Source: Actinokineospora inagensis DSM 44258
GTDB taxonomy: Bacteria; Actinomycetota; Actinomycetes; Mycobacteriales; Pseudonocardiaceae
Length of the DNA: 64,000 nt
Direction of reading: 5' to 3'
Assembly: GCF_000482865.1 (NCBI RefSeq)
Contig: NZ_AXWW01000046.1
Location: 1 to 64,000, forward strand
Shown here: positions 1 to 64,000 of the stretch, piece by piece
How positions within the stretch are numbered: position 1 is the stretch's first letter
Layout of the letters: each line of letters begins with the position of its first letter
Translations under genes and position numbers: made by a program
Notes under the pieces: model-generated
The model's database searches: none
What the model was told of the DNA's origin: nothing
What the model saw: only the letters and a program-made list of their open reading frames with translations

Positions 1-176
1 GCCGGTTGGTGGGCTTCGTCGATGGGGCGGGGGGCGGGGGGTTTGTTTTGAGGCGCGTGGGGTGGGTTGGCGGCCTTTGTCTATGTGGGGTGGGGTTTCG
101 AGGCGCGCGGTGCAGGTTCTGTGGGGTGGGTTGTCATGCGGTGGTTTGCTTGCGGTGCGGTGTGGGGGCGGCGGGG
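1..176. repeat. Fragments of the mosaic intergenic repeat (GGCGCG/CTTCGTCGATG satellite units)
   Basis: This stretch has no gene. It holds two or three diverged units with the cores TTCGTCGATGGGG and GAGGCGCGCGGTGCAGGT. The same cores flank the long hairpins near 21.6, 38.0, 55.4 and 56.2 kb. The hairpin that should belong to this copy would lie upstream of the window. As at the other loci, the repeat sits just beyond the 3' end of a gene, here the symporter on the minus strand. Confidence 0.6.
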
Positions 177-1778
177 TTAGCGGCCGATGCCGGTGAGGGA
201 GCGGACTTCCATTTCGGTGGTTTTGGTGGGGTTGGGGGAATCGTGGCTGAGGAGGGTGGCTAGGTAGCCGCAGATGAAGGAAGTGGGGATGGAGATGATG
301 CCGGGGTTGGTGAGCGGGAAGAGGTGGAAGTCGACGGTGGGGAAGATGGCGGTGGGGGCGCCGGAGACGACGGGGGAGAGGGCGACCAGGAGGAGGCAGG
401 AGCCGAGGCCGCCGTACATGGCCCAGAGGGTGCCGGTGGTGTTGAAGCGCTTCCAGAACAGCGAGTAGACCAGGGTGGAGAGGTTCGCGGAGGCGGCGAA
501 GGCGAAGGCGAGGGCGACCAGGAAGGCGACGTTCTGGCCGTTGGCGAGGATGCCGCCGACGATGGCGAGCAGGCCGGTGACGATGGCGGTGAGCCGGGCG
601 ACGCGGATCTCGGAGCGGGTGTCGGCCTTGCCGCGGCGGAGGATGTTGGCGTAGACGTCGTGGGCGAACGAGGCGGACGCGGTGATGGTGAGGCCCGCGA
701 CGACGGCGAGGATGGTGGCGAAGGCGACGGCGGCGACGACGCCCATCAGCACCGTGCCGCCGATCTCGAAGGCGAGCAGCGGGGCGGCGGCGTTCTCCTT
801 GCCGGTGGCGTCCAGGATGCGTTCCGAGCCGACCAGGGCGGAGGCGCCGTAGCCGATGATCAGGGTGGCGACGTAGAAAACGGTCATGGTGCCGACGGCC
901 CACACGACGGAGCGGCGGGCCTGGCGGGCGTCGGGGACGGTGTAGAAGCGCATCAGCACGTGCGGCAGCCCGGCGGCGCCGAGGACGAGGGCCAGCGACA
1001 GCGAGATGAAGTCGAGCGTGGTGATCGGGGTGCGGCCGTACTGCTCGCCCGGCGCGAGGATCTTCTCGCCCTTGGTGTTGTTGGCGGCGGCCTGCTCCAG
1101 CAGCGCGGTGATGCTGAAGCCGAACTTGCCGAGCAGGAACACCGTCATCAGCACGACGCAGAGCAGCAGCACGGCGGCCTTGATGATCTGCACCCAGGTG
1201 GTGCCCTTCATGCCGCCGACCAGCACGTAGAAGATCATGACCAGGCCGACGACGGCGATCACCAGCGCCTGCCCGCCCTTGCTGTGCACGTTGAGCAGCA
1301 GCGCGACCACCGCGCCCGCGCCCGCCATCTGGGCCAGCATGTAGAACAGCGAGATCACCAGGGTGGAGGTGGCGGCGGCGGCGCGGACCGGGCGCTGGCG
1401 CATCCGGAACGCCAGCACGTCGCCCATGGTGAACCGGCCGATGTTGCGCACCGGCTCGGCGATCAGCAGCAGGTTGACCAGCCAGGCCACCAGGAAGCCG
1501 ATGGAGTACAGGAACCCGTCGTAGCCGTGGATGGCGATGGCGCCCGCGATGCCGAGGAACGAGGCGGCGGACAGGAAGTCGCCGGACAACGCGATGCCGT
1601 TCTGCACCCCGGTGAACGCCCCGCCCGCCGCGTAGTAGTCGGCGGTGGAGCTGTTGCGGGAGCCGACCCGGTAGGCGACGAACAGCGTGACGACGACGAA
1701 AGCGCCGAACACCACCGAGTTCAGCGCCGTGTTGCCCGCCTGCTCCTGCGCGACGACCAGGCCGCCCGCGGCGCTCAT
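177..1778 (-). CDS. actP: Cation/acetate symporter, ActP/MctC type (SSS family)
   Basis: This is a sodium:solute symporter family permease of 533 aa that probably takes up acetate or other short monocarboxylates. The product is almost entirely hydrophobic, with about 13 membrane segments. The conserved SSS N-terminal stretch is visible (DYYAAGG, then GDFLSAASFLGIAGAIA), as is GLPHVLMRFYTVPDA in the middle. An upstream in-frame extension exists, but the ATG at 1778 overlaps the stop of the upstream DUF485 gene by ATGA, which is the usual arrangement of the DUF485-symporter pair (yjcH-actP, mctBC). The substrate is inferred from the family and the partner gene. A pyruvate or propionate preference is possible. 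Confidence 0.9.
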   Translation of the reverse strand: MSAAGGLVVAQEQAGNTALNSVVFGAFVVVTLFVAYRVGSRNSSTADYYAAGGAFTGVQNGIALSGDFLSAASFLGIAGAIAIHGYDGFLYSIGFLVAWLVNLLLIAEPVRNIGRFTMGDVLAFRMRQRPVRAAAATSTLVISLFYMLAQMAGAGAVVALLLNVHSKGGQALVIAVVGLVMIFYVLVGGMKGTTWVQIIKAAVLLLCVVLMTVFLLGKFGFSITALLEQAAANNTKGEKILAPGEQYGRTPITTLDFISLSLALVLGAAGLPHVLMRFYTVPDARQARRSVVWAVGTMTVFYVATLIIGYGASALVGSERILDATGKENAAAPLLAFEIGGTVLMGVVAAVAFATILAVVAGLTITASASFAHDVYANILRRGKADTRSEIRVARLTAIVTGLLAIVGGILANGQNVAFLVALAFAFAASANLSTLVYSLFWKRFNTTGTLWAMYGGLGSCLLLVALSPVVSGAPTAIFPTVDFHLFPLTNPGIISIPTSFICGYLATLLSHDSPNPTKTTEMEVRSLTGIGR

Positions 1779-2167
1779 CGGCCCGCCCCGGTGGACTCCC
1801 GCAGCTCGGCGACCGCCGGGTCGAGCTTGCGCCGGGCCCACCGCAGGTAGACGGCGGTGATCAGCGCGGTGGTGCCGAACTGGGCCAGGCCGAGCACCAG
1901 GCCGACGGTGATCGACCCGGTGAGCCGGATCGCCATGAACTCGTGCGCGTACGCGGCGAGCAGCACGTAACCCAGGTACCAGCACAGGAACAGGCCGGTC
2001 ATGCCGAACACGAACCGGCGGAACCGGGCGCGCAGCACGGCGAACTCGGCGCTGGCCTGCACGGCGGCGAAGTCGGGGCCGCCTGCCGCGGGCGCGGTGG
2101 CCGGGCCGCCGATGCCGCCGAAGGTGGCCAACCGCGGGTGGTCCGCGCGGCCGATGACCTCGGTCAT
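1775..2167 (-). CDS. DUF485 membrane protein, partner of the acetate symporter
   Basis: This 130-aa protein has two predicted membrane segments (around residues 55-75 and 88-110) and the DUF485 core (AEFAVLRARFRRFVFGMTGLF, then YVLLAAYAHEFMA). DUF485 proteins are small integral membrane proteins encoded immediately upstream of ActP/MctC symporters and are thought to assist them. The gene overlaps the symporter gene by four bases, so translational coupling is likely. The N-terminal 35 residues are rich in Gly, Ala and Pro and probably disordered. Function beyond the association is inferred. Confidence 0.85.
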   Translation of the reverse strand: MTEVIGRADHPRLATFGGIGGPATAPAAGGPDFAAVQASAEFAVLRARFRRFVFGMTGLFLCWYLGYVLLAAYAHEFMAIRLTGSITVGLVLGLAQFGTTALITAVYLRWARRKLDPAVAELRESTGAGR

Positions 2168-2908
2168 GCGTTTTCCTCCGAGAATTGAGTGGGGCGGCGA
2201 CGATCCGGGCGGGAATCGCGGCGGGCGGCGCCGGGGGCGATTTCACCAATGCGCGCGACGCGCCCCGGTGAACGGCCGCCATGCTAGCCGGGTTCGGATC
2301 GAGCGTGCAGCCAGTTGTGCACAGGGCGGCTCGGGTTACCGAACGATACCGGTGTGGTTGCATGTCAACCGGGGCGTTGCTCTCACACTTAATGGTGAAT
2401 TGCCGCGTCACTGGGTGTTGTCCGTCGGGCTGGCAACCGGCCGCGCATCACTCGATCCGGGAAGATCCACAGCGGACCGACCTGTGTTCCCGCAGGTGGA
2501 CGATGATCACATCGGACAGTCCTGGTCGTTGTACGTTGAATTACCCGATCGAGGGATCAAGGCGAGAATTCCGTGCGAAGCGTGACCGGAAATGTGGCGA
2601 ACCGGCCCGGCGTCCCCGTTCGGGGCCGCGAGTTCCACAGCGGACAGACGATTCCCGCAGGTCAACGGGAATGGGTTCAAGATCGCCGGATCGGGGTAGC
2701 ATCGGCACTCAAGTTCGCGCCGCGGCCGCACCGATGTCGGTAGGGACGCTGAGCGGCTCGACGAATCGGCGCACCCCGCCGGTCGATCTCGAACCAATTC
2801 CGCAGCCAGCCAGTGAGCCGGTCAGGCCGGTCGTGCTCGTCGAAGGGAGATCCGCGCGGTGAGGCAGTTACTCCGACAGCGGCCACCCGCGGACCAGGAG
2901 GCCCGCGA
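2168..2908. other. Divergent intergenic region with duplicated motif pair
   Basis: This 741-bp gap between the symporter operon (leftward) and the conservon (rightward) shows no credible gene. TCCACAGCGGAC followed by TTCCCGCAGGT occurs twice, at 2466-2497 and 2634-2662, 168 bp apart. The second copy lies just upstream of a candidate stress-type promoter. On the minus strand a TTGACA hexamer lies near 2370 and may belong to the symporter promoter. Confidence 0.5.
2674..2699 (+). promoter_or_regulatory. Candidate SigB/SigF-like promoter upstream of cvnA
   Basis: GGTT, a 16-nt spacer and GGGTAG resemble the actinobacterial general-stress consensus GNNT-N14-16-GGGTA(C/T), with a mismatch at the last base. 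The start would lie near 2706, giving a leader of about 200 nt before cvnA. This is a pattern match only. Confidence 0.3.
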
Positions 2909-5900
2909 GTGAACCGCACCGTGTCGCCGGACCGGGTGGGTGGCGCGTCTACGCGCGCGGCCCAACGCCCGGCACGCCGCCGCGCCCGGTCGACCGCCTC
3001 GGACACCGCCGGTGGGGAAGCCGGCGGGTCCAAGACGGCGGGCAGGATGACTCCGCGAATGACCACGCTGACCCGCTGGCGGGACTGGAACATCCCGGTC
3101 AAGCTCGCCGCGGTCATCCTTGTCCCGGTCGTGTTCGCGGTCGTCCTCGGCGTGCTTCGGATCAGCGGCCAGGTCGAGCGCGCCCAGTCCTACCAACGGG
3201 TCGACAAGCTCGTAGCGGTCAACGAGAGCCTGCGCAAAACGCTCACCTGGCTGCAGCGCGAGCGCACCAAGGCGGCCGTGCTGCTCACCAGCGGTTCCCG
3301 CGATGTAGCCGCGGAACTGGCCGGGGAGCGGCAGAGCGCGGACTACGCGCGCGAAGAGATGTACCGCGCCATCGGCAAGGCCACCTTCGACACCGAGGTC
3401 ACCCGCGCGCGCTTGCGCGACGTGACGTCCGCGTTCGACACGCTCACCGCGTTGCGGCGCCCCGTGGGAGCGGGCTCGGTGGACAGCGGCACCGCGCTCG
3501 AGGGCTACACCGACGTCATCCACGCGCTGCTGAACTTCGACCGCGCGACAACCGGTGAGGTGGCCGACCCCGGCCTGGCCAACACCGCCGCCGCCCTGCA
3601 CGACCTGGAGGCGGCGAAGGAGGAGATCTACTTCCAGCAGGGCATGGTCGCGATCGGCATCGCCCGGGGTGGTCTCAACGCGGCCGACCTGGACAGCCTG
3701 CGCGCCTCCCAGTCCCGGCTGGCCGAGCGCACCTCCGACTTCCGCTCCATCGCCACGCTGAACCAGCAGGCGGGCTACGACGAGCTGCACAACGACCCGA
3801 GCGTGCGCGCCCGCACCGACCTGCTGCGGTTGGCGGTCGGCGACGGCAGCGACGGCAGCGCCGCGGTCAACGTGCCGCTGCCGATCACCTCGGCCGACTG
3901 GAACACCGCCTCGGAGCAGGCGTCCCAGCGGATCAGCGCGGTCAGCGCGCTGCTCGGCACCGAGATCAAGGAGCGGTCCTCGGCACTGCAGGACGAGGCG
4001 GGCAACGCGGCCGGTCTCGCCTCGGTGGTGCTGCTGCTCGCCCTGGTCGCCGCCGCCGGGGTGATGCTGGTGATCGGCAGGCAGTTGCTCGGCTCGCTCG
4101 CCCTGCTGCGCCGCGGCGCGCTGGACGTCGCCAGCAACCGGCTGCCCGCCGCCGTGGCCCGCATCCGCGACGGTCGCGACGTGGCCGAGCCGGTGGTGGA
4201 ACCGGTCGCGGTCCTGCCGGACGACGAGGTCGGCGAGGTGGCCAGGGCGTTCGACGCCGTGCACCAGCAGGCGCTGCGGCTGGCCACCGAGCAGGCGGGC
4301 CTGCGGGCCAACTACAGCAACGTGTTCGTCAACCTCTCCCGCCGCAGCCAGAGCCTGGTGCAGCGCCAGTTGCACCTGCTGGAGCGGCTGGAGCGCGACG
4401 AGGAGGACGCCGACCAGCTCGCCACGCTGTTCCAGCTCGACCACCTCGCCACCCGGATGCGCCGCAACAACGAGAACCTGATGGTGCTCTCCGGCGCCGA
4501 CTCGGCCCGCCGCGCGCAGCAGCCGACCGAGCTGGGCGACCTGCTGCGCGCCGCGGTGTCCGAGATCGAGCAGTACCCGCGGGTGGTGATCTCGCCGCCC
4601 GCCGCGGTGCTGGTCGTCGGCTACGCCGCGGGCGACCTGGTCCGCCTGGTCGCCGAGCTGCTGGACAACGCGACCGCGTTCTCCGCGCCCGCCACCCAGG
4701 TCACCGTGGCCAGCCACCGCACCGACGCGGGCGCGCTCAAGGTGGAGGTGGTCGACCGCGGCATCGGCATGAGCGAGTCGGAGCTGGCCGAGGTCAACGA
4801 GCGGCTGGCCGACAGCGGGACCATCGACGCGTCCACCTCGCGCCGGATGGGCCTGTTCGTGGTCGGCAGGCTCGCCGCGCGGCTCAACGTGGAGGTGCGG
4901 CTGCGCCCGGCTACCCAGCCGGGCATCCGGGCCGTCGTCACCATCCCGGCCGAGCTGGTCGTGGGCGAGGTCGTCCCGGACGTGCCCAGGATCACCGTCA
5001 CCGCGCACCCGCCGCGGCCGACCGCCAACGGCCACACCAACGGTGCCAACGGGTCGAACGGTTCCCATGGTTACAATGGGCATGCCAACGGCCACAACGG
5101 GTTCTCCGCGGGCCTGGCCCGCAGGCTGGCCAACGGCAAGCCGAAGTGGGACCCGACCCGGCCGCCCGGTGGCGACGGGGCCGAACTGCCGCTGCGCACC
5201 CCGGTCGGCGACGGCCTCCCACTGCCGCGGCGCGCTTCCCGCCCGGCGGCCGAGCCCGAGCCCACCGAGGCGCTGGTCACCAACGACCCCGCGCCGGACG
5301 GCGACCCGGCCGCCACCGACGACGGCGGCTGGTGGGACACCACACTGGTCCACCAGGCCGCGCTGGTCGACGAACCCGCGCAGGCGCCGCCCCCGGCCGC
5401 GCTGCACGAGACCACGCCGATCTTCGACGAGATGGTCTCCGCGTGGTTCCGCGCGGTCACCGACGACCCCAACTCCACCGCCGCCGACGCGGACCGGGGC
5501 CCTGGCTGGGACTTCGCCGCCGACCAGGGCTTCCACACGGCCCGCGAGGTGCTGGCGGCCGAACCGGACGACTTCACCACCTCCGGCCTGCCCCGCCGCA
5601 CGCCGCGGCGGAACCTGGTGCCGGGCGGCGTCCAGAACGGCGCGTCCGCTACGGGCGGCGGCCAAGACGACGGGACCCGAGGCGGTAAGCGATCCGCCGA
5701 CCCCCTCTCCGGTCGCGACGCCAACCACCTGCGCAAGCGGCTGTCCAGCTACCAGCGCGGCATCCACCGGGCCAGGGGCGCGCACCACGCCGGCCCGGCC
5801 CACGCCACGCCGGACGAGTTGACCGCCGAACTCGGCAGGCACGGCCGCGCCACCCCACCCGCCGACGCGCAGCCCACCGACGCCCTGCCCTCCAAGGTCC

Positions 5901-6910
5901 AGCCCGGCAACGTCCAGCCCGGTGACGAGGGATCTGGTCACCGGCTGCCCGACCGCCAGGTGCCGGTCGACGGGGTGCCCGCCACCACGGCGCCCGCCGA
6001 CGCGTTGCCCGGTGACGGTGGGGCTGTTGACCCTCCGCACGGCTATCGGGTTTCGTCCGCCGCCATGCCGCCCGCCGCCGCCATGTCCGGTGGCCGGGAG
6101 TCCGGTGGCGGGGGGTCCGGTGACCGGTCACGTGGTTACCGGGTGCGGGTCGACGAGCTGTCCGATGAACCGCTGCCCGTCGATGTGCTGCCCGGTGACC
6201 GGGTGCCGGTCGATCCGCCGGTCAACGGGCCGCCCGCCCGGCGGTCGCCCGTCGAGCGGGGCGTAACCCGGGGTGGCCCAACGGATACGGGTGGCGCGTT
6301 GCCGCGGCGCGCGGTCCGGGCCGGTGCGCTGCCCGAGGCACGCCGGGTCGAGTCCGGCCCGGCCACCGGGGTGCGGATCGCCGGGCTGGACAAGCGGGTG
6401 CCGGGAGTGGCCGCCCGCGCCGTCGGGATGGATCTGTCCGACCCTGGCCCCGGCGGTGTCACCGCGCCGCTGCGCCTGCCCGCCGAACCGGAGTCACCTG
6501 TGCGGCAAGCCGATCCGAACGGACTCCTGAGCAGCCCGGAGTCCGATATGGACCCAGTGGACACAGTGGACACAGGGCACACGCCAGGGCACACACCGGG
6601 GCTCGACCTGCGCGGCGCGCCGTGGCGGTTCGCGCCCGACGCGGGCTGGCAGGCCGCCGAGGCGCTGGCCACCACGGCCGCCGACCAGCCGGAGGGTCTG
6701 CTGCCGCGGCGCACCCCCCGGGAACGGCTGCTGCCCGGCAGCCTCGACCCGGCCACCGCCCGCCAGGTGCCGGTCGAGCGGGACGCCGAGGCGCTGCGGT
6801 CCCGGCTGGGCAGCCTGCAGCGCGGCATCGGCCGCGGCCGCAGCAGCATCGCCCGGCGGCCGGGGACACCGACCGAGGGGGACACCGAGAAAGAAGGCAG
6901 GGATGCCTGA
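2909..6910 (+). CDS. cvnA: Conservon sensor-kinase-like protein CvnA (NIT domain, HATPase, long disordered tail)
   Basis: This is the first gene of a four-gene conservon; CvnA proteins are membrane histidine-kinase-like components of a G-protein-like complex. The GTG at 2909 is chosen because AGGAGG lies 7 nt upstream (2896-2901). The 1333-aa product has a membrane segment at about 62-83, an extracytoplasmic nitrate/nitrite-sensing-like domain, a second membrane segment at about 369-390, and a helical dimerisation region with LDHLATRMRRNNENL near 510. The HATPase_c domain contains LLDNATAFSAP (about 584) and DRGIGM (about 617). The last 600 residues are low-complexity, rich in NG, PVD and LPGD repeats, and contain a duplicated module (about 860-955 and 1236-1310) with LPRRTPR and QRGI cores. 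The tail is long for the family. Confidence 0.9.
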   Translation: MNRTVSPDRVGGASTRAAQRPARRRARSTASDTAGGEAGGSKTAGRMTPRMTTLTRWRDWNIPVKLAAVILVPVVFAVVLGVLRISGQVERAQSYQRVDKLVAVNESLRKTLTWLQRERTKAAVLLTSGSRDVAAELAGERQSADYAREEMYRAIGKATFDTEVTRARLRDVTSAFDTLTALRRPVGAGSVDSGTALEGYTDVIHALLNFDRATTGEVADPGLANTAAALHDLEAAKEEIYFQQGMVAIGIARGGLNAADLDSLRASQSRLAERTSDFRSIATLNQQAGYDELHNDPSVRARTDLLRLAVGDGSDGSAAVNVPLPITSADWNTASEQASQRISAVSALLGTEIKERSSALQDEAGNAAGLASVVLLLALVAAAGVMLVIGRQLLGSLALLRRGALDVASNRLPAAVARIRDGRDVAEPVVEPVAVLPDDEVGEVARAFDAVHQQALRLATEQAGLRANYSNVFVNLSRRSQSLVQRQLHLLERLERDEEDADQLATLFQLDHLATRMRRNNENLMVLSGADSARRAQQPTELGDLLRAAVSEIEQYPRVVISPPAAVLVVGYAAGDLVRLVAELLDNATAFSAPATQVTVASHRTDAGALKVEVVDRGIGMSESELAEVNERLADSGTIDASTSRRMGLFVVGRLAARLNVEVRLRPATQPGIRAVVTIPAELVVGEVVPDVPRITVTAHPPRPTANGHTNGANGSNGSHGYNGHANGHNGFSAGLARRLANGKPKWDPTRPPGGDGAELPLRTPVGDGLPLPRRASRPAAEPEPTEALVTNDPAPDGDPAATDDGGWWDTTLVHQAALVDEPAQAPPPAALHETTPIFDEMVSAWFRAVTDDPNSTAADADRGPGWDFAADQGFHTAREVLAAEPDDFTTSGLPRRTPRRNLVPGGVQNGASATGGGQDDGTRGGKRSADPLSGRDANHLRKRLSSYQRGIHRARGAHHAGPAHATPDELTAELGRHGRATPPADAQPTDALPSKVQPGNVQPGDEGSGHRLPDRQVPVDGVPATTAPADALPGDGGAVDPPHGYRVSSAAMPPAAAMSGGRESGGGGSGDRSRGYRVRVDELSDEPLPVDVLPGDRVPVDPPVNGPPARRSPVERGVTRGGPTDTGGALPRRAVRAGALPEARRVESGPATGVRIAGLDKRVPGVAARAVGMDLSDPGPGGVTAPLRLPAEPESPVRQADPNGLLSSPESDMDPVDTVDTGHTPGHTPGLDLRGAPWRFAPDAGWQAAEALATTAADQPEGLLPRRTPRERLLPGSLDPATARQVPVERDAEALRSRLGSLQRGIGRGRSSIARRPGTPTEGDTEKEGRDA

Positions 6911-7418
6911 GCCAGGTCGCCGAGTATCGACCGAGCAGCCGACGAGCGAGCCGGTGCCGACGCCGAAATGGAGCACGATGACGTCCACGCAGTCCAAACC
7001 GGGCCAGTTCGGCTGGTTGGTCAACGACTTCGCCGACCGGGTGTCCGGGGTGGCGCACGCGGTGGTGGTGTCCGCAGACGGGCTGCTGCTCACCTCCTCC
7101 GCGCGGTTGCCCGCCGACCGCGCCGACCAGTTGGCCGCGGTCGCGTCCGGGCTGGTCAGCCTCACCCAGGGCGCGGCCCGCTGCTTCGAGGCGGGCGCGG
7201 TCAAGGAAACCGTGGTGGAGATGGAGCGCGGCATCATGTTGCTGATGGCCATCAGCGACGGGTCGTGTTTAGCGATCCTCGCGGCCCCGACCTGTGACAT
7301 CGGCCAGGTGGCGTACGAGATGACGCTGCTGGTGGACCGGGTGGGCCAGATCCTGACCCCGGAACTGCGCGCGGCCCTGCAGGGGACCGCCGGGAGGATG
7401 GTGGGGCAGCCAGCATGA
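6903..7418 (+). CDS. cvnB: Roadblock/LC7 domain protein CvnB
   Basis: This is the second conservon gene. Roadblock/LC7 proteins act as regulators of small GTPases, here presumably of CvnD. The core runs from FGWLVNDFADRVSGVAHAVVV through ADRADQLAAVASGLVSLTQGA to the MLLMAISDGSCLAILAAPTC strand pair, which is typical of bacterial Roadblock folds. The ATG at 6903 overlaps the end of cvnA by 8 bp and has GAAGGCAGG just upstream. An internal ATG at 6978 (MTSTQSK) would give the more usual family length of about 146 aa and is a reasonable alternative start. Confidence 0.9.
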   Translation: MPEPGRRVSTEQPTSEPVPTPKWSTMTSTQSKPGQFGWLVNDFADRVSGVAHAVVVSADGLLLTSSARLPADRADQLAAVASGLVSLTQGAARCFEAGAVKETVVEMERGIMLLMAISDGSCLAILAAPTCDIGQVAYEMTLLVDRVGQILTPELRAALQGTAGRMVGQPA

Positions 7419-7425
7419 GCACTCC

Positions 7426-7974
7426 ATGAGCGCGCACGACGGAGCCGAGTCGGAGCAGACCATCGCGGACGTGATGGCGAGCCTGGCCCTCGGCGGTGGC
7501 CGCAGGCGGCGCAAGTCCGATGTGGACGAACCGGAGGCCGAGCCGGACTGGCCGGACGGTGAGGTCGCCGAGCGGGCCGAGCGGGTGCTGGACCCGGTCG
7601 GGCAGGTGTCGGCGGCGGGCCAGGACGCCGACCCGGATGCCTCGATCGTCCGCCCGTACGCCTGGACCAGGGGCCGCACCAGGTCGAACTTCGAGATGCG
7701 GGTGGAGACCATGGTGTCCACCAGCGACGGGTCGCCGGACGCAGGCGCGTTCGCCGAGTCCGAGCACCGCGCGATCGGGGCCCTGTGCCACGAGCCGCGG
7801 TCGGTCGCCGAGGTGGCGACGCTGCTCGGGGCTCCGCTGGGCGTTGCCAAGGTGCTGCTCGGCGACATGGCCCAACTCGGGCTGGTCACCGTGCACAAGA
7901 CCGCGACCGGCGGCGCCAACCGGGCGCACCTGGTGCTGATGGAAAGGGTGTTGAGTGGGCTCCGCAGGCTATGA
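7426..7974 (+). CDS. cvnC: DUF742 protein CvnC
   Basis: This is the third conservon gene, a DUF742 protein of 182 aa that binds within the Cvn complex. The conserved C-terminal half is visible: VRPYAWTRGRTRS, then a winged-helix-like segment (EHRAIGALCHEPRSVAEVAT, LGVAKVLLGDMAQLGLVTVH). The N-terminal 60 residues are acidic and poorly conserved. The gene starts 7 bp after cvnB and overlaps cvnD by 20 bp, so the four genes are almost certainly one transcript. Confidence 0.9.
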   Translation: MSAHDGAESEQTIADVMASLALGGGRRRRKSDVDEPEAEPDWPDGEVAERAERVLDPVGQVSAAGQDADPDASIVRPYAWTRGRTRSNFEMRVETMVSTSDGSPDAGAFAESEHRAIGALCHEPRSVAEVATLLGAPLGVAKVLLGDMAQLGLVTVHKTATGGANRAHLVLMERVLSGLRRL

Positions 7975-8560
7975 CGACGTGGCCCCCGGCGGCGGGCTGA
8001 CCTCGGTCAAGATCGTGGTGGCAGGCGGGTTCGGCGCGGGGAAGACCACCTTCGTCGGTTCGGTGTCGGAGATCATGCCGCTGACCACCGAGGCGGTGAT
8101 GACCAGCGCCAGCGCCGGGATCGACGACACGGCCGCCACGCCGAACAAGTCGACCACCACGGTCGCGATGGACTTCGGCCGGGTGTCGCTGGACTCGGAC
8201 CTGGTGCTGTACCTGTTCGGCACCCCCGGCCAGCAGCGGTTCTGGTTCATGTGGGACGACCTGGTGCGCGGCGCGATCGGCGCGGTGGTGCTGGCCGACA
8301 CCCGCAGGCTGGCCGACTCGTTCTCCCCGATCGACTTCTTCGAGGAGCGCAACCTGCCCTACGTGGTGGCGTTGAACTGCTTCGACGGGGTACTCGGGCA
8401 CAGCGTCGACCAGGTCCGCGACGCGTTGGCGATCGGGCCCGAGGTGCCGATCGTGCCGTGCGACGCGCGCGGGCGGGAGTCGGTGAAGGCCGCGCTGATC
8501 ACCATGGTCGAGTACGCGATGCGCCGGTGGGTCGCGCTGCACGGCGCCGGGGTCGGCTGA
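7955..8560 (+). CDS. cvnD: Conservon GTP-binding protein CvnD
   Basis: This is the fourth conservon gene, a Ras-like ATP/GTP-binding protein of 201 aa. The P-loop GGFGAGKTT is at residues 24-32. LFGTPGQQRFWFMWDDL is the switch II/Walker B-type motif, and ADTRRLADSF and VALNCFD lie in the region that reads nucleotide identity (N-[TC]-x-D-like). The GTG at 7955 has GGAAAGG about 8 nt upstream. CvnD switches with CvnB and CvnC at the CvnA kinase. Streptomyces conservons affect development and secondary metabolism, but the role of this one cannot be read from sequence. Confidence 0.92.
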   Translation: MGSAGYDDVAPGGGLTSVKIVVAGGFGAGKTTFVGSVSEIMPLTTEAVMTSASAGIDDTAATPNKSTTTVAMDFGRVSLDSDLVLYLFGTPGQQRFWFMWDDLVRGAIGAVVLADTRRLADSFSPIDFFEERNLPYVVALNCFDGVLGHSVDQVRDALAIGPEVPIVPCDARGRESVKAALITMVEYAMRRWVALHGAGVG

Positions 8561-8580
8561 CCGAGGTCCTCTGTGCAGGA

Positions 8581-8617
8581 CCGGGTGTGGGGGCGGCGGG
8601 TTCGCCCTCACACCCGG
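8581..8617. terminator. Bidirectional terminator-like hairpin between cvnD and the exporter gene
   Basis: CCGGGTGTG (8581-8589) pairs with CACACCCGG (8609-8617), and an inner GGGCG/CGCCC continues the stem. The right arm overlaps the stop codon of the leftward exporter gene at 8608, so the hairpin serves two convergent transcripts. No U-tract is obvious. Confidence 0.65.
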
Positions 8618-9210
8618 GTCAGCAGGGTGACGCCGAGGACCGCCATGGTCACCGCGATCACCGAGTCCAGCACCCGCCACGCGGCGGTCCGGGCGAACAG
8701 CGGCGTCAGGAACCGGGCGCCGAAACCGAGCCCGATGAACCAGAGGATGCTCGCGAAGGTAGCGCCAACGGCGAAGGACCACCGTTGGGTCCCGTGTGCT
8801 GCTGCGATGGTGCCGAGGATCAATACCGTGTCCAGGTACACGTGCGGGTTGAGCCACGTCAGACCCAGGCAGGTGAGGACAGCCTGTCGTGTCGACCCCA
8901 CTCGGGTTCCGCTGGCCGCCATGCTCGACGGTCGAAACGCGCGCTTCGCCGCCAGTACGCCGTAACCGATGAGGAAGAGGCCGCCGAACACCGCGACGAT
9001 GGTGAGCGCGACGGGGTAAGAGGCCACAAGGGTGCCCATCCCGGCCACGCCCGACGCGATCAACACCACATCGGACAGCGCGCAGATCGCCACTACGGGC
9101 AGCACGGACTCGCGGCGGATGCCTTGGCGCAGCACGAAAGCGTTCTGCGCCCCGATGGCGATGATCATTGATATCCCCGTGCCGAACCCGGCCAGCACCG
9201 CGAGCTCCAT
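8608..9210 (-). CDS. LysE/ArgO family amino-acid exporter
   Basis: This 200-aa, six-membrane-segment exporter of the LysE superfamily starts with the characteristic GTGISMIIAIGAQNAFVLRQG. That signature is shared by LysE and ArgO, which export lysine or arginine. The ATG at 9210 (MELAVLAG) is preferred to an upstream in-frame start because it places the first membrane helix at the N-terminus, as in the family. It is transcribed divergently from an ArgP/LysG-type LysR regulator only 66 bp away, the classical exporter-regulator pair. Arginine or lysine export in response to intracellular basic amino acid is the expected role; which substrate is not decidable from sequence. Confidence 0.88.
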   Translation of the reverse strand: MELAVLAGFGTGISMIIAIGAQNAFVLRQGIRRESVLPVVAICALSDVVLIASGVAGMGTLVASYPVALTIVAVFGGLFLIGYGVLAAKRAFRPSSMAASGTRVGSTRQAVLTCLGLTWLNPHVYLDTVLILGTIAAAHGTQRWSFAVGATFASILWFIGLGFGARFLTPLFARTAAWRVLDSVIAVTMAVLGVTLLTRV

Positions 9211-9236
9211 GCGCCAACCGTACGGTCGACACGCTC

Positions 9237-9247
9237 CTGTAGTACAG
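9237..9247. promoter_or_regulatory. Candidate ArgP/LysG operator
   Basis: CTGTA-G-TACAG is a perfect inverted repeat centred in the 66-bp gap between the exporter and its divergent LysR regulator. Its position about 30 bp from either start fits a LysR binding site, although LysR sites usually show T-N11-A over a longer span. Confidence 0.45.
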
Positions 9248-9276
9248 CTCAAGGTTTTTACGTACCCTTAGCGTTC

Positions 9277-10170
9277 GTGATGGGTGACCTACCTCTCGAC
9301 CAGGTCAGGACGCTGCTCGCCGTGGTCGACGAGGGCACGTTCGACGCGGCCGCCGCCGCCCTGCACGTGACCCCGTCCGCGGTCAGCCAGCGGGTCAAGG
9401 CCCTGGAGGAGCGCACCGGCCGCGTGCTGCTGCTGCGCACGAAACCCGTACGCCCCACCGAATCCGGCACCCATGTCGTCCGCTACGCCCGGCAGTTGGC
9501 CCAACTCGACCGCGACCTGGCCGCCGAACTGGGTATGGCGGGCGAGTCGGTGCGCCTGTCGATCGCGGTCAACGCCGACTCGCTGGCCACCTGGTTGCTC
9601 CCCGCCCTCGTCGAGGTCCCCGGCGTCTACTTCGACCTCAACCGCGAAGACGAGTCGCACACGGCCTCCCTGCTGCGCGAGGGCATGGTGATGGCCGCGG
9701 TCACCTCGTCACCGGAACCGGTCACCGGCTGCTCGGTCCGCCCCCTCGGCCGCATGCGCTACCTCCCGGTCGCCGCCCCGGCTTTCGTCGACCACTGGCT
9801 GGACGGCCCACTGCGCCACCGCCTCCCCACCGCCCCCGTCGTCGTATTCGACCGCCGCGACGAACTGCAGGACCGTTTCCTGCGCACCCTCACCCGCCGC
9901 CCAGCCAGCCAACTCCGCCACTACGTCCCCGCGTCCGAAGCTTTCGTCGCCGCCATCACGGCAGGCCTCGGCTGGGGCGTCATACCCACAACCCAGGCCG
10001 CCCCACGGCTGCGCTCAGGCACCTTGGTCCGCCTGTCCGACCGACACGTGGACGTCCAACTCCACTGGCAGCAGTGGAAACTCGACTCCCCCGCACTCAA
10101 AGCCACCGCAGAGGCAGTCTTCACCGCCGCCCGAGCCGCCCTCCTCCCACCCGGCCGCGCAGGCCGGTGA
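9277..10170 (+). CDS. LysR family regulator, ArgP/LysG type
   Basis: This 297-aa LysR regulator has its winged helix-turn-helix at residues about 8-65 (LDQVRTLLAVVDEGTFDAAA, then VTPSAVSQRVKALEERTGRVL) and a periplasmic-binding-like effector domain behind it. The KALEERTGRVLLLR wording and the adjacent LysE exporter place it in the ArgP/LysG group, which activates the exporter when basic amino acids accumulate. Starts at GTG 9277 and ATG 9280 are both possible. There is little space for a ribosome binding site, and CCCTTAGCGTTCGTG suggests a very short or absent leader. Confidence 0.88.
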   Translation: MMGDLPLDQVRTLLAVVDEGTFDAAAAALHVTPSAVSQRVKALEERTGRVLLLRTKPVRPTESGTHVVRYARQLAQLDRDLAAELGMAGESVRLSIAVNADSLATWLLPALVEVPGVYFDLNREDESHTASLLREGMVMAAVTSSPEPVTGCSVRPLGRMRYLPVAAPAFVDHWLDGPLRHRLPTAPVVVFDRRDELQDRFLRTLTRRPASQLRHYVPASEAFVAAITAGLGWGVIPTTQAAPRLRSGTLVRLSDRHVDVQLHWQQWKLDSPALKATAEAVFTAARAALLPPGRAGR

Positions 10171-10467
10171 GGCCGAGTTTGTCCACAACTCCCCCAACCG
10201 TCCACAGCGCATCGCCGCACCCCTTGACAACCCCGCCAAACCGATAGGCTCATGAATGGGCACCGGACCCCCGGGTGGGTGGGGCTCTGCCTGGCGGCGG
10301 GGTGGGGCGAAGTCAAGCGCTTGGTCGGGTGAAGCGTTGGTCGGGTGAAGCGAAGGCGAGGCTTGCGGCAGGCGCGGTCCATGGCCGGGCGGCTGGAGCG
10401 AAGGTGGGCTTCTGGGCCAGACAGGGTTGGGGCGGGGTTCGGTGAGTGGCTGAGTGAAAGCGCCTCT
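10171..10467. other. Gene-free region ahead of the tandem array, with orphan promoter-like site
   Basis: No credible gene is seen. TTGACA at 10224-10229 and TAGGCT at 10245-10250, with a 15-bp spacer, look like a housekeeping promoter reading right into gene-free sequence. An ATG at 10252 opens only a 26-codon frame. Degenerate GGTCGGGTGAAGCG direct repeats follow at about 10322-10353. Confidence 0.45.
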
Positions 10468-10800
10468 GGGCCAAGTGCGGTTGGCGGCCAGGGTGAGGGT
10501 GGCCTGCTGGGGTAGGTGCGGTCAGTAGCTGGGGAGAGGGTGGCCTCTGGGCCAATGCGGTTAGCGGCTGGGACGAGGGCGGTCTCTGGGGTAGGTGGGT
10601 CACCGGCTGGGGAGAGGGTGGCCTCTGGGGCAGGTGCGATCAGTAGCTGGGGTGAAGGGTGGCCTCTGCGCCAAGTGCGGTTGGCGGCCAGGGTGAGGGT
10701 GGCCTGCTGGGGTAGGTGCGGTCAGCGGCTGGGGTGAGGGTGGTCTCTGGGCAGGTGTGGTGGCCTGGGTGAAGTGGAGGCGACCGCGGGGGTAGGTGCG
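10468..10800. repeat. Tandem array of about 40-bp repeats, 8-9 units
   Basis: Units of 39-41 bp begin near 10468, 10509, 10549, 10588, 10627, 10668, 10709, 10749 and 10790. Their shared core is GGTGCGGT, then about GGCTGGGGTGAGGGTGGCCT and CTGG. The first and sixth units are nearly identical to each other, as are the second and seventh, which points to duplication of a block of about five units (200 bp). The array lies between the convergent LysR and TetR genes and has no sustained reading frame that looks coding. Confidence 0.85.
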
Positions 10801-10827
10801 GTCGAGGCTGGGCGGGCGCTGCCCTGC

Positions 10828-11469
10828 TCACGGCGGGGGTGGGGCGACGGCTACTTGGGTGTACAGGCTGGTGAGGCCGTGGATGAAGGCGTCGAGGGCC
10901 AGGGCGAAGCTGTCGGTGTCGATGTGGGTGGCGTGGTCGCGGAGGCGGTGGGCCTGGTTCAGGTGGGGGTAGCGGTCGACGTAGATCTGGATGTCGTCGT
11001 CGAAGCCGTGGGTGAAGGAGGTGGTGGCGGCGCCTAGGACGAGGTACTTGGTGGCGGCGCCGATCATCGTGGCGTGGCGGGGTGGCCAGCCCGCGCCGAC
11101 CAGGCCGCCGTGTACGGCGTCGGCGCGGGCCAGGGCGGTGGGTCTGCGGGCGGGTCCGGTGGCCAGTACCGGGACCAGGTTGGGGTGCGCGGCCAGCGCG
11201 GTCCGGTACGAGTTGGCCCAGCCGCGCAGGCCCGCGACCCAGCCGTCCGCGAAGGCCGAGGTGTCCACAGTGGACATGATGTCCTCGGCGATGTCCTGCA
11301 GCAGGTCGTCTTTCGTGCGGTAGTGGGAGTACAGCGACGGCGCCTGCACGCCGAGGTCGGCGGCCAGCCTGCGCATCGACAGCCCGGCGAGGCCGTCCCG
11401 GTCGACCACGGCGAGGGCCGCCGCCCGGATCCGCGGCCGGTCCAGCAGGGGCACTCGGGGTCGCGGCAC
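10828..11469 (-). CDS. TetR family repressor with TetR_C-like ligand domain
   Basis: This 213-aa TetR regulator has its N-terminal helix-turn-helix at about residues 12-60 (RIRAAALAVVDRDGLAGLSM, RRLAADLGVQAPSLYSHYRT). A C-terminal domain of the tetracycline-repressor kind follows. It is transcribed divergently from an acyl-CoA dehydrogenase gene. A 19-bp palindrome in the gap is well placed as its operator, so it probably represses the dehydrogenase operon and perhaps itself. The ligand is unknown; a fatty-acid, acyl-CoA or small hydrophobic compound is plausible from the target genes. Confidence 0.88.
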   Translation of the reverse strand: MPRPRVPLLDRPRIRAAALAVVDRDGLAGLSMRRLAADLGVQAPSLYSHYRTKDDLLQDIAEDIMSTVDTSAFADGWVAGLRGWANSYRTALAAHPNLVPVLATGPARRPTALARADAVHGGLVGAGWPPRHATMIGAATKYLVLGAATTSFTHGFDDDIQIYVDRYPHLNQAHRLRDHATHIDTDSFALALDAFIHGLTSLYTQVAVAPPPP

Positions 11470-11527
11470 GAGGGGGTCCTCCCCTGGAGGTGGTTGCCGG
11501 GGTCGCGGGGCGATCCTATCCTGAGCG

Positions 11528-11546
11528 AACCTAACACCGTTTGGTT
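11528..11546. promoter_or_regulatory. Palindromic TetR-type operator upstream of the acyl-CoA dehydrogenase
   Basis: AACCTAACACCGTTTGGTT reads AACC-x-AAC, three bases, GTT-x-GGTT. It is palindromic except at the central base steps and one mismatched pair. It lies 18 bp before the dehydrogenase ATG and 58 bp before the divergent TetR start. Confidence 0.65.
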
Positions 11547-11564
11547 TATGGACGGGAGACCCGC

Positions 11565-12716
11565 ATGGATCTGGCCCTCAGCGGTGAGCAGCAGGCCCTC
11601 TGGGACCTGGCCAGGGACTTCATCGACCGCGAGGTCGTGCCCAACGCCGCCGAGTGGGACCGCCGTGAGCAGGTCGACCGCGGCATCGTCGGCAAGCTCG
11701 GCGGAGTCGGCTTCCTCGGTCTCACCCTGCCCGAGGAGTACGGCGGCTCCGGCGGCGACCACCTGTCGTACTGCCTGATGATGGAGGAGCTCGGCCGCGG
11801 CGACTCGGCGATCCGCGGCATCGTGTCGGTGTCCCTCGGCCTGGTCGGCAAGTCGATCGCCGCCTGGGGCACGCACGAGCAGAAGTCCCGGTGGCTGCCC
11901 CGGATCGCCTCCGGTGCGTCGCTGGCCTGCTTCGGCCTGACCGAGCCCGACACCGGGTCCGACGCCGCCAACCTGGCCACCCGCGCGGTCCGCGACGGCG
12001 ACGACTACGTGCTCACCGGCACGAAGATGTTCATCACCAACGGTACCTGGGCCGACCTCGCGCTGGTCTTCGCCCGCACCGGCGGCCCCGGCCCCAAGGG
12101 CATCAGCGCGTTCCTCGTCCGCACCGACTCGCCCGGCTTCCAGCACCGCGAGATCAAGGGCAAGCTGGGGCTGCGCGGGCAGTCCACCGGTGAACTCGTC
12201 CTCGACGGGGTCCGCGTGCCGGTGGCCGACCGGCTCGGCGACGAGGGTGTCGGGTTCAAGGTCGCCATGTCCGCTTTGGACAAGGGCCGGATGTCCGTCG
12301 CCGCCGGGTGCGTCGGGCTGGCCAAGGGCGCGCTCCAGGCAAGCGTCCAGTACGCGAAGGACCGCGTGCAGTTCGGCAAACCCATCGCCAGTTACCAACT
12401 CGTGCAGGAGATGCTGGCGGACATGGCCGTCAACACCGACGCCGCGCGGCTGTTGGTGTGGCGGGTGGCCGACCTCATCGACCGTGGTGAGCCGTATGGC
12501 ACCGCCGCCTCTATGGCCAAGTTGTACGCGAGCGAGAACGCCGTAAGCGCCGCGAACCTCGCCATCCAGGTCTTCGGCGGCTACGGCTACCTCGACGAGT
12601 ACCCGGTCGCCAAGATCCTCCGCGACTCCCGCGTGATGACGTTGTACGAGGGCACCAGCCAGGTCCAGAAGCTCCTGATCGGACGGGCGCTGACCGGGAT
12701 CAACGCCTTCGGCTGA
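11565..12716 (+). CDS. Acyl-CoA dehydrogenase
   Basis: This 383-aa flavoprotein oxidises an acyl-CoA thioester at the alpha-beta bond and passes electrons to ETF. The N-terminal helical domain, the flavin-binding signature CFGLTEPDTGSDAANL (about 125-140) and the C-terminal motif FGGYGYLDEYPVAKILRDSR are clear. LYEGTSQVQKLLIGR holds the usual catalytic-region glutamate (about 363). The ATG at 11565 is chosen over an upstream TTG because GGGAG precedes it and the product then begins like the family (MDLALSGEQQALWDLARDF). It forms an operon with the alcohol dehydrogenase 42 bp downstream and is probably controlled by the divergent TetR. Chain-length preference cannot be read. Confidence 0.9.
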   Translation: MDLALSGEQQALWDLARDFIDREVVPNAAEWDRREQVDRGIVGKLGGVGFLGLTLPEEYGGSGGDHLSYCLMMEELGRGDSAIRGIVSVSLGLVGKSIAAWGTHEQKSRWLPRIASGASLACFGLTEPDTGSDAANLATRAVRDGDDYVLTGTKMFITNGTWADLALVFARTGGPGPKGISAFLVRTDSPGFQHREIKGKLGLRGQSTGELVLDGVRVPVADRLGDEGVGFKVAMSALDKGRMSVAAGCVGLAKGALQASVQYAKDRVQFGKPIASYQLVQEMLADMAVNTDAARLLVWRVADLIDRGEPYGTAASMAKLYASENAVSAANLAIQVFGGYGYLDEYPVAKILRDSRVMTLYEGTSQVQKLLIGRALTGINAFG

Positions 12717-12758
12717 GTACTCTGCGGTTTGTCTTGTCACGGACTTCGAGGGGGCGAC

Positions 12759-13838
12759 ATGGTCAGGGCGGCGGTGCTGCGCGCACAAGGGGAGCCGTTG
12801 GCGGTCACCGACATCGTGCTGCCCGATCCCGGCCCTGGCCAGGTGCGGGTCCGGTTGGTGGCCGCGGGCGTGTGCCACTCGGACCTGTCACTGGCCAACG
12901 GCACGCTCCGCCAGCCGGTGCCCGCCGTCCTGGGGCATGAGGGCGCGGGGGTTGTCGAGTCGGTCGGCGCAGGTGTCACGCGGGTCGCCCCGGGTGACCA
13001 CGTGCTGCTCAACTGGGCGCCGCCGTGCCGGGAATGCTGGTACTGCCTCGCCGGCGAGCCTTACCTGTGTGAGCGCGCGGCCGATGCTGCCTCTATACCC
13101 CACGCGACCTTGCCGGACGGGACGCCGTTGTACCCGGGGCTCGGTACGGGCGCGTTCGCCGAAGAGACCGTGGTGTCCGAGCGGGCCACGGTGAAGATCC
13201 CGGCCGATGTGCCGTTGGACCGAGCTGCGGTGTTGGGCTGCGCGGTGTTGACCGGTGCAGGGGCCGTGCTGAACACGGCAGACGTCAAGCCGGGGCAGTC
13301 CGTAGTAGTAGTGGGGGTTGGGGGAGTGGGGCTGTCCGTTCTGCAGGCCGCCCGCCTCGCCGGTGCCTCCCCGATCATCGCGGTGGATGTGCGCCCGGAG
13401 AAGGAAGCCCTCGCGCTGTCGATGGGCGCGACCCACTTCCTCCTCTCCGACGATACGACCGCCAAGACCATCCGCGCCCTTACCGACACCCGTGGCGCTG
13501 ACGTCACGTTCGAGTGCGTCGGTTCCCCCGCGGGCATCCGCACGGCCTGGTCGGCTGCTCGCCGCGGCGGGCACGTGGTCGTGGTCGGTGTCGGGTCGGC
13601 CAAAGCCCCCGTCGAGTTCAACGCTCTTGAGCTGTACTGGTTCGGTCGTACCCTCACCGGTTGCCTCTACGGCTCCAGTGACCCGGATGTCGACGTGCCC
13701 CGTCTCCTCGACCACGTCCAAGCGGGTGAACTCGACCTGGACGGCCTCATCACCGCCGAGATCACCCTCGACGAGGTCGGTACCGCCCTCGCCGACCTGC
13801 CCACCAACACCGGTGGCCGCACCCTGGTCCGTTTCTGA
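12759..13838 (+). CDS. Zinc-dependent alcohol dehydrogenase (MDR family)
   Basis: This 359-aa medium-chain dehydrogenase has the catalytic zinc ligands (VCHSD and GHEGAGVVE) and a four-cysteine structural zinc loop (PCRECWYCLAGEPYLC). The Rossmann motif GVGGVGLSVLQAARLAGA, followed by the acidic VDVRPEK that favours NAD, is also present. The start is ATG 12759 behind GAGGGGGCGAC; the longer frame has no ribosome binding site. Resemblance is to actinobacterial NDMA- or mycothiol-type alcohol dehydrogenases, but this is not certain. Its position behind the acyl-CoA dehydrogenase suggests joint catabolism of an alcohol- or acyl-type substrate. Confidence 0.85.
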   Translation: MVRAAVLRAQGEPLAVTDIVLPDPGPGQVRVRLVAAGVCHSDLSLANGTLRQPVPAVLGHEGAGVVESVGAGVTRVAPGDHVLLNWAPPCRECWYCLAGEPYLCERAADAASIPHATLPDGTPLYPGLGTGAFAEETVVSERATVKIPADVPLDRAAVLGCAVLTGAGAVLNTADVKPGQSVVVVGVGGVGLSVLQAARLAGASPIIAVDVRPEKEALALSMGATHFLLSDDTTAKTIRALTDTRGADVTFECVGSPAGIRTAWSAARRGGHVVVVGVGSAKAPVEFNALELYWFGRTLTGCLYGSSDPDVDVPRLLDHVQAGELDLDGLITAEITLDEVGTALADLPTNTGGRTLVRF

Positions 13839-13874
13839 CCGGCCCCGGGGTAGTCGAACGTCACACCAGCCAGT

Positions 13875-13909
13875 GGGACGCTATTGCCAAGCCCTGGCGG
13901 TAGCGTCCC
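13875..13909 (+). promoter_or_regulatory. Hairpin upstream of the metal ECF transporter
   Basis: GGGACGCTA (13875-13883) is perfectly complementary to TAGCGTCCC (13901-13909), and the stem can continue through G-U and G-C pairs to a 7-nt loop. It may terminate the upstream operon or control the cbiM transcript. GCCACTGAGTCC downstream resembles part of a cobalamin-riboswitch box, but the rest of that riboswitch is missing. Confidence 0.45.
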
Positions 13910-13960
13910 GCTGGCAACTACGCTCGACCCGCCACTGAGTCCCCACCCGGAGGTGCGCCG

Positions 13961-14656
13961 ATGTCCGCGGTCGCCATGCACATGAGCGATGGGCTGCTGG
14001 ATACGAAGACCTCGCTGCTGTTCGCGGGTGTGGCCGTGGTCGGCCTCGCGGTGGCGGCGGCCCGTGCGCGCAACGACCTCGACGACCGCACCGCCCCGCT
14101 GGCCGGGCTGGTCGCGGCCTTCGTGTTCGCGACCCAGATGCTGAACTTCCCGGTGCTGCCCGGCGTCAGCGGTCACCTGCTCGGTGGCGCGCTGGCGGCG
14201 ATGCTGGTCGGCCCCTGGGTCGGCGCCCTGTGTGTCTCGATCGTCCTCGTCGTGCAGGCGCTCGTGTTCGCCGACGGCGGGTTGACCGCGTTGGGGGCCA
14301 ACATCACGAACATGGCCCTGATCGGCACGGCGGCCGGGTTCCTGGTGGCGACGCTGCTCAAGCGGTTCGCCAAGAACAGGGCGGGGTTGGCGGTGACCGC
14401 GTTCGTCGCGGCGTTCACCAACACGGTGATCGCGTCGTTCGGGTTCGTCCTGGAGTTCGCGATCGGCGGGGACCCGGCGTTCAGCCTGGGCACGGTGACG
14501 GCCACGCTGGTCGGCGTGCACTGCCTGATCGGCGTCGGCGAGGGCGTGATCACCGCGTTGACCCTGGTCGCGGTGGCTGCCGTGCGGCCCGACCTGGTGT
14601 ACCTGCTGCGCGGCAGCCACAAGGCGCTGGACGTGCGTGAGGAGACCCTGGCGTGA
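13961..14656 (+). CDS. cbiM: CbiM/NikM-type substrate-binding membrane component of a cobalt/nickel ECF transporter
   Basis: This 231-aa, multi-spanning S-component determines metal specificity of the ECF transporter encoded by the next three genes. The hallmark MHMSDGLLD near the N-terminus matches the CbiM/NikM pattern in which the first Met and His are metal ligands. SGHLLGGALAAMLVGPW carries the second His-containing motif. With the ATG at 13961, GGAGGTG is well spaced, but five residues (MSAVA) then precede the Met-His pair. An ATG at 13976 would start exactly at MHM but lacks a good ribosome binding site. Co(II) or Ni(II) cannot be distinguished by eye. Confidence 0.85.
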   Translation: MSAVAMHMSDGLLDTKTSLLFAGVAVVGLAVAAARARNDLDDRTAPLAGLVAAFVFATQMLNFPVLPGVSGHLLGGALAAMLVGPWVGALCVSIVLVVQALVFADGGLTALGANITNMALIGTAAGFLVATLLKRFAKNRAGLAVTAFVAAFTNTVIASFGFVLEFAIGGDPAFSLGTVTATLVGVHCLIGVGEGVITALTLVAVAAVRPDLVYLLRGSHKALDVREETLA

Positions 14657-15006
14657 AGGCGAAGACGCGCAACCTCGCGTTCCTGCTCGGATTCCTGGCC
14701 GTCGCGCTGGTGCTCGCTGGTGTGGTGTCGTACTTCGCCGACCCGAACCCGGATGGGCTCGACCACGCGACCCTGGAGGGTTGCCAGGTCGTGCGGACGG
14801 CCAACGGCGAAGAACTACGGGGCAGTTGCATCGCCCAGAACGCGCGGGAGCACAACCTGGCGAGCAGCCCGCTCGCCGGCTACTCCATCAGCGGCGACTC
14901 CGGCACCACCGGGCTCGCCGGGGTCATCGGGGTCGCGGTGACCGTGGTCCTCGCGGGCGGTTTGTTCTGGGTGCTGCGCAAGCGCCCCGGTAAGTCCGCC
15001 GAGTGA
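14653..15006 (+). CDS. PDGLE-domain (CbiN/NikN-like) small transporter subunit
   Basis: This 117-aa protein has an N-terminal membrane helix (LAFLLGFLAVALVLAGVV) and a PDGL motif (FADPNPDGLDH) directly behind it. An external loop with two cysteines and a C-terminal helix (GVIGVAVTVVLAGGLFWVL) follow. PDGLE proteins replace or resemble CbiN, the auxiliary subunit of CbiMNQO systems. It starts at a GTG overlapping the cbiM stop, so it is translationally coupled. The two external cysteines could form a disulfide. Confidence 0.82.
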   Translation: MKAKTRNLAFLLGFLAVALVLAGVVSYFADPNPDGLDHATLEGCQVVRTANGEELRGSCIAQNAREHNLASSPLAGYSISGDSGTTGLAGVIGVAVTVVLAGGLFWVLRKRPGKSAE

Positions 15007-15755
15007 GCGCCGGGCACGCGCATCCACTGCACCGGCCGGGCACCAGCCCGGTCCACCGGCTCGCGCCGCAGGTCAAGATCGTCGCCGCCGGGTTCGGGGT
15101 GCTCTGCGTCGTCGCCACGCCGAGGGAGCGGTTCTGGGCGTTCGGCCTGTACCTGGCGGTGCTCGGCTGCGTGTGGACGATCGCGCGGATCCCGCCGGGT
15201 TGGTTGGCCCGGCGCGTGGTGATCGAGGCGCCGTTCGTGCTGCTGGCGCTGGTGTTCCCCTTCGTCGCGGGCGGGCCGACCACCACCGTCCTCGGTGTCG
15301 CGCTCTCCGAACACGGGCTGCTGTCCGGGTGGAACATCCTCGCCAAGGGCACCCTGGGCGTCCTCGTGTCGCTCACCCTGTCCGCCACGACAGCGCCCGG
15401 TGAGTTGATCGTCGGGCTGCAGCGGCTGCGCGTGCCGACGATGGTCGTCACCATCGCCACCCTGATGCTGCGCTACCTCGACGTCATCGCCGCCGAGGCC
15501 CGGCGGATGCGGATCGCCCGGATCTGCCGCGGGCACGACCCGCGGTTCCTCTGGCAGGTCGGTGCCACCGCACGCGGTATCGGCACCCTGTTCATCCGCA
15601 GCTATGAGCGCGGCGAGCGGGTCCACCTGGCCATGGTGTCCCGGGGGTGGGCCGGTGCCATGCCGGACCAGGGTCACTCCGCGGGTCGATCCGCCTGGCT
15701 GACCGGGCTGGCCCCCACGGCCCTCGCCGTCGTCGTGCTGGGTGTGTCCTTATGA
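15003..15755 (+). CDS. cbiQ: ECF transporter T-component CbiQ
   Basis: This 250-aa transmembrane coupling subunit links the S-component to the ATPase. Several membrane helices are followed by the T-component coupling helices with Ala-Arg-x-type motifs: AEARRMRIARICRGHD and SYERGERVHLAMVSRGW. The GTG start overlaps the stop of the PDGLE gene, and its own stop overlaps the start of the ATPase gene. The N-terminus MSAGHAHPLHRPG is His-rich, which may be incidental or may help metal handling. Confidence 0.88.
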   Translation: MSAGHAHPLHRPGTSPVHRLAPQVKIVAAGFGVLCVVATPRERFWAFGLYLAVLGCVWTIARIPPGWLARRVVIEAPFVLLALVFPFVAGGPTTTVLGVALSEHGLLSGWNILAKGTLGVLVSLTLSATTAPGELIVGLQRLRVPTMVVTIATLMLRYLDVIAAEARRMRIARICRGHDPRFLWQVGATARGIGTLFIRSYERGERVHLAMVSRGWAGAMPDQGHSAGRSAWLTGLAPTALAVVVLGVSL

Positions 15756-16483
15756 CCCCGCCCGCGCTCTTGGTCGAGCGCCTCGCCTACGCCTACCCGG
15801 ACGGCCACCAGGCGCTGTTCGGCGTCAACCTGCGCGTGGAGCACGGCGAGCGGGTCGCGGTGCTTGGCCCCAACGGCGCCGGTAAGACCACCCTCGTTCT
15901 GCACCTCAACGGCGTTCTCACCGGACAGGGCAACGTCGAGGTGGCGGGCTTGCCGGTGGAGAAGGCGACGCTCAAGGAGGTCCGCCGCCGAGTCGGGATC
16001 GTCTTCCAAGACCCGGACGACCAACTGTTCATGCCGACCGTGCGTGAGGACGTCAGTTTCGGTCCCGCCAACTTCGGGCTGCGCGGCACCGACCTGGCCG
16101 CCCGGGTCAAACGCGCCCTCGACGACGTCGGCATGGCCGACCACGCCGACCGCTCGCCCATGCACCTGTCCGGCGGGCAGCGCCGCCGGGTCGCGCTGGC
16201 CACCGTGCTCGCCTGCGACCCCGACATCCTCGTCCTCGACGAGCCGTCGGCGAACCTGGAGCCGCGGGCCCGCCGCGAGCTGGCCGAGGTGCTGCTCGGC
16301 CTGGACCGCACGACGCTGATGGTCACCCACGACCTGCCGTACGCGCTGCAGTTGTGCCCGCGCTCGGTCGTCATCGACGACGGCGTCATCGTCGCCGACG
16401 GCCCGACCCGGGAGCTGCTGGCCGACGCCGACCTGTTGGCCCGGCACCGGCTGGAACTTCCGTTCGGGTTCCGCCTCGACTAG
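15752..16483 (+). CDS. cbiO: ECF transporter ATPase CbiO
   Basis: This 243-aa ABC ATPase energises the cobalt/nickel transporter. Walker A GPNGAGKTT, Q-loop FQDPDDQLFMPTV (the DDQLF wording is typical of ECF ATPases), signature LSGGQRRRVALA, Walker B ILVLDEPSANLEPRA and the H-loop MVTHDL are all present. The ATG at 15752 overlaps the cbiQ stop as ATGA, and the longer upstream frame is within cbiQ. A single ATPase gene implies a homodimer. The operon ends here, and a glycine riboswitch begins about 35 bp downstream. Confidence 0.92.
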   Translation: MTPPALLVERLAYAYPDGHQALFGVNLRVEHGERVAVLGPNGAGKTTLVLHLNGVLTGQGNVEVAGLPVEKATLKEVRRRVGIVFQDPDDQLFMPTVREDVSFGPANFGLRGTDLAARVKRALDDVGMADHADRSPMHLSGGQRRRVALATVLACDPDILVLDEPSANLEPRARRELAEVLLGLDRTTLMVTHDLPYALQLCPRSVVIDDGVIVADGPTRELLADADLLARHRLELPFGFRLD

Positions 16484-16516
16484 TCTCGCGGGCACAACCA
16501 CACATCGGGCCGTACG

Positions 16517-16702
16517 AGCGGGACCGGGAGAGTCCTCGACCCACGGGTCGGGGCACCGAAGGAGCAAACTCCCCGTCAATCTCTCAGGTAAAGCTACCGT
16601 TCCCGCCAGGCCACTCTGGAAAGAAGACGCGATCTCGGCGTCTCACCCACGGTGCAAGCCGCGCTCGCGGCGAAGCTCTCAGGTGCCATGACAGAGGGGG
16701 AG
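16517..16702 (+). ncRNA. Tandem glycine riboswitch
   Basis: Two consecutive glycine aptamers are recognisable. The first runs about 16517-16613 (GCGGGACCGGGAGAGTCC, then CACCGAAGGAGCAA and TCTCTCAGGTAAA). The second runs about 16614-16702 (CTCTGGAAAGAAG, then GTGCAAGCC and CTCTCAGGTGCCATGACAGA). Glycine riboswitches of this kind typically activate glycine-cleavage genes, and gcvT follows. Aptamer boundaries are approximate. Confidence 0.93.
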
Positions 16703-16707
16703 TTCCA

Positions 16708-16728
16708 GCGCCGGTCGTCCACCGGCGC
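16708..16728 (+). promoter_or_regulatory. Hairpin in the riboswitch expression platform
   Basis: GCGCCGGT, a 5-nt loop and ACCGGCGC form a perfect 8-bp stem directly after the second aptamer. It ends 6 nt before a CAGGAG ribosome-binding-like sequence. With no U-tract, control of translation or Rho-dependent control is more likely than intrinsic termination. Confidence 0.5.
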
Positions 16729-16746
16729 GCTGCACAGGAGCTCCCC

Positions 16747-16926
16747 ATGACCCGCACCGAATACAGCGTAAAGACGCACCGATCCCCACATACGCCACAG
16801 TTATCGATGGCCCGACCGGTCGCGCCGCGCTGTGATGACCCAGTCACGCTGCGCCACGCGCTCCCGGCGTGCCACGCTGCGGACACGACCTGTTCCCGGC
16901 GCCCGAAGGAGACCCGAGTTCCATGA
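16747..16926 (+). CDS. Candidate 59-aa leader ORF between the riboswitch and gcvT
   Basis: CAGGAG precedes an ATG at 16747 that opens a 59-codon frame whose TGA overlaps the gcvT ATG (ATGA at 16923-16926). Such an arrangement would couple gcvT translation to the leader. The codons are mixed (TTA, GTA, CGA, CAT occur) and do not show the strong GC3 bias of neighbouring genes. A regulatory upstream frame or a chance frame is therefore more likely than a selected protein. No family is recognised. Confidence 0.35.
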   Translation: MTRTEYSVKTHRSPHTPQLSMARPVAPRCDDPVTLRHALPACHAADTTCSRRPKETRVP

Positions 16927-18023
16927 GCACACCCTCCCCGCTGCACGCGGTGCACGAAGCGCTCGGCGCGGCGTTCACCGACTTCGCGGGCTGGTCGATG
17001 CCGCTGCGCTACGGCAGCGAGCTCGCCGAGCACAAGGCGGTCCGCACCGCGTCCGGTCTGTTCGACCTCAGCCACATGGGCGAGATCGAGCTGACCGGTC
17101 CCGAGGCGGCGCGCGCCCTGGACTACGCGCTGGTCGGCAAGCTGTCCGCGGTGAAGCCGGGCAAAGCCCGCTACACGATGATCTGCGACGCCGCGGGTGG
17201 TGTGCTCGACGACCTGGTCGTCTACCGGCTCGCGGACGACAAGTTCATGGTCGTCGCGAACGCCTCCAACGCCCCCGCGGTGGCCGCCGCGCTGCGCGAG
17301 CGGGCGGAGAAGTTCGACGTCGAGGTCACCGACCGCTCGGCCGACCTCGCGCTGATCGCCGTGCAGGGCCCCACATCGACCGCGATCATCGGCTCGGTCA
17401 CCGGCGCCGACCTCGACGCGCTCAAGTACTACGCCAGCGTTCCCGCCGCCATCGCGGGAATTGACATCCTGTTGGCGCGCACCGGCTACACGGGCGAAGA
17501 CGGCTTCGAGGTCTATGTGGACGGTGACCGCGCCGCCGAGGTGTGGCGGGTGCTCACCGAGGCGGGCAAGGACCACGGCCTGCTCCCGGCCGGGCTCGCC
17601 TGCCGCGACACGCTGCGGCTGGAGGCCGGGATGCCGCTCTACGGCAACGAGTTGACCGCCGACTTCACCCCGTTCGACGCCGGACTCGGCCGGGTCGTCA
17701 AGTTCGACAAGCCGGACGGCTTCGTCGGCGAGGCGGCCCTGCGGCGCCGCCGCGACGCCGACGTGGAGACCAAGGTGCTGGTGGGTCTGGTCGGCCAGGG
17801 CAGGCGCGCCCCCCGACACGGGTACGCCGTGCTCGCGTCCGACGGCACCGAGGTCGGTACCGTCACCAGCGGCGCGCTCTCGCCGACGCTGGGCCACCCG
17901 ATCGCGATGGCCTACGTGCCGGTCGCGGTCAGCGAGCCGGGCACCGCGCTCACCGTGGACATCCGCGGCACCGGCACCCCGGTCGAGGTCGTCAAGCTGC
18001 CCTTCTACCAGCGTCCAGCCTGA
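16923..18023 (+). CDS. gcvT: Aminomethyltransferase, T-protein of the glycine cleavage system
   Basis: This 366-aa folate-dependent enzyme releases ammonia and transfers the methylene group from the H-protein-bound aminomethyl intermediate to tetrahydrofolate. Family landmarks are SGLFDLSHMGEIELTGPEA, ILLARTGYTGEDGFEVY, GLACRDTLRLEAGMPLYGNE and the C-terminal barrel PRHGYAVLASDG. The start is ATG 16923 behind GAAGGAG; the longer upstream frame is untypical. It is the first gene after the glycine riboswitch, followed by gcvH, glyA and sdaA. The P-protein gene is not in the window, while a dihydrolipoyl dehydrogenase lies at 25.9 kb. Confidence 0.95.
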   Translation: MSTPSPLHAVHEALGAAFTDFAGWSMPLRYGSELAEHKAVRTASGLFDLSHMGEIELTGPEAARALDYALVGKLSAVKPGKARYTMICDAAGGVLDDLVVYRLADDKFMVVANASNAPAVAAALRERAEKFDVEVTDRSADLALIAVQGPTSTAIIGSVTGADLDALKYYASVPAAIAGIDILLARTGYTGEDGFEVYVDGDRAAEVWRVLTEAGKDHGLLPAGLACRDTLRLEAGMPLYGNELTADFTPFDAGLGRVVKFDKPDGFVGEAALRRRRDADVETKVLVGLVGQGRRAPRHGYAVLASDGTEVGTVTSGALSPTLGHPIAMAYVPVAVSEPGTALTVDIRGTGTPVEVVKLPFYQRPA

Positions 18024-18044
18024 ACCCAGGAGAACGAGATCCAG

Positions 18045-18421
18045 ATGAGCAACCCGGAGAACCTCGGCTACACCGCGGAGCACGAGTGGGTCGACACGGC
18101 CGACCTGACCGCCGCCACCGTCGGGGTGACCAAGTACGCCGCCGACTCCCTGGGCGACGTGGTGTACGTCCAGTTGCCCGAGGTGGGCGCGCAGGTGACC
18201 GCGGGCGAGTCGTGCGGCGAGATCGAGTCGACCAAGTCGGTGTCGGACCTGTTCGCCCCGGCGGACGGGGTCGTGGTGGAGATCAACGAGGCGGTTGTGG
18301 ACACCCCCGAGCTGGTCAACACCGACCCGTTCGGTGACGGCTGGCTGTTCCGGCTGCGCGTCGAGAGCGAGCCGGAGCTGCTGGACGCCGCCGCGTACGC
18401 CGAGCACACGAAGGAGGGCTG

Positions 18422-18422
<1 letters not shown>
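18045..18422 (+). CDS. gcvH: Glycine cleavage system H protein
   Basis: This 125-aa lipoyl carrier protein shuttles the aminomethyl group between the P, T and L proteins. The lipoylation motif ESTKSVSDL places the modified lysine at about residue 64. EHEWV near the N-terminus and GDGWLFRLR near the C-terminus are standard. It lies 21 bp behind gcvT and overlaps the start of glyA by one base. Confidence 0.95.
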
Positions 18423-19699
<1,277 letters not shown>

Positions 19700-19710
19700 T
19701 CGACCGCCCC

Positions 19711-19737
19711 GGGCCGCGCCGAGACCCGGCGCGGCCC
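19711..19737 (+). terminator. GC-rich hairpin between glyA and sdaA
   Basis: GGGCCGCGCC (19711-19720), a 7-nt loop and GGCGCGGCCC (19728-19737) form a perfect 10-bp stem. No U-tract follows. It may attenuate read-through from glyA into sdaA or stabilise the upstream message. Confidence 0.6.
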
Positions 19738-19762
19738 GGCGGCCTAACAAGGAGGAAACGTC

Positions 19763-21136
19763 GTGGCGGTCAGTGTCTTCGACCTGTTCAGCATCGGCAT
19801 CGGGCCGTCCAGCTCGCACACCGTCGGGCCGATGCGCGCCGCGCTGATGTTCGCCGACGGGCTGCGCGCGGCGGGAGCGCTGGGCGACACCGCCCGGGTG
19901 CGGACCGAGCTGTTCGGCTCACTCGGCGCCACCGGCCACGGCCACGGCAGCGACAAGGCGGTGCTGCTCGGCCTGGAGGGGGAACGGCCGGAAGACATCG
20001 ACACGGACTCGGTGCCGTCCCGGGTCGCCGCCATCCGGGAGACCGGGCGGCTCCGGCTGCTGGGTTCGCACCCGATCGCCTTCACCGAGGACACCGACCT
20101 CGTCATGCACCGGCGCAAGTCGCTGCCGTTGCACCCCAACGGGATGACCTTCGTGGCGTGGTCCGCTGACGGGACCGAACTGTCGTCACGGACGTACTAC
20201 TCCGTGGGCGGCGGTTTCGTGCTCGACGAGAACGCCGCGGACGGGCCGGTGATCTCGGCCGACACGACGCCGGTGCCGTTCCCGTTCCGCACCGCGGCGG
20301 ACCTGTTGGCGCACTGCGCGTCCAGCGGGAAGACGATCGCGCAGGTCATGCTCGCCAATGAACTGGTGTGGCGTACCGCGGCCGAGGTGCGGTCGGGGCT
20401 GCTGGCGATCTGGCAGGTCATGCAGGACTGCGTGGCGCGGGGGTGTGAGCAGGAGGGCGTGCTGCCCGGGGGGCTTCGCGTGCCTCGGCGGGCGAAAGCG
20501 TTGCACGACAAGCTTCTCGCGGAGAGCGGTGAAGGGGATCCGCTGTACGTGATGGACTGGGTGAGCCTGTTCGCCTTGGCTGTCAACGAAGAGAACGCCT
20601 CGGGTGGGCGGGTCGTGACCGCGCCGACGAACGGTGCTGCGGGGATCATTCCTGCGGTGTTGCACTACTACACGCGGTTCTTGTCGGTGGCGAATGATGA
20701 TGGGGTTGTTGACTTCCTCCTCACCGCTGCGGCGATTGGGGTGGTGTTGAAGGAGACCGGATCGATCTCGGGGGCTGAGGTGGGGTGCCAGGGAGAGGTC
20801 GGGTCTGCTTGCGCGATGGCCGCGGCGGGGTTGACCGCGGTGCTGGGTGGGTCGGTGGCGCAGGTGGAGAACGCGGCGGAGATCGGGTTGGAGCATCATC
20901 TCGGGTTGACGTGTGACCCGGTGGGGGGGTTGGTGCAGATCCCGTGCATCGAGCGGAACGCGGTGGGGTCGACGAAGGCGATCAACGCATCGCGGATGGC
21001 GTTGCGGGGGGACGGGACGCATGTCGTGCACCTGGACAAGGTGATCAAGACGATGCGGGAGACGGGGAATGACATGCACACGAAGTACAAGGAGACGGCG
21101 CGTGGGGGGTTGGCGTTGAATGTGATCGAGTGTTGA
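19763..21136 (+). CDS. sdaA: L-serine ammonia-lyase (L-serine dehydratase), single-chain
   Basis: This 457-aa iron-sulfur enzyme converts L-serine to pyruvate and ammonia. The N-terminal domain begins with [20 protein letters not shown], typical of SDH-beta. The alpha domain carries the cysteines expected to bind the [4Fe-4S] cluster ([16 protein letters not shown] and [18 protein letters not shown]). The GTG at 19763 has a strong AAGGAGGAA ribosome binding site. It completes a glycine/serine degradation operon. The last third of the gene uses noticeably more T and G at third positions than the first third. Confidence 0.93.
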
Positions 21137-21159
21137 GGGGTGTGGATCTTGTGGGTTGT

Positions 21160-21393
21160 CGATCTTGTCGGGGGGCTTGGGTAGGCTGTTTATTCAGGGG
21201 CTCAAGTTTGGGTTGATCATGGTGCTTGGGCGGGTGGGCGTTCTTGTCGGGGGGTCGGTCTAGGCTGTGTATTTGGGGGCTTTTCGTCGGGTTGATCTTG
21301 GTGTGAGGGGGCACTGGACCTCGGCTGCGCCTCGGGGTTCGGCCTGGTCGCCTGGCGGCGACGCCGGCCTCGGGCGCCAGATAAATGCGGGGT
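21160..21393. repeat. Satellite units flanking hairpin copy A
   Basis: Two diverged units with the core TAGGCTGTGTATT-GGGGGCT and GGGTTGATC(A/T)TGG lie at about 21165-21225 and 21245-21303. They are followed by a GC-rich block at about 21303-21382 with CCTCGGGGTTCGGCC and GGCGCCAGAT. The same units occur, in the same order, next to the hairpins near 38.2, 55.7 and 55.9 kb. Confidence 0.7.
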
Positions 21394-21541
21394 GCCCGTT
21401 GTGGTGAAGTTGTTTTGTTTGGGGCCCCTAGCGGCAGCCTGGGTAAGGCTAAAAGGCGGGGCCACTGGAAAGCGTGGCCTTACCCGCCAGCCGGCTTAGG
21501 CCACCGCTCCCCCCAAACAAAACAACTCCACCACAACGGGC
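21394..21541. repeat. Long hairpin element, copy A
   Basis: Arms of 31 nt at 21394-21424 and 21511-21541 pair with one mismatch. Inside them lie a second stem (AGCGG-CA-GCCT with AGGC-CA-CCGCT) and a third stem (GGGTAAGGC with GCCTTACCC). The apex contains CTAAAAGGCGGGGCCACTGG. It sits between the convergent genes sdaA and ku. Satellite units with GGCGCGCGGCGCAGG and TTCGTCGATGGGG continue to about 21620. Confidence 0.85.
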
Positions 21542-21646
21542 AGTTGGTGTCGGCGGGTCCCGAGGCGCGCGGCGCAGGCTGGCGGCCTTCGTCGATGGGG
21601 GTGGGGGTGGACCTTTGGGGTGGCGCTTGGTGATTTGTTGTTGTGG

Positions 21647-22600
21647 TTAGGAGGCTGCTTGGGTTTTTGTGGAGGCGGCGGTGATGGCTTGGTGGAGTTC
21701 GTCGCGGGTCATTTTGGAGCGGCCCTTGATGTCGAGTTCGCGGGCGCGTTTGTCGAGGTCTGATTTGGTGAGGGAGGTGAGGTCGTCCTCGGTTGGGTTT
21801 GGGGTGGGGGTGGTGCGCTTTTTGCGGCTTTCGACGCTTTTGCTGAGGGCTTCGAAGAGGTCGATGACCTTGGTGGGGGACTGGGGGGCTTCTTCGGCGA
21901 CGATGTCGCGGCCGTCTTTTTTGTCCTCGATCAATTGTTCTACGCGTTGGGTGTAGGTGTCGTGGTAGTCGTCGGGGTTCCACTGGTCGGTCATGGAGTC
22001 GATGAGGTTGATGGCCATGTCGAGTTCTTTGCCGCGTGCGGGGGTGATTTCCGGTAGGGACTTGATTTCCTTGGCGGGGTCGCGGAGGTCTTCGACGAAG
22101 AGCATGGTGGTGAGGACCAGCAGGTCGTCGTCGGAGGCGCGGATGGCTGTCAGGTATTCCTTGCCGCGCATGACGAAGGTGGCTACGCCTGCTCGGTTGG
22201 TCTTTCGCATGGCTTGGAGGAGGAGGCTGTAAGCTTTCGAATACTCCTCTTTGGACGGGGCGAGCCAGTACGTCTTCTGGAAGTGGATGGGGTCGATCTC
22301 CTCGACCGACACGAATGACGAAATGTCAATCGTGCGGGAGCGGCCGGGGGCGATGTGGTCCAGTTCTTCCGGTTCGATGATGACGTACTCACCGCCGCCG
22401 ACTTCGGCGCCCTTGACGATGTCGGCGTAGGCGACCTCGGCGCCGGTGCGTTCGTTCACCCGCTTGTAGCGGATGCGGTCGGAGGTGCCGCGTTCGAACT
22501 GGCGGAAGCTGATGGTGTGGTCCTCGGTGGCGCTGTAGAGGTCCACGGGGACCGTGACCAGCCCGAAGTTGATCGCACCGTGCCAAATCGGTCGTGCCAC
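21647..22600 (-). CDS. ku: Ku protein for non-homologous end joining
   Basis: This 317-aa bacterial Ku homologue binds DNA double-strand ends and recruits ligase D. It begins with the family signature MARPIWHGAINFGLVTVPV and carries RIRYKRVNERTGAEV, then HFQKTYWLAPSKEEYSKAYSLL. The C-terminal tail (about 270-317) contains a helical segment (LTKSDLDKRARELDIKG, MTRDELHQAI) resembling a SAP DNA-binding motif. GGAGG lies upstream of ATG 22600. No ligD gene is adjacent, so the partner ligase must be elsewhere. Confidence 0.93.
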   Translation of the reverse strand: MARPIWHGAINFGLVTVPVDLYSATEDHTISFRQFERGTSDRIRYKRVNERTGAEVAYADIVKGAEVGGGEYVIIEPEELDHIAPGRSRTIDISSFVSVEEIDPIHFQKTYWLAPSKEEYSKAYSLLLQAMRKTNRAGVATFVMRGKEYLTAIRASDDDLLVLTTMLFVEDLRDPAKEIKSLPEITPARGKELDMAINLIDSMTDQWNPDDYHDTYTQRVEQLIEDKKDGRDIVAEEAPQSPTKVIDLFEALSKSVESRKKRTTPTPNPTEDDLTSLTKSDLDKRARELDIKGRSKMTRDELHQAITAASTKTQAAS

Positions 22601-22664
22601 GCCTGCCTCCCCGACTCCTGGGTTACTCCATCAGTGTGTACCAGGAAGGGGGCGAAAGTCCTGT

Positions 22665-23456
22665 TCAGCGCTCGTCGGTGACCAGACCGGCACGCAGCGT
22701 CTCCAGGGTGCGGGCCAGCAGGCGGGACACGTGCATCTGCGACACGCCGATCTTCTCGGCGATCTGGGTCTGCGTCATGTTCCGGAAGAACCGCAGCAGC
22801 AGGATCCGGCGTTCCCGTTCCGGGAGTCGCTCGATCAGGGGACGCAGTGACTCGTGGTCCTCGATGCCGAGCAGCGCCGAGTCGTCCTCGCCGAGGGTGT
22901 CGGCCAGCGGGTCGGAGTCCGGGTCACCGGCGGAGAGGGCCTCGTCCAGCGACACCGACTGGTAGACCTGACCGGCCTCCAAGCCCTCGTACACCTCTTC
23001 CCGGCTCATCCCCAGGTGAGCGGCGATCTCGCTCGGCGTCGGCGCCCGGCCCAGCCGCTGGGACAGCTCGTTGCCCGCGGCGGTGATGGTCAGGTGCAGC
23101 TCCTTCAACCGGCGCGGCACCCGCACCGCCCACGCCGTGTCCCGGAAGTACCGGCGCACCTCGCCCATGATCGTGGGGACGGCGAACGACAGGAAGTCGA
23201 TGCCCCTGGTCGGGTCGAACCGGTCCACCGCGTGGATCAGGCCCACCATGGCGACCTGCGTCAGGTCGTCGCGGGCCACACCGCGGTGGGCGAACCGCAG
23301 CGCGATGTGCTCGGCCAGCGGCAGGTGGCCGGTCACCAGCTTGTCCCGCACCACCTCGCGGTGCTGGTCCTCCTCGGGCAAGTCCGCCAACTCCGTGAAC
23401 AGCGGCGCCAAGTGGCTGTACTCGTGCGCGGAGCCGGTCGGTGTCTCCGCGTTCAC
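22665..23456 (-). CDS. SigB/SigF-type general-stress sigma factor
   Basis: This 263-aa group 3 sigma factor has region 2 (HIALRFAHRGVARDDLTQVA, then GLIHAVDRFDPTRGIDFLSF and VPTIMGEVRRYFRDTAWAVRVPRRLKEL), region 3 (APTPSEIAAHLGMSREEVYEGLEA) and a region 4 helix-turn-helix (MTQTQIAEKIGVSQMHVSRLLARTL). The GTG at 23456 overlaps the stop of the anti-sigma gene by four bases, so the two are co-translated. The wording matches SigB/SigF factors that control stress or sporulation genes. Several sites in this window resemble its likely promoter consensus. Confidence 0.93.
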   Translation of the reverse strand: MNAETPTGSAHEYSHLAPLFTELADLPEEDQHREVVRDKLVTGHLPLAEHIALRFAHRGVARDDLTQVAMVGLIHAVDRFDPTRGIDFLSFAVPTIMGEVRRYFRDTAWAVRVPRRLKELHLTITAAGNELSQRLGRAPTPSEIAAHLGMSREEVYEGLEAGQVYQSVSLDEALSAGDPDSDPLADTLGEDDSALLGIEDHESLRPLIERLPERERRILLLRFFRNMTQTQIAEKIGVSQMHVSRLLARTLETLRAGLVTDER

Positions 23457-23908
23457 CCGGCACCCGCCGTCCCGGTCCGCAAGACGTTGATGTGCACCTT
23501 GGGTCTCCCGTCCGAACCGGGGGCAACACCGCACTCGACACTATCGGCGAGAGCGGTGAGCACCTGCCACCCGAACGAGGTGGTATCGGGGCCCGCGTCG
23601 TCCACCGCCTCGACCGACGCGTCCACCTCCAACGCCCCGGCGTGCGGCACGAACGCGCACTCCAGCACCGCGCCCGGCGCGGCCAACCCGACCAGCGTGG
23701 CGGCGACCTCGTCCACCGCCAGCGTCAGGTCCGCCCAGGTGTCCGGGTCGTCGTCCAACCCGGCCGCCAACACCCCCGCGACCGTCCGCAACACGGGCAG
23801 GTTCGCCAGGTCCGCGCGCACCCGCACGGCCACCCGACCGCGCACCGGCCGACCGCCGTTCGGGACGTCCCCGGACGACGAGTGCGCGTTCTGCTCGCCG
23901 CTGGTCAT
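23453..23908 (-). CDS. Anti-sigma factor, RsbW/UsfX-like
   Basis: This 151-aa protein is encoded directly upstream of and overlapping the sigma gene, as rsbW/usfX is with sigB/sigF. The GHKL-type core is recognisable (RVRADLANLPVLRTVAGVLA, then DLTLAVDEVAATLVGLAAPG and TTSFGWQVLTALADSVE). The usual N-box asparagine and the D-x-G-x-G ATP-binding motif are not visible, as is also the case in its paralogue at 43.8 kb. The start is ATG 23908. It should hold the sigma factor inactive until a STAS antagonist displaces it; several candidate antagonists are encoded further right. Confidence 0.85.
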   Translation of the reverse strand: MTSGEQNAHSSSGDVPNGGRPVRGRVAVRVRADLANLPVLRTVAGVLAAGLDDDPDTWADLTLAVDEVAATLVGLAAPGAVLECAFVPHAGALEVDASVEAVDDAGPDTTSFGWQVLTALADSVECGVAPGSDGRPKVHINVLRTGTAGAG

Positions 23909-23937
23909 CGGCACGGGGTTCCGGTCATGTCGACCAC

Positions 23938-23963
23938 GTACCCGCAAAACCGGCCGGGGACAC
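23938..23963 (-). promoter_or_regulatory. Stress-type promoter of the anti-sigma/sigma operon
   Basis: Read on the minus strand, GTGT (23960-23963), 16 nt and GGGTAC (23938-23943) match the general-stress consensus GNNT-N14-16-GGGTAC. The predicted start is about 22 nt before the anti-sigma ATG, so the operon is probably autoregulated. Confidence 0.6.
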
Positions 23964-23986
23964 GTGCGCGTTCGAGTGGCCGCCGC

Positions 23987-24463
23987 TCACGGACGGGCCG
24001 AGTCCGCGATCGGGCCGAGCACCTCGTAGGGCGGCACCCACCCCTGCTCCACCAACACCCGGTACAGGTCGTGCACCGCCTGGTCCAACTCCGCCCGCTC
24101 CTGACCGGCTTTCGCCAGCGCCCGCGCCGCGTCCAGCAGCGCCTCGTCCAACCGCACCGGCGCCACTCCGGCGTCCGGCTCGGACTCGTCACCGCCGATG
24201 TTGCGCCGCAGGTAGCTGTCCAGCGGCTCGACCGACGGTTCGGCGAACATGCCGACCACCAGGTGCGCGACCCGGTGCAGCTTGGTGTTGTACTGCTGGG
24301 AGAGCCGCACCAGCGCGTCGAACGCCTCCTTCGGCGAACACCGGCGCAACACCACCAGCACGCCCATGGCCTGCTCGATGGTCGCCCGGGTGCGCAGGGC
24401 GCGCCGCAGACCGTCCAACTCGGACTGCAACTGGGCCACCCGCGAGTTCGGGTCCGGCGTCAC
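23987..24463 (-). CDS. ANTAR-domain protein
   Basis: This 158-aa protein has an N-terminal coiled segment (RVAQLQSELDGLRRALRTRA) leading into an ANTAR RNA-binding domain (RATIEQAMGVLVVLRRCSPK, EAFDALVRLSQQYNTKLHRVA, about residues 30-80). A C-terminal helical domain of unknown type follows. ANTAR proteins bind dual-hairpin RNA to prevent termination. No GAF or receiver sensor is attached here. The GTG at 24463 is chosen because GGAGGG lies 5 nt upstream; ATG 24541 (MDAERE) would add 26 residues. It lies just upstream of the anti-sigma operon, in the same direction. Confidence 0.82.
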   Translation of the reverse strand: MTPDPNSRVAQLQSELDGLRRALRTRATIEQAMGVLVVLRRCSPKEAFDALVRLSQQYNTKLHRVAHLVVGMFAEPSVEPLDSYLRRNIGGDESEPDAGVAPVRLDEALLDAARALAKAGQERAELDQAVHDLYRVLVEQGWVPPYEVLGPIADSARP

Positions 24464-24885
24464 CGGCGCCCTCCGGCTCGCCCCTGCGGTCTTCGCACCG
24501 CGGTGCCCATATGACGGTCTTCCCTCCCGCTCCGCGTCCATCCGGCCGACCCCGGCGCGACGTTGGGGTCGACACAGGGGCTGTCCGCGTTCGGCGAGGG
24601 GACGCGTCACGAGCGACAACACCGCCGGGAGACCGGCGGGGTCGGGCAGCACGCAGCCCCTCGCTTCCCGCGAGTGCCGGGCGGCGAGGTCCCCGAAGGG
24701 CCTGCTGGCTCGGGCTGTCGCCCCCGGCGTGCTGCGGCTGCTTGCTCAACCGCTACCGGAGCACTCTAAAGATCACGCCGAAGCGGGCACAAGGCGGGTC
24801 GGGTCCCGCCCGGCGGGCCGCGGCCGTTCCGCCTACGGTGGGTCGCGCAAGCCGCACGACAAGGTGACACGGAAAGGAGCCAGAC
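24464..24885. other. Gene-free region between the ANTAR gene and the HesB-like gene
   Basis: No credible gene is seen in this 422-bp divergent region, apart from a possible N-terminal extension of the ANTAR protein up to 24541 or 24652. CGGGTCGGGTCCCGCCCGGCGGGCCG near 24800 has imperfect dyad symmetry. AAGGAG at 24876 is the ribosome binding site of the next gene. Confidence 0.4.
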
Positions 24886-25182
24886 ATGCTGGCGGTGACA
24901 GAGGCGGCGGCGGACGCGATCAGCGCGCTGACCGCGCAGGACGGGGTGCCGGAGACCGGGGGGCTGCGGTTCACCCTGGTCACGCCCGAGGTCGACGGAG
25001 CACCACTGGCGGTGGCGTTGGCACCCGAACCGGTGGCGGGCGACCAGGTGGTGACCGCGAACGCGGCGCAGGTCTTCCTCGAGCCGGGGGCGGCCGAACT
25101 GCTCGCCGACAAGGTCCTCGACGTGCAGCCCGACGCGGAGGGCCAGCTCAACTTCGCGGTGCTGCACCAGCCCACCGACTGA
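24886..25182 (+). CDS. HesB/IscA-fold protein lacking cysteines
   Basis: This 98-aa protein matches the HesB/YadR (A-type iron-sulfur carrier) fold: LAVTEAAADAISALTAQDG, then GGLRFTLV, VFLEPGAAELLADKVLDVQ and a final LNFAVLHQ strand. A-type carriers bind iron-sulfur clusters through three conserved cysteines, but this product contains no cysteine at all, so it cannot do so in the usual way. Similar cysteine-free relatives occur in actinobacteria with no assigned function. ATG 24886 has an AAGGAG ribosome binding site. Confidence 0.75.
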   Translation: MLAVTEAAADAISALTAQDGVPETGGLRFTLVTPEVDGAPLAVALAPEPVAGDQVVTANAAQVFLEPGAAELLADKVLDVQPDAEGQLNFAVLHQPTD

Positions 25183-25205
25183 GGTGTGATCTGCGCCTAT
25201 CGAGT

Positions 25206-25230
25206 GATTGAAACCACCTGACCTGGGTAG
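25206..25230 (+). promoter_or_regulatory. Candidate stress-type promoter
   Basis: GATT, a 15-nt spacer and GGGTAG lie 39 bp before the next gene. This fits GNNT-N14-16-GGGTA with a final-base mismatch. The evidence is weak on its own. Confidence 0.3.
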
Positions 25231-25268
25231 CCAGCGGACGGGGGATTTTCGGACTCGGGAGGCGGAAC

Positions 25269-25814
25269 ATGGCACGCGGCACGCGGTTGACGGTGGTCCC
25301 CACGGCGCAGGCACCGCTGTGGCGCGGGCTGGACTACGGGCCCGCGGTGGTCGTGCTCAGCCCCGCAGCCGCGAGACCCGCCGATCTCCCGGTCGCCTGG
25401 CAACCGCTGGAACAGCTCTACCAGGTCGCCTGGTGCGCCATCCCGCCGGGAGCGGACGGCGCGGGCTCCCTCGACCGGGTCGAGGACGTCTTGGAGACGC
25501 TGGCCGACCGGCGCACCCGCACCCAGGTCGTCGCGCACACCGCGCTGACCGACGTGGCCTGCCGCATCGCGGCCGAGTTCCCGGACATCGTCCGCGGCCT
25601 CGTCCTCGTCGGCCCCGGCCGCACACCGGAACCGACCGGGGTACCGACCCGTCGGGTCACCCTGGCCAAGACCGCCGTCGGGCCGGGCGCACTGGCCCGG
25701 CCCGACGTGGTCGACGACATCACAGCCGCCTTGGCGGCCGCGGACCACCGTGCCCCGCGCGAGGCGGAGTCAATCCGCATTCGCTGGACCGCTCCCGAAG
25801 CCGTCGGCGAGTAA
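25269..25814 (+). CDS. Alpha/beta-hydrolase-like protein without a recognisable nucleophile
   Basis: This 181-aa product resembles half of an alpha/beta hydrolase: GPAVVVLSPAAARPADLPVA, then TQVVAHTALTDVACRIAAEF and PDIVRGLVLVGPGRTPEPTG. At the nucleophile elbow, where G-x-S-x-G is expected, it reads A-H-T-A-L, so serine catalysis is unlikely. The C-terminal cap and catalytic histidine region is missing or very short. It may be a shortened, non-catalytic member of the family with a binding or regulatory role, or a decaying gene with an intact frame. Position 25269 is the only good start. Confidence 0.55.
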   Translation: MARGTRLTVVPTAQAPLWRGLDYGPAVVVLSPAAARPADLPVAWQPLEQLYQVAWCAIPPGADGAGSLDRVEDVLETLADRRTRTQVVAHTALTDVACRIAAEFPDIVRGLVLVGPGRTPEPTGVPTRRVTLAKTAVGPGALARPDVVDDITAALAAADHRAPREAESIRIRWTAPEAVGE

Positions 25815-25949
25815 GGCGATCGCGCACTCTTCCCGCAGGCGACTGCCATCCACAGTGGCCAGGACCCACCGGTTCCGGCCGGTGTGGGCGGGGTCGCGGT
25901 TGTGGGCGGTGCCGGGCGTCGGCCAGGGTGGGGCGAATATCGTGGTGGT

Positions 25950-27350
<1,401 letters not shown>

Positions 27351-27385
27351 CCCCGGGTGGGTGAACTCCACCGCCGCCCAACTGG

Positions 27386-27408
27386 GCGTCGTCCGATTCG
27401 GACGACGC
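27386..27408 (+). terminator. Terminator-like hairpin after lpd
   Basis: GCGTCGTCCG (27386-27395), ATT and CGGACGACGC (27399-27408) form a perfect 10-bp stem with a 3-nt loop. It lies 36 bp after the lpd stop codon. Confidence 0.7.
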
Positions 27409-27484
27409 GCGCCTGAGCGCGTCGGGTGCCCGGGGTGCACGCTGCAAGGCGAGCCACCCCGGTGCCCGACGTGAAAGGCGAGCC

Positions 27485-27988
27485 ATGTCCCGTCTGCTTT
27501 CCCGCCTGCTGCCCACCTCCGTCGCCCTCGTCGCCGCCGCGGCACTCGCCACGCCCGCGCACGCCGCGCTGACCCCGACCTTGACCGCCTCGTTCAGCGT
27601 GGGCGCGTCCGCGATCAACGCGACCCGCAACCTGGTGCTGGTCGCGCACAACTCCGACGCGCCGACCATTTTCAGCTACGGGTTCACCGCGACCATCCCG
27701 GCCGGACTCACCCCCGCGGGCGCGCCGAGCACCGATTGCGGCGGTACGACCGTGTCCACCACCCCGCTGGGCCGGAGCGCGTTCGGTCCCGCGCCGAACA
27801 ACGTCTACGTCGAGGGATCGATGTACCTCGGCCTCAACACGTGCACGATCACCGTCCCGGTCACCGCGACCACCGAGGGCACCTCCTCGTTGTGCCCGGC
27901 GGGCATCGCGGACCTGAGCGGCCTGACCAACTTCGCGTCCTGCGTGTCGATCTACTTCGAGGCGCCGCACCCGTCCCGCGCGGGCTGA
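27485..27988 (+). CDS. Small secreted protein, paralogue 1 of 3
   Basis: This 167-aa product has a Sec signal peptide (MSRLLSRLLPTSVALVAAAA, cut after AHA) and a mature part of about 138 aa rich in Thr, Ser, Ala and Val. That predicts a beta-sandwich. The family signature is shared with the next two loci: SVGASAIN near the mature N-terminus, then IPVT-like strands and CxSIYFEAPHPSR at the C-terminus. Four cysteines suggest two disulfides. I do not recognise a named family. A hairpin with CACCCCGG lies just before the ribosome binding site. CGGGTGGGTGAA at 27354-27365 recurs before each family member. Confidence 0.8.
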   Translation: MSRLLSRLLPTSVALVAAAALATPAHAALTPTLTASFSVGASAINATRNLVLVAHNSDAPTIFSYGFTATIPAGLTPAGAPSTDCGGTTVSTTPLGRSAFGPAPNNVYVEGSMYLGLNTCTITVPVTATTEGTSSLCPAGIADLSGLTNFASCVSIYFEAPHPSRAG

Positions 27989-28038
27989 ACCACCGCCCGG
28001 GTGGGTGAAAACCACCACCTGTCCGATGGGGATGTCCG

Positions 28039-28062
28039 GTGTGGATGGTCCACATCGGGTAC
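28039..28062 (+). promoter_or_regulatory. Stress-type promoter of secreted-protein paralogue 2
   Basis: GTGT, 14 nt and GGGTAC match GNNT-N14-16-GGGTAC. The -10 lies 53 bp before the chosen start codon. The equivalent spot before the pseudogene copy has the same elements. Confidence 0.45.
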
Positions 28063-28114
28063 CAGGTTGAGGAGCACCGGTCTGGTGCGCAGGTGATCGT
28101 GAAAGGTGACCCCG

Positions 28115-28642
28115 ATGCGAAGTTCGTATTCCCGCCTGGTGCCCGCCGCCGTCGCGGCCGCCGCGGTCGTGGTGGCAGGCACGGCGATCCCCGCGCAGGC
28201 CACGGTGGGGTCAACGCTGACCGCCGCGTACAGCGTGGGCGCCTCGGCGATCAACACGGCGCGGAACCTGGTGTTCACCATCTCCAACCAGCCGATCGTG
28301 CCGCAGAACTTCAGCTTCCAGTTCCAGGTGACCCTGCCGCTGACCTTCACCGTGTCCGGGACGCCGACAACCACGTGCAGCGGCGGCACCATCACCGACT
28401 CGCCGCCGTTCCGCAGCGCGACCTCGGAACGGACCATGCTGCCCGCGGTGATGAAGTACGTCACCGGTTCGCTCAACATGTCCACCGCCTCCTGCACGGC
28501 CACGATCCCGGTCACCACCACCACCGAGGGCACCTACAACACGTGCGCCGCGAACATCACCGGCACATCCGGTATCGGGACCAACCTGAGCACCTGCGCG
28601 TCGATCTACTTCGAGGCGCCGCACCCGTCGCGCGTTCGGTGA
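28115..28642 (+). CDS. Small secreted protein, paralogue 2 of 3
   Basis: This 175-aa secreted protein has a signal peptide (MRSSYSRLVPAAVAAAAVVV, cut near AQA). The mature part matches paralogue 1 at AYSVGASAINTARNLVFTIS, PVTTTTEGTYNTC and CASIYFEAPHPSRVR. Four or more cysteines suggest disulfides. The start at 28115 is taken, an in-frame ATG behind GAAAGGTGACCCCG; 28106 is possible. The tandem position, conserved upstream CGGGTGGGTGAA (27998-28009) and stress-type promoter suggest a recently duplicated set of envelope proteins. Function is unknown; a repeated beta-sandwich could serve adhesion or a surface layer. Confidence 0.8.
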   Translation: MRSSYSRLVPAAVAAAAVVVAGTAIPAQATVGSTLTAAYSVGASAINTARNLVFTISNQPIVPQNFSFQFQVTLPLTFTVSGTPTTTCSGGTITDSPPFRSATSERTMLPAVMKYVTGSLNMSTASCTATIPVTTTTEGTYNTCAANITGTSGIGTNLSTCASIYFEAPHPSRVR

Positions 28643-28680
28643 GCCGCCGGTCGGGTGGGTGAAATGCCGCGGTCCGACCG

Positions 28681-28705
28681 GTGTGGACACCCACGCACCG
28701 GGTAC
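28681..28705 (+). promoter_or_regulatory. Stress-type promoter of the decayed paralogue 3
   Basis: GTGT, 15 nt and GGGTAC (28700-28705) match the general-stress consensus. It is the counterpart of the promoter before paralogue 2, retained although the gene behind it is broken. Confidence 0.4.
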
Positions 28706-28757
28706 CGGGGAAGGTGACGAGCGCCGTCCCCAGTGCTCGGTGCGAAAGGTGACGTCG

Positions 28758-29099
28758 ATGCGATGTCCGTTCCGTCGCTTGGTGCCCGCCGCCGTCGCTC
28801 TACGCGGCGTACGCGGTGGAGGCCTCGGCAATCAACACGCCGCCGATGCTGCTGTTGTCGGTCGGTAACTCGACCATCCCCACCTCGTTCAGCTTCACCT
28901 TCACGGTGACCCTCCCGGTCGGCTTCACCGTGTCCGGGACGCCGACCAGCACCTGCGTGGGCGCCGGGGTCTCCGACTTGCCGCCCACGGTCCGGAACCC
29001 GTTGCCGCGCGTGGTCAAGTACGTCAGCGGCAGCATGACCCCGGCCTTGCCCTACCGCGCCGTGTCGATCCCGGTCACCACCCGTCGCGCGTTCGGTAG
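28758..29099 (+). pseudogene. Small secreted protein, paralogue 3, broken by two deletions
   Basis: The reading begins MRCPFRRLVPAAVA like paralogue 2. The hydrophobic core of the signal peptide is then deleted, and the frame shifts before (L)YAAYAVEASAIN resumes. The body (TFTVTLPVGFTVSGTPTSTC, then VVKYVSGSM) matches paralogue 2. Near the end a second deletion joins IPVTT directly to the terminal RRAFG region, removing the TEGT and CASIYFEAP parts. The short shared sequence CACC at the join suggests microhomology deletion. The stop is TAG at 29097-29099. An internal frame from 28816 is open but lacks a signal peptide. Confidence 0.8.
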
Positions 29100-29100
29100 G

Positions 29101-29268
29101 TCAGGCCCGGCGGGTGTGTTCGGCGTCGTAGGCGAGGTCGGCGTAGTCGGGGGCGGGGTCGGTCTCCTTGAGGATGACCATGTCCTCGGGGCGAACCCGG
29201 GCGGGCAGCTCGCCAAAACGCACATGCCGCAGGAACGAGAACTCCGCATCGGTGAACTGCTCTGCCAT
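29101..29268 (-). CDS. Conserved small hypothetical protein (55 aa)
   Basis: The frame from ATG 29268 encodes MAEQFTDAEFSFLRHVRFGE, then LPARVRPEDMVILKETDP and an acidic end (DYADLAYDAEHTRRA). The compact, charged sequence and good codon use suggest a real small protein, with no family I can name. It converges on the decayed secreted-protein gene, the two stops being one base apart. A longer frame reaching 29523 is less likely, because its extra residues have no protein-like pattern. Confidence 0.6.
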   Translation of the reverse strand: MAEQFTDAEFSFLRHVRFGELPARVRPEDMVILKETDPAPDYADLAYDAEHTRRA

Positions 29269-29521
29269 GCCGCGATTGTGCACTCCGCAGCCACCGGCTG
29301 GACAGGGTTCGCTCGACCGGGTGGGCCGCGCGCCCATTCGGCCGCCGCATCTGCTCATGAGCACGCATGTGCACTCGGCGCTGCGTGCGCACGATTGGGA
29401 GAAGGGTGATTCGGCGGGGCTGTTCGGCTGGAACGTGCGCTGTACGGGAGCACTCCGGGTGGCCGCGGGGCCATGATCCAGGTGGCCCACATCGTTGGGC
29501 CGGAATCGGAGGAAACCTCGC

Positions 29522-30172
29522 ATGCGCAGTGTTGCCCGCCGGATGATCCCCGCCGCGCTCGCCCTGGTGAGCGCCGCCGCGGTCGGGCTGGCCCAGCCCG
29601 CCGCCGCGGCCGTCCCCTACCACTTCGAAGCCCACGCGTCCGGGCTCACCGCCACCACCCCGCTCGGGTCGACCAACCTCGTCCCGGCCGACGTGTCCAG
29701 TTCGACCCCCGCCTCCAGCGGGCAGACCTTGTCGCCCCCGGCGGTGCCGCTCGTCGGTACCGTGGGCACGGTCAGCGTCAGCGCCGCGGGCACCGAGGAC
29801 GCGGCGGGCCTGCGCACCTCGACCGCCAACGTGTCGGTGAGCAACGTCAGCCTGCTCACCATCCCGCTGCTCGGCACCGTGGTGACCGCCGACTCGATCG
29901 GCTCCACCGCCACCACGACCACCGACGCCGTGGGCAACCGCTCGTCGAGCGGTTCGGCCACCTTCACCAACCTGCGGGTACTCGGCAACCTGATCCCGAA
30001 CCCGGTGCCCGACCAGACGATCTCGATCGGCGTGCTGGGCACCGTCCGGCTCAACCACGTGGTGAACGCCGGGTCCAGCGTCTCGGTCACGCCGGTCTCG
30101 ATCAACCTGACCATCCCGGTGGTCGGCGCCATCAGCGCCAACGTGGCGGGGACGAACACCGCGCTGACCTGA
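29522..30172 (+). CDS. Secreted protein, choice-of-anchor P-like
   Basis: This 216-aa product has a signal peptide (MRSVARRMIPAALALVSAAA, cut near AAA). The mature part of about 185 aa is made of alternating Val/Thr/Ser strands: ASGLTATTPLGSTNLVPADV, then TANVSVSNVSLLTIPLLGTV and ATFTNLRVLGNLIPN. This resembles the choice-of-anchor P family of actinobacterial exported proteins. It has no cysteine and no sortase motif. ATG 29522 has GGAGGAA upstream. It is the fourth secreted-protein gene in this stretch but is not a close paralogue of the other three. Confidence 0.72.
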   Translation: MRSVARRMIPAALALVSAAAVGLAQPAAAAVPYHFEAHASGLTATTPLGSTNLVPADVSSSTPASSGQTLSPPAVPLVGTVGTVSVSAAGTEDAAGLRTSTANVSVSNVSLLTIPLLGTVVTADSIGSTATTTTDAVGNRSSSGSATFTNLRVLGNLIPNPVPDQTISIGVLGTVRLNHVVNAGSSVSVTPVSINLTIPVVGAISANVAGTNTALT

Positions 30173-30238
30173 TCGGCGCTGCCGGGCACCGTGCCGACCT
30201 GCTGACGGCATCGGCGTCCACGGGCGTCCAAACAAAGC

Positions 30239-30274
30239 ACGGCCCCCGCGAGCGCCATTGCTCGCGGGGGCCGT
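30239..30274. terminator. Strong bidirectional terminator between the secreted-protein gene and gltD
   Basis: ACGGCCCCCGCGAGC (30239-30253), a 6-nt loop and GCTCGCGGGGGCCGT (30260-30274) form a perfect 15-bp stem. AACAAAG on the left gives a T-rich run when read leftward, towards the end of the gltBD transcript. Confidence 0.85.
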
Positions 30275-30290
30275 TGTCCGGGGGAACCGG

Positions 30291-36252
<5,962 letters not shown>

Positions 36253-36412
36253 AGCTAGCGGCCCTCCCAGTGCTCTGGAGGCGCGCACGCGGGCACGTGG
36301 ATCCAGCGGCTGGGGGTGGGCACGGGTGCACTCCGACCAGCCGCGGCGGCCCGGTGCCGCGCGTCGAAACGGTGCGGCGGATACGGCTTCGCCCAGGCTC
36401 AGGCGGTGGAAC

Positions 36413-36455
36413 GCACCTCGTCGTGCGGAGAGTGGCAGCGCACCTCGTCGTGCGG
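36413..36455. promoter_or_regulatory. Duplicated dyad in the gltB upstream region
   Basis: GCACCTCGTCGTGCGG occurs exactly twice (36413-36428 and 36440-36455), 27 bp apart, and each copy has the dyad GCAC-N6-GTGC. Two identical dyads spaced by about 2.5 helical turns suggest a cooperative regulator of glutamate synthase. The pattern does not match the GlnR box (GTnAC/GAAAC). Confidence 0.5.
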
Positions 36456-36591
36456 CCGGAGTACGTGGGCCGCGGTCCGTTCTCCGGTGCGGAGTCGGTC
36501 CTCACCCACGCGTGTTGCTTCCCCGGGGTCATCCGGGGTTCTCATGACAATAGTGTGAACTCGGCGTATCCGGGATAGGCCAAGCGGTCCC

Positions 36592-36607
36592 CGTGGTGAA
36601 CACCACG
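36592..36607. promoter_or_regulatory. Perfect palindrome upstream of fxsA
   Basis: CGTGGTGAACACCACG is a 16-bp perfect inverted repeat. It sits 5-6 bp upstream of TTGACC, a possible -35 element reading towards fxsA, where a bound protein could repress or activate. Confidence 0.4.
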
Positions 36608-36734
36608 TGGTCTTGACCGGCCCGTTACCCGGACACGCCGCGCTGACCTGCGGGTTTGCCGGTTGGGAGCTTTCCCGGCCGCTCGTGCGTTAGAAGGACA
36701 TCCACTGAATTGACCGCCGTACGAGGAGCCCGAA

Positions 36735-37181
36735 GTGCCCGTCCTGCTGATCATCCTGCTGGCCATCGCCGCCGAGATCACGGTGATGGTCTCCATCGGT
36801 AGCCTCATCGGCGTCCTGCCGACCATCGCCCTGCTCGTCCTGGCCACCGTCCTCGGCGGCTACCTGCTGCGCCGCGAGGGCCTGCGCACCCTGGCCGCGC
36901 TGCGCGAGGCCGTGTTCCTGCGCCGGACCCCCGAACGCGAGGTCGTCGACGGCATGCTCATCGCCGCCGCGGGTGTCCTGGTCGCCCTCCCCGGCTTCAT
37001 CAGCGACGTGGTGGCCCTCTTCCTGCTGTTCCCACCCACCCGCGCCCTGGTCCGCCGCCGCGTCATCCGCCGCGCCGAGTCCCGCGGTCCGATCGTCGTC
37101 GTCGGCTCGGTGGTCCCGGACCGCCCCGTCGACCTCCCCGGTCCGCGCGTGGTCGAGGGCGGCGTCGAGCCCGGTCGCTAA
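36735..37181 (+). CDS. fxsA: FxsA family membrane protein
   Basis: This 148-aa protein has the FxsA domain: an N-terminal membrane helix (LLIILLAIAAEITVMVSIGS), then GVLPTIALLVLATVLGGYLLRREGLRTL and ADGM-like VVDGMLIAAAGVLVALPGFI with the second membrane pair. FxsA (SuzF) is named from phage-exclusion suppression in E. coli; its actual job is unknown. The GTG at 36735 has GAGGAG about 11 nt upstream. The C-terminal 40 residues are basic then acidic and probably cytoplasmic. Confidence 0.88.
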   Translation: MPVLLIILLAIAAEITVMVSIGSLIGVLPTIALLVLATVLGGYLLRREGLRTLAALREAVFLRRTPEREVVDGMLIAAAGVLVALPGFISDVVALFLLFPPTRALVRRRVIRRAESRGPIVVVGSVVPDRPVDLPGPRVVEGGVEPGR

Positions 37182-37260
37182 CCCCCCGGTATGCACCTGA
37201 TGAGGTGAAGGACTTGCCAGTGTGGCCGACTTCCGGCCGGCAACGACCAGGATCACCCCC

Positions 37261-37818
37261 ATGCGCAAGCTACTGACCGTGGCCGCAACGCTCCTCACCG
37301 CCGCCGCGGTCGCCACCCCAGCATCCGCGACCCCCCTCCACCACCACGGCGCCTTCGGCTCCTTCACCACCTGGCACGACGGCGCCACAGCCATCACCTA
37401 CGACCAGGAGAAGGTGCCGGTAGGAGCGAAGGTCGCGGTGATCCCCTTCGCCTTCGGCAACCGGACCACCATCACCCTGTGGGTCTACGGCCTCCTCCCC
37501 AACCGCCACTACGGCGCCCACGTCCACATCAAGCCCTGCGGCCCCACCCCCGCCGACGCGGGCAGCCACTTCCAAAACGTCCCCGACCCCGTCCAACCCT
37601 CGGTCGACCCGGCCTACGCGAACCCGCAGAACGAGGTCTGGCTCGACTTCGGCACCGACGACCACGGCGCCGCCATCGCCGTCGCCACCGTCAACTGGCG
37701 CTTCGCAGGCCGCCAAGCCAACGCCGTCGTCATCCACAACGAGCACACCCACACCGAACCCGGCCAAGCCGGCACCGCGGGCCCCCGCCTAGCCTGCGTC
37801 AACTCAACCTTCCCCTAA
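37261..37818 (+). CDS. Secreted Cu/Zn superoxide-dismutase-like protein
   Basis: This 185-aa exported protein has a signal peptide (MRKLLTVAATLLTAAAVATP, cut near ASA). The fold signature of SodC is present: copper-ligand HVH in YGAHVHIKPCGPT, a further His in GSHFQN, VVIHNEHTHTEP with another His, and a C-terminal RLACVNSTF with the second disulfide cysteine. The zinc-loop histidines usual in SodC are not evident between SHFQN and DDHGAA. It may therefore be a copper-only enzyme or a non-enzymatic relative. The mature protein also begins LHHHG. ATG 37261 is preferred to an upstream TTG that would bury the signal peptide. Confidence 0.75.
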   Translation: MRKLLTVAATLLTAAAVATPASATPLHHHGAFGSFTTWHDGATAITYDQEKVPVGAKVAVIPFAFGNRTTITLWVYGLLPNRHYGAHVHIKPCGPTPADAGSHFQNVPDPVQPSVDPAYANPQNEVWLDFGTDDHGAAIAVATVNWRFAGRQANAVVIHNEHTHTEPGQAGTAGPRLACVNSTFP

Positions 37819-37839
37819 CCCCCCACCAAGACGCGCACC

Positions 37840-38034
37840 TGCCACCCCGGCCCACGCGCCTCAACCCCCCGGCCCCCATCGACGAAGCGTCACCCCCGCA
37901 CCGCGCCCCGCGAAACCCCAGCCCCCATCGATGAAGCACCACTCCCGCACCGCGCGCCTCGAAACCCGCCAACCAGGCGAAGAAGCATCACAACCAACTC
38001 GCCCCGCGCGCCTCGGGACCCGCCGACACCAACC
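37840..38034. repeat. Satellite units left of hairpin copy B
   Basis: Three diverged units of 55-60 bp carry CCCCCATCGA(C/T)GAAGC and GCACCGCGCGCCTCG. They are the reverse complement of the units right of copies A and D. The block leads directly into hairpin copy B. Confidence 0.7.
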
Positions 38035-38185
38035 GCCCGTTGGGGTGGACTTGTTTTGTGTGGGGGGACGGTGACCGCAAAGCTGACTGGCGGGTAAGGC
38101 CACGTCTTTCCAGTGGCCCCGCCTTTTAGCCTTACCGTGCGGTTGCCGTAGGGGCCCCACACAAAACAAGTTCACCCCAACGGGC
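38035..38185. repeat. Long hairpin element, copy B (opposite orientation to A, covariant arms)
   Basis: Arms of 31 nt (38035-38065 and 38155-38185) pair throughout, one pair being G-U. Compared with the other copies, three outer-stem positions differ with matching changes on the opposite arm. The second stem reads ACGG-CA-ACCGCA with TGCGGT-CA-CCGT instead of AGCGG-CA-GCCT with AGGC-CA-CCGCT. The apex with GGTAAGGCTAAAAGGCGGGG on the complement is the same. It lies between the convergent SOD-like and Nudix genes. Confidence 0.85.
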
Positions 38186-38310
38186 GCAGCCCGCAAAATC
38201 TGGCGCCCGAGGCCGGCGTCGCCGGAGGCGACCAGGCCGAACCCCGAGGCGCAGCCGAGGCCCAGAGACCCCTCACCCGCCCCCACACCAAGATCAACCG
38301 AGGGTATGCG
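38186..38310. repeat. Satellite block right of hairpin copy B, truncated
   Basis: It contains the GC-rich block (TCTGGCGCCCGAGGCCGGCG, then GGCCGAACCCCGAGGCGCAG) and the first part of a satellite unit ending ACCAAGATCAACCGAGG. The remainder of that unit (CAGAGCCTAGACCGACCCAC) appears only at about 38732, after 420 bp of gene debris. Confidence 0.65.
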
Positions 38311-38330
38311 TGGCGAGGCCGCAGCCAGCC

Positions 38331-38622
38331 GATTTCCCGCCGTGAGAGGGTTTCGCACGCCACCCGGGTAGTCCTTGGGTGAGTCCGACTCGGCCTGGGC
38401 GACCATGTGCCGCAGTGCGGCCAACCGCACATCAGGCAGCGCACTGCGCAGCGCCTGCGCGACCTCGGTTGGCAGTCCGACCGAGGTGCGTGGCCCACGC
38501 ACGCTGGTGGCGATGACCAGCTTCCCGTCCAGTTGGCTGTCCAGCCGCGGGGTCTGTCGAAATGGTCCGGACTCCACTTGGTCGAAGACGTAGCGGTACA
38601 GCTCGTCGGAGTCGATGAGGCC
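38331..38622 (-). pseudogene. Truncated gene fragment, minus strand
   Basis: Read leftward, the sequence encodes YGLIDSDELYRYVFDQVESG, then FRQTPRLDSQLDGKLVIATS, LPTEVAQALRSALPDVRLAA and HMVAQAESDSPKDYPGG. This looks like real protein with normal actinobacterial codons. It has no start: the open frame ends abruptly at about 38622, where it abuts a fragment on the other strand. Its 3' end runs into the satellite repeat. No family is recognised. It is probably the remains of a gene brought in or cut by recombination. Confidence 0.5.
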
Positions 38623-38624
38623 GT

Positions 38625-38729
38625 ATCAAGTCCGGTAAACGCACCATAGAGATCACCGGCTCGAACACCGCTCAACACCAACAGATCATCGACGCCTTCA
38701 TCGTGGCGGAGCAGAACCGCGACAACTAG
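38625..38729 (+). pseudogene. C-terminal gene fragment, plus strand
   Basis: The frame reads IKSGKRTIEITGSNTAQHQQ, then IIDAFIVAEQNRDN and stop, a plausible C-terminus of a small protein. An in-frame TGA at 38616 and the lack of any start show it is only a tail. The -IEITGSNTAQ- wording is reminiscent of short effector-associated domains, but I cannot assign it. It adjoins the reversed fragment to its left. Confidence 0.45.
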
Positions 38730-38731
38730 GG

Positions 38732-38756
38732 ACAGAGCCTAGACCGACCCACCGAC
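38732..38756. repeat. Second half of the split satellite unit
   Basis: AGAGCCTAGACCGACCCACC (reverse complement of the TAGGCT core) continues the satellite unit that breaks off at about 38310. It lies 18 bp from the end of the Nudix-NYN gene. Confidence 0.5.
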
Positions 38757-38773
38757 AGCCCAGCCCACGAGCC

Positions 38774-39583
38774 TCAATCCGGCATCAAGTCCTGCAACCA
38801 CCCCGGCCCCATGATCTCCGCCCCCACCGCCACACACCTGCGCCGGAGTTCCCGGTCAGCCGTCACCACGAAACACCCGGGGTTTTCCGCGGCCACTTCA
38901 ACAATCGTGTCATCCCCTTCGCCCGCGGCGGAGACGACCTCCACGATATCCGTCGACCGAGTGCGCCGTGCCTGACCCTCGACCACCAGGATGATGTCCG
39001 GATAAGCGATGTCGAACGGCCCGAGCCCGGGGAACTCCTCAGTAGCACCCAACCGGTCACGCAGCCGCACGGCGGCGCCCGCCCGGTCGCGCCACCAGCC
39101 GTCCGGGCGGGAGCCCATGACGTTGGCGCAGTCGACGACCAAGACCACCGGTTCGAGGCAGTCGCGCAGTCGGGTCCAGTTGGCGGCGAACGGGGCGAAC
39201 AGGTCCAGGTCGGTCACCGCACCCACCGGTACCCAAGCGGTGTCGATGGTCTCGGCGGACGCGGGTTCCACCGGGAACCGCGAGTCGGCCCAGGCGATCA
39301 CCGTCGAGTATGTCCAGCCGTCGTGGTCTTCGACGGTCACGCCGATGGGGTCGACCAGGTCGGGGTCGAGGGTGCTCTCCTCACTCGCCTCGCGCAGCGC
39401 GGCTGTGATCGTGTCCTCGTGGCTGTCCCGCGCGCCGCCGAGCATGCCCCAGGTGCCGTCGGCGCGTTGTTGCAGGAGGACGTGGTCCTCGGCGACCGGC
39501 AACAGGCCCGCCGCGCCGTGTTCGCCCCAGTGTTCGTGGCCCAATCCGCAGACGACCATCCGGTCGCCGTCACCCCTGGTCAC
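38774..39583 (-). CDS. Nudix hydrolase fused to a NYN/PIN-like nuclease domain
   Basis: This 269-aa protein has two halves. Residues about 10-145 are a Nudix domain with a box GGARDSHEDTITAALREASEES: the G, the E, and the RE-x-x-EE catalytic residues are kept, while the glycine after EE is replaced. Residues about 146-269 form a NYN/PIN-like domain (VVLVVDCANVMGSRPDGWWRDR, PDIILVVEG, then FVVTADRELRRRC) with the aspartates typical of metal-dependent RNases. The combination suggests a nucleotide or RNA-processing enzyme, for instance RNA 5'-end or NAD-derivative housekeeping, but no substrate can be read. The GTG at 39583 lies 10 bp after the upstream helicase gene with GAGAGG nearby. Confidence 0.8.
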   Translation of the reverse strand: MTRGDGDRMVVCGLGHEHWGEHGAAGLLPVAEDHVLLQQRADGTWGMLGGARDSHEDTITAALREASEESTLDPDLVDPIGVTVEDHDGWTYSTVIAWADSRFPVEPASAETIDTAWVPVGAVTDLDLFAPFAANWTRLRDCLEPVVLVVDCANVMGSRPDGWWRDRAGAAVRLRDRLGATEEFPGLGPFDIAYPDIILVVEGQARRTRSTDIVEVVSAAGEGDDTIVEVAAENPGCFVVTADRELRRRCVAVGAEIMGPGWLQDLMPD

Positions 39584-39593
39584 TTCAGTCCTC

Positions 39594-42089
39594 TCACAGG
39601 TCGCCGACGGCGGTGATGTGGACCGCCGCGGTGCCCGACTCGTCGGAGGCGGCCAGGTCGACCTCGGCGGTGAAGCCCCAGTCGTGGTCGGCCGCCGGGT
39701 CGTCGAAGATTTGCCGGACCAGCCAGCGTTCCGGCTCCTGTTCGATGATCAGGAGGGCGGGCCCGCGCGCGTTCGGGCCGACGCCGATCTGGCTGTGCAG
39801 CTCGAAGTACGGCTCCAGCGCGTCCTCCCACGCCCCGGCGTCCCAGCCGGAGTCGCCGTCGAGGTCGCCCAGCGCGGTGTAGTCGCGGCGGGCGGCCAGT
39901 TGGACCCGGTGGAACAGCGCGTTGCGCACCAGGACCCGGAAGGCACGCAGGTTCTTCGTCACGGCGGGCGGCAGTTGGTCGACCTTGTCCTCGTCGTCCG
40001 TTGGGTTGGTCAGCTTCTCCCACTCGTCCAGCAGACTGGAGTCGACCTGCCGGACCAGTTCGCCCAACCACTCGATCAGGTCAGTGAGCTCCTCGGTCTT
40101 CGCCTCGTCCGGCACCGTCTGCCGCACCGCCCGGTAGGCGTCGGCGAGGTAGCGCAGCACGAGGCCCTCCGACCGGGCCAGGCCGTAGAGCGACACGTAC
40201 TCGGTGAAGGTCATCGCCCGCTCGTACATGTCGCGCACGACGGACTTCGGTGACAGTTGGTGGTCGCCGACCCACGGGTGGCCACGCCGGTAGGTCTCGA
40301 ACGCCGCGCCGAGCAGTTCGGCCAGCGGCTTCGGGTGGGTGACCGCCTCCAGCAGCTCCATCCGCTGGTCGTACTCGATGCCCTCGGCCTTCATCGCCGC
40401 GACCGCCTCGCCGCGCGCCTTGTGCGCCTGGGCGGACAGCACCTGCCTCGGGTCGTCCAAAGTGGACTCCACAACGGACAGCACGTCCAGCGGGTACGAC
40501 GGCGACTCCCGGTCCAGCAGGTCGACCGCGGCCAGCGCGAACGGCGACAGCGGCTGGTTCAGCGCGAAGTCGAACTGCAGGTCCACCGTCAACCGCACCC
40601 GGCGCCCGTGCTCGTCCGGCTCCGGCAACTGCTCCACCACACCGGCGGCCAGCAGTGCCCGGTAGATCGCGATCGCCCGGCGGATGTGCCTGCGCTGCGC
40701 GGGCCGGTCCTCGTGGTTGTCCTCCAGCAGGTGCCGCATCGCGGCGAACGCGTCGCCGGGGCGGCCGATCACGTTCAGCAGCATCGAGTGGCTGACCTGG
40801 AAGCTCGACGTCAGCGGCTCCGGCTCGGCGTCGCGCAGCCGCTCGAAGGTCGGCTGCCCCCAGGAGACCATGCCTTCCGGCGGCTTCTTGCGGACGAACT
40901 TGCGCCGCTTCTTCGGGTCGTCGCCCAGCTTCGCCAGCGACTTCTCGTTCTCGATCACGTGCTCGGGCGCCTGCACCAGGACCGTGCCCAGCGTGTCGTA
41001 GCCCGCGCGGCCCGCGCGCCCGGCGATCTGGTGGAACTCGCGGGCCTTGAGGACGCGGGTCTTCTGGCCGTCGTACTTGGACAGCGCGGTGAACACCACC
41101 GTCCGGATCGGCACGTTGATCCCCACGCCCAGCGTGTCCGTGCCGCACACGATCTTCATCAGGCCCGCCTGGGCCAGCCGCTCCACCAGCCTGCGGTACT
41201 TGGGCAGCATCCCGGCGTGGTGCACGCCGATCCCGTGCCGCACCAGCCGCGACAGCGTCTTGCCGAACCCCGAGGAGAACCGGAAGTCGCCGATCAACGC
41301 GGCGATCCGGTCCTTCTCGGCGCGGGTGCACACGTTGATGCTCATCAGCGCCTGCGCCCGCTCCAGCGCCGCCGCCTGGGTGAAGTGCACAACGTAGATC
41401 GGGGCTTGGTTGGTGCTGAGCAACTCCTCCAGCGCCTCGGTCAACGGGGTCATCCCGAAGGAGAACATCAGCGGCACCGGGCGCTCCGCCGACGTCACCA
41501 CCGCGGTGTCCCGGCCGGTGCGCCGGGTCAGGTCCTCTTTGAACCGGGTGACGTCGCCCAGCGTCGCCGACATCAGCACGAACTGCGCCTTCGGCAGCTC
41601 GATGAGCGGGATCTGCCACGCCCAGCCTCGGTCCGGCTCGGCGTAGAAGTGGAACTCGTCCATCACGACCTGGCCGACGTCGGCGTCCGCGCCGTCGCGC
41701 AGCGCGATGTTGGCCAGGATCTCCGCCGTGCAGCAGATGATCGGCGCCGTCCCGTTGACGCTGGAGTCGCCGGTCATCATGCCGACGTTCTCCGCGCCGA
41801 AGGTCGCGCACAGCGCGAAGAACTTCTCCGACACCAACGCCTTGATCGGCGCCGTGTAGAAGCTGCGCTTGCCGTGCGCCAACGCGGCGAAGTGCGCCCC
41901 GGTCGCGACCAGGCTCTTACCCGACCCGGTCGGCGTGCTGAGGATGACGTTGGCGCCGGAGACGATCTCCATCAACGCCTCTTCCTGCGCCGGGTACAGG
42001 GACAGACCCTGCTCGTCGGCCCAAGAGGCGAACGCGTCGAACAAGCCATCGGGGTCGGGGGAGGCGGGCAGCCGCGCGGTGAGCGTCAT
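39594..42089 (-). CDS. DEAD/DEAH-box helicase with DUF3516 C-terminal domain
   Basis: This 831-aa superfamily 2 helicase has Walker A STPTGSGKSLVATGAHFAAL, motif Ia TAPIKALVSEKF, motif II MDEFHFYAEPDRGWAW (DEFH), motif III LMSATLGD, and motif VI HQIAGRAGRAGYD. GVHHAGMLPKYRRLVERL precedes motif V. The C-terminal 400 residues are the DUF3516 extension found in actinobacterial helicases of this kind. It probably unwinds RNA. It lies 10 bp upstream of the Nudix-NYN gene in the same direction, which supports a joint role in RNA metabolism. Confidence 0.92.
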   Translation of the reverse strand: MTLTARLPASPDPDGLFDAFASWADEQGLSLYPAQEEALMEIVSGANVILSTPTGSGKSLVATGAHFAALAHGKRSFYTAPIKALVSEKFFALCATFGAENVGMMTGDSSVNGTAPIICCTAEILANIALRDGADADVGQVVMDEFHFYAEPDRGWAWQIPLIELPKAQFVLMSATLGDVTRFKEDLTRRTGRDTAVVTSAERPVPLMFSFGMTPLTEALEELLSTNQAPIYVVHFTQAAALERAQALMSINVCTRAEKDRIAALIGDFRFSSGFGKTLSRLVRHGIGVHHAGMLPKYRRLVERLAQAGLMKIVCGTDTLGVGINVPIRTVVFTALSKYDGQKTRVLKAREFHQIAGRAGRAGYDTLGTVLVQAPEHVIENEKSLAKLGDDPKKRRKFVRKKPPEGMVSWGQPTFERLRDAEPEPLTSSFQVSHSMLLNVIGRPGDAFAAMRHLLEDNHEDRPAQRRHIRRAIAIYRALLAAGVVEQLPEPDEHGRRVRLTVDLQFDFALNQPLSPFALAAVDLLDRESPSYPLDVLSVVESTLDDPRQVLSAQAHKARGEAVAAMKAEGIEYDQRMELLEAVTHPKPLAELLGAAFETYRRGHPWVGDHQLSPKSVVRDMYERAMTFTEYVSLYGLARSEGLVLRYLADAYRAVRQTVPDEAKTEELTDLIEWLGELVRQVDSSLLDEWEKLTNPTDDEDKVDQLPPAVTKNLRAFRVLVRNALFHRVQLAARRDYTALGDLDGDSGWDAGAWEDALEPYFELHSQIGVGPNARGPALLIIEQEPERWLVRQIFDDPAADHDWGFTAEVDLAASDESGTAAVHITAVGDL

Positions 42090-42149
42090 GGTGGTGTCGA
42101 TCGTGCCAGTTCACAGCGCGCCACGTGCGCGGGGGAGTGTGCCCCGAAC

Positions 42150-42626
42150 TCAAAACCTATGGCCGTAGAGGACGCTGCGGACGGCGCCGACGACGGAGGT
42201 GAACAGGGGCAGGCTCGGGTGCGACGGGTCCGGCGCGGTCGCCCAGAACGTCACCGACCGGTCGGTGTCCGCGGTCGGCAGCAGCACCCGCGCCGACACC
42301 GGCTCCACCCCCGGCGGCAGCGGCCTGCGGTGGTGCTCGTCGGGGATCGGCTGGGTGAGGAAGGTCCACTCGGTGCGCTTGCCGGGAGCGGCGAGCACCG
42401 GGCCCGCCAGCATCCGCAGGCGCAGCCACCACTGCACCTCCGCGCCCAGCCCCGCGCGCATGCGCAGGCCACCGACCTGGTCCCCGCCGAGGTCGAGGTA
42501 GGCGTTCAACGCGTCCCCGTCCACCGGCCAACCCAGTCTCGTCCGGTAGTCCGGCACGTCGAACACGGGCGCCGTGTCGACGCCCCCGTCCAGCGCGCGC
42601 AGGTCGGACAGTTCCGCCGCGGTCAT
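42150..42626 (-). CDS. Hypothetical protein (158 aa)
   Basis: I do not recognise this protein. It begins MTAAELSDLRALDGGVDTAP and contains a Trp-rich centre (EVQWWLRLRMLAGPVLAAPG, KRTEWTFLTQPIP) and a final segment SVTFWATAPDPSHPSLPLF. The codon pattern is normal, and the mixed strand/helix pattern suggests a small folded domain without membrane segments. It is 60 bp upstream of the helicase gene in the same direction and may be in the same transcript. A start at 42636 in another frame is less protein-like. Confidence 0.6.
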   Translation of the reverse strand: MTAAELSDLRALDGGVDTAPVFDVPDYRTRLGWPVDGDALNAYLDLGGDQVGGLRMRAGLGAEVQWWLRLRMLAGPVLAAPGKRTEWTFLTQPIPDEHHRRPLPPGVEPVSARVLLPTADTDRSVTFWATAPDPSHPSLPLFTSVVGAVRSVLYGHRF

Positions 42627-42757
42627 GGCGAGCCACCTTTCGCCGTCGGCGGTCGGAGTGGCCTCTTCCCGGCCTGGTTTCCCGGCCGTCGACTTCTGTT
42701 CATCAATATGGGTGACGGTTACCGCAGCGACTCATCCCAACAAGGCATAACCCCCGC

Positions 42758-42787
42758 GTGATACCGGCCACAAAGGAACGGTATCAC
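42758..42787. terminator. Inverted repeat downstream of the phosphoesterase gene
   Basis: GTGATACCG (42758-42766) and CGGTATCAC (42779-42787) are perfect 9-bp arms around a 12-nt loop. The repeat lies in a 245-bp gap that otherwise shows no gene, about 85 bp beyond the phosphoesterase stop. It may be a terminator or an operator for the hypothetical gene downstream. Confidence 0.45.
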
Positions 42788-42871
42788 CGCAGGTCAACGC
42801 CGATATCGTGACGAACGAGGAAGTAACTACGGCAAGAGTGAACGAACGGCCCTAGACGAGCGGATCGCCGG

Positions 42872-43741
42872 TCACACGCGCTCGCGAACCGGCAGCACCT
42901 TCCGCAACAATCCGTGCGGATGGCCGTGCTTGCGCCACTCACGCGGGTAGCCCAGCGACACCTCCTGGAACTTCACCCCGTCGTAGTGGGTGATCCGGGG
43001 GATGTGCAGGTGGCCGTAGACCATCACCGCCGTCGGGAACCGGGTGTGCCAGTCGGCCGTCAGCTCCGTGCCGCACCACTGGGCGAACTCGGGGTACCGC
43101 AGCACCCTGGTCGGCTCGCGCGAGGTCGAGTAGTGGTTGACCAGCACGAACGGCTTCTCCGGGTCGGCGGCCGCGGTCAACCGGGCCTCGGTGTGCGCGA
43201 CCCGGGCGCGGCACCAGTCGTCCCGCGTCTCGTACGGGTCGGGGTGCAGGTAGTACTCGTCGGTGCAGACGACGCCGCTGGCGTGCGCGATCTTCAGCGC
43301 CTCTTCCTTGGTGGCCGCGCCCTCGGGACGGAACGTGTAGTCGTAGCCGAGGAACATCGGTGCCACCCGCGCCGGACCGCCCTCGCCCTCCCACACCGGG
43401 TACTCGTCCTCGGGGGAGACCACGCCCAGTTTGCGGCACAATTCGACAAACCGCTCATAGCGCTCGACGCCGCGGGCCTGTACCGCGTCGGCGGGCATCG
43501 TCCACAGCTCGTGGTTGCCCGGTGTCCACACGACTTTCGCGAACCGCTCGGCCAGCAGCCCGAGCGTCCACTCCACGTCCGCGACCTGCTCGGCCACGTC
43601 ACCGGCGACGATGAGCCAGTCGTCCGGTGCCCCGGGCCGCAGGTCGCGCACGATGTCCTTGTTCTCCGCGTAGGAGATGTGCAGGTCGCTGATCGCCAGG
43701 AGGTCGCCCACCGGGTCGATCTTTCCACCTCGACCGGTCAT
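42872..43741 (-). CDS. Metallophosphoesterase
   Basis: This 289-aa calcineurin-like phosphoesterase has all the metal-binding blocks: LLAISDLHISYAENKDI (D-x-H), WLIVAGDVAEQVADVEW (GD), VVWTPGNHELW (GNHE), FVLVNHYS (H) and VMVYGHLHIPRI (GHxH). The substrate cannot be read; cyclic nucleotides, nucleotides or phosphodiesters are all possible. ATG 43741 is taken as start, since the upstream frame continues into a perfect palindrome and the neighbouring gene. It lies 29 bp after the anti-sigma-like gene in the same direction. Confidence 0.88.
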   Translation of the reverse strand: MTGRGGKIDPVGDLLAISDLHISYAENKDIVRDLRPGAPDDWLIVAGDVAEQVADVEWTLGLLAERFAKVVWTPGNHELWTMPADAVQARGVERYERFVELCRKLGVVSPEDEYPVWEGEGGPARVAPMFLGYDYTFRPEGAATKEEALKIAHASGVVCTDEYYLHPDPYETRDDWCRARVAHTEARLTAAADPEKPFVLVNHYSTSREPTRVLRYPEFAQWCGTELTADWHTRFPTAVMVYGHLHIPRITHYDGVKFQEVSLGYPREWRKHGHPHGLLRKVLPVRERV

Positions 43742-43744
43742 CGT

Positions 43745-43766
43745 GGGCGAGACGCGCGTCTCGCCC
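43745..43766. promoter_or_regulatory. Perfect 22-bp palindrome between two minus-strand genes
   Basis: GGGCGAGACGC is followed directly by GCGTCTCGCCC, so all 22 bases are self-complementary. It fills the gap between the anti-sigma-like stop (43770) and the phosphoesterase start (43741). It may be a terminator hairpin or a dimeric operator and would overlap the ribosome-binding region. Confidence 0.55.
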
Positions 43767-43769
43767 CGC

Positions 43770-44162
43770 TCACTCCGCGGCGCGGCGCTTGCGCACGGTG
43801 ATGTGCACCGGCGGCCGAACCCCTTCACCCAACCCGGCGGTGACCTCGTCGGCCAGGGTGCGCAGCACGTGCCAGCCGAAGGTGTCCGTCGCCGGGGTGC
43901 GGCCATCGTTGGAGCGGGTGCTGGCGTGGAACTCGACCCCGTCCGCGGTCCGGGTGAACCGGCACTCCAGGTCCGCCGCGGGCGCCGCCAGCACGATCAA
44001 CTGCGAGCACACCTCGTCCACCGCCAGCCGCAGGTCGGAGATCTCGTCCACGGTGAAGTCGGCGCCCATCGCCACCGAGGCGGCCACGCCGCGCACGATC
44101 GGCAGGTTCACCAGGTCCGCGCGCAACCGCAGTTCGACGTCGGGCTGGGCGGGCTCGGACAC
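43770..44162 (-). CDS. Anti-sigma factor-like protein, paralogue of the UsfX/RsbW-like protein
   Basis: This 130-aa protein aligns by eye with the anti-sigma factor at 23.5-23.9 kb over its whole length (RADLVNLPIVRGVAASVAMG, LRLAVDEVCSQLIVLAAPAA, DTFGWHVLRTLADEVTAGLG). As there, the N-box asparagine and D-x-G-x-G motif are absent, as in the UsfX-type branch. The GTG at 44162 has GAAGGAG upstream. It is divergent from a STAS antagonist gene (44.4 kb), so this is an anti-sigma/antagonist pair without an adjacent sigma factor. It may act on the 22.7-kb sigma factor or on another one. Confidence 0.8.
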   Translation of the reverse strand: MSEPAQPDVELRLRADLVNLPIVRGVAASVAMGADFTVDEISDLRLAVDEVCSQLIVLAAPAADLECRFTRTADGVEFHASTRSNDGRTPATDTFGWHVLRTLADEVTAGLGEGVRPPVHITVRKRRAAE

Positions 44163-44359
44163 CTGTGCTCCTTCGGGGGCGTCGGGCCGGACGGGGCGGA
44201 CGACTCGGGCACGCCGGACCCTCCCCGGTGGCGTGGGACGGATCGATCCGCCCGCGCAGAACCTACTAGGCTGGACGCCGAGGCGGTTGAGCAGCCAGCC
44301 GCCCCACTGTCGTGTCCGCACCACGGCGGCCCCGCGCCGCCGACCCGCGAAGGGTTGAC

Positions 44360-44716
44360 ATGAGCACGTCCGACCTGCTGACCGTCGAGTTCGCCGACCG
44401 CGACGACCTCGTGCTGCTGCACGTCCGCGGTGAGATCGACATGGGCACCGCCCCCGCGCTGCGCGACCACCTGGAGACCGCGGTCGGCCGCGGCGCCGAC
44501 GGGGCGCCGCTGCTGATCGACCTGACCGGGGTCGGCTTCCTCGCCTCCGCGGGCCTGGCGCTGCTCGTCGAGTACCACACCCGCTGCCGCGACGCTGGCC
44601 GCCCGCTGCGCGTGCTCACCGGCGGCGGGGCGGTGCTGCGGGCCATCGAGGTCAGCTCGCTGGACAACGTGCTCGAGGTGCACCCCTCGGTCGAGGCGGC
44701 CATCGCCGCGGGCTGA
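44360..44716 (+). CDS. STAS-domain anti-sigma factor antagonist (SpoIIAA/RsbV-like)
   Basis: This 118-aa STAS protein has LLTVEFADRDDLVLLHVRGE, then IDMGTAPALRDHLE and the phosphorylation loop VGFLASAGLALLVEYH, in which Ser of A-S-A-G is the likely phospho-site. RsbV-like antagonists, when dephosphorylated, bind and neutralise anti-sigma factors. ATG 44360 follows AGGGTTGAC. The divergent anti-sigma-like gene to the left is the obvious partner, and the phosphatases at 60-64 kb could activate it. Confidence 0.88.
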   Translation: MSTSDLLTVEFADRDDLVLLHVRGEIDMGTAPALRDHLETAVGRGADGAPLLIDLTGVGFLASAGLALLVEYHTRCRDAGRPLRVLTGGGAVLRAIEVSSLDNVLEVHPSVEAAIAAG

Positions 44717-44886
44717 TCAGGCGGTGGCGATGGCATTAAGCCGGACGGTTCCGGCGCGCGTAGATTGTTGACCAGGCCGGTCACCGATCTTGTTCGACGG
44801 TGGACCGGGTGTGGGCCGGGGATGCCGGATCCGAGACCCGGAAGGGGCCGCCCGACGGTGAGCGACGTGAGGGGTCAACGGACACG

Positions 44887-45834
44887 ATGACCACGCACGG
44901 GACCACCGAGGACACCCGGGCGGGCCACACCGCCCTGCTCTACCGCGGGGCCGTGGAATACCTGGCCGCGGTCCTGCCGTTCGTCCGCGGCGGCGTCGCC
45001 GCCGGGGACGCGGTGACCGTGGCCGCCCCCGTGGAGAACCTGGACCTGCTGCGCGAGGCGTGCGCCGCCGAGGGCATCGCCGGGGACGTGCGCTGGCTGG
45101 ACATGGCCGAGGTGGGCGGCAACCCGGGGCGGATCGTGCCCGTGGTGCTGCACCCGGTGCTGGACCGCCCCGCCCGAGTGGTCACCGAGGTGGTGTGGCC
45201 GGACCGGCCGCGCGCCCAGTACCCGTCCTGCGTGCGGCACGAGGCCCTGGCCAACCGCCTGCTCGACGGCAGCGGCCTGCGGCTGCTGTGCCCCTACGAC
45301 GCGGCCGCGCTGGAGCAGTCCGTGCTGGCCGACGCGTTGACCACCCACCCCGGCGTGCTCGACCGCGCGGGCTACCGGTCCAGCGTCGAGTACGCCCCGG
45401 AGTCGGCGCTGAGCGGCGCCGGGTCGGTGGGCCGCCCGGCCGAGCCGGACGCGGCCCGCGGCCTGCTGGTCGGGGTCGGCGACCTCGGCGCGGCCCGCGC
45501 CATGGTGTCCACCGAGGCCCGCGCGCACGGCCTGTCCGAGCAGCGGGTCGGCGACGTGGCGCTGGTGGTCACCGAGCTGGTCACCAACAGCATCGAGCAC
45601 GGCGGCGGCCACGCCCGGCTCGCGGTGTGGGCGGCCGACGGTGAGCTCGTCTGCCAGGTCCGCGACGACGGCACCCTCGCCGACCCGCTCGCCGGGCTGC
45701 GGCCCGCCCCGGTGGACCAGGCGCACGGCCGCGGTCTGCTGCTGGTGCAGAGCCTGGCCGACCTGGTCACCATCCACGCCGACGGCCGGGGCACCGTGGT
45801 GCGGGCGCATTTCACCCGGGGAACGGGCGCTTGA
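44887..45834 (+). CDS. MEDS-domain sensor with HATPase (RsbW-like) domain
   Basis: This 315-aa protein has an N-terminal MEDS sensory domain (about 15-190: GHTALLYRGAVEYLAAVLPF, then VWPDRPRAQYPSCVRHEALA and CPYDAAAL). A C-terminal GHKL ATPase of the RsbW type follows (about 215-310: VALVVTELVTNSIEHGGGHA with a normal N-box, DDGTLADPLAG, GRGLLLVQSLADLV). MEDS domains sense small hydrophobic or C1 compounds in other proteins. The ATPase half probably phosphorylates or binds a STAS protein, and the STAS gene is immediately upstream. ATG 44887 is taken; a start at 44800 would add 29 low-complexity residues. Confidence 0.85.
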   Translation: MTTHGTTEDTRAGHTALLYRGAVEYLAAVLPFVRGGVAAGDAVTVAAPVENLDLLREACAAEGIAGDVRWLDMAEVGGNPGRIVPVVLHPVLDRPARVVTEVVWPDRPRAQYPSCVRHEALANRLLDGSGLRLLCPYDAAALEQSVLADALTTHPGVLDRAGYRSSVEYAPESALSGAGSVGRPAEPDAARGLLVGVGDLGAARAMVSTEARAHGLSEQRVGDVALVVTELVTNSIEHGGGHARLAVWAADGELVCQVRDDGTLADPLAGLRPAPVDQAHGRGLLLVQSLADLVTIHADGRGTVVRAHFTRGTGA

Positions 45835-45854
45835 GCCCAGGGCGGACCGGGTAA
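45829..45854 (+). promoter_or_regulatory. Candidate stress-type promoter upstream of the hypothetical/GAF-ANTAR pair
   Basis: GCTT, 16 nt and GGGTAA fit GNNT-N14-16-GGGTA. The site overlaps the end of the MEDS gene and lies 47 bp before the next start. The -10 equals that of the catalase promoter at 53.2 kb. Confidence 0.4.
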
Positions 45855-45900
45855 GTCCCCGTCAAGACCCGGCCAATCCGTGACCTGGAGGGCAGTGCAG

Positions 45901-46368
45901 ATGACCGAGCACCCCCGGGGTGTCGCCCGCAGGCTCGTCGCCGTCACCCGAGGCGGTGACCTCGACCCGCGCACGCAGACCGGAGCGCTCGACGTACTCG
46001 CAGGCCCAGACCACCGCGACCGTCTCGCCGCCGTGCTGCGTGAGCTGGTGGTGGCCACCGCGGACATGATGTTGTGCCGGGCGGAGTCGTCCGGCCCCGA
46101 CAAGGCGTTCGTGCTGGACCTGCGCGACGACACCGGCGACGTCGTCGACGTCGACCGGCTCGACCCACCGGTCCGCGCGCTGGTCCGCGCCCTGCTGGCC
46201 CAGCTCAACAGCCGCTTCGACGACGTCGACCTGCAACTGGAACTGGCGCTGCGCGACGACCCGCGGTTTGACCCGGTCGACGTGCTGGTGCTGGCCCTGC
46301 TGTGGACGGTCGGTTCGATCGAGTGGTGCGAGGAGCACGACGCCCCGACGCCCGGCTGGCTCGTATGA
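45901..46368 (+). CDS. Hypothetical protein upstream of the GAF-ANTAR gene
   Basis: This 155-aa protein is not recognised. It reads MTEHPRGVARRLVAVTRGGD, then VLRELVVATADMMLCRAESS, an acidic stretch with KAFVLDLRDDTGDVVDVDRL and a helical end VDVLVLALLWTVGSIEWCEE. No membrane segment or signal is present. ATG 45901 lies 9 nt after GGAGGG; GTG 45880 is the alternative. Its stop overlaps the start of the GAF-ANTAR gene (ATGA), so the two are translationally coupled and probably work together. Confidence 0.65.
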   Translation: MTEHPRGVARRLVAVTRGGDLDPRTQTGALDVLAGPDHRDRLAAVLRELVVATADMMLCRAESSGPDKAFVLDLRDDTGDVVDVDRLDPPVRALVRALLAQLNSRFDDVDLQLELALRDDPRFDPVDVLVLALLWTVGSIEWCEEHDAPTPGWLV

Positions 46369-47084
46369 CCGATGTGGTCTCACTCGCCCAGGAACTGGCC
46401 GAGGTGACCAGGCTCATTGGCGGCGAAGACGTGGCCTCCGCGTTGGACAGGTTCACCGACCGGGCGGTGCGCACCGTACCCGGCTGCACCCGGGCCGCCA
46501 TCACGGTCCGCGCGCACGACGGCGAGGTCGAGACGATCGGCGCCCCCGACGTGGACTTCCGCGTCCCGGGGCCGGTCCGCGAGGCGCTGGCCTACCACGA
46601 GCCGCGGCGGATGGACGACGCCGCGGCCGACCAGCGCTGGCCCGCGTTCGCCACCCAGATGCTGATGAGCGGGTACCGGGGGTGCCTGGTGCTGCCGGTC
46701 CCGACGCACCGCCCGGGGCAGGCGGTGTTCTCGATGTTCTCCGGCGACGCCAACCAGTTCGACTCGCTGTCGTTCGACTTCGTGATGCTGCTGACGCTGA
46801 ACGCGGGCGTGGTGTTCGACAACGTCTCGCTGTACCAGGACAGCACCCGCCTGGTGGAGCAACTGCGGACCGCGCTGGAGACCCGGACCACCATCGGGCA
46901 GGCGCAGGGCCTGCTGATGCAGCGCTTCGACTACGACGCGGAAACCGCGTTCCAGACGCTGACCGTGGCGTCGCAGAACACCAACCGCAAGCTGCGCGAC
47001 GTCAGCGCCGCGCTGGTCGAGGCGCACAGCGCGGGGAACCTGGAGTTCGTGCTGCGGGTGCTGACCGCCCGTGAGTCGGTCTGA
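46365..47084 (+). CDS. GAF and ANTAR domain protein
   Basis: This 239-aa protein has an N-terminal GAF sensor (about 20-165: ALDRFTDRAVRTVPGCTRAA, then GYRGCLVLPVPTHRPGQAVF and MLLTLNAGVVFDN) and a C-terminal ANTAR domain (about 178-230: LRTALETRTTIGQAQGLLMQ, then YDAETAFQTLTVASQNTNRK). ANTAR proteins act as RNA-binding antiterminators, and the GAF domain would sense a ligand or redox signal. It is the last gene of a rightward signalling group; its stop is 6 bp from the convergent recQ stop. Confidence 0.9.
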   Translation: MTDVVSLAQELAEVTRLIGGEDVASALDRFTDRAVRTVPGCTRAAITVRAHDGEVETIGAPDVDFRVPGPVREALAYHEPRRMDDAAADQRWPAFATQMLMSGYRGCLVLPVPTHRPGQAVFSMFSGDANQFDSLSFDFVMLLTLNAGVVFDNVSLYQDSTRLVEQLRTALETRTTIGQAQGLLMQRFDYDAETAFQTLTVASQNTNRKLRDVSAALVEAHSAGNLEFVLRVLTARESV

Positions 47085-47090
47085 GCCCCG

Positions 47091-49112
47091 CTAGACCAGT
47101 TCCGCCAAGGTGTCCAGGACCTGCTGGCCGTACCGCGCCAGCTTGTTCTCGCCGACCCCGCTGATCCCGGCCAGTTGCTGCAGGTTCCCCGGCCGCACCG
47201 CCGCGATCTGGCGCAGCGTCGCGTCCTGGAACACCACGTACGCGGGCACCCCCTGCTCCCGGGCCGCGTTCCGCCGCCACTCGCGCAGCGCCTCGAAGAT
47301 CGGCGTCGCCTCGGCGGAGAGCTCCACCGCGGGCTTGGCGGGCGAGGACGTGCGGGCGGACGGCAGACGGGCGGGCTTCTCCGGTTCCCGGCGCAGGTTG
47401 ACCTTGCGGCCCTGGAACAGGACTTCCGCGCTCCGCTCGGTCAACGCGAAGGTCCCGTAGTCGCCCTCCACCGACAGCAGCCCCTGGGCGAGCAGTTGGC
47501 GGACCACCCCGCGCCACGACTGCTCGGTCAGCTCGGCGCCCTTGCCGAACACGGACAACTGGTCGTGCCGGTGCTGCGCGACCTTGTCGGTCTGCTTGCC
47601 CAGCAGGATGTCGATGACCTGACCGGCGCCGAACCGCTGGTTGCGCTCCCGGTCGAGCCGGTAGACCGTGGACAGCATCTTCTGCGCGGCGACGGTGCCG
47701 TCCCAGGACTCCGGCGGGGTGAGGCACGTGTCGCAGTTGCCGCACGGCTCGCCGGACTGGCCGAAGTAGTTCAGCAGTTGCACCCGGCGGCACTCCACCG
47801 TCTCGCACAGGGCGAGCATCGCGTCGAGGTGCCGGGTCTGCTTGCGGCGGTGCGCGTCGTCGCCGTCGGAGTTGTCGATCATCTTGCGCTGCTGCACGAC
47901 ATCGGCGAGGCCGTAGGCGAGCCACGCCGTCGACGGCAGCCCGTCACGGCCCGCGCGGCCGGTCTCCTGGTAGTAGCCCTCCACGGACTTGGGCAGGTCG
48001 AGGTGGGCGACGAACCGCACGTCCGGCTTGTCGATACCCATGCCGAAGGCGATGGTGGCCACGACGACCAGGCCGTCTTCGCGCAGGAACCGGGACTGGT
48101 TCGCCGCGCGCGTCCGCGAGTCCAACCCGGCGTGGTACGGGACGGCGTCGACCCCGTTGTCCACCAGGAACTGCGCGGTCTTCTCCACCGACGCCCGGGA
48201 CAGGCAGTAGACGATGCCCGCCTCCTTGGCGTGCTCGGTGCGGATCAGGTCCAGCAGTTGCTTGTTCGCGCTCGCTTTCGGCGCGATCCGGTACTGGATG
48301 TTCGGCCGGTCGAAGCTGGCCACGAAGTGCTTGGCGTCGCCCAGGTTCAGCCGCTCGGCGATCTCCTTGTGCGTCGCGTCGGTCGCGGTGGCGGTCAGCG
48401 CGATGCGCGGCACTTCCGGCCAGCGCTCGTGCAACTCCGAGAGCGCCAGGTAGTCCGGCCGGAAGTCGTGGCCCCACTGGGACACGCAGTGCGCCTCGTC
48501 GATCGCGAACAGCGCGATCTTCGCGCGGTCCAGCAGTTGCACCGTCGACTCCAACCGCAGCCGCTCCGGCGCCAGGTACAGCAGGTCCAGCTCACCGGTC
48601 AGGAACGCCCGCTCCACGTCGCGGCGGGTTTGGAGGTCCTGGGTGGAGTTGAGGAACCCGGCCCGCACCCCCAGGTTGCGCAACGCGTCCACCTGGTCCT
48701 GCATGAGCGCGATCAACGGCGAGATCACCACACCGACCCCCGGCCGCACCAACGCCGGGATCTGGTAGCACAGCGACTTGCCGCCACCGGTCGGCATCAG
48801 CACCAGCGCGTCACCACCCGCGGCCACGGTGGTGATGATCTCCGCCTGCTCACCGCGGAACGAGTCGTAGCCGAACACCCGGCGCAGCACCTCGACCGCG
48901 GCCTCACGGGTCGCGCTCACCTGCTCCGGACCGGGCTCCGGCCTGCGGAAGGGCAGCGCGGGCGGACCGGTGTCGACATCGTCGTACACCGGCACGTCTT
49001 CGTCGGACGACTCGAACGGGTCCTCCGGTGGCTCGAGGTGTTCGAGGCCGTAGAGCCCGTGGTCACTCGGTGCGGAATCGGTCGGGCTGGTTTCGATCGG
49101 ATCGCCGGACAC
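47091..49112 (-). CDS. recQ: ATP-dependent DNA helicase RecQ
   Basis: This 673-aa RecQ helicase has Walker A LVLMPTGGGKSLCYQIPALV, motif II FAIDEAHCVSQWGHDFRPDY (DEAH), motif III LTATATD and motif VI YQETGRAGRDGLPS. Next come the zinc-binding cysteines of the RQC region (CRRVQLLNYFGQSGEPCGNC, then DTC) and a C-terminal HRDC domain (FQDATLRQIAAVRPGNLQQL). The start is GTG 49112 (VSGDPIETS). TAGTAT lies about 9 nt upstream on the minus strand, so the message may be almost leaderless. The first 60 residues are acidic and disordered. Confidence 0.94.
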   Translation of the reverse strand: MSGDPIETSPTDSAPSDHGLYGLEHLEPPEDPFESSDEDVPVYDDVDTGPPALPFRRPEPGPEQVSATREAAVEVLRRVFGYDSFRGEQAEIITTVAAGGDALVLMPTGGGKSLCYQIPALVRPGVGVVISPLIALMQDQVDALRNLGVRAGFLNSTQDLQTRRDVERAFLTGELDLLYLAPERLRLESTVQLLDRAKIALFAIDEAHCVSQWGHDFRPDYLALSELHERWPEVPRIALTATATDATHKEIAERLNLGDAKHFVASFDRPNIQYRIAPKASANKQLLDLIRTEHAKEAGIVYCLSRASVEKTAQFLVDNGVDAVPYHAGLDSRTRAANQSRFLREDGLVVVATIAFGMGIDKPDVRFVAHLDLPKSVEGYYQETGRAGRDGLPSTAWLAYGLADVVQQRKMIDNSDGDDAHRRKQTRHLDAMLALCETVECRRVQLLNYFGQSGEPCGNCDTCLTPPESWDGTVAAQKMLSTVYRLDRERNQRFGAGQVIDILLGKQTDKVAQHRHDQLSVFGKGAELTEQSWRGVVRQLLAQGLLSVEGDYGTFALTERSAEVLFQGRKVNLRREPEKPARLPSARTSSPAKPAVELSAEATPIFEALREWRRNAAREQGVPAYVVFQDATLRQIAAVRPGNLQQLAGISGVGENKLARYGQQVLDTLAELV

Positions 49113-49281
49113 GGCCGCGATACTACGACCACCCGCCCCGGCCCCGTGCCCTGGTGCCACCCCGCTGTGGACACCCGTTCAGCTTGTGGACAACTACCCT
49201 GGTCACCTGCCCGCGCCCCGTGCCACCCCGAGACGGGGCGTGGCCTGCTCGGACTGCCTGTCGGCTCCCGGGGGTCGTCGG

Positions 49282-49692
49282 TCAATCGGCGTGCATCTCC
49301 TTCCAGGTGACGGAGGTCGGCCGGTCTCCGGTTGTGAGGAACTCCTGCGCGGCCTTGACGACATCTGTGAACGGGATCTCGCAGTAGGCGGGGGTCGGCC
49401 GCTCGTGACTCATGTAGTCGTAGCTCAACAACTCATCGCCCGCGTCGGGGTTGCCCAGGCTGAACCACAGTCCGGGCCAGTTGCCTCCGGTGAAGCTGAG
49501 GGCGCCAAGGTTGTCGTTCACGCCCACGCCGAACTCGATCGCGTCCGAGTCCTCGAGGTACCACTGCATGAACACAGGAATGTCGAACTTGCGCGAGTCG
49601 GTTTGGGCGCGATCGAGGAGTGCTGTGACATCTTCCGGGGTTCGGAGAACGGTGGGTTCGTCCTCATCGAAGAACGCACTTACCGCGATCAT
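49282..49692 (-). CDS. Imm1 family immunity protein
   Basis: This 136-aa protein has the Imm1 pattern: an N-terminal VLRTPEDVTALLDRAQ, then EFGVGVNDNLGALSFTGG, WFSLGNPDAGDELLSYDYM and a final EIPFTDVVKAAQEFLTTGDR followed by PTSVTWKEM. Imm1 proteins are encoded directly downstream of polymorphic toxins, often of the SCP1.201/DddA cytosine-deaminase group, and neutralise them. Here the gene overlaps the tail of a wrecked gene of exactly that group (ATGA junction), so it is an orphan immunity gene. It could still protect against a related toxin from kin. Confidence 0.85.
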   Translation of the reverse strand: MIAVSAFFDEDEPTVLRTPEDVTALLDRAQTDSRKFDIPVFMQWYLEDSDAIEFGVGVNDNLGALSFTGGNWPGLWFSLGNPDAGDELLSYDYMSHERPTPAYCEIPFTDVVKAAQEFLTTGDRPTSVTWKEMHAD

Positions 49693-50242
49693 GGCTTGGC
49701 CTTTCCGTGGTACATCTTGTAGAAGCCTCCTGTCCCGAGAACCGTCATAGTGTATCCCTTTGGGGGATCAGGGTGTCGCACCCGAGTTTGCCGGTGCATG
49801 GGATGTTGTTGATTGCCAATGTGACGTGCTGGATTCTCCATCTGCCGCGCGTTTTGGCTGAGGGGCGTCGACGGGCTCGGTCCTTGTTCTGTGGTAGATC
49901 GGAAGGCAATCCGGCGCGAAGGCGTTGCCCTTCCGCGGCTTGTGAGGAACTGGGTGTCGGGCCGCCGGGTGGTCGACCGGTTGTGCCGAGGAGGTGGTGG
50001 TCCGCGGACGATTGGATTCGTTGGGCCGCTTATTCAAGCGTGGTGTCGAGGTCACGGAGATATTGTTCGGCCAGTCCGATCGCCTGGCTGATCAGGGTCG
50101 CGCGGCCGGTCTGACTGAGGAGCGCGGCGACTTCTTTGTCCACGGAGTCCAGTGCCTGATGCCAGTCCTTCAAGCGCGTCTGGAGGTCGGATACCGACCT
50201 GGTCAGTCGCATTAGGCGTCCGGCGTCATCGGCGATGGACAT
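49689..50242 (-). pseudogene. Remnant of an SCP1.201-like (DddA-family) deaminase toxin
   Basis: Reading leftward from 50242, the first 70 codons (MSIADDAGRLMRLTRSVSDL, then ALDSVDKEVAALLSQTGR) give the helical N-terminus typical of these toxins, ended by TAA at 50030-50032. The same frame then continues with RLRAGLPSDLP and KTRGRW, the usual linker. It jumps straight to IQHVTLAINNIPCTGKLGCD with the zinc-binding P-C-x-x-x-x-G-C motif; the H-x-E catalytic segment that should lie between is missing. After TLIP the frame shifts at a run of five C (49768-49772 region), but PKGYTMTVLGTGGFYKMYHG in the next frame completes the toxin end and overlaps the Imm1 start. Confidence 0.75.
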
Positions 50243-50475
50243 CGCGTCATCCCAGATGTTCAGGATGTCGGGAATGTGAAACTGTCTCCCCGATGAACAC
50301 CGCGACCTCGATGCGTCAACCCACCCTGTACCTCACCAATGCCGCCCGCACCCACGATGAGATCGTGGCCCACCGGAACACGGGGCGGGCCGGTTCGGCC
50401 AGGTCACCGGTTACACCGGCGCCCCGCCCCGCCTGCCCGCCCCACCGCCGCTGGCCGGTACCGGCCTCGGTCAGC
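50243..50475. other. Gap between the toxin remnant and the hydrolase gene, with a gene-start remnant
   Basis: No complete gene is seen. A plus-strand ATG at 50293 opens MNTATSMRQPTLYLTNAART, which looks like the N-terminus of a protein. It soon becomes Pro/Arg-rich and overlaps the hydrolase gene, so it is probably debris. GGCGGGCC/GGCCCGCC-rich symmetry occurs near 50385-50440. Confidence 0.4.
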
Positions 50476-51333
50476 TCACTGATCGGCCGCAGGCTGGTCG
50501 GTGAAGCGGTTGATGAACCGCAGCGCCGTGTCGGCGACTTCGCGCCAGCCGCTGTCGATGGTCAGTGAGTGTCCGCGGTTCGGCAGCTCCTCGATCTCGG
50601 TGACACCGGGGTTGCCCTGTTGGCGTTTGTACGCGCCGTTGGCCAGTGCCCATGGGACTGTGTGGTCGCGTTCGCCGGAGATGATCAGCAGGGGGCCGCG
50701 GTCGGGGTTGTCCGTGTCCACCTTGGCCTCGGTCCACGGGTTGAGGTTGGCGGCGGCGGCCTGGAACAGCGGGGCGCCCGGGGCGGGCACGGCGAAGGTC
50801 TCGAACAGTTGCTCGGCTTCCTGCTCGGGGACGGCGTTGGCGAAGGCGTAGCGGAACTGGTCGAGGGTCAGCGGGACCGCGCGGTGCCGGTTCGCCGGGT
50901 TGGCCAGCACCGGCGCGGACGCCCGCAGCGCCGAGATCGGCAGCGGCAGCACGCCGCGGAACGGTGCCGGGTCGATGGCCACCGAGGCCACCGACAGGCC
51001 GCGTCCGGCGAGGATCTGCGTGATCAGCCCCCCGAACGAGTGACCCACGACGGCGGGTTTGCGGTCCAGTGCGCCGATCAGCTCCGCGACGTGGTCGGCG
51101 ACCTGCCCGACGGTCTTCCCGGCGAGCACCTCGGGGTGGGCGTTGGCCTCGGCGGCGGTCTCCGGGTCGTCCGGCCAGGACGCGGTGACCGGGGCGTACC
51201 CCGCGGCGTCGAACACGGCCGCCCACCGGTCCCAACTGCTGGGCAGCAGCCACAGGCCGTGCACGAAGACGACGGGGGTGCGACCGGAGGCGTTGGCCCG
51301 GTCCACCTGCTCGGTGTCGTGAACGTTGTTCAT
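50476..51333 (-). CDS. Alpha/beta hydrolase
   Basis: This 285-aa hydrolase has the oxyanion motif VVFVHGLWLLPSSWDRW, nucleophile elbow VVGHSFGGLITQILA (G-H-S-F-G), acid in LLIISGERDHTVPW and the catalytic His in PNRGHSLTIDSGW. It is a close fit to the alpha/beta hydrolases of unknown substrate that are common in actinobacteria. ATG 51333 is chosen because the longer frame lacks a ribosome binding site. A stress-type promoter lies 21-46 bp upstream, which suggests membership of the general-stress regulon. Confidence 0.88.
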   Translation of the reverse strand: MNNVHDTEQVDRANASGRTPVVFVHGLWLLPSSWDRWAAVFDAAGYAPVTASWPDDPETAAEANAHPEVLAGKTVGQVADHVAELIGALDRKPAVVGHSFGGLITQILAGRGLSVASVAIDPAPFRGVLPLPISALRASAPVLANPANRHRAVPLTLDQFRYAFANAVPEQEAEQLFETFAVPAPGAPLFQAAAANLNPWTEAKVDTDNPDRGPLLIISGERDHTVPWALANGAYKRQQGNPGVTEIEELPNRGHSLTIDSGWREVADTALRFINRFTDQPAADQ

Positions 51334-51353
51334 GGGCACCAGCCTCGCGGTCC

Positions 51354-51379
51354 GTACCCGGTCCGGGTATGAGCCACAC
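51354..51379 (-). promoter_or_regulatory. Stress-type promoter of the alpha/beta hydrolase gene
   Basis: On the minus strand GTGT (51376-51379), 16 nt and GGGTAC (51354-51359) match the consensus. Both boxes and the spacing equal those before the anti-sigma/sigma operon. Confidence 0.6.
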
Positions 51380-51521
51380 AGCCCCACCGGACCTGGGCGC
51401 ACGGCCCTTCCGCACCGGGCCCGTCACGTGATAGGGCCGTCACCCGCCGGTGGCTCAGACCCGCCCCCCGCGTGCCGAATCACCGCGGGACGAGTGGTCT
51501 CCTCGGGTGAAGGGTCGGCAG

Positions 51522-53117
51522 ATGGCGGCAGGGCGGGGTGTGCTGGGGCGGGTCAACGACCTCCCGGTGACGGTGAAGATCTTCAGCGCGGTGGCGGCGG
51601 TCCTGGCGGCCTTCGCCGTCGTGGTCGGGTTGAGCCTGAGCGGGTCGGGGAAGCTGACCGACGGCGCGCGGTTGGTCTACACGCGCGGCGTCGAGGCTAC
51701 GCAGACGCTGGCGAAGGTGCGGGCGGACATCCTCACCGACCGCAACTTCATGCTGAACTACTACATGTCGGACGCCGAGTGGCGGCCGAAGAACAAGCAG
51801 TCCATGCAGGCGCTGGACGCCGAGATCGAGTCGACCCTCGACACGTACGCCGGTCAGACCGCCGACTCGGCGACGCTGTCGGCGCTGCGGGACACCTGGA
51901 AGGGCTACCTGTCGGTGCGCGACACGCAGATGATCCCGTCGGCGGACGCGAACAACCTGGGCAGCTTCTGGGACGGCTACAACAAGGCCGACGCCCTGAC
52001 CACCACCATCGACAAGCAGTTCGGGACGCTGACCGCCGCCCAGGCCGCCGCCGCCCAAGCCGCCGCCACCGACGTGGCCGACACCGGCAGCAGCACCAAC
52101 CGCCTGATCCTGGGCGGCGCGGGCATCGGCCTGCTGCTGGGCCTGCTGCTGGCATGGCGGGTCGCCGCCGCCGTCACCCGGCCGCTGCGCCGGGTCACCG
52201 CCGTGCTGGAGGGTGTCGCCGACGGTGACCTGACCCGCCGGGCGGACGTGCACGGCCGCGACGAGGTCGGCCAGATGGCCGCCGCGCTGAACCGGGCCAC
52301 CGACAGCATGCTCGACACCGTGCGCACCATCAGCACCAACGCTGCGGCGCTGACCGGGTCGTCCCGGGACATGGCCAAGGCGGGCGACATCCTCGCCGGT
52401 GGCGCCGCGCAGACGGCCGACCGGGCCGGTGCGGTCCGCCAGGCCGCCCAGGACGTGTCGCTGCACGTGCAGACCCTGGCCACCGCGTCCGAGGAGATGG
52501 GCGCCTCCATCCGGGAGATCTCGTCGAACGCCTCCGACGCGGCGCGGGTCGCCACCGACGCGGTCGAGTCGGCGCGGGAGACCACCGAGATCGTCGGCAA
52601 GCTGGGTGAGTCGTCGGCCGAGATCGGCAACATCGTCAAGGTCATTACGTCGATCGCCGAGCAGACCAACCTGCTGGCGCTCAACGCCACCATCGAGGCC
52701 GCTCGGGCCGGTGACGCGGGTAAGGGCTTCGCGGTCGTCGCCGGTGAGGTGAAGGACCTGGCGCAGGAGACCGCGCGGGCCACCGAGAACATCGCCAGCC
52801 GGGTGCTCACCATCCAGGGCGAGACCTCGTCGGCGGTCGAGGCGATCGAGCGGATCTCGCAGATCATCCACCGGATCAGCGACTACCAGAACACCATCGC
52901 CTCGGCGGTGGAGGAGCAGACCGCCACGACCGGCGAGATGAGCCGCAGCGTCGCCGAGGCCGCCTCGGGCGCCGACGCGATCGCGCACACCGTCACCGAC
53001 GTCGCCGACGCGGCCGCCTCCACCAGCGACACGGTGGGCGCGTCCCGGGAGACCGCCGCCGTGCTGGCCACCATGGCCGGTGAGCTGAACGACGTGGTGT
53101 CCCGCTTCCGAGTCTGA
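51522..53117 (+). CDS. Methyl-accepting chemotaxis protein
   Basis: This 531-aa transmembrane chemoreceptor has a membrane helix ([20 protein letters not shown], about 14-36) and a four-helix extracytoplasmic sensor domain (about 37-190). A second membrane helix follows ([20 protein letters not shown], about 200-220), then a HAMP domain and the signalling hairpin with [20 protein letters not shown] and [15 protein letters not shown]. No che or flagellar genes are in the window. The signalling tip is complete, so coupling to a CheA/CheW array is expected. Motile spores occur in some Pseudonocardiales. ATG 51522 is preferred; GTG 51450 would add 24 residues. Confidence 0.9.
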
Positions 53118-53131
53118 GTCCTGACCCCGCC

Positions 53132-53170
53132 CCGTGGCCGGTGTCCCCCACGCGGGGACACCGGCCACGG
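53132..53170 (+). terminator. Intrinsic terminator hairpin after the chemoreceptor gene
   Basis: A perfect 17-bp stem (53132-53148 with 53154-53170) encloses a 5-nt loop; its core is GGCCGGTGTCCCC. It ends just before the stress-type promoter of the catalase gene, separating the two units. Confidence 0.85.
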
Positions 53171-53172
53171 AC

Positions 53173-53197
53173 GTTTGTCGGCCCCATGCCTGGGTAA
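53173..53197 (+). promoter_or_regulatory. Stress-type promoter of the catalase gene
   Basis: GTTT, 15 nt and GGGTAA match GNNT-N14-16-GGGTA closely. The predicted start is about 30 nt before the catalase ATG. Catalases of this type belong to the SigB regulon in Streptomyces. Confidence 0.6.
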
Positions 53198-53233
53198 GCG
53201 GTCGGTGTTCCCAAACGCCGAAGGAGCCGACGC

Positions 53234-55312
53234 ATGTCCAAGCAGCGCGACCTCGACCCGGACCGGGTCGACCAGGACGGCCCGCTGACCACACAGCAGG
53301 GGGTCCGGATCGGCCACACGGACGACTCGCTGCGCGCGGGCGATCGCGGCCCGACGCTGCTCGAGGACTTCCACGCCCGCGAGAAGATCACCCACTTCGA
53401 CCACGAGCGGATCCCCGAGCGGGTCGTGCACGCAAGAGGCGCGGGTGCCTACGGCCACTTCACCCCGTACGACGACTCGCTGGCCGCGTACACGGCGGCG
53501 ACGTTCCTGACCGACCCGTCGGTCACGACCCCGGTGTTCGTCCGGTTCTCCACCGTCGCCGGGTCGCGCGGGTCCGCCGACACCGTGCGGGACGTGCGCG
53601 GGTTCGCCACGAAGTTCTACACCCAGCAGGGCAACTACGACCTGGTCGGCAACAACATGCCGGTGTTCTTCATCCAGGACGGGGTCAAGTTCCCCGACTT
53701 CGTGCACGCGGTGAAACCCGAGCCGCACAACGAGATCCCGCAGGGCCAGTCCGCGCACGACTCGTTCTGGGACTTCGTGGCGCTGCAGCCGGAGACGCTG
53801 CACATGGTGCTGTGGCTGATGTCCGACCGCGCGCTGCCGCGCAGCTACCGGATGATGCAGGGCTTCGGCGTGCACACGTTCCGGCTGGTCTCCGCCGACG
53901 GGCGCGGCACCTTCGTCAAGTTCCACTGGAAGCCGGTGCTCGGCACGCACTCGCTGGTCTGGGCGGAATGCCTGCGCATCAGCGGCGCCGACCCGGACTT
54001 CCACCGCCGCGACCTGTGGGAGAACATCGAGGCGGGCGCCTTCCCGGAGTGGGAGTTGGGCGTGCAGTTGGTCGACGAGGCCGACGAGTTCGCCTTCGAC
54101 TTCGACCTGCTGGACGCCACGAAGATCATCCCGGAGGAGCGGGTGCCGGTGCGGCCGGTGGGGAAGATGGTGCTGGACCGCAACCCGGAGAACTTCTTCG
54201 CCGAGACCGAGCAGGTCGCCTTCCACACCGCCAACATCGTCCCGGGCATCGACTTCAGCAACGACCCGCTGTTGCAGGCCCGCAACTTCTCCTACCTGGA
54301 CACGCAGCTCATCCGGCTCGGTGGCCCCAACTTCGCCCAGATCCCGGTGAACCGACCTGTCGTGGACGTCCGCAACAACCAACGCGACGGATACGGCCAA
54401 CACCGAATCCACCGCGGTCGAACCTCTTACTCCCCCAACACCCTCGGCGGCGGTTGCCCTGTCGTGGACGGTCAATACCCGGAGGTCTTCGAGCACTACC
54501 AGGAGAAGGTCGAAGGCACGAAGATCCGCAGGCGCAGCGAGAGCTTCAAGGACCACTACAGCCAGGCGGCACTGTTCTGGAACAGCATGTCTACTGTGGA
54601 GCGCGAACACATCGTCGCCGCCTTCCAGTTCGAACTCGGCCACGTGGAAACCCCGGAAATCCGCTCCGCGGTCGTCGACCAGCTCACCAAGGTCCACCCG
54701 GACCTCGCCGCCCAGGTCGCCGCGGGCTTCGGCCTACCCACACCCACCACGGGCAAGCCCGCGAGCACCGAAACCTCACCCGCCCTGTCCCAGTCCCGGC
54801 AACCCACAGACACGATCGCCACCCGCAAGATCGCCGTATTGGTCACCGACGGCGTCGACGGTCCAGGCCTGACAACGGTGCTGACCGAGTTGAAGAATCG
54901 TGGTGCCACACCGGAAGTCCTCGCCCCACACGGCGGCACCGTCCAAACCGCCGACGGCGGCGAACTCCCCGTGGACCGCGTGATGACATCAACAACATCC
55001 GTCCTCTACGACGCCATCCTCATCCCAGACGGCACACAAACCCTCACCACCGACGGCCACGCCCGCCACTTCGTCGCAGAAGCCTTCAAACACCACAAAA
55101 CAATCGCCCTCTCCGGCACCGGCCGAGAAGTACTCACCGCCGCCGGACTAGCCGTGACCACAGCCGAAGGTCAAGACGTTGCCGTTGACGCAGGCGTCGT
55201 AACCACCCCCAAGTCCGGCCCCGACCTCCCAGCCAATTTCACCGAAACCTTCGCCAAGGAAATCGCCACCCACCGCACCTGGACCCGCAACACAGACGCC
55301 ATCCAAGCCTAA
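53234..55312 (+). CDS. katE: Large-subunit monofunctional catalase (HPII/KatE type)
   Basis: This 692-aa haem catalase has the catalytic His in ERVVHARGAGAYGHF (about residue 61), the Asn in LVGNNMPVFFIQDG, and the proximal haem Tyr in RNFSYLDTQLIRLGG. After the core, residues about 530-692 form the flavodoxin/GATase-like C-terminal domain of large-subunit clade 2 catalases (KIAVLVTDGVDGPGLTTVLT, then ILIPDGTQTLTTDGHARHFV). ATG 53234 follows GAAGGAG. It is probably driven by the stress-type promoter upstream. From about 54350 on the codons become richer in A and C than in the first part. Confidence 0.95.
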   Translation: MSKQRDLDPDRVDQDGPLTTQQGVRIGHTDDSLRAGDRGPTLLEDFHAREKITHFDHERIPERVVHARGAGAYGHFTPYDDSLAAYTAATFLTDPSVTTPVFVRFSTVAGSRGSADTVRDVRGFATKFYTQQGNYDLVGNNMPVFFIQDGVKFPDFVHAVKPEPHNEIPQGQSAHDSFWDFVALQPETLHMVLWLMSDRALPRSYRMMQGFGVHTFRLVSADGRGTFVKFHWKPVLGTHSLVWAECLRISGADPDFHRRDLWENIEAGAFPEWELGVQLVDEADEFAFDFDLLDATKIIPEERVPVRPVGKMVLDRNPENFFAETEQVAFHTANIVPGIDFSNDPLLQARNFSYLDTQLIRLGGPNFAQIPVNRPVVDVRNNQRDGYGQHRIHRGRTSYSPNTLGGGCPVVDGQYPEVFEHYQEKVEGTKIRRRSESFKDHYSQAALFWNSMSTVEREHIVAAFQFELGHVETPEIRSAVVDQLTKVHPDLAAQVAAGFGLPTPTTGKPASTETSPALSQSRQPTDTIATRKIAVLVTDGVDGPGLTTVLTELKNRGATPEVLAPHGGTVQTADGGELPVDRVMTSTTSVLYDAILIPDGTQTLTTDGHARHFVAEAFKHHKTIALSGTGREVLTAAGLAVTTAEGQDVAVDAGVVTTPKSGPDLPANFTETFAKEIATHRTWTRNTDAIQA

Positions 55313-55349
55313 CCCAACCGTCACCACCACCACCACCACCTCCATCATC

Positions 55350-55514
55350 ACCGCAAGCCCCGCCAACCCACACGCGCGCCCAAAAACCCGCCCCACATCG
55401 ACGAAGCGCCACACTTGCACCGCCCACACACACACACACACACACCAAAGCCCACCCTGAATCGACGAAGTCCCACACTGGCACCGCGCGCCTCGGGACC
55501 CGCCGACACCAACT
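55350..55514. repeat. Satellite units and (CA)10 microsatellite left of hairpin copy C
   Basis: Units with CCACATCGACGAAGCGCCAC and GCACCGCGCGCCTCGGGACC lead into hairpin copy C. Within them lies a (CA)10 run at 55425-55444. The block is the reverse complement of the one right of copy D. Confidence 0.7.
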
Positions 55515-55662
55515 GCCCGTTGTGGTGGAGTTGTTTTGTTTGGGGGGAGCGGTGGCCTAAGCCGGCCGGCGGGGAAGGCCACGCTTTCCAGTGGCCCCGC
55601 CTTTTAGCCTTACCCAGGCTGCCGCTAGGGGCCCCAAACAAAACAACTTCACCACAACGGGC
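55515..55662. repeat. Long hairpin element, copy C
   Basis: Arms of 31 nt (55515-55545 and 55632-55662) pair fully, with one G-U pair. Sequence and inner stems equal copy A in reverse orientation, apart from a GGGGAAGG difference near 55572. It follows the catalase gene; copy D in the opposite orientation lies 330 bp further on. Confidence 0.85.
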
Positions 55663-55992
55663 ACTTCAGCTTTAATCTGGCGCCCATGGCCGGCGTCGCC
55701 GCCAGGCGACAAGGCCGAGTCTCGAGGCGCAGCCGAGGCTCAGAGTCCCCTGCGTCGGCCCTCATGCCCCCGAGACTGTCGGTGGGTTCGTCTAGGCTGT
55801 GTATTCAGGGGCTCATGGTCAGGTTGATCATGGTTGGCCGGGGTTGTCGGTGGTTGCGTCTAGGCTGGGTATTCGGGGGCTTTCGTCCGGGTTGATCATG
55901 GCGTGAGGGGTCTCTGGGCCTCGCTGCGCTCGGGGTTCGGCCTTGTCGCCTGGCGGCGACGCCGGCCACGGGCGCCAGATTAAAACGGTAGT
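55663..55992. repeat. Shared satellite block between hairpin copies C and D
   Basis: From the left it contains the GC-rich block in reverse (TCTGGCGCCCATGGCCGGCG), then two TAGGCT units (about 55772-55832 and 55845-55900, cores TAGGCTGTGTATTCAGGGGC and GGTTGATCATGG). The GC-rich block follows again in forward orientation, ending GGCGCCAGATTAAAA. It contains no gene. Confidence 0.7.
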
Positions 55993-56140
55993 GCCCGTTG
56001 TGGTGAAGTTGTTTTGTTTGGGGCCCCTAGCGGCAGCCTGGGTAAGGCAAAAAGGCGGGGCCACTGGAAAGCGTGGCCTTACCCGCCAGCCGGCTTAGGC
56101 CACCGCTCCCCCCAAACAAAACAACTTCACCACAACGGGC
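55993..56140. repeat. Long hairpin element, copy D (perfect arms)
   Basis: The two 31-nt arms (55993-56023 and 56110-56140) are perfect complements. Inner stems and apex equal copy A except for one base (AAGGCAAAAAGG). Satellite units with a short (GT)6 run at 56211-56222 continue to about 56310, up to the convergent oxidoreductase gene. Confidence 0.85.
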
Positions 56141-56329
56141 GGTTGGTGTCGGCGGGTCCCGAGGCGCGCGGTGCAGGTTGGTGGGCTTCGTCGATGAGGG
56201 GTGGGCTTTGGTGTGTGTGTGTGGGCGGTGCAAGTGTGGCGCTTCGTCGATGTGGGGCGGGTTTTGGGCGCGCGGTGCGGGGGATGGCGTTTATTCGATA
56301 TGGCGTGGTGGTAGGGGGGTGGTGTCGTT

Positions 56330-57925
56330 CTAGTCGGTAATTGCTGGTAGACCGTGCAGTGCGCGGTGTGTCCCACGCATCGCCGGGCGGTATGCTGGGC
56401 CGTACCAAGAATTCGCCGCCAAGGCTGCTCGTGCCGCATTTGCTCCTGCCGAGCCGTGCACACCACCGCCAGGATGCGCCGAAGCACTGGCCAGGAACAG
56501 CCGTTCGATGACGGTGTCCGCGCGTCCCAGCCCAGGGGTTGGTCGGAACACGAGCTGCTGGTGGATTCCTGCCGTCCCCGCGTTGATCGCCCCGCCGACC
56601 AGGCTCGGATTGCCCCGCTCAAGGTCACCAGGCCCCGACACGACCCGGCCCAACACCAGGTCTCGGAAACCGGGCGCGTGCCGCTCAACCGTCCGCTCCA
56701 CCCGGTCCGCCCACTCCGCAAGCCGCTCGACGGGCCAAGAGCCGTCCCTGGGTACGTGGCTATAGAGCCACGCCGACTCGGTACCGGCAGGGGAGCGGCT
56801 TGGGTCGGCGGTCGTCATTTGTCCTAGCAGCAAGAAGGGCTCCCCGGGCACCCGCCCGGTGGCCAAGTCCGCGTCAAACTGCACGGCCCCGGCCGTGTCG
56901 ACCCCCAAGTGGACGGTCCCGGCGGCAGACGCCTCGGCCGCGCGCCAGGGGATTGGGGCGGACAATGCCCAGTCGACCTTGATGGTGGCGTCGTCCCAGT
57001 GAAAGCGGTCCAGGTCACCTACGAGGCTTGCGGGTAGCACGCCGTGATCGAGCAGTGACCGGTATAGCGCCGGCGCGGGCACATCAGCCAGCACTGCCCG
57101 CTCGGCCCGCAGCGGTTCGCCGTCGGCGACAACACCAACGGCTTTGCCCTGGGCGACGAGGACCTTCGTCACAAGCCGACCGCATTCGACCTGGCCGCCG
57201 CGTGCTTGGAGTCGTTTGACCATGGCGTCGGTCAACGCTCCGGCACCGCCCAGGGGGACCGGAAAACCGACGTCCTGCCCGAGCATTGCCAGCAGCCATC
57301 CGAAGATCGCGCCGCCCGCCTTGGTCGGTCCGAGGTCGGTGTGCAGCGCGTTGCCCAGGATCAGCATCCGGGCGCCCTCGCCCGCGAACCGCTCTTGGCC
57401 GTACCGGAGCGCGGGCAGTGTTGCCGTTCGCGTTGCCCGCAGCGCGGCGCCGATGCCGAGCTTCTTAAGCATCCCCAGCCCGGCTCGCACAGGGGGAAAT
57501 GGTCGTAGGAGCGCCTCCAGCAACTCGTCCTTCACGCTCTGGTACCGAGCGAACTCGTTGCGCCACGCTGCGGCATCCCCGGGTGCGAACTCGGCCACAG
57601 ACGCCGCCGTGCGCTCTACGTCTCGAGACAGCAGCACGGCACGGTCGTTCGGAAACACGTGCGCCGAGACTTCCGGGGCCTGCCTCCATCGCAAGCCGTA
57701 ATCGGCTAGCCCCAGTTCAGTGAGTACGGGCGACGCCGCTGCCAACGGGTGGAACGCGCTATAGAGGTCGTGCTTGAAACCGGGCACGGTCAACTCCGCC
57801 GTGCGGACAGCACCACCCGGTTCTTCTGTCGCTTCCAGCACCAGTACAGACCAACCCGCGTCGGCCAGTACGTTCGCAGCGACCAACCCATTGGGCCCAC
57901 TGCCCACGACAATCGCGTCGACCAT
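56330..57925 (-). CDS. FAD-dependent oxidoreductase, phytoene-desaturase-like
   Basis: This 531-aa flavoprotein has an N-terminal FAD motif (AIVVGSGPNGLVAANVLADA, with the Glu of LVLEATEEPGG at the end of the second strand). The long substrate domain has GGAGALTDAMVKRLQARGGQ in the middle, and AINAGTAGIHQQLVFRPTPG and HPGGGVHGSAGANAA near the end. This matches the phytoene dehydrogenase/carotenoid-isomerase-like group often annotated as NAD(P)/FAD-dependent oxidoreductase. No carotenoid genes are adjacent, so the substrate is unknown. ATG 57925 is the family start. The DUF6221 gene lies 16 bp upstream in the same direction. Confidence 0.85.
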   Translation of the reverse strand: MVDAIVVGSGPNGLVAANVLADAGWSVLVLEATEEPGGAVRTAELTVPGFKHDLYSAFHPLAAASPVLTELGLADYGLRWRQAPEVSAHVFPNDRAVLLSRDVERTAASVAEFAPGDAAAWRNEFARYQSVKDELLEALLRPFPPVRAGLGMLKKLGIGAALRATRTATLPALRYGQERFAGEGARMLILGNALHTDLGPTKAGGAIFGWLLAMLGQDVGFPVPLGGAGALTDAMVKRLQARGGQVECGRLVTKVLVAQGKAVGVVADGEPLRAERAVLADVPAPALYRSLLDHGVLPASLVGDLDRFHWDDATIKVDWALSAPIPWRAAEASAAGTVHLGVDTAGAVQFDADLATGRVPGEPFLLLGQMTTADPSRSPAGTESAWLYSHVPRDGSWPVERLAEWADRVERTVERHAPGFRDLVLGRVVSGPGDLERGNPSLVGGAINAGTAGIHQQLVFRPTPGLGRADTVIERLFLASASAHPGGGVHGSAGANAARAALAANSWYGPAYRPAMRGTHRALHGLPAITD

Positions 57926-57941
57926 GCGTCCAGGATGACTC

Positions 57942-58253
57942 TTACGCCGGAGTGACGCGCCACTCCTCTTGCCACCCGTGGTGCGCGTCATAGGCGGTCG
58001 CGAGGAGTCGTAGTGTGTCTTCGTCGGCTACGGGGATTTCCGCGCGCAGCAACGGCGCCTTCTCCGCGAACGGCACCGGTTCGCCCGACGCGCCGGGCGT
58101 CAGCAGCAGCCCACTACCGTCGTCGCTGCGCAGGATACGCAACCGCCCCAGCCGCTCCGCTTCGTCCAACAGCGGAACCCCACCTGCGGCGACTCGGCGT
58201 TCGTCCTCGGCGAGCCGTTCGAGCAAGAACGCGCGCACCGCTTCGAGGTCCAT
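57942..58253 (-). CDS. DUF6221 family protein
   Basis: This 103-aa protein has the pattern of actinobacterial DUF6221 proteins: an N-terminal helix with an F-L-x-x-R-L-x-E-D-E core (MDLEAVRAFLLERLAEDERR), a repeated acidic middle and a C-terminal LRLLATAYDAHHGWQEEWRV. The family function is unknown. The start at 58253 gives the family N-terminus; 58289 is possible. It probably shares a transcript with the oxidoreductase gene. Confidence 0.75.
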   Translation of the reverse strand: MDLEAVRAFLLERLAEDERRVAAGGVPLLDEAERLGRLRILRSDDGSGLLLTPGASGEPVPFAEKAPLLRAEIPVADEDTLRLLATAYDAHHGWQEEWRVTPA

Positions 58254-58451
58254 ACCCCGTTGACTACCCGTACCCGCGACCGGCCACACGTCGGCGTTAG
58301 GGTGGTCACGTATCCGGACGAGGTTGAGCCCACAGCCCCGGTGAATGACCTCGGAACACCGGACATCCTGGCGTGGAGCCGTCGGACCGAGGTGGCCCGA
58401 ACGTGAAGACCCGGCGCTAAGCTCCGCCGGTCGGCTCGACTAGGAGGCAGG

Positions 58452-59306
58452 ATGACCAACGGAACCGGGCGCTCGGACAACCTCGCGGATCTGCTGCGTG
58501 CGGGCTCGACCCCGCTCGCCGCACGCTGGGTCGAGCTCGCCGCCGCCCCGCTCAAAGGCAGGCTGAGCGTCGCCGAGTTGGCCCGCGAGCTCGATGAGCT
58601 CTACGCCGCCATCCTGGCCGGGGTGGCCAGCGGCAGCCGCGACATCCAGGCAGAGCCCTACGCCGAGGCCCGCGCCCTGCTCGGCGACCTGTCCCGCCGC
58701 CGGGCCCGCGCCGGGTTCACCCCGTCCGAGACCGCCATCGGCGTGTTCGCACTCAAGCAGGCCCTGTTCGAGCTGGTCGACCGGGCCGAGGTGGGCGGCG
58801 GGCTGCCCGAGGTCGTCGCCGCGTCCCAACTGCTCGACGGGCTCGGCCTGTGGACCTTCGAGGCCTACGCCAAGGCCCGCGAAGAGGTCATCGACGAGCA
58901 GGCCGAGCAGTTGCTGGAGCTGACCACGCCGGTCGTCAAGCTGTGGGACGGCGTGCTGGCGGTGCCGCTGGTGGGCACCCTGGACTCGGCGCGCACCCAG
59001 GTCGTGATGGAGAAGCTGCTGGAGTCGCTGGTCGTCACCGGCGCCGCGCACGCCATCATCGACATCACCGGTGTGCTCGCGGTGGACACCCAGGTCGCCC
59101 AGCACCTGCTCAAGACGGTGATGGCGGCCCGGCTGATGGGTGCCGAGTGCACCATCTCCGGCATCCGCCCGCACATCGCGCAGACCATCGTCGGCCTGGG
59201 CATCGAGTTCGGCGACATCACCACCAAGGCCTCGCTGGCCGACGCCCTGCGGCACGCGCTGCGCCGGTCCGGGGTCGACGTGATCGCGGCCGACGGGCGC
59301 CGGTGA
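58452..59306 (+). CDS. rsbR: RsbR-type stressosome protein
   Basis: This 284-aa protein has an N-terminal helical RsbRD-like sensory domain (about 1-150: LADLLRAGSTPLAARWVELA, then GFTPSETAIGVFALKQALFE) and a C-terminal STAS domain (about 165-275: TPVVKLWDGVLAVPLVGTLD, AIIDITGVLAVDTQVAQHLL, GAECTISGIRPHIAQTIVGL). The STAS threonines expected in RsbR lie at DITGV and near IGLG. ATG 58452 follows AGGAGGCAG. With rsbS and rsbT behind it in overlapping order, it forms the core of a stressosome that releases RsbT under stress. Confidence 0.9.
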   Translation: MTNGTGRSDNLADLLRAGSTPLAARWVELAAAPLKGRLSVAELARELDELYAAILAGVASGSRDIQAEPYAEARALLGDLSRRRARAGFTPSETAIGVFALKQALFELVDRAEVGGGLPEVVAASQLLDGLGLWTFEAYAKAREEVIDEQAEQLLELTTPVVKLWDGVLAVPLVGTLDSARTQVVMEKLLESLVVTGAAHAIIDITGVLAVDTQVAQHLLKTVMAARLMGAECTISGIRPHIAQTIVGLGIEFGDITTKASLADALRHALRRSGVDVIAADGRR

Positions 59307-59680
59307 CCGGCGTGGAGCGCATCCCCATCCTCAAGATCGGCGACGTGCTGCTCGCCTCCATCCAGGTCGACCTGCAGGACCGCGACGTGCTGGCGCTGCA
59401 GGAGGACCTGGCGGAGAAGATCAGCGCGACCGGGGCGCACGGGGTGGTCCTGGACATCTCCGCCGTCGACATCGTCGACTCGTTCATCGGCCGCATGTTC
59501 GCCACCATCGCCGCCACCTCGAAGCTGTTCGACGCGCACACCGTCGTCGTCGGGATGCGGCCCGCCGTGGCGATCACCCTGGTGGAGCTGGGGTTGACGC
59601 TCGGCGAGGTGCGCACCGCGCTCGACCTGGAGAAGGGCCTGGCCATCCTCGCCGAACTCGGCGAGCAGGCGCCCCGGTGA
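59303..59680 (+). CDS. rsbS: RsbS stressosome scaffold protein
   Basis: This 125-aa single-STAS protein has RIPILKIGDVLLASIQVDLQ, then GVVLDISAVDIVDSFIGRMF with the phosphorylatable Ser of DSFIGR (about residue 58), and VVGMRPAVAITLVELG. RsbS forms the shell with RsbR and holds RsbT. The GTG at 59303 overlaps the rsbR stop (GTGA), so translation is coupled. Confidence 0.93.
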   Translation: MTGVERIPILKIGDVLLASIQVDLQDRDVLALQEDLAEKISATGAHGVVLDISAVDIVDSFIGRMFATIAATSKLFDAHTVVVGMRPAVAITLVELGLTLGEVRTALDLEKGLAILAELGEQAPR

Positions 59681-60075
59681 CCCGCGAGGACATCCCGATC
59701 GTCGCGGACGAGGATGTCGTGCGGGTCCGCCAAGTCGTGCGGTCCTACGCGCAGCGGGCCAAGCTGTCCCTTGTGGACCAGACGAAGCTCGTGACGGCGA
59801 CCAGCGAGCTGGCCCGCAACACGCTGACCTACGGCGGTGGCGGCAGCGCCGTGGTCGAACTGCTCGGCGAGGGCAGGCGGCAGGGCGTGCGGGCGAGCTT
59901 CCGCGACGACGGCCCCGGCATCCCGGACATCACCCTGGCGCTGACCGACGGGTGGACCAGCGGGCAGGGCATGGGCCTGGGGCTCAGCGGCGCGCGCAGG
60001 CTGGTCGACGAGTTCGACCTGGACACCGCGGTCGGCCGGGGCACCACGGTCACCGTGACGAAGTGGTCCCGGTGA
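59677..60075 (+). CDS. rsbT: RsbT serine/threonine kinase
   Basis: This 132-aa GHKL kinase phosphorylates RsbS and RsbR and is then released. It shows DQTKLVTATSELARNTLTYG (N-box with Asn), FRDDGPGIPDITLALTDGWT (D-x-G-x-G) and GMGLGLSGARRLVDEFDL. The GTG at 59677 overlaps the rsbS stop. Freed RsbT normally activates a PP2C phosphatase, and two phosphatase-domain proteins are encoded immediately downstream. Confidence 0.93.
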   Translation: MTREDIPIVADEDVVRVRQVVRSYAQRAKLSLVDQTKLVTATSELARNTLTYGGGGSAVVELLGEGRRQGVRASFRDDGPGIPDITLALTDGWTSGQGMGLGLSGARRLVDEFDLDTAVGRGTTVTVTKWSR

Positions 60076-61109
60076 CCGCCGGGGACCACCTCCCGACCGC
60101 CGAGGACGTCGCCTGGTTGCCGGTGGAGGAGCCCAGCGCCGTAGGTGCGGCCCGCCGCGCCGCCACCGGGCTGGCCGAGCGGCTGGCGTTCCCGGAGAAC
60201 CGCGCGGCCGAGGTCGGTTTGGTCGTCACGGAGTTGGCGACGAACCTGGCCAAGCACGCCGATCAGGGTGTGTTGCTGCTGCGGGCTCTGCGCACGGTGG
60301 ACAGAGCTGAATTGGAAGTGGCCGCGGTCGACCGCGGTCCCGGTATGGCCGACCTGGATCTCGCTTTTCGTGACGGCCACTCCACGACAGGCACTCTCGG
60401 TATCGGTCTGGGCGCCGTGGTCCGATTGTCGGACTCTTACGCTGTCCGGTCCGTAGTGGGCCGGGGAACGATTCTTACCGCGAGGTTCTGCCCGGACGAA
60501 AGCCCGAGGCGGCGCACTACAGCTGTCGATACCGCGGCGGGGGTGACCCGCCCGATGGGCGGTGAGCAGATCTGCGGCGACGCCTACGCGATTCGACGGC
60601 AGGACAACCGGATGCTGCTGATGCTCGCCGATGGCTCCGGCCACGGTCCGCTCGCGGCGTCGGCGTCCCAGGCAGCGGTAAGAACCTTTCTTGACGCGCC
60701 GTGGACATCGCCTGAGGAACTGGTGCGCATGCTGCACACCGGTATGAACGGCACCCGTGGCGGTGCTGTAGCGGTCGCCGAGTTGGACCCAGCCGCGTCT
60801 CTTGTCCGCTACGCGGGCGTTGGCAACATCGCGGGCACCGTGGTGTCTGACCGCAAGCGCGGCATGGTTTCGCTACCGGGCATCGCGGGCTACCAGGCGC
60901 GGACCATCAAGCGGTTCGACTACGAACTCCCCGATGACGCCGTCGTCGTGCTGCACTCGGACGGGCTGACCGAGCGGTGGACCGCGGATCCGCTCGACCT
61001 GTGGCGCGCGCGGCCACTGGTGATCGCCCTGGAGTTGCTGCGGGACGCAGGTGTGCGCCGGGACGACGCGAGCGTGGTGGTGGCCAAGGCAGGCGTGCAT
61101 GAATCCTGA
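60072..61109 (+). CDS. RsbT-like HATPase fused to a SpoIIE/PP2C phosphatase domain
   Basis: This 345-aa protein has a GHKL domain (about 20-150: VGLVVTELATNLAKHADQGV, DRGPGMADLDLAFRDGHSTT, GIGLGAVVRLSDSYAV). A SpoIIE/RsbX-like PP2C domain follows (about 165-340: GEQICGDAYAIRRQDNRMLL, ADGSGHGPLAASASQAAV, HSDGLTERW). The PP2C aspartates at CGDAY, MLADGSGHG and HSDGL are in place. RsbX-type phosphatases reset RsbR and RsbS, so this may be the feedback arm with an extra kinase-like domain. It overlaps the rsbT stop at its GTG. Confidence 0.88.
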   Translation: MTAGDHLPTAEDVAWLPVEEPSAVGAARRAATGLAERLAFPENRAAEVGLVVTELATNLAKHADQGVLLLRALRTVDRAELEVAAVDRGPGMADLDLAFRDGHSTTGTLGIGLGAVVRLSDSYAVRSVVGRGTILTARFCPDESPRRRTTAVDTAAGVTRPMGGEQICGDAYAIRRQDNRMLLMLADGSGHGPLAASASQAAVRTFLDAPWTSPEELVRMLHTGMNGTRGGAVAVAELDPAASLVRYAGVGNIAGTVVSDRKRGMVSLPGIAGYQARTIKRFDYELPDDAVVVLHSDGLTERWTADPLDLWRARPLVIALELLRDAGVRRDDASVVVAKAGVHES

Positions 61110-62820
61110 ACTGTTGGTGCTGTCGCTGTCCGGTGAGCAGGGTGTGTTCCTCTTGCGGCGGCGCGGCCGGGAAGTGGCGCGCGCCATCGGTATGGAGGCA
61201 CAAGACCAGATCCGCGTCGCGACCGCGTTGAGCGACCTCGGCCGTTTACTGCTCGCCGACCAGGTCCCGTTGACCGTCACCTTCGAACTACGGCCCCAAC
61301 CTGTCCCGTCGTTGGGGGTAAGGCTCATGACCGGGTTGTCGAGCGCGCCGGTATCCGAGCAGGGGTGGGTCACTGCGGAGAGGCTGCTCGACGAGGTCAA
61401 GATTGAACACCGTCGTGGTCGGGTAGAAGTGACCGTGCGCAAAGCCCTGTCCGTAGGCACGTCCTACCCCGGTGACACCAGGATCGCCCGGTTGCGCGAG
61501 GAGCTCAGCGGTCTAGAGGCAGGCAACGCTACCGACGAGCTGCGCGCGCAGAACGAGGAGCTGCTGCTCACCCTCGACAGCCTCGAACGCAAACAAGAGG
61601 AGTTGTTGCGCCTCAACGCCGAGCTGGAGGAGACCAACCGCGGTGTCCTGGCCCTCTACGGCGAGCTGACCGAGGAGCTTGACGAGACCAACCGCGGTGT
61701 TGTCGCCCTCTACGCGGAGCTGGACCAGAAGTCGATCGAGCTGAAACGGGCCAGCGAGGCCAAGAACCGGTTCTGGTCCAACGTCAGCCATGAGGTCCGC
61801 ACCCCGGTCAACTCGATCGTCGGCCTGGCCCGGCTGCTGCTCGGGCCGGGCGCCGACCCGCTCACCGACGACCAGCGCAGGCAGTTGGAGCTGGTCAACA
61901 CGTCCGGCACCGGGCTGCTCACCCTGGTCAACGACCTGCTGGACGTGGCCAAGGCCGAGTCGGGGCGGGTCGAGCCGCAGCCGGTCGAGGTGGACCTGCG
62001 GATGCTGTTCGCCCAGCTCCGCGACGGGTTCCTCCCGGTGACCCGGGACGGCGAGGTGGCGCTCGTGTGCGATGAGCTGCCCGACGGCCCCGTCCTGCGC
62101 ACCGACTACACGCTGCTCATGCACATCCTGCGCAACCTGGTGTCCAACGGTCTCAAGTTCACCGAGCACGGTGAGGTCCGGGTCACCGCGGCCGTCGATG
62201 GTGCGGACTGGCTGTTCACCGTGTCCGACACGGGTATCGGCATCCCCGCGGACCATGTGGACAAGGTCTTCGAGGAGTTCCACCAGGTACCCAACCCGCT
62301 GCAGGCGCGCTCGGCGGGCACCGGCCTCGGATTGCCCTACGCGCGGTCCCTCGCCGAGGTGCTGGGCGGGTCGCTCGATCTGCGGAGCACGCCTGGTCAG
62401 GGCACGCTTGTCACCGTGCGACTCCCCCAGAGCGCGGTCGAGGCCGAGGCCCGGCCGCGGTCGGTGCTGCTGGTCACCGCCGACGACACCCTGCGCGCCC
62501 GGCTGACCACGGTGATGGGCCCACTGGTCGGCGAGGTCCGGGAGACCGCCGACGGGGTGGGCGCGGTGCTGATGGCCGCCGCCGCGCCACCCGGGCTGCT
62601 GGTGCTGGACCTGGCCGCCCCGCACGCCGAGGACTGCCTGCTCGGGCTGCGCCGCGAAGCCCGGCTGACCGGGACCCCGGTGCTGGCCCTGCAGTCGGCC
62701 GAGCACCGCGACCGGGAGCTCGGTCTGGTGGTGGTGCGCACGTCCCAACTGTCCACCGAGTCGGTCCGCGACGGCATCCGCCGCGCGCTGACCGCCGCCC
62801 CGACCGAGCCATCCCCGTGA
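61099..62820 (+). CDS. Hybrid histidine kinase with RsbT-like N-terminus
   Basis: This 573-aa soluble kinase begins with a degenerate GHKL-like region (about 1-130). A coiled coil with a repeated block follows (LEETNRGVLALYGELTEE, then LDETNRGVVALYAELDQK, about 188-226). HisKA has the phospho-His in NVSHEVRTPVNSIVGLA (about residue 232), and HATPase_c shows NLVSNGLKFTEHG, DTGIGIPADHVDKVFEEFHQ and GTGLGLPYARSLAEV. The last 120 residues are a weak receiver domain (SVLLVTADDTLRARLTTVMG, LLVLDLAAPHAED). No membrane segment is seen. It overlaps the previous gene by 11 bp. Confidence 0.88.
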   Translation: MNPELLVLSLSGEQGVFLLRRRGREVARAIGMEAQDQIRVATALSDLGRLLLADQVPLTVTFELRPQPVPSLGVRLMTGLSSAPVSEQGWVTAERLLDEVKIEHRRGRVEVTVRKALSVGTSYPGDTRIARLREELSGLEAGNATDELRAQNEELLLTLDSLERKQEELLRLNAELEETNRGVLALYGELTEELDETNRGVVALYAELDQKSIELKRASEAKNRFWSNVSHEVRTPVNSIVGLARLLLGPGADPLTDDQRRQLELVNTSGTGLLTLVNDLLDVAKAESGRVEPQPVEVDLRMLFAQLRDGFLPVTRDGEVALVCDELPDGPVLRTDYTLLMHILRNLVSNGLKFTEHGEVRVTAAVDGADWLFTVSDTGIGIPADHVDKVFEEFHQVPNPLQARSAGTGLGLPYARSLAEVLGGSLDLRSTPGQGTLVTVRLPQSAVEAEARPRSVLLVTADDTLRARLTTVMGPLVGEVRETADGVGAVLMAAAAPPGLLVLDLAAPHAEDCLLGLRREARLTGTPVLALQSAEHRDRELGLVVVRTSQLSTESVRDGIRRALTAAPTEPSP

Positions 62821-64000
62821 CCGGCGCGGGTTTCGACGACCAGGACCGCCCGGCCCGCATCCTCGTCGTCGACGACAACGAGGCCAGCCGCTACATCACC
62901 GGCGGCTGGCTGCGCCGCAACGGCCACGAGATCGTCGAGGCGGACACCGGCGCCGGTGCGCTGTCCGCGGTCCGGGTGCCCGGGATCGACCTGGTCATCC
63001 TGGACGTCAACCTGCCGGACATGAGCGGCTTCGAGGTGTGCGAGGCCATCAAGAACGACCCGCTGACGGCGGCGCTACCGGTGGTACACGTGTCGGCGAG
63101 CCTGATCGAGGCGAGCGACCGCGCCGTCGGATTGACCCGCGGCGCGGACGCTTACCTCAGCGAGCCGGTAGACCCGGGGGAGCTACTGGCCACGGTTAAA
63201 GCCGCCTTGCGGTATTACCGCGCTCGGGCAGCGGCTGAACGGTTGGCTGCACGGTTGTCCCGGCTAACCGCGGCCAGCCTGCGGATCAACGCCGCGCGAA
63301 CCTTCCCGGCATTGGTCACCGCGGCCGCGCAAGGTGCAGCCGCTGTGCTGGACAGCGCGGCGACAGTCTTGCTGCGGTTGCGCGACGGCGGAGAGATGTG
63401 GGGGAGCGCGGGCCCCAGCGGCGAGGTGACTCTGTCCGCCACCCCGCTCATCGAGCACCTCGCGGACGAGGAGTTGTTGGACGGCACGACATCCGCGGTG
63501 CGAACGTTGCCCGACGGCCAGACCTGCGCGGTCCTGGCCCGGATCAAACCCGACCAACCCATCACGTGCGTCGCGTTGCCGGTGCAGTCGGTCGTGGCCC
63601 CGGACGAACGCGACCTGCTCGTCCAGATCGGACTGACCACCGCCGTCGCTGCGGAAGGCCTGCGCGCGTTCGCGGACGAACACGACATCGCGTTGGCGTT
63701 GCAGCGGAGCCTGCTGCCGAGCGGCCTACCACGGGCCACCGGCGTCACGATGGCCGCCCGATACGTCCCCGCGTCCACCGTGGCCCAGGTGGGCGGCGAC
63801 TTCTACGAGGTCACCGAACTGGGCGACCGGTTGCTGGTGGCCATCGGCGACGTCACCGGCCACTCCATCGAAGCCGCGACGATCATGGGCGAGGTCCGGC
63901 ACGCCCTGCGCGCCTACGCCATCGAAGGCCACCCGCCGGACCTGATCGTGGACCGCCTCAACGCCATGCTCCGCCGCTTCCACCCCGACGGCCTGACAAC
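62817..64000 (+). CDS. Receiver-GAF-SpoIIE/PP2C phosphatase (runs off the window)
   Basis: The GTG at 62817 overlaps the kinase stop (GTGA). The visible 394 codons encode a receiver domain (ILVVDDNEASRYITGGWLRR, phospho-Asp in LVILDVNLPDMSGFEVCEAI, Lys region replaced by LSEPVDPGELL). Next is a GAF-like domain (about 145-290), then the start of a SpoIIE/PP2C domain (ALQRSLLPSGLPRATGVTMA, STVAQVGGDFYEVTELGDRL, AIGDVTGHSIEAA). Such response-regulator phosphatases dephosphorylate RsbV-like antagonists to free a sigma factor. The gene is cut by the window end, so the end of the PP2C domain is unseen. Confidence 0.88.
   Translation, partial: MTGAGFDDQDRPARILVVDDNEASRYITGGWLRRNGHEIVEADTGAGALSAVRVPGIDLVILDVNLPDMSGFEVCEAIKNDPLTAALPVVHVSASLIEASDRAVGLTRGADAYLSEPVDPGELLATVKAALRYYRARAAAERLAARLSRLTAASLRINAARTFPALVTAAAQGAAAVLDSAATVLLRLRDGGEMWGSAGPSGEVTLSATPLIEHLADEELLDGTTSAVRTLPDGQTCAVLARIKPDQPITCVALPVQSVVAPDERDLLVQIGLTTAVAAEGLRAFADEHDIALALQRSLLPSGLPRATGVTMAARYVPASTVAQVGGDFYEVTELGDRLLVAIGDVTGHSIEAATIMGEVRHALRAYAIEGHPPDLIVDRLNAMLRRFHPDGLT

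Follow-up and report, generated by a model that had tools for sequence, protein, structure and literature searches.

The window, a stretch of 64,000 nucleotides, belongs to contig C39 of a 7.28-Mb genome from the genus Actinokineospora (Pseudonocardiaceae) and carries a tandem array of small genes. To the left of the array lies a lpdA-type dihydrolipoyl dehydrogenase gene (25884..27350, + strand; Pfam Pyr_redox_2 and Pyr_redox_dim), which occupied the same position in all eight genomes found to contain an array. The first two array genes are intact, each encoding a single DUF7933-like module with four cysteines: P1 (27485..27988, +) encodes 167 aa, and P2 (28115..28642, +) encodes 175 aa when read from its ATG, with a GTG at 28106 as an alternative start. 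The third, P3 (28758..29099, +), is a pseudogene. Over aligned positions, whole-unit DNA identity was 66% between P1 and P2, 70% between P2 and P3, and 60% between P1 and P3.

The TAG of the P3 remnant stops one base short of a small convergent gene of 55 aa (29101..29268, −), which formed the right edge of the array in seven of the eight array genomes. A match to the 55-aa gene (MAEQFTDAEFSFLRHVRFGELP...) was obtained at 12 of 16 lpdA-gltD loci, counting the window, whether the array was present or absent; a Pfam scan of the longer open reading frame (ORF) around it returned no significant match. Farther right stands a stand-alone choice-of-anchor-P gene (29522..30172, +) with a signal peptide recognized by eye, which scored 62.8 bits against the cut-off of 27 for NCBIfam NF040603 when scanned from a TTG at 29495. 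The right neighbor of these genes, located by protein search (30291..31742, −), is presumably a gltD-type glutamate synthase small subunit.

The preliminary description of this DNA proposed a tandem family with a shared signal peptide, an SVGASAIN-like core, and an IYFEAPHPS end, and all three were present in P1 and P2. Putative Sec-type signal peptides with an AxA-type site were visible by eye in both proteins, that of P1 ending in AHA, suggesting that the array proteins are probably secreted. The same description counted “four or more” cysteines; this amounts to four that were invariant in all 22 intact members of the family. The loop between cysteines 1 and 2 varied in length among the intact members. 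Two disulfides probably brace each module; judging from strand order, the pairs in P1 may be C57-C92 and C109-C125 (mature numbering). Neither an anchor nor a binding site was identified.

Decay of the third copy

The third copy had been described as lost by two deletions, and comparison with P2 bore this out. P3 lacked a net 62 nt at one point and a net 106 nt at another, and the frame opened by its ATG closed at 28868 after 36 aa, so that its start-to-stop frame is disrupted relative to the intact paralogues. The first junction (28796..28798, +) carried a 3-nt CGC overlap, and the net 62 nt missing there accounted for the proposed loss of the signal-peptide core with a frameshift: the distance from ATG to SAIN was 64 nt in P3 vs. 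126 nt in P2, and the core frame was shifted. The second junction (29079..29082, +) sat on CACC, the microhomology to which the C-terminal deletion had been attributed, and left a tail of 32 nt vs. 138 nt in P2. Both junctions were read from the sequences. Since the losses totaled 168 nt, a multiple of three, the head and tail of P3 lie in one frame with the core between them shifted; the core remnant is open in that other frame from 28789 to 29067. Only one of the four family cysteines was left. No counterpart of the P3 form occurred among the 22 intact family genes of the eight array genomes. The decay of P3 is well supported, and P3 is a dead copy that arose from two microhomology deletions.

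The GC3 of the P3 core was 0.98, compared with 0.90-0.97 in the intact genes, and because this value is like that of the intact genes, the loss may be recent. Neither the GC3 nor the open core gave any sign of long neutral drift. These same features could suggest that P3 is alive, with a truncated protein lacking a signal peptide being made from a GTG at 28816 and used intracellularly, as the core frame stays open up to 29409, and that GTG could serve as its start. However, the sequence directly upstream of the GTG contains no Shine-Dalgarno-like sequence, the signal peptide, the C-terminus, and three of the four cysteines are gone, and the open frame would cross the antisense of the next gene. 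Long open frames are also common at such a G+C content. We consider a living P3 very unlikely and treat the copy as dead.

A further truncated copy was observed in the genome designated G002, where an extra family gene lacking its N-terminal part lies at the 3′ end of the array (L045:7471-7785, −). This decayed end copy is an independent parallel to P3.

Copy number and divergence within Actinokineospora

The search for homologues and their copy number in other genomes showed that single-module genes were present in 8 of 16 genomes of the genus, at one to seven intact copies each. The total of 22 comprised seven copies in G002, five in G006, two each in G000, G005, G008, and G014, and one each in G003 and G011. 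All 22 were located beside lpdA with gltD beyond. A single-sequence scan of genome contigs gave no match, but closer alignment did match relatives, identifying the same locus in Actinokineospora globicatena, A. terrae, and A. diospyrosa. Eight array-less stretches, three of which (L068, L069, and L072) stop short of lpdA, yielded no match for P1, P2, or the choice-of-anchor-P gene. Weak single profile matches turned up as well, for example in G001 (E 9.2e-4) and at another site in G014 (E 3.3e-4).

In a maximum-likelihood tree of 26 rows, with a root for drawing only and support under 80 on 11 of 23 inner branches, P1, P2, and P3 formed one clade of the window species (97/95), within which P2 and P3 were sisters (97/80). 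This clade indicated that P3 is a local duplicate. Other species-local clades were G002_3-5 and G006_4-5, and the first copies of G008 and G005 paired as orthologues (99/98). Together with the second truncated 3′-terminal copy in G002, the three species-specific clades suggested that the module has been multiplied and lost by tandem birth-and-death.

The array evolves fast: dN/dS between array orthologues was 0.34-0.55 (five pairs) vs. 0.07-0.19 for lpdA in the same genomes (eight pairs). Array paralogues gave 0.53-1.08 (ten pairs, two of them with P3), and the choice-of-anchor-P gene gave 0.35-1.15 (four pairs), although a GC3 of about 95% probably biases such ratios upward. Taken at face value, the paralogue ratios could indicate that the array members are diversifying recognition molecules, acting in self/non-self discrimination or ligand binding and selected for difference, with no structural role. 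The variable length of the loop between cysteines 1 and 2, the loop's dN/dS of 1.50 in the P1/P2 comparison (20 codons), and the range of intact copy number from 0 to 7 would be consistent with such a function. However, the loop showed no excess between G002_3 and G002_4 (0.24) or between G008_1 and G005_1 (0.18), and the orthologues were constrained. As a GC3 near 95% compresses dS, ratios near 1 are not proof, and we make no claim of positive selection on the array. A recognition role appeared quite unlikely to us, and an extracellular structural or adhesive role of the array proteins is the most likely reading.

PeSy1, a secreted elicitor of 109 aa, was weighed as a relative, and we claim no relation; Actinokineospora homologues are mentioned in the PeSy1 paper (PMC10098051).

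Conserved element and promoter-like boxes upstream of the array genes

The 12-mer CGGGTGGGTGAA, reported to precede each of the three genes, was exact at 27354..27365, 27998..28009, and 28652..28663 (all +). These three sites in the 64-kb window compared with a mean of 0.01 in 100 shuffles. Genome-wide, 11 exact sites were present, and the other eight were on contigs where no family gene turned up in the protein search. A shorter form, CCCGGGTGGGTSR, was common in the window genome, at 65 sites vs. 17 for the reversed control. It was far commoner in G013, with 111 forward and 131 reverse sites (control 1 and 2), and several of the CCCGGGTGGGTSR sites in G004 formed head-on pairs about 130 nt apart, like a dispersed inverted repeat.

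Before copy 2, the 12-mer covers the start of a longer element, GGTGAAA..CACCTGTCC. The full conserved element, GGTGAAAAC..CACCTGTCC..GTGTGGATGG (28000..28053, +), had 28 of 54 columns invariant across six species (P2, G008_2, G005_2, G003_1, G014_2, and G006_1); when G002_1, G002_7, and G011_1 were added to the alignment, the invariant columns fell to eight. Copy 1 is preceded by the 12-mer but not by the remainder of the element, and before copy 3, GGTGAAA is retained and CACCTGTCC is missing. The strict pattern GTGAAA-N3..8-CACCTGTCC occurred once in each of the six genomes, always before a family gene, and was absent from the other ten; its reversed control occurred once, in G003. A wider regulon was not apparent: model R1, built from the six, gave 54.7-64.9 bits for the sites on which it was trained, and every other match in the 16 genomes stayed at 19.3 bits or lower. 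The training sites score high by construction, and the informative part of this result is the gap down to 19.3 bits. In the 16 genomes, the upstream element was found only at the array locus.

Across the 23 upstream regions, which are related and not independent, GGTGAAA was present in ten vs. 0.09 expected from mononucleotide shuffles, and GGGTAC was present in nine, 44-58 nt before the start, vs. 0.95 expected. The upstream region of P1 contains none of GGTGAAA, GGGTAC, and CACCTGTCC; the same was true of a number of internal genes in the G002 and G006 arrays, which sit almost end to end. The distance from GGTGAAA to GGGTAC was 63 nt in G003_1, G005_2, G008_2, and G014_2, 53 nt in P2, and 42 nt in P3. 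It is possible that GGGTAC is a −10-like box, and GGTGAAA..CACCTGTCC may act as a putative operator upstream of it. For P2, this putative box would be the GGGTACC at 28057..28063 (+), 58 nt before the ATG, and the same heptamer precedes copy 3 at 28700..28706 (+).

Sigma-B/sigma-F-type stress promoters combine a GNNT-type −35 with GGGTAY after 14-16 nt. “Stress-type promoters” had been described before copies 2 and 3, and GGGTACC was indeed present at both; the likeness goes no further than resemblance, and the spacing from GTGTGG to GGGTACC varied, being 12 nt for copy 2 and 13 nt for copy 3. A looser form of the GTGTGG/GGGTACC pair was present seven times in the genome and three times in the reversed control. 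No sigma-70-type site was found.

Rfam searches of four relatives gave no hit at gathering scores, and positions 24000-33000 of the window gave one sub-threshold hit (E 0.14), indicating that the upstream element is explained by no known RNA family. An RNA hairpin within the element was also considered and rejected; of nine predicted pairs, none had changed on both sides, and covariation gave it no support.

An Ig-like module shared with larger exported proteins

The preliminary description stated that the family had no recognized domain, which our profile searches contradicted: Pfam DUF7933 (PF25564) was matched by 20 of the 22 intact members at E <= 0.01, with a best value of 5.7e-14. It was likewise silent on the larger proteins that contain the module, on the choice-of-anchor-P gene (29522-30172), and on the more extensive upstream element. 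Scanned as single sequences, P1 (21.3 bits) and P2 (23.9 bits) fell under the DUF7933 gathering score of 26.5, as did three further single-module members, and the middle modules of three larger proteins scored above it, at 39.3-56.5 bits. When the array family was compared, profile against profile, with the middle module from four larger proteins, the probability was 99.6% (E 4.2e-24).

AlphaFold2 produced all-beta models for both P1 (pLDDT 88.6, pTM 0.82; eight aligned sequences) and P2 (pLDDT 86.6, pTM 0.80; nine aligned sequences). A Foldseek search with the P1 model returned three matches at E <= 0.001, including a cohesin and a CLIPPER domain, the top match being cohesin 2xdh (E 4.4e-4). 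VIA placed the CLIPPER domain 9ifr first (Z 11.6, rmsd 2.5, 115 aligned), followed by the BcpA pilin (Z 11.3) and cohesins (Z about 10). A sequence search of the PDB gave a single chance-level match (E 0.34). The predicted fold of P1 is CLIPPER/cohesin-like, that is, a CnaA-like Ig beta-sandwich, and a shared Ig-like fold by itself shows no function.

In both its sequence match and its beta-sandwich model, the array family resembles DUF7933, a CnaA-like Ig domain of surface proteins. In larger proteins, however, DUF7933 is one module among several, whereas in the array, it makes up the whole mature protein of about 140 residues. A published survey (PMC12617251) places DUF7933 among CnaA-like domains predicted to hold intramolecular isopeptide bonds and reports that disulfides are prevalent in it. 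The survey also assigns a Lys-Asn isopeptide bond to CLIPPER (DUF11; PDB 9IFR), which was the closest structural match of the P1 model, yet shared only 10% identity with it. Thirteen of the 22 intact members, P1 included, are without any lysine, and P2 has one. A Lys-Asn bond is therefore impossible in those 13 members, and the Lys-Asp-Asn triad of isopeptide-bonded CLIPPER/DUF7933 domains is absent from them; in the array modules, the cysteines probably do the bracing instead. Cellulosomal cohesins and sortase pilins have the same general fold as the P1 model (Z about 9-11) at about 7-15% identity, but no sorting motif was noticed by eye in the array proteins.

The larger exported protein consists of an N-module that is weakly jelly-roll-like, a DUF7933 module, and often a choice-of-anchor-P C-module. 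Profile matches were obtained in 32 of 297 family genomes (the genus included) and 19 of 394 class genomes (the window’s own included), with only the best 8-11 candidates per genome scored. Forty-five non-genus loci were fetched and checked for modules, 44 of them distinct (L086 is identical to L110). A DUF7933 module was present in 35 of the 44, preceded in frame by the N-module in 30, and 11 of these 30 also had the choice-of-anchor-P module. Five loci, one near a contig end, had the DUF7933 module without the N-module, and nine with weak matches had neither. The window genome encodes a larger protein of its own on another contig (L050; DUF7933 56.5 bits, choice-of-anchor P 126.4 bits), and family protein matches in this genome were confined to C39 and, in the fused form, C26. 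The N-module of the L050 protein gave an HpiC1-like match under the cut-off of that family. In all three larger proteins tested, choice-of-anchor P was the C-module (126-134 bits).

In seven of the eight array genomes, a choice-of-anchor-P-like gene followed on the right, which in the window lies beyond the 55-aa gene. NCBIfam was run on five of the seven, four of which scored above the cut-off, and G014 gave no hit; in G008, the gene was recognized by eye alone, and in G002 by tblastn alone. The gene that follows the array in the window is a member of NF040603, but the array proteins themselves are not. G011, the remaining array genome, has a fused three-module gene directly after the single-module gene. 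The array module and its neighbor thus look like the two halves of a protein that is fused elsewhere, and the stand-alone choice-of-anchor-P protein is a possible partner of the array modules. The fast divergence of its gene weakens the reading of a tight partnership.

The existence of fused forms elsewhere, the stand-alone choice-of-anchor-P neighbor here, and the fused gene at the G011 locus suggested that the array is most likely a freed module. Because the root of the tree is not fixed and support stays below 80 on 11 of its 23 inner branches, we infer this release only from the distribution of the forms in the samples of 297 and 394 genomes, at the best 8-11 candidates per genome. The reverse order, in which single-module genes are older and a module gene fused with a neighboring choice-of-anchor-P gene to give the three-module proteins, has in its favor that the two kinds of gene are near neighbors in seven of the eight array genomes and that both forms occur at the G011 locus. 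However, fused forms were found across the family and class samples and stand-alone tandem genes in Actinokineospora alone, and the three fused modules in the tree formed one clade (100/96) beside G011_1; we therefore regard an origin by fusion as unlikely and favor release from the larger protein.

Taken as a whole, our proposal, which we hold to be probable, is that the array genes encode small exported single-module DUF7933/CLIPPER-like Ig beta-sandwiches with their own signal peptides, matching the central portion of a bigger exported protein. In Actinokineospora, this module would have been freed, placed between lpdA and the 55-aa gene, and then multiplied and lost in tandem. The soluble modules, perhaps with their choice-of-anchor-P neighbor, would most likely make up or decorate a layer, extracellular or on the cell surface, or an adhesive. 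A more speculative idea, to which we give little credence, is that the freed, disulfide-braced modules under their private element could replace one another as caps, competitors, or linkers of the parent three-module protein and of its stand-alone choice-of-anchor-P half; if so, surface assembly would be tuned by gene copy number.

The array represents a tandem expansion, specific to this lineage, of an extracellular Ig-like module of a known kind, and the gene family is lively but mostly ordinary. No description of it was found in the open-access literature searched. Our analysis assigns a domain to these uncharacterized exported proteins and points to where they probably came from and to a possible partner. 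The locus also offers a natural series, with zero to seven intact copies, two broken ones, and one species with both free and fused forms, in which a module can be watched becoming an independent tandem gene family. This series and the private upstream element, which is directly testable, may be of use to specialists.

Two observations concern the larger proteins. At the array locus of G011 (L048:7510-11071), the fused three-module gene is followed by a 631-aa ORF with apparent tetratricopeptide-type repeats, as seen by eye. In Nocardioides marmoriginsengisoli (L112:5131-6468), an N-module and a DUF7933-like module are followed by LPETG and a hydrophobic tail, with no choice-of-anchor module; this relative is probably sortase-anchored, and its LPETG ending would fit surface display of the larger-protein architecture.
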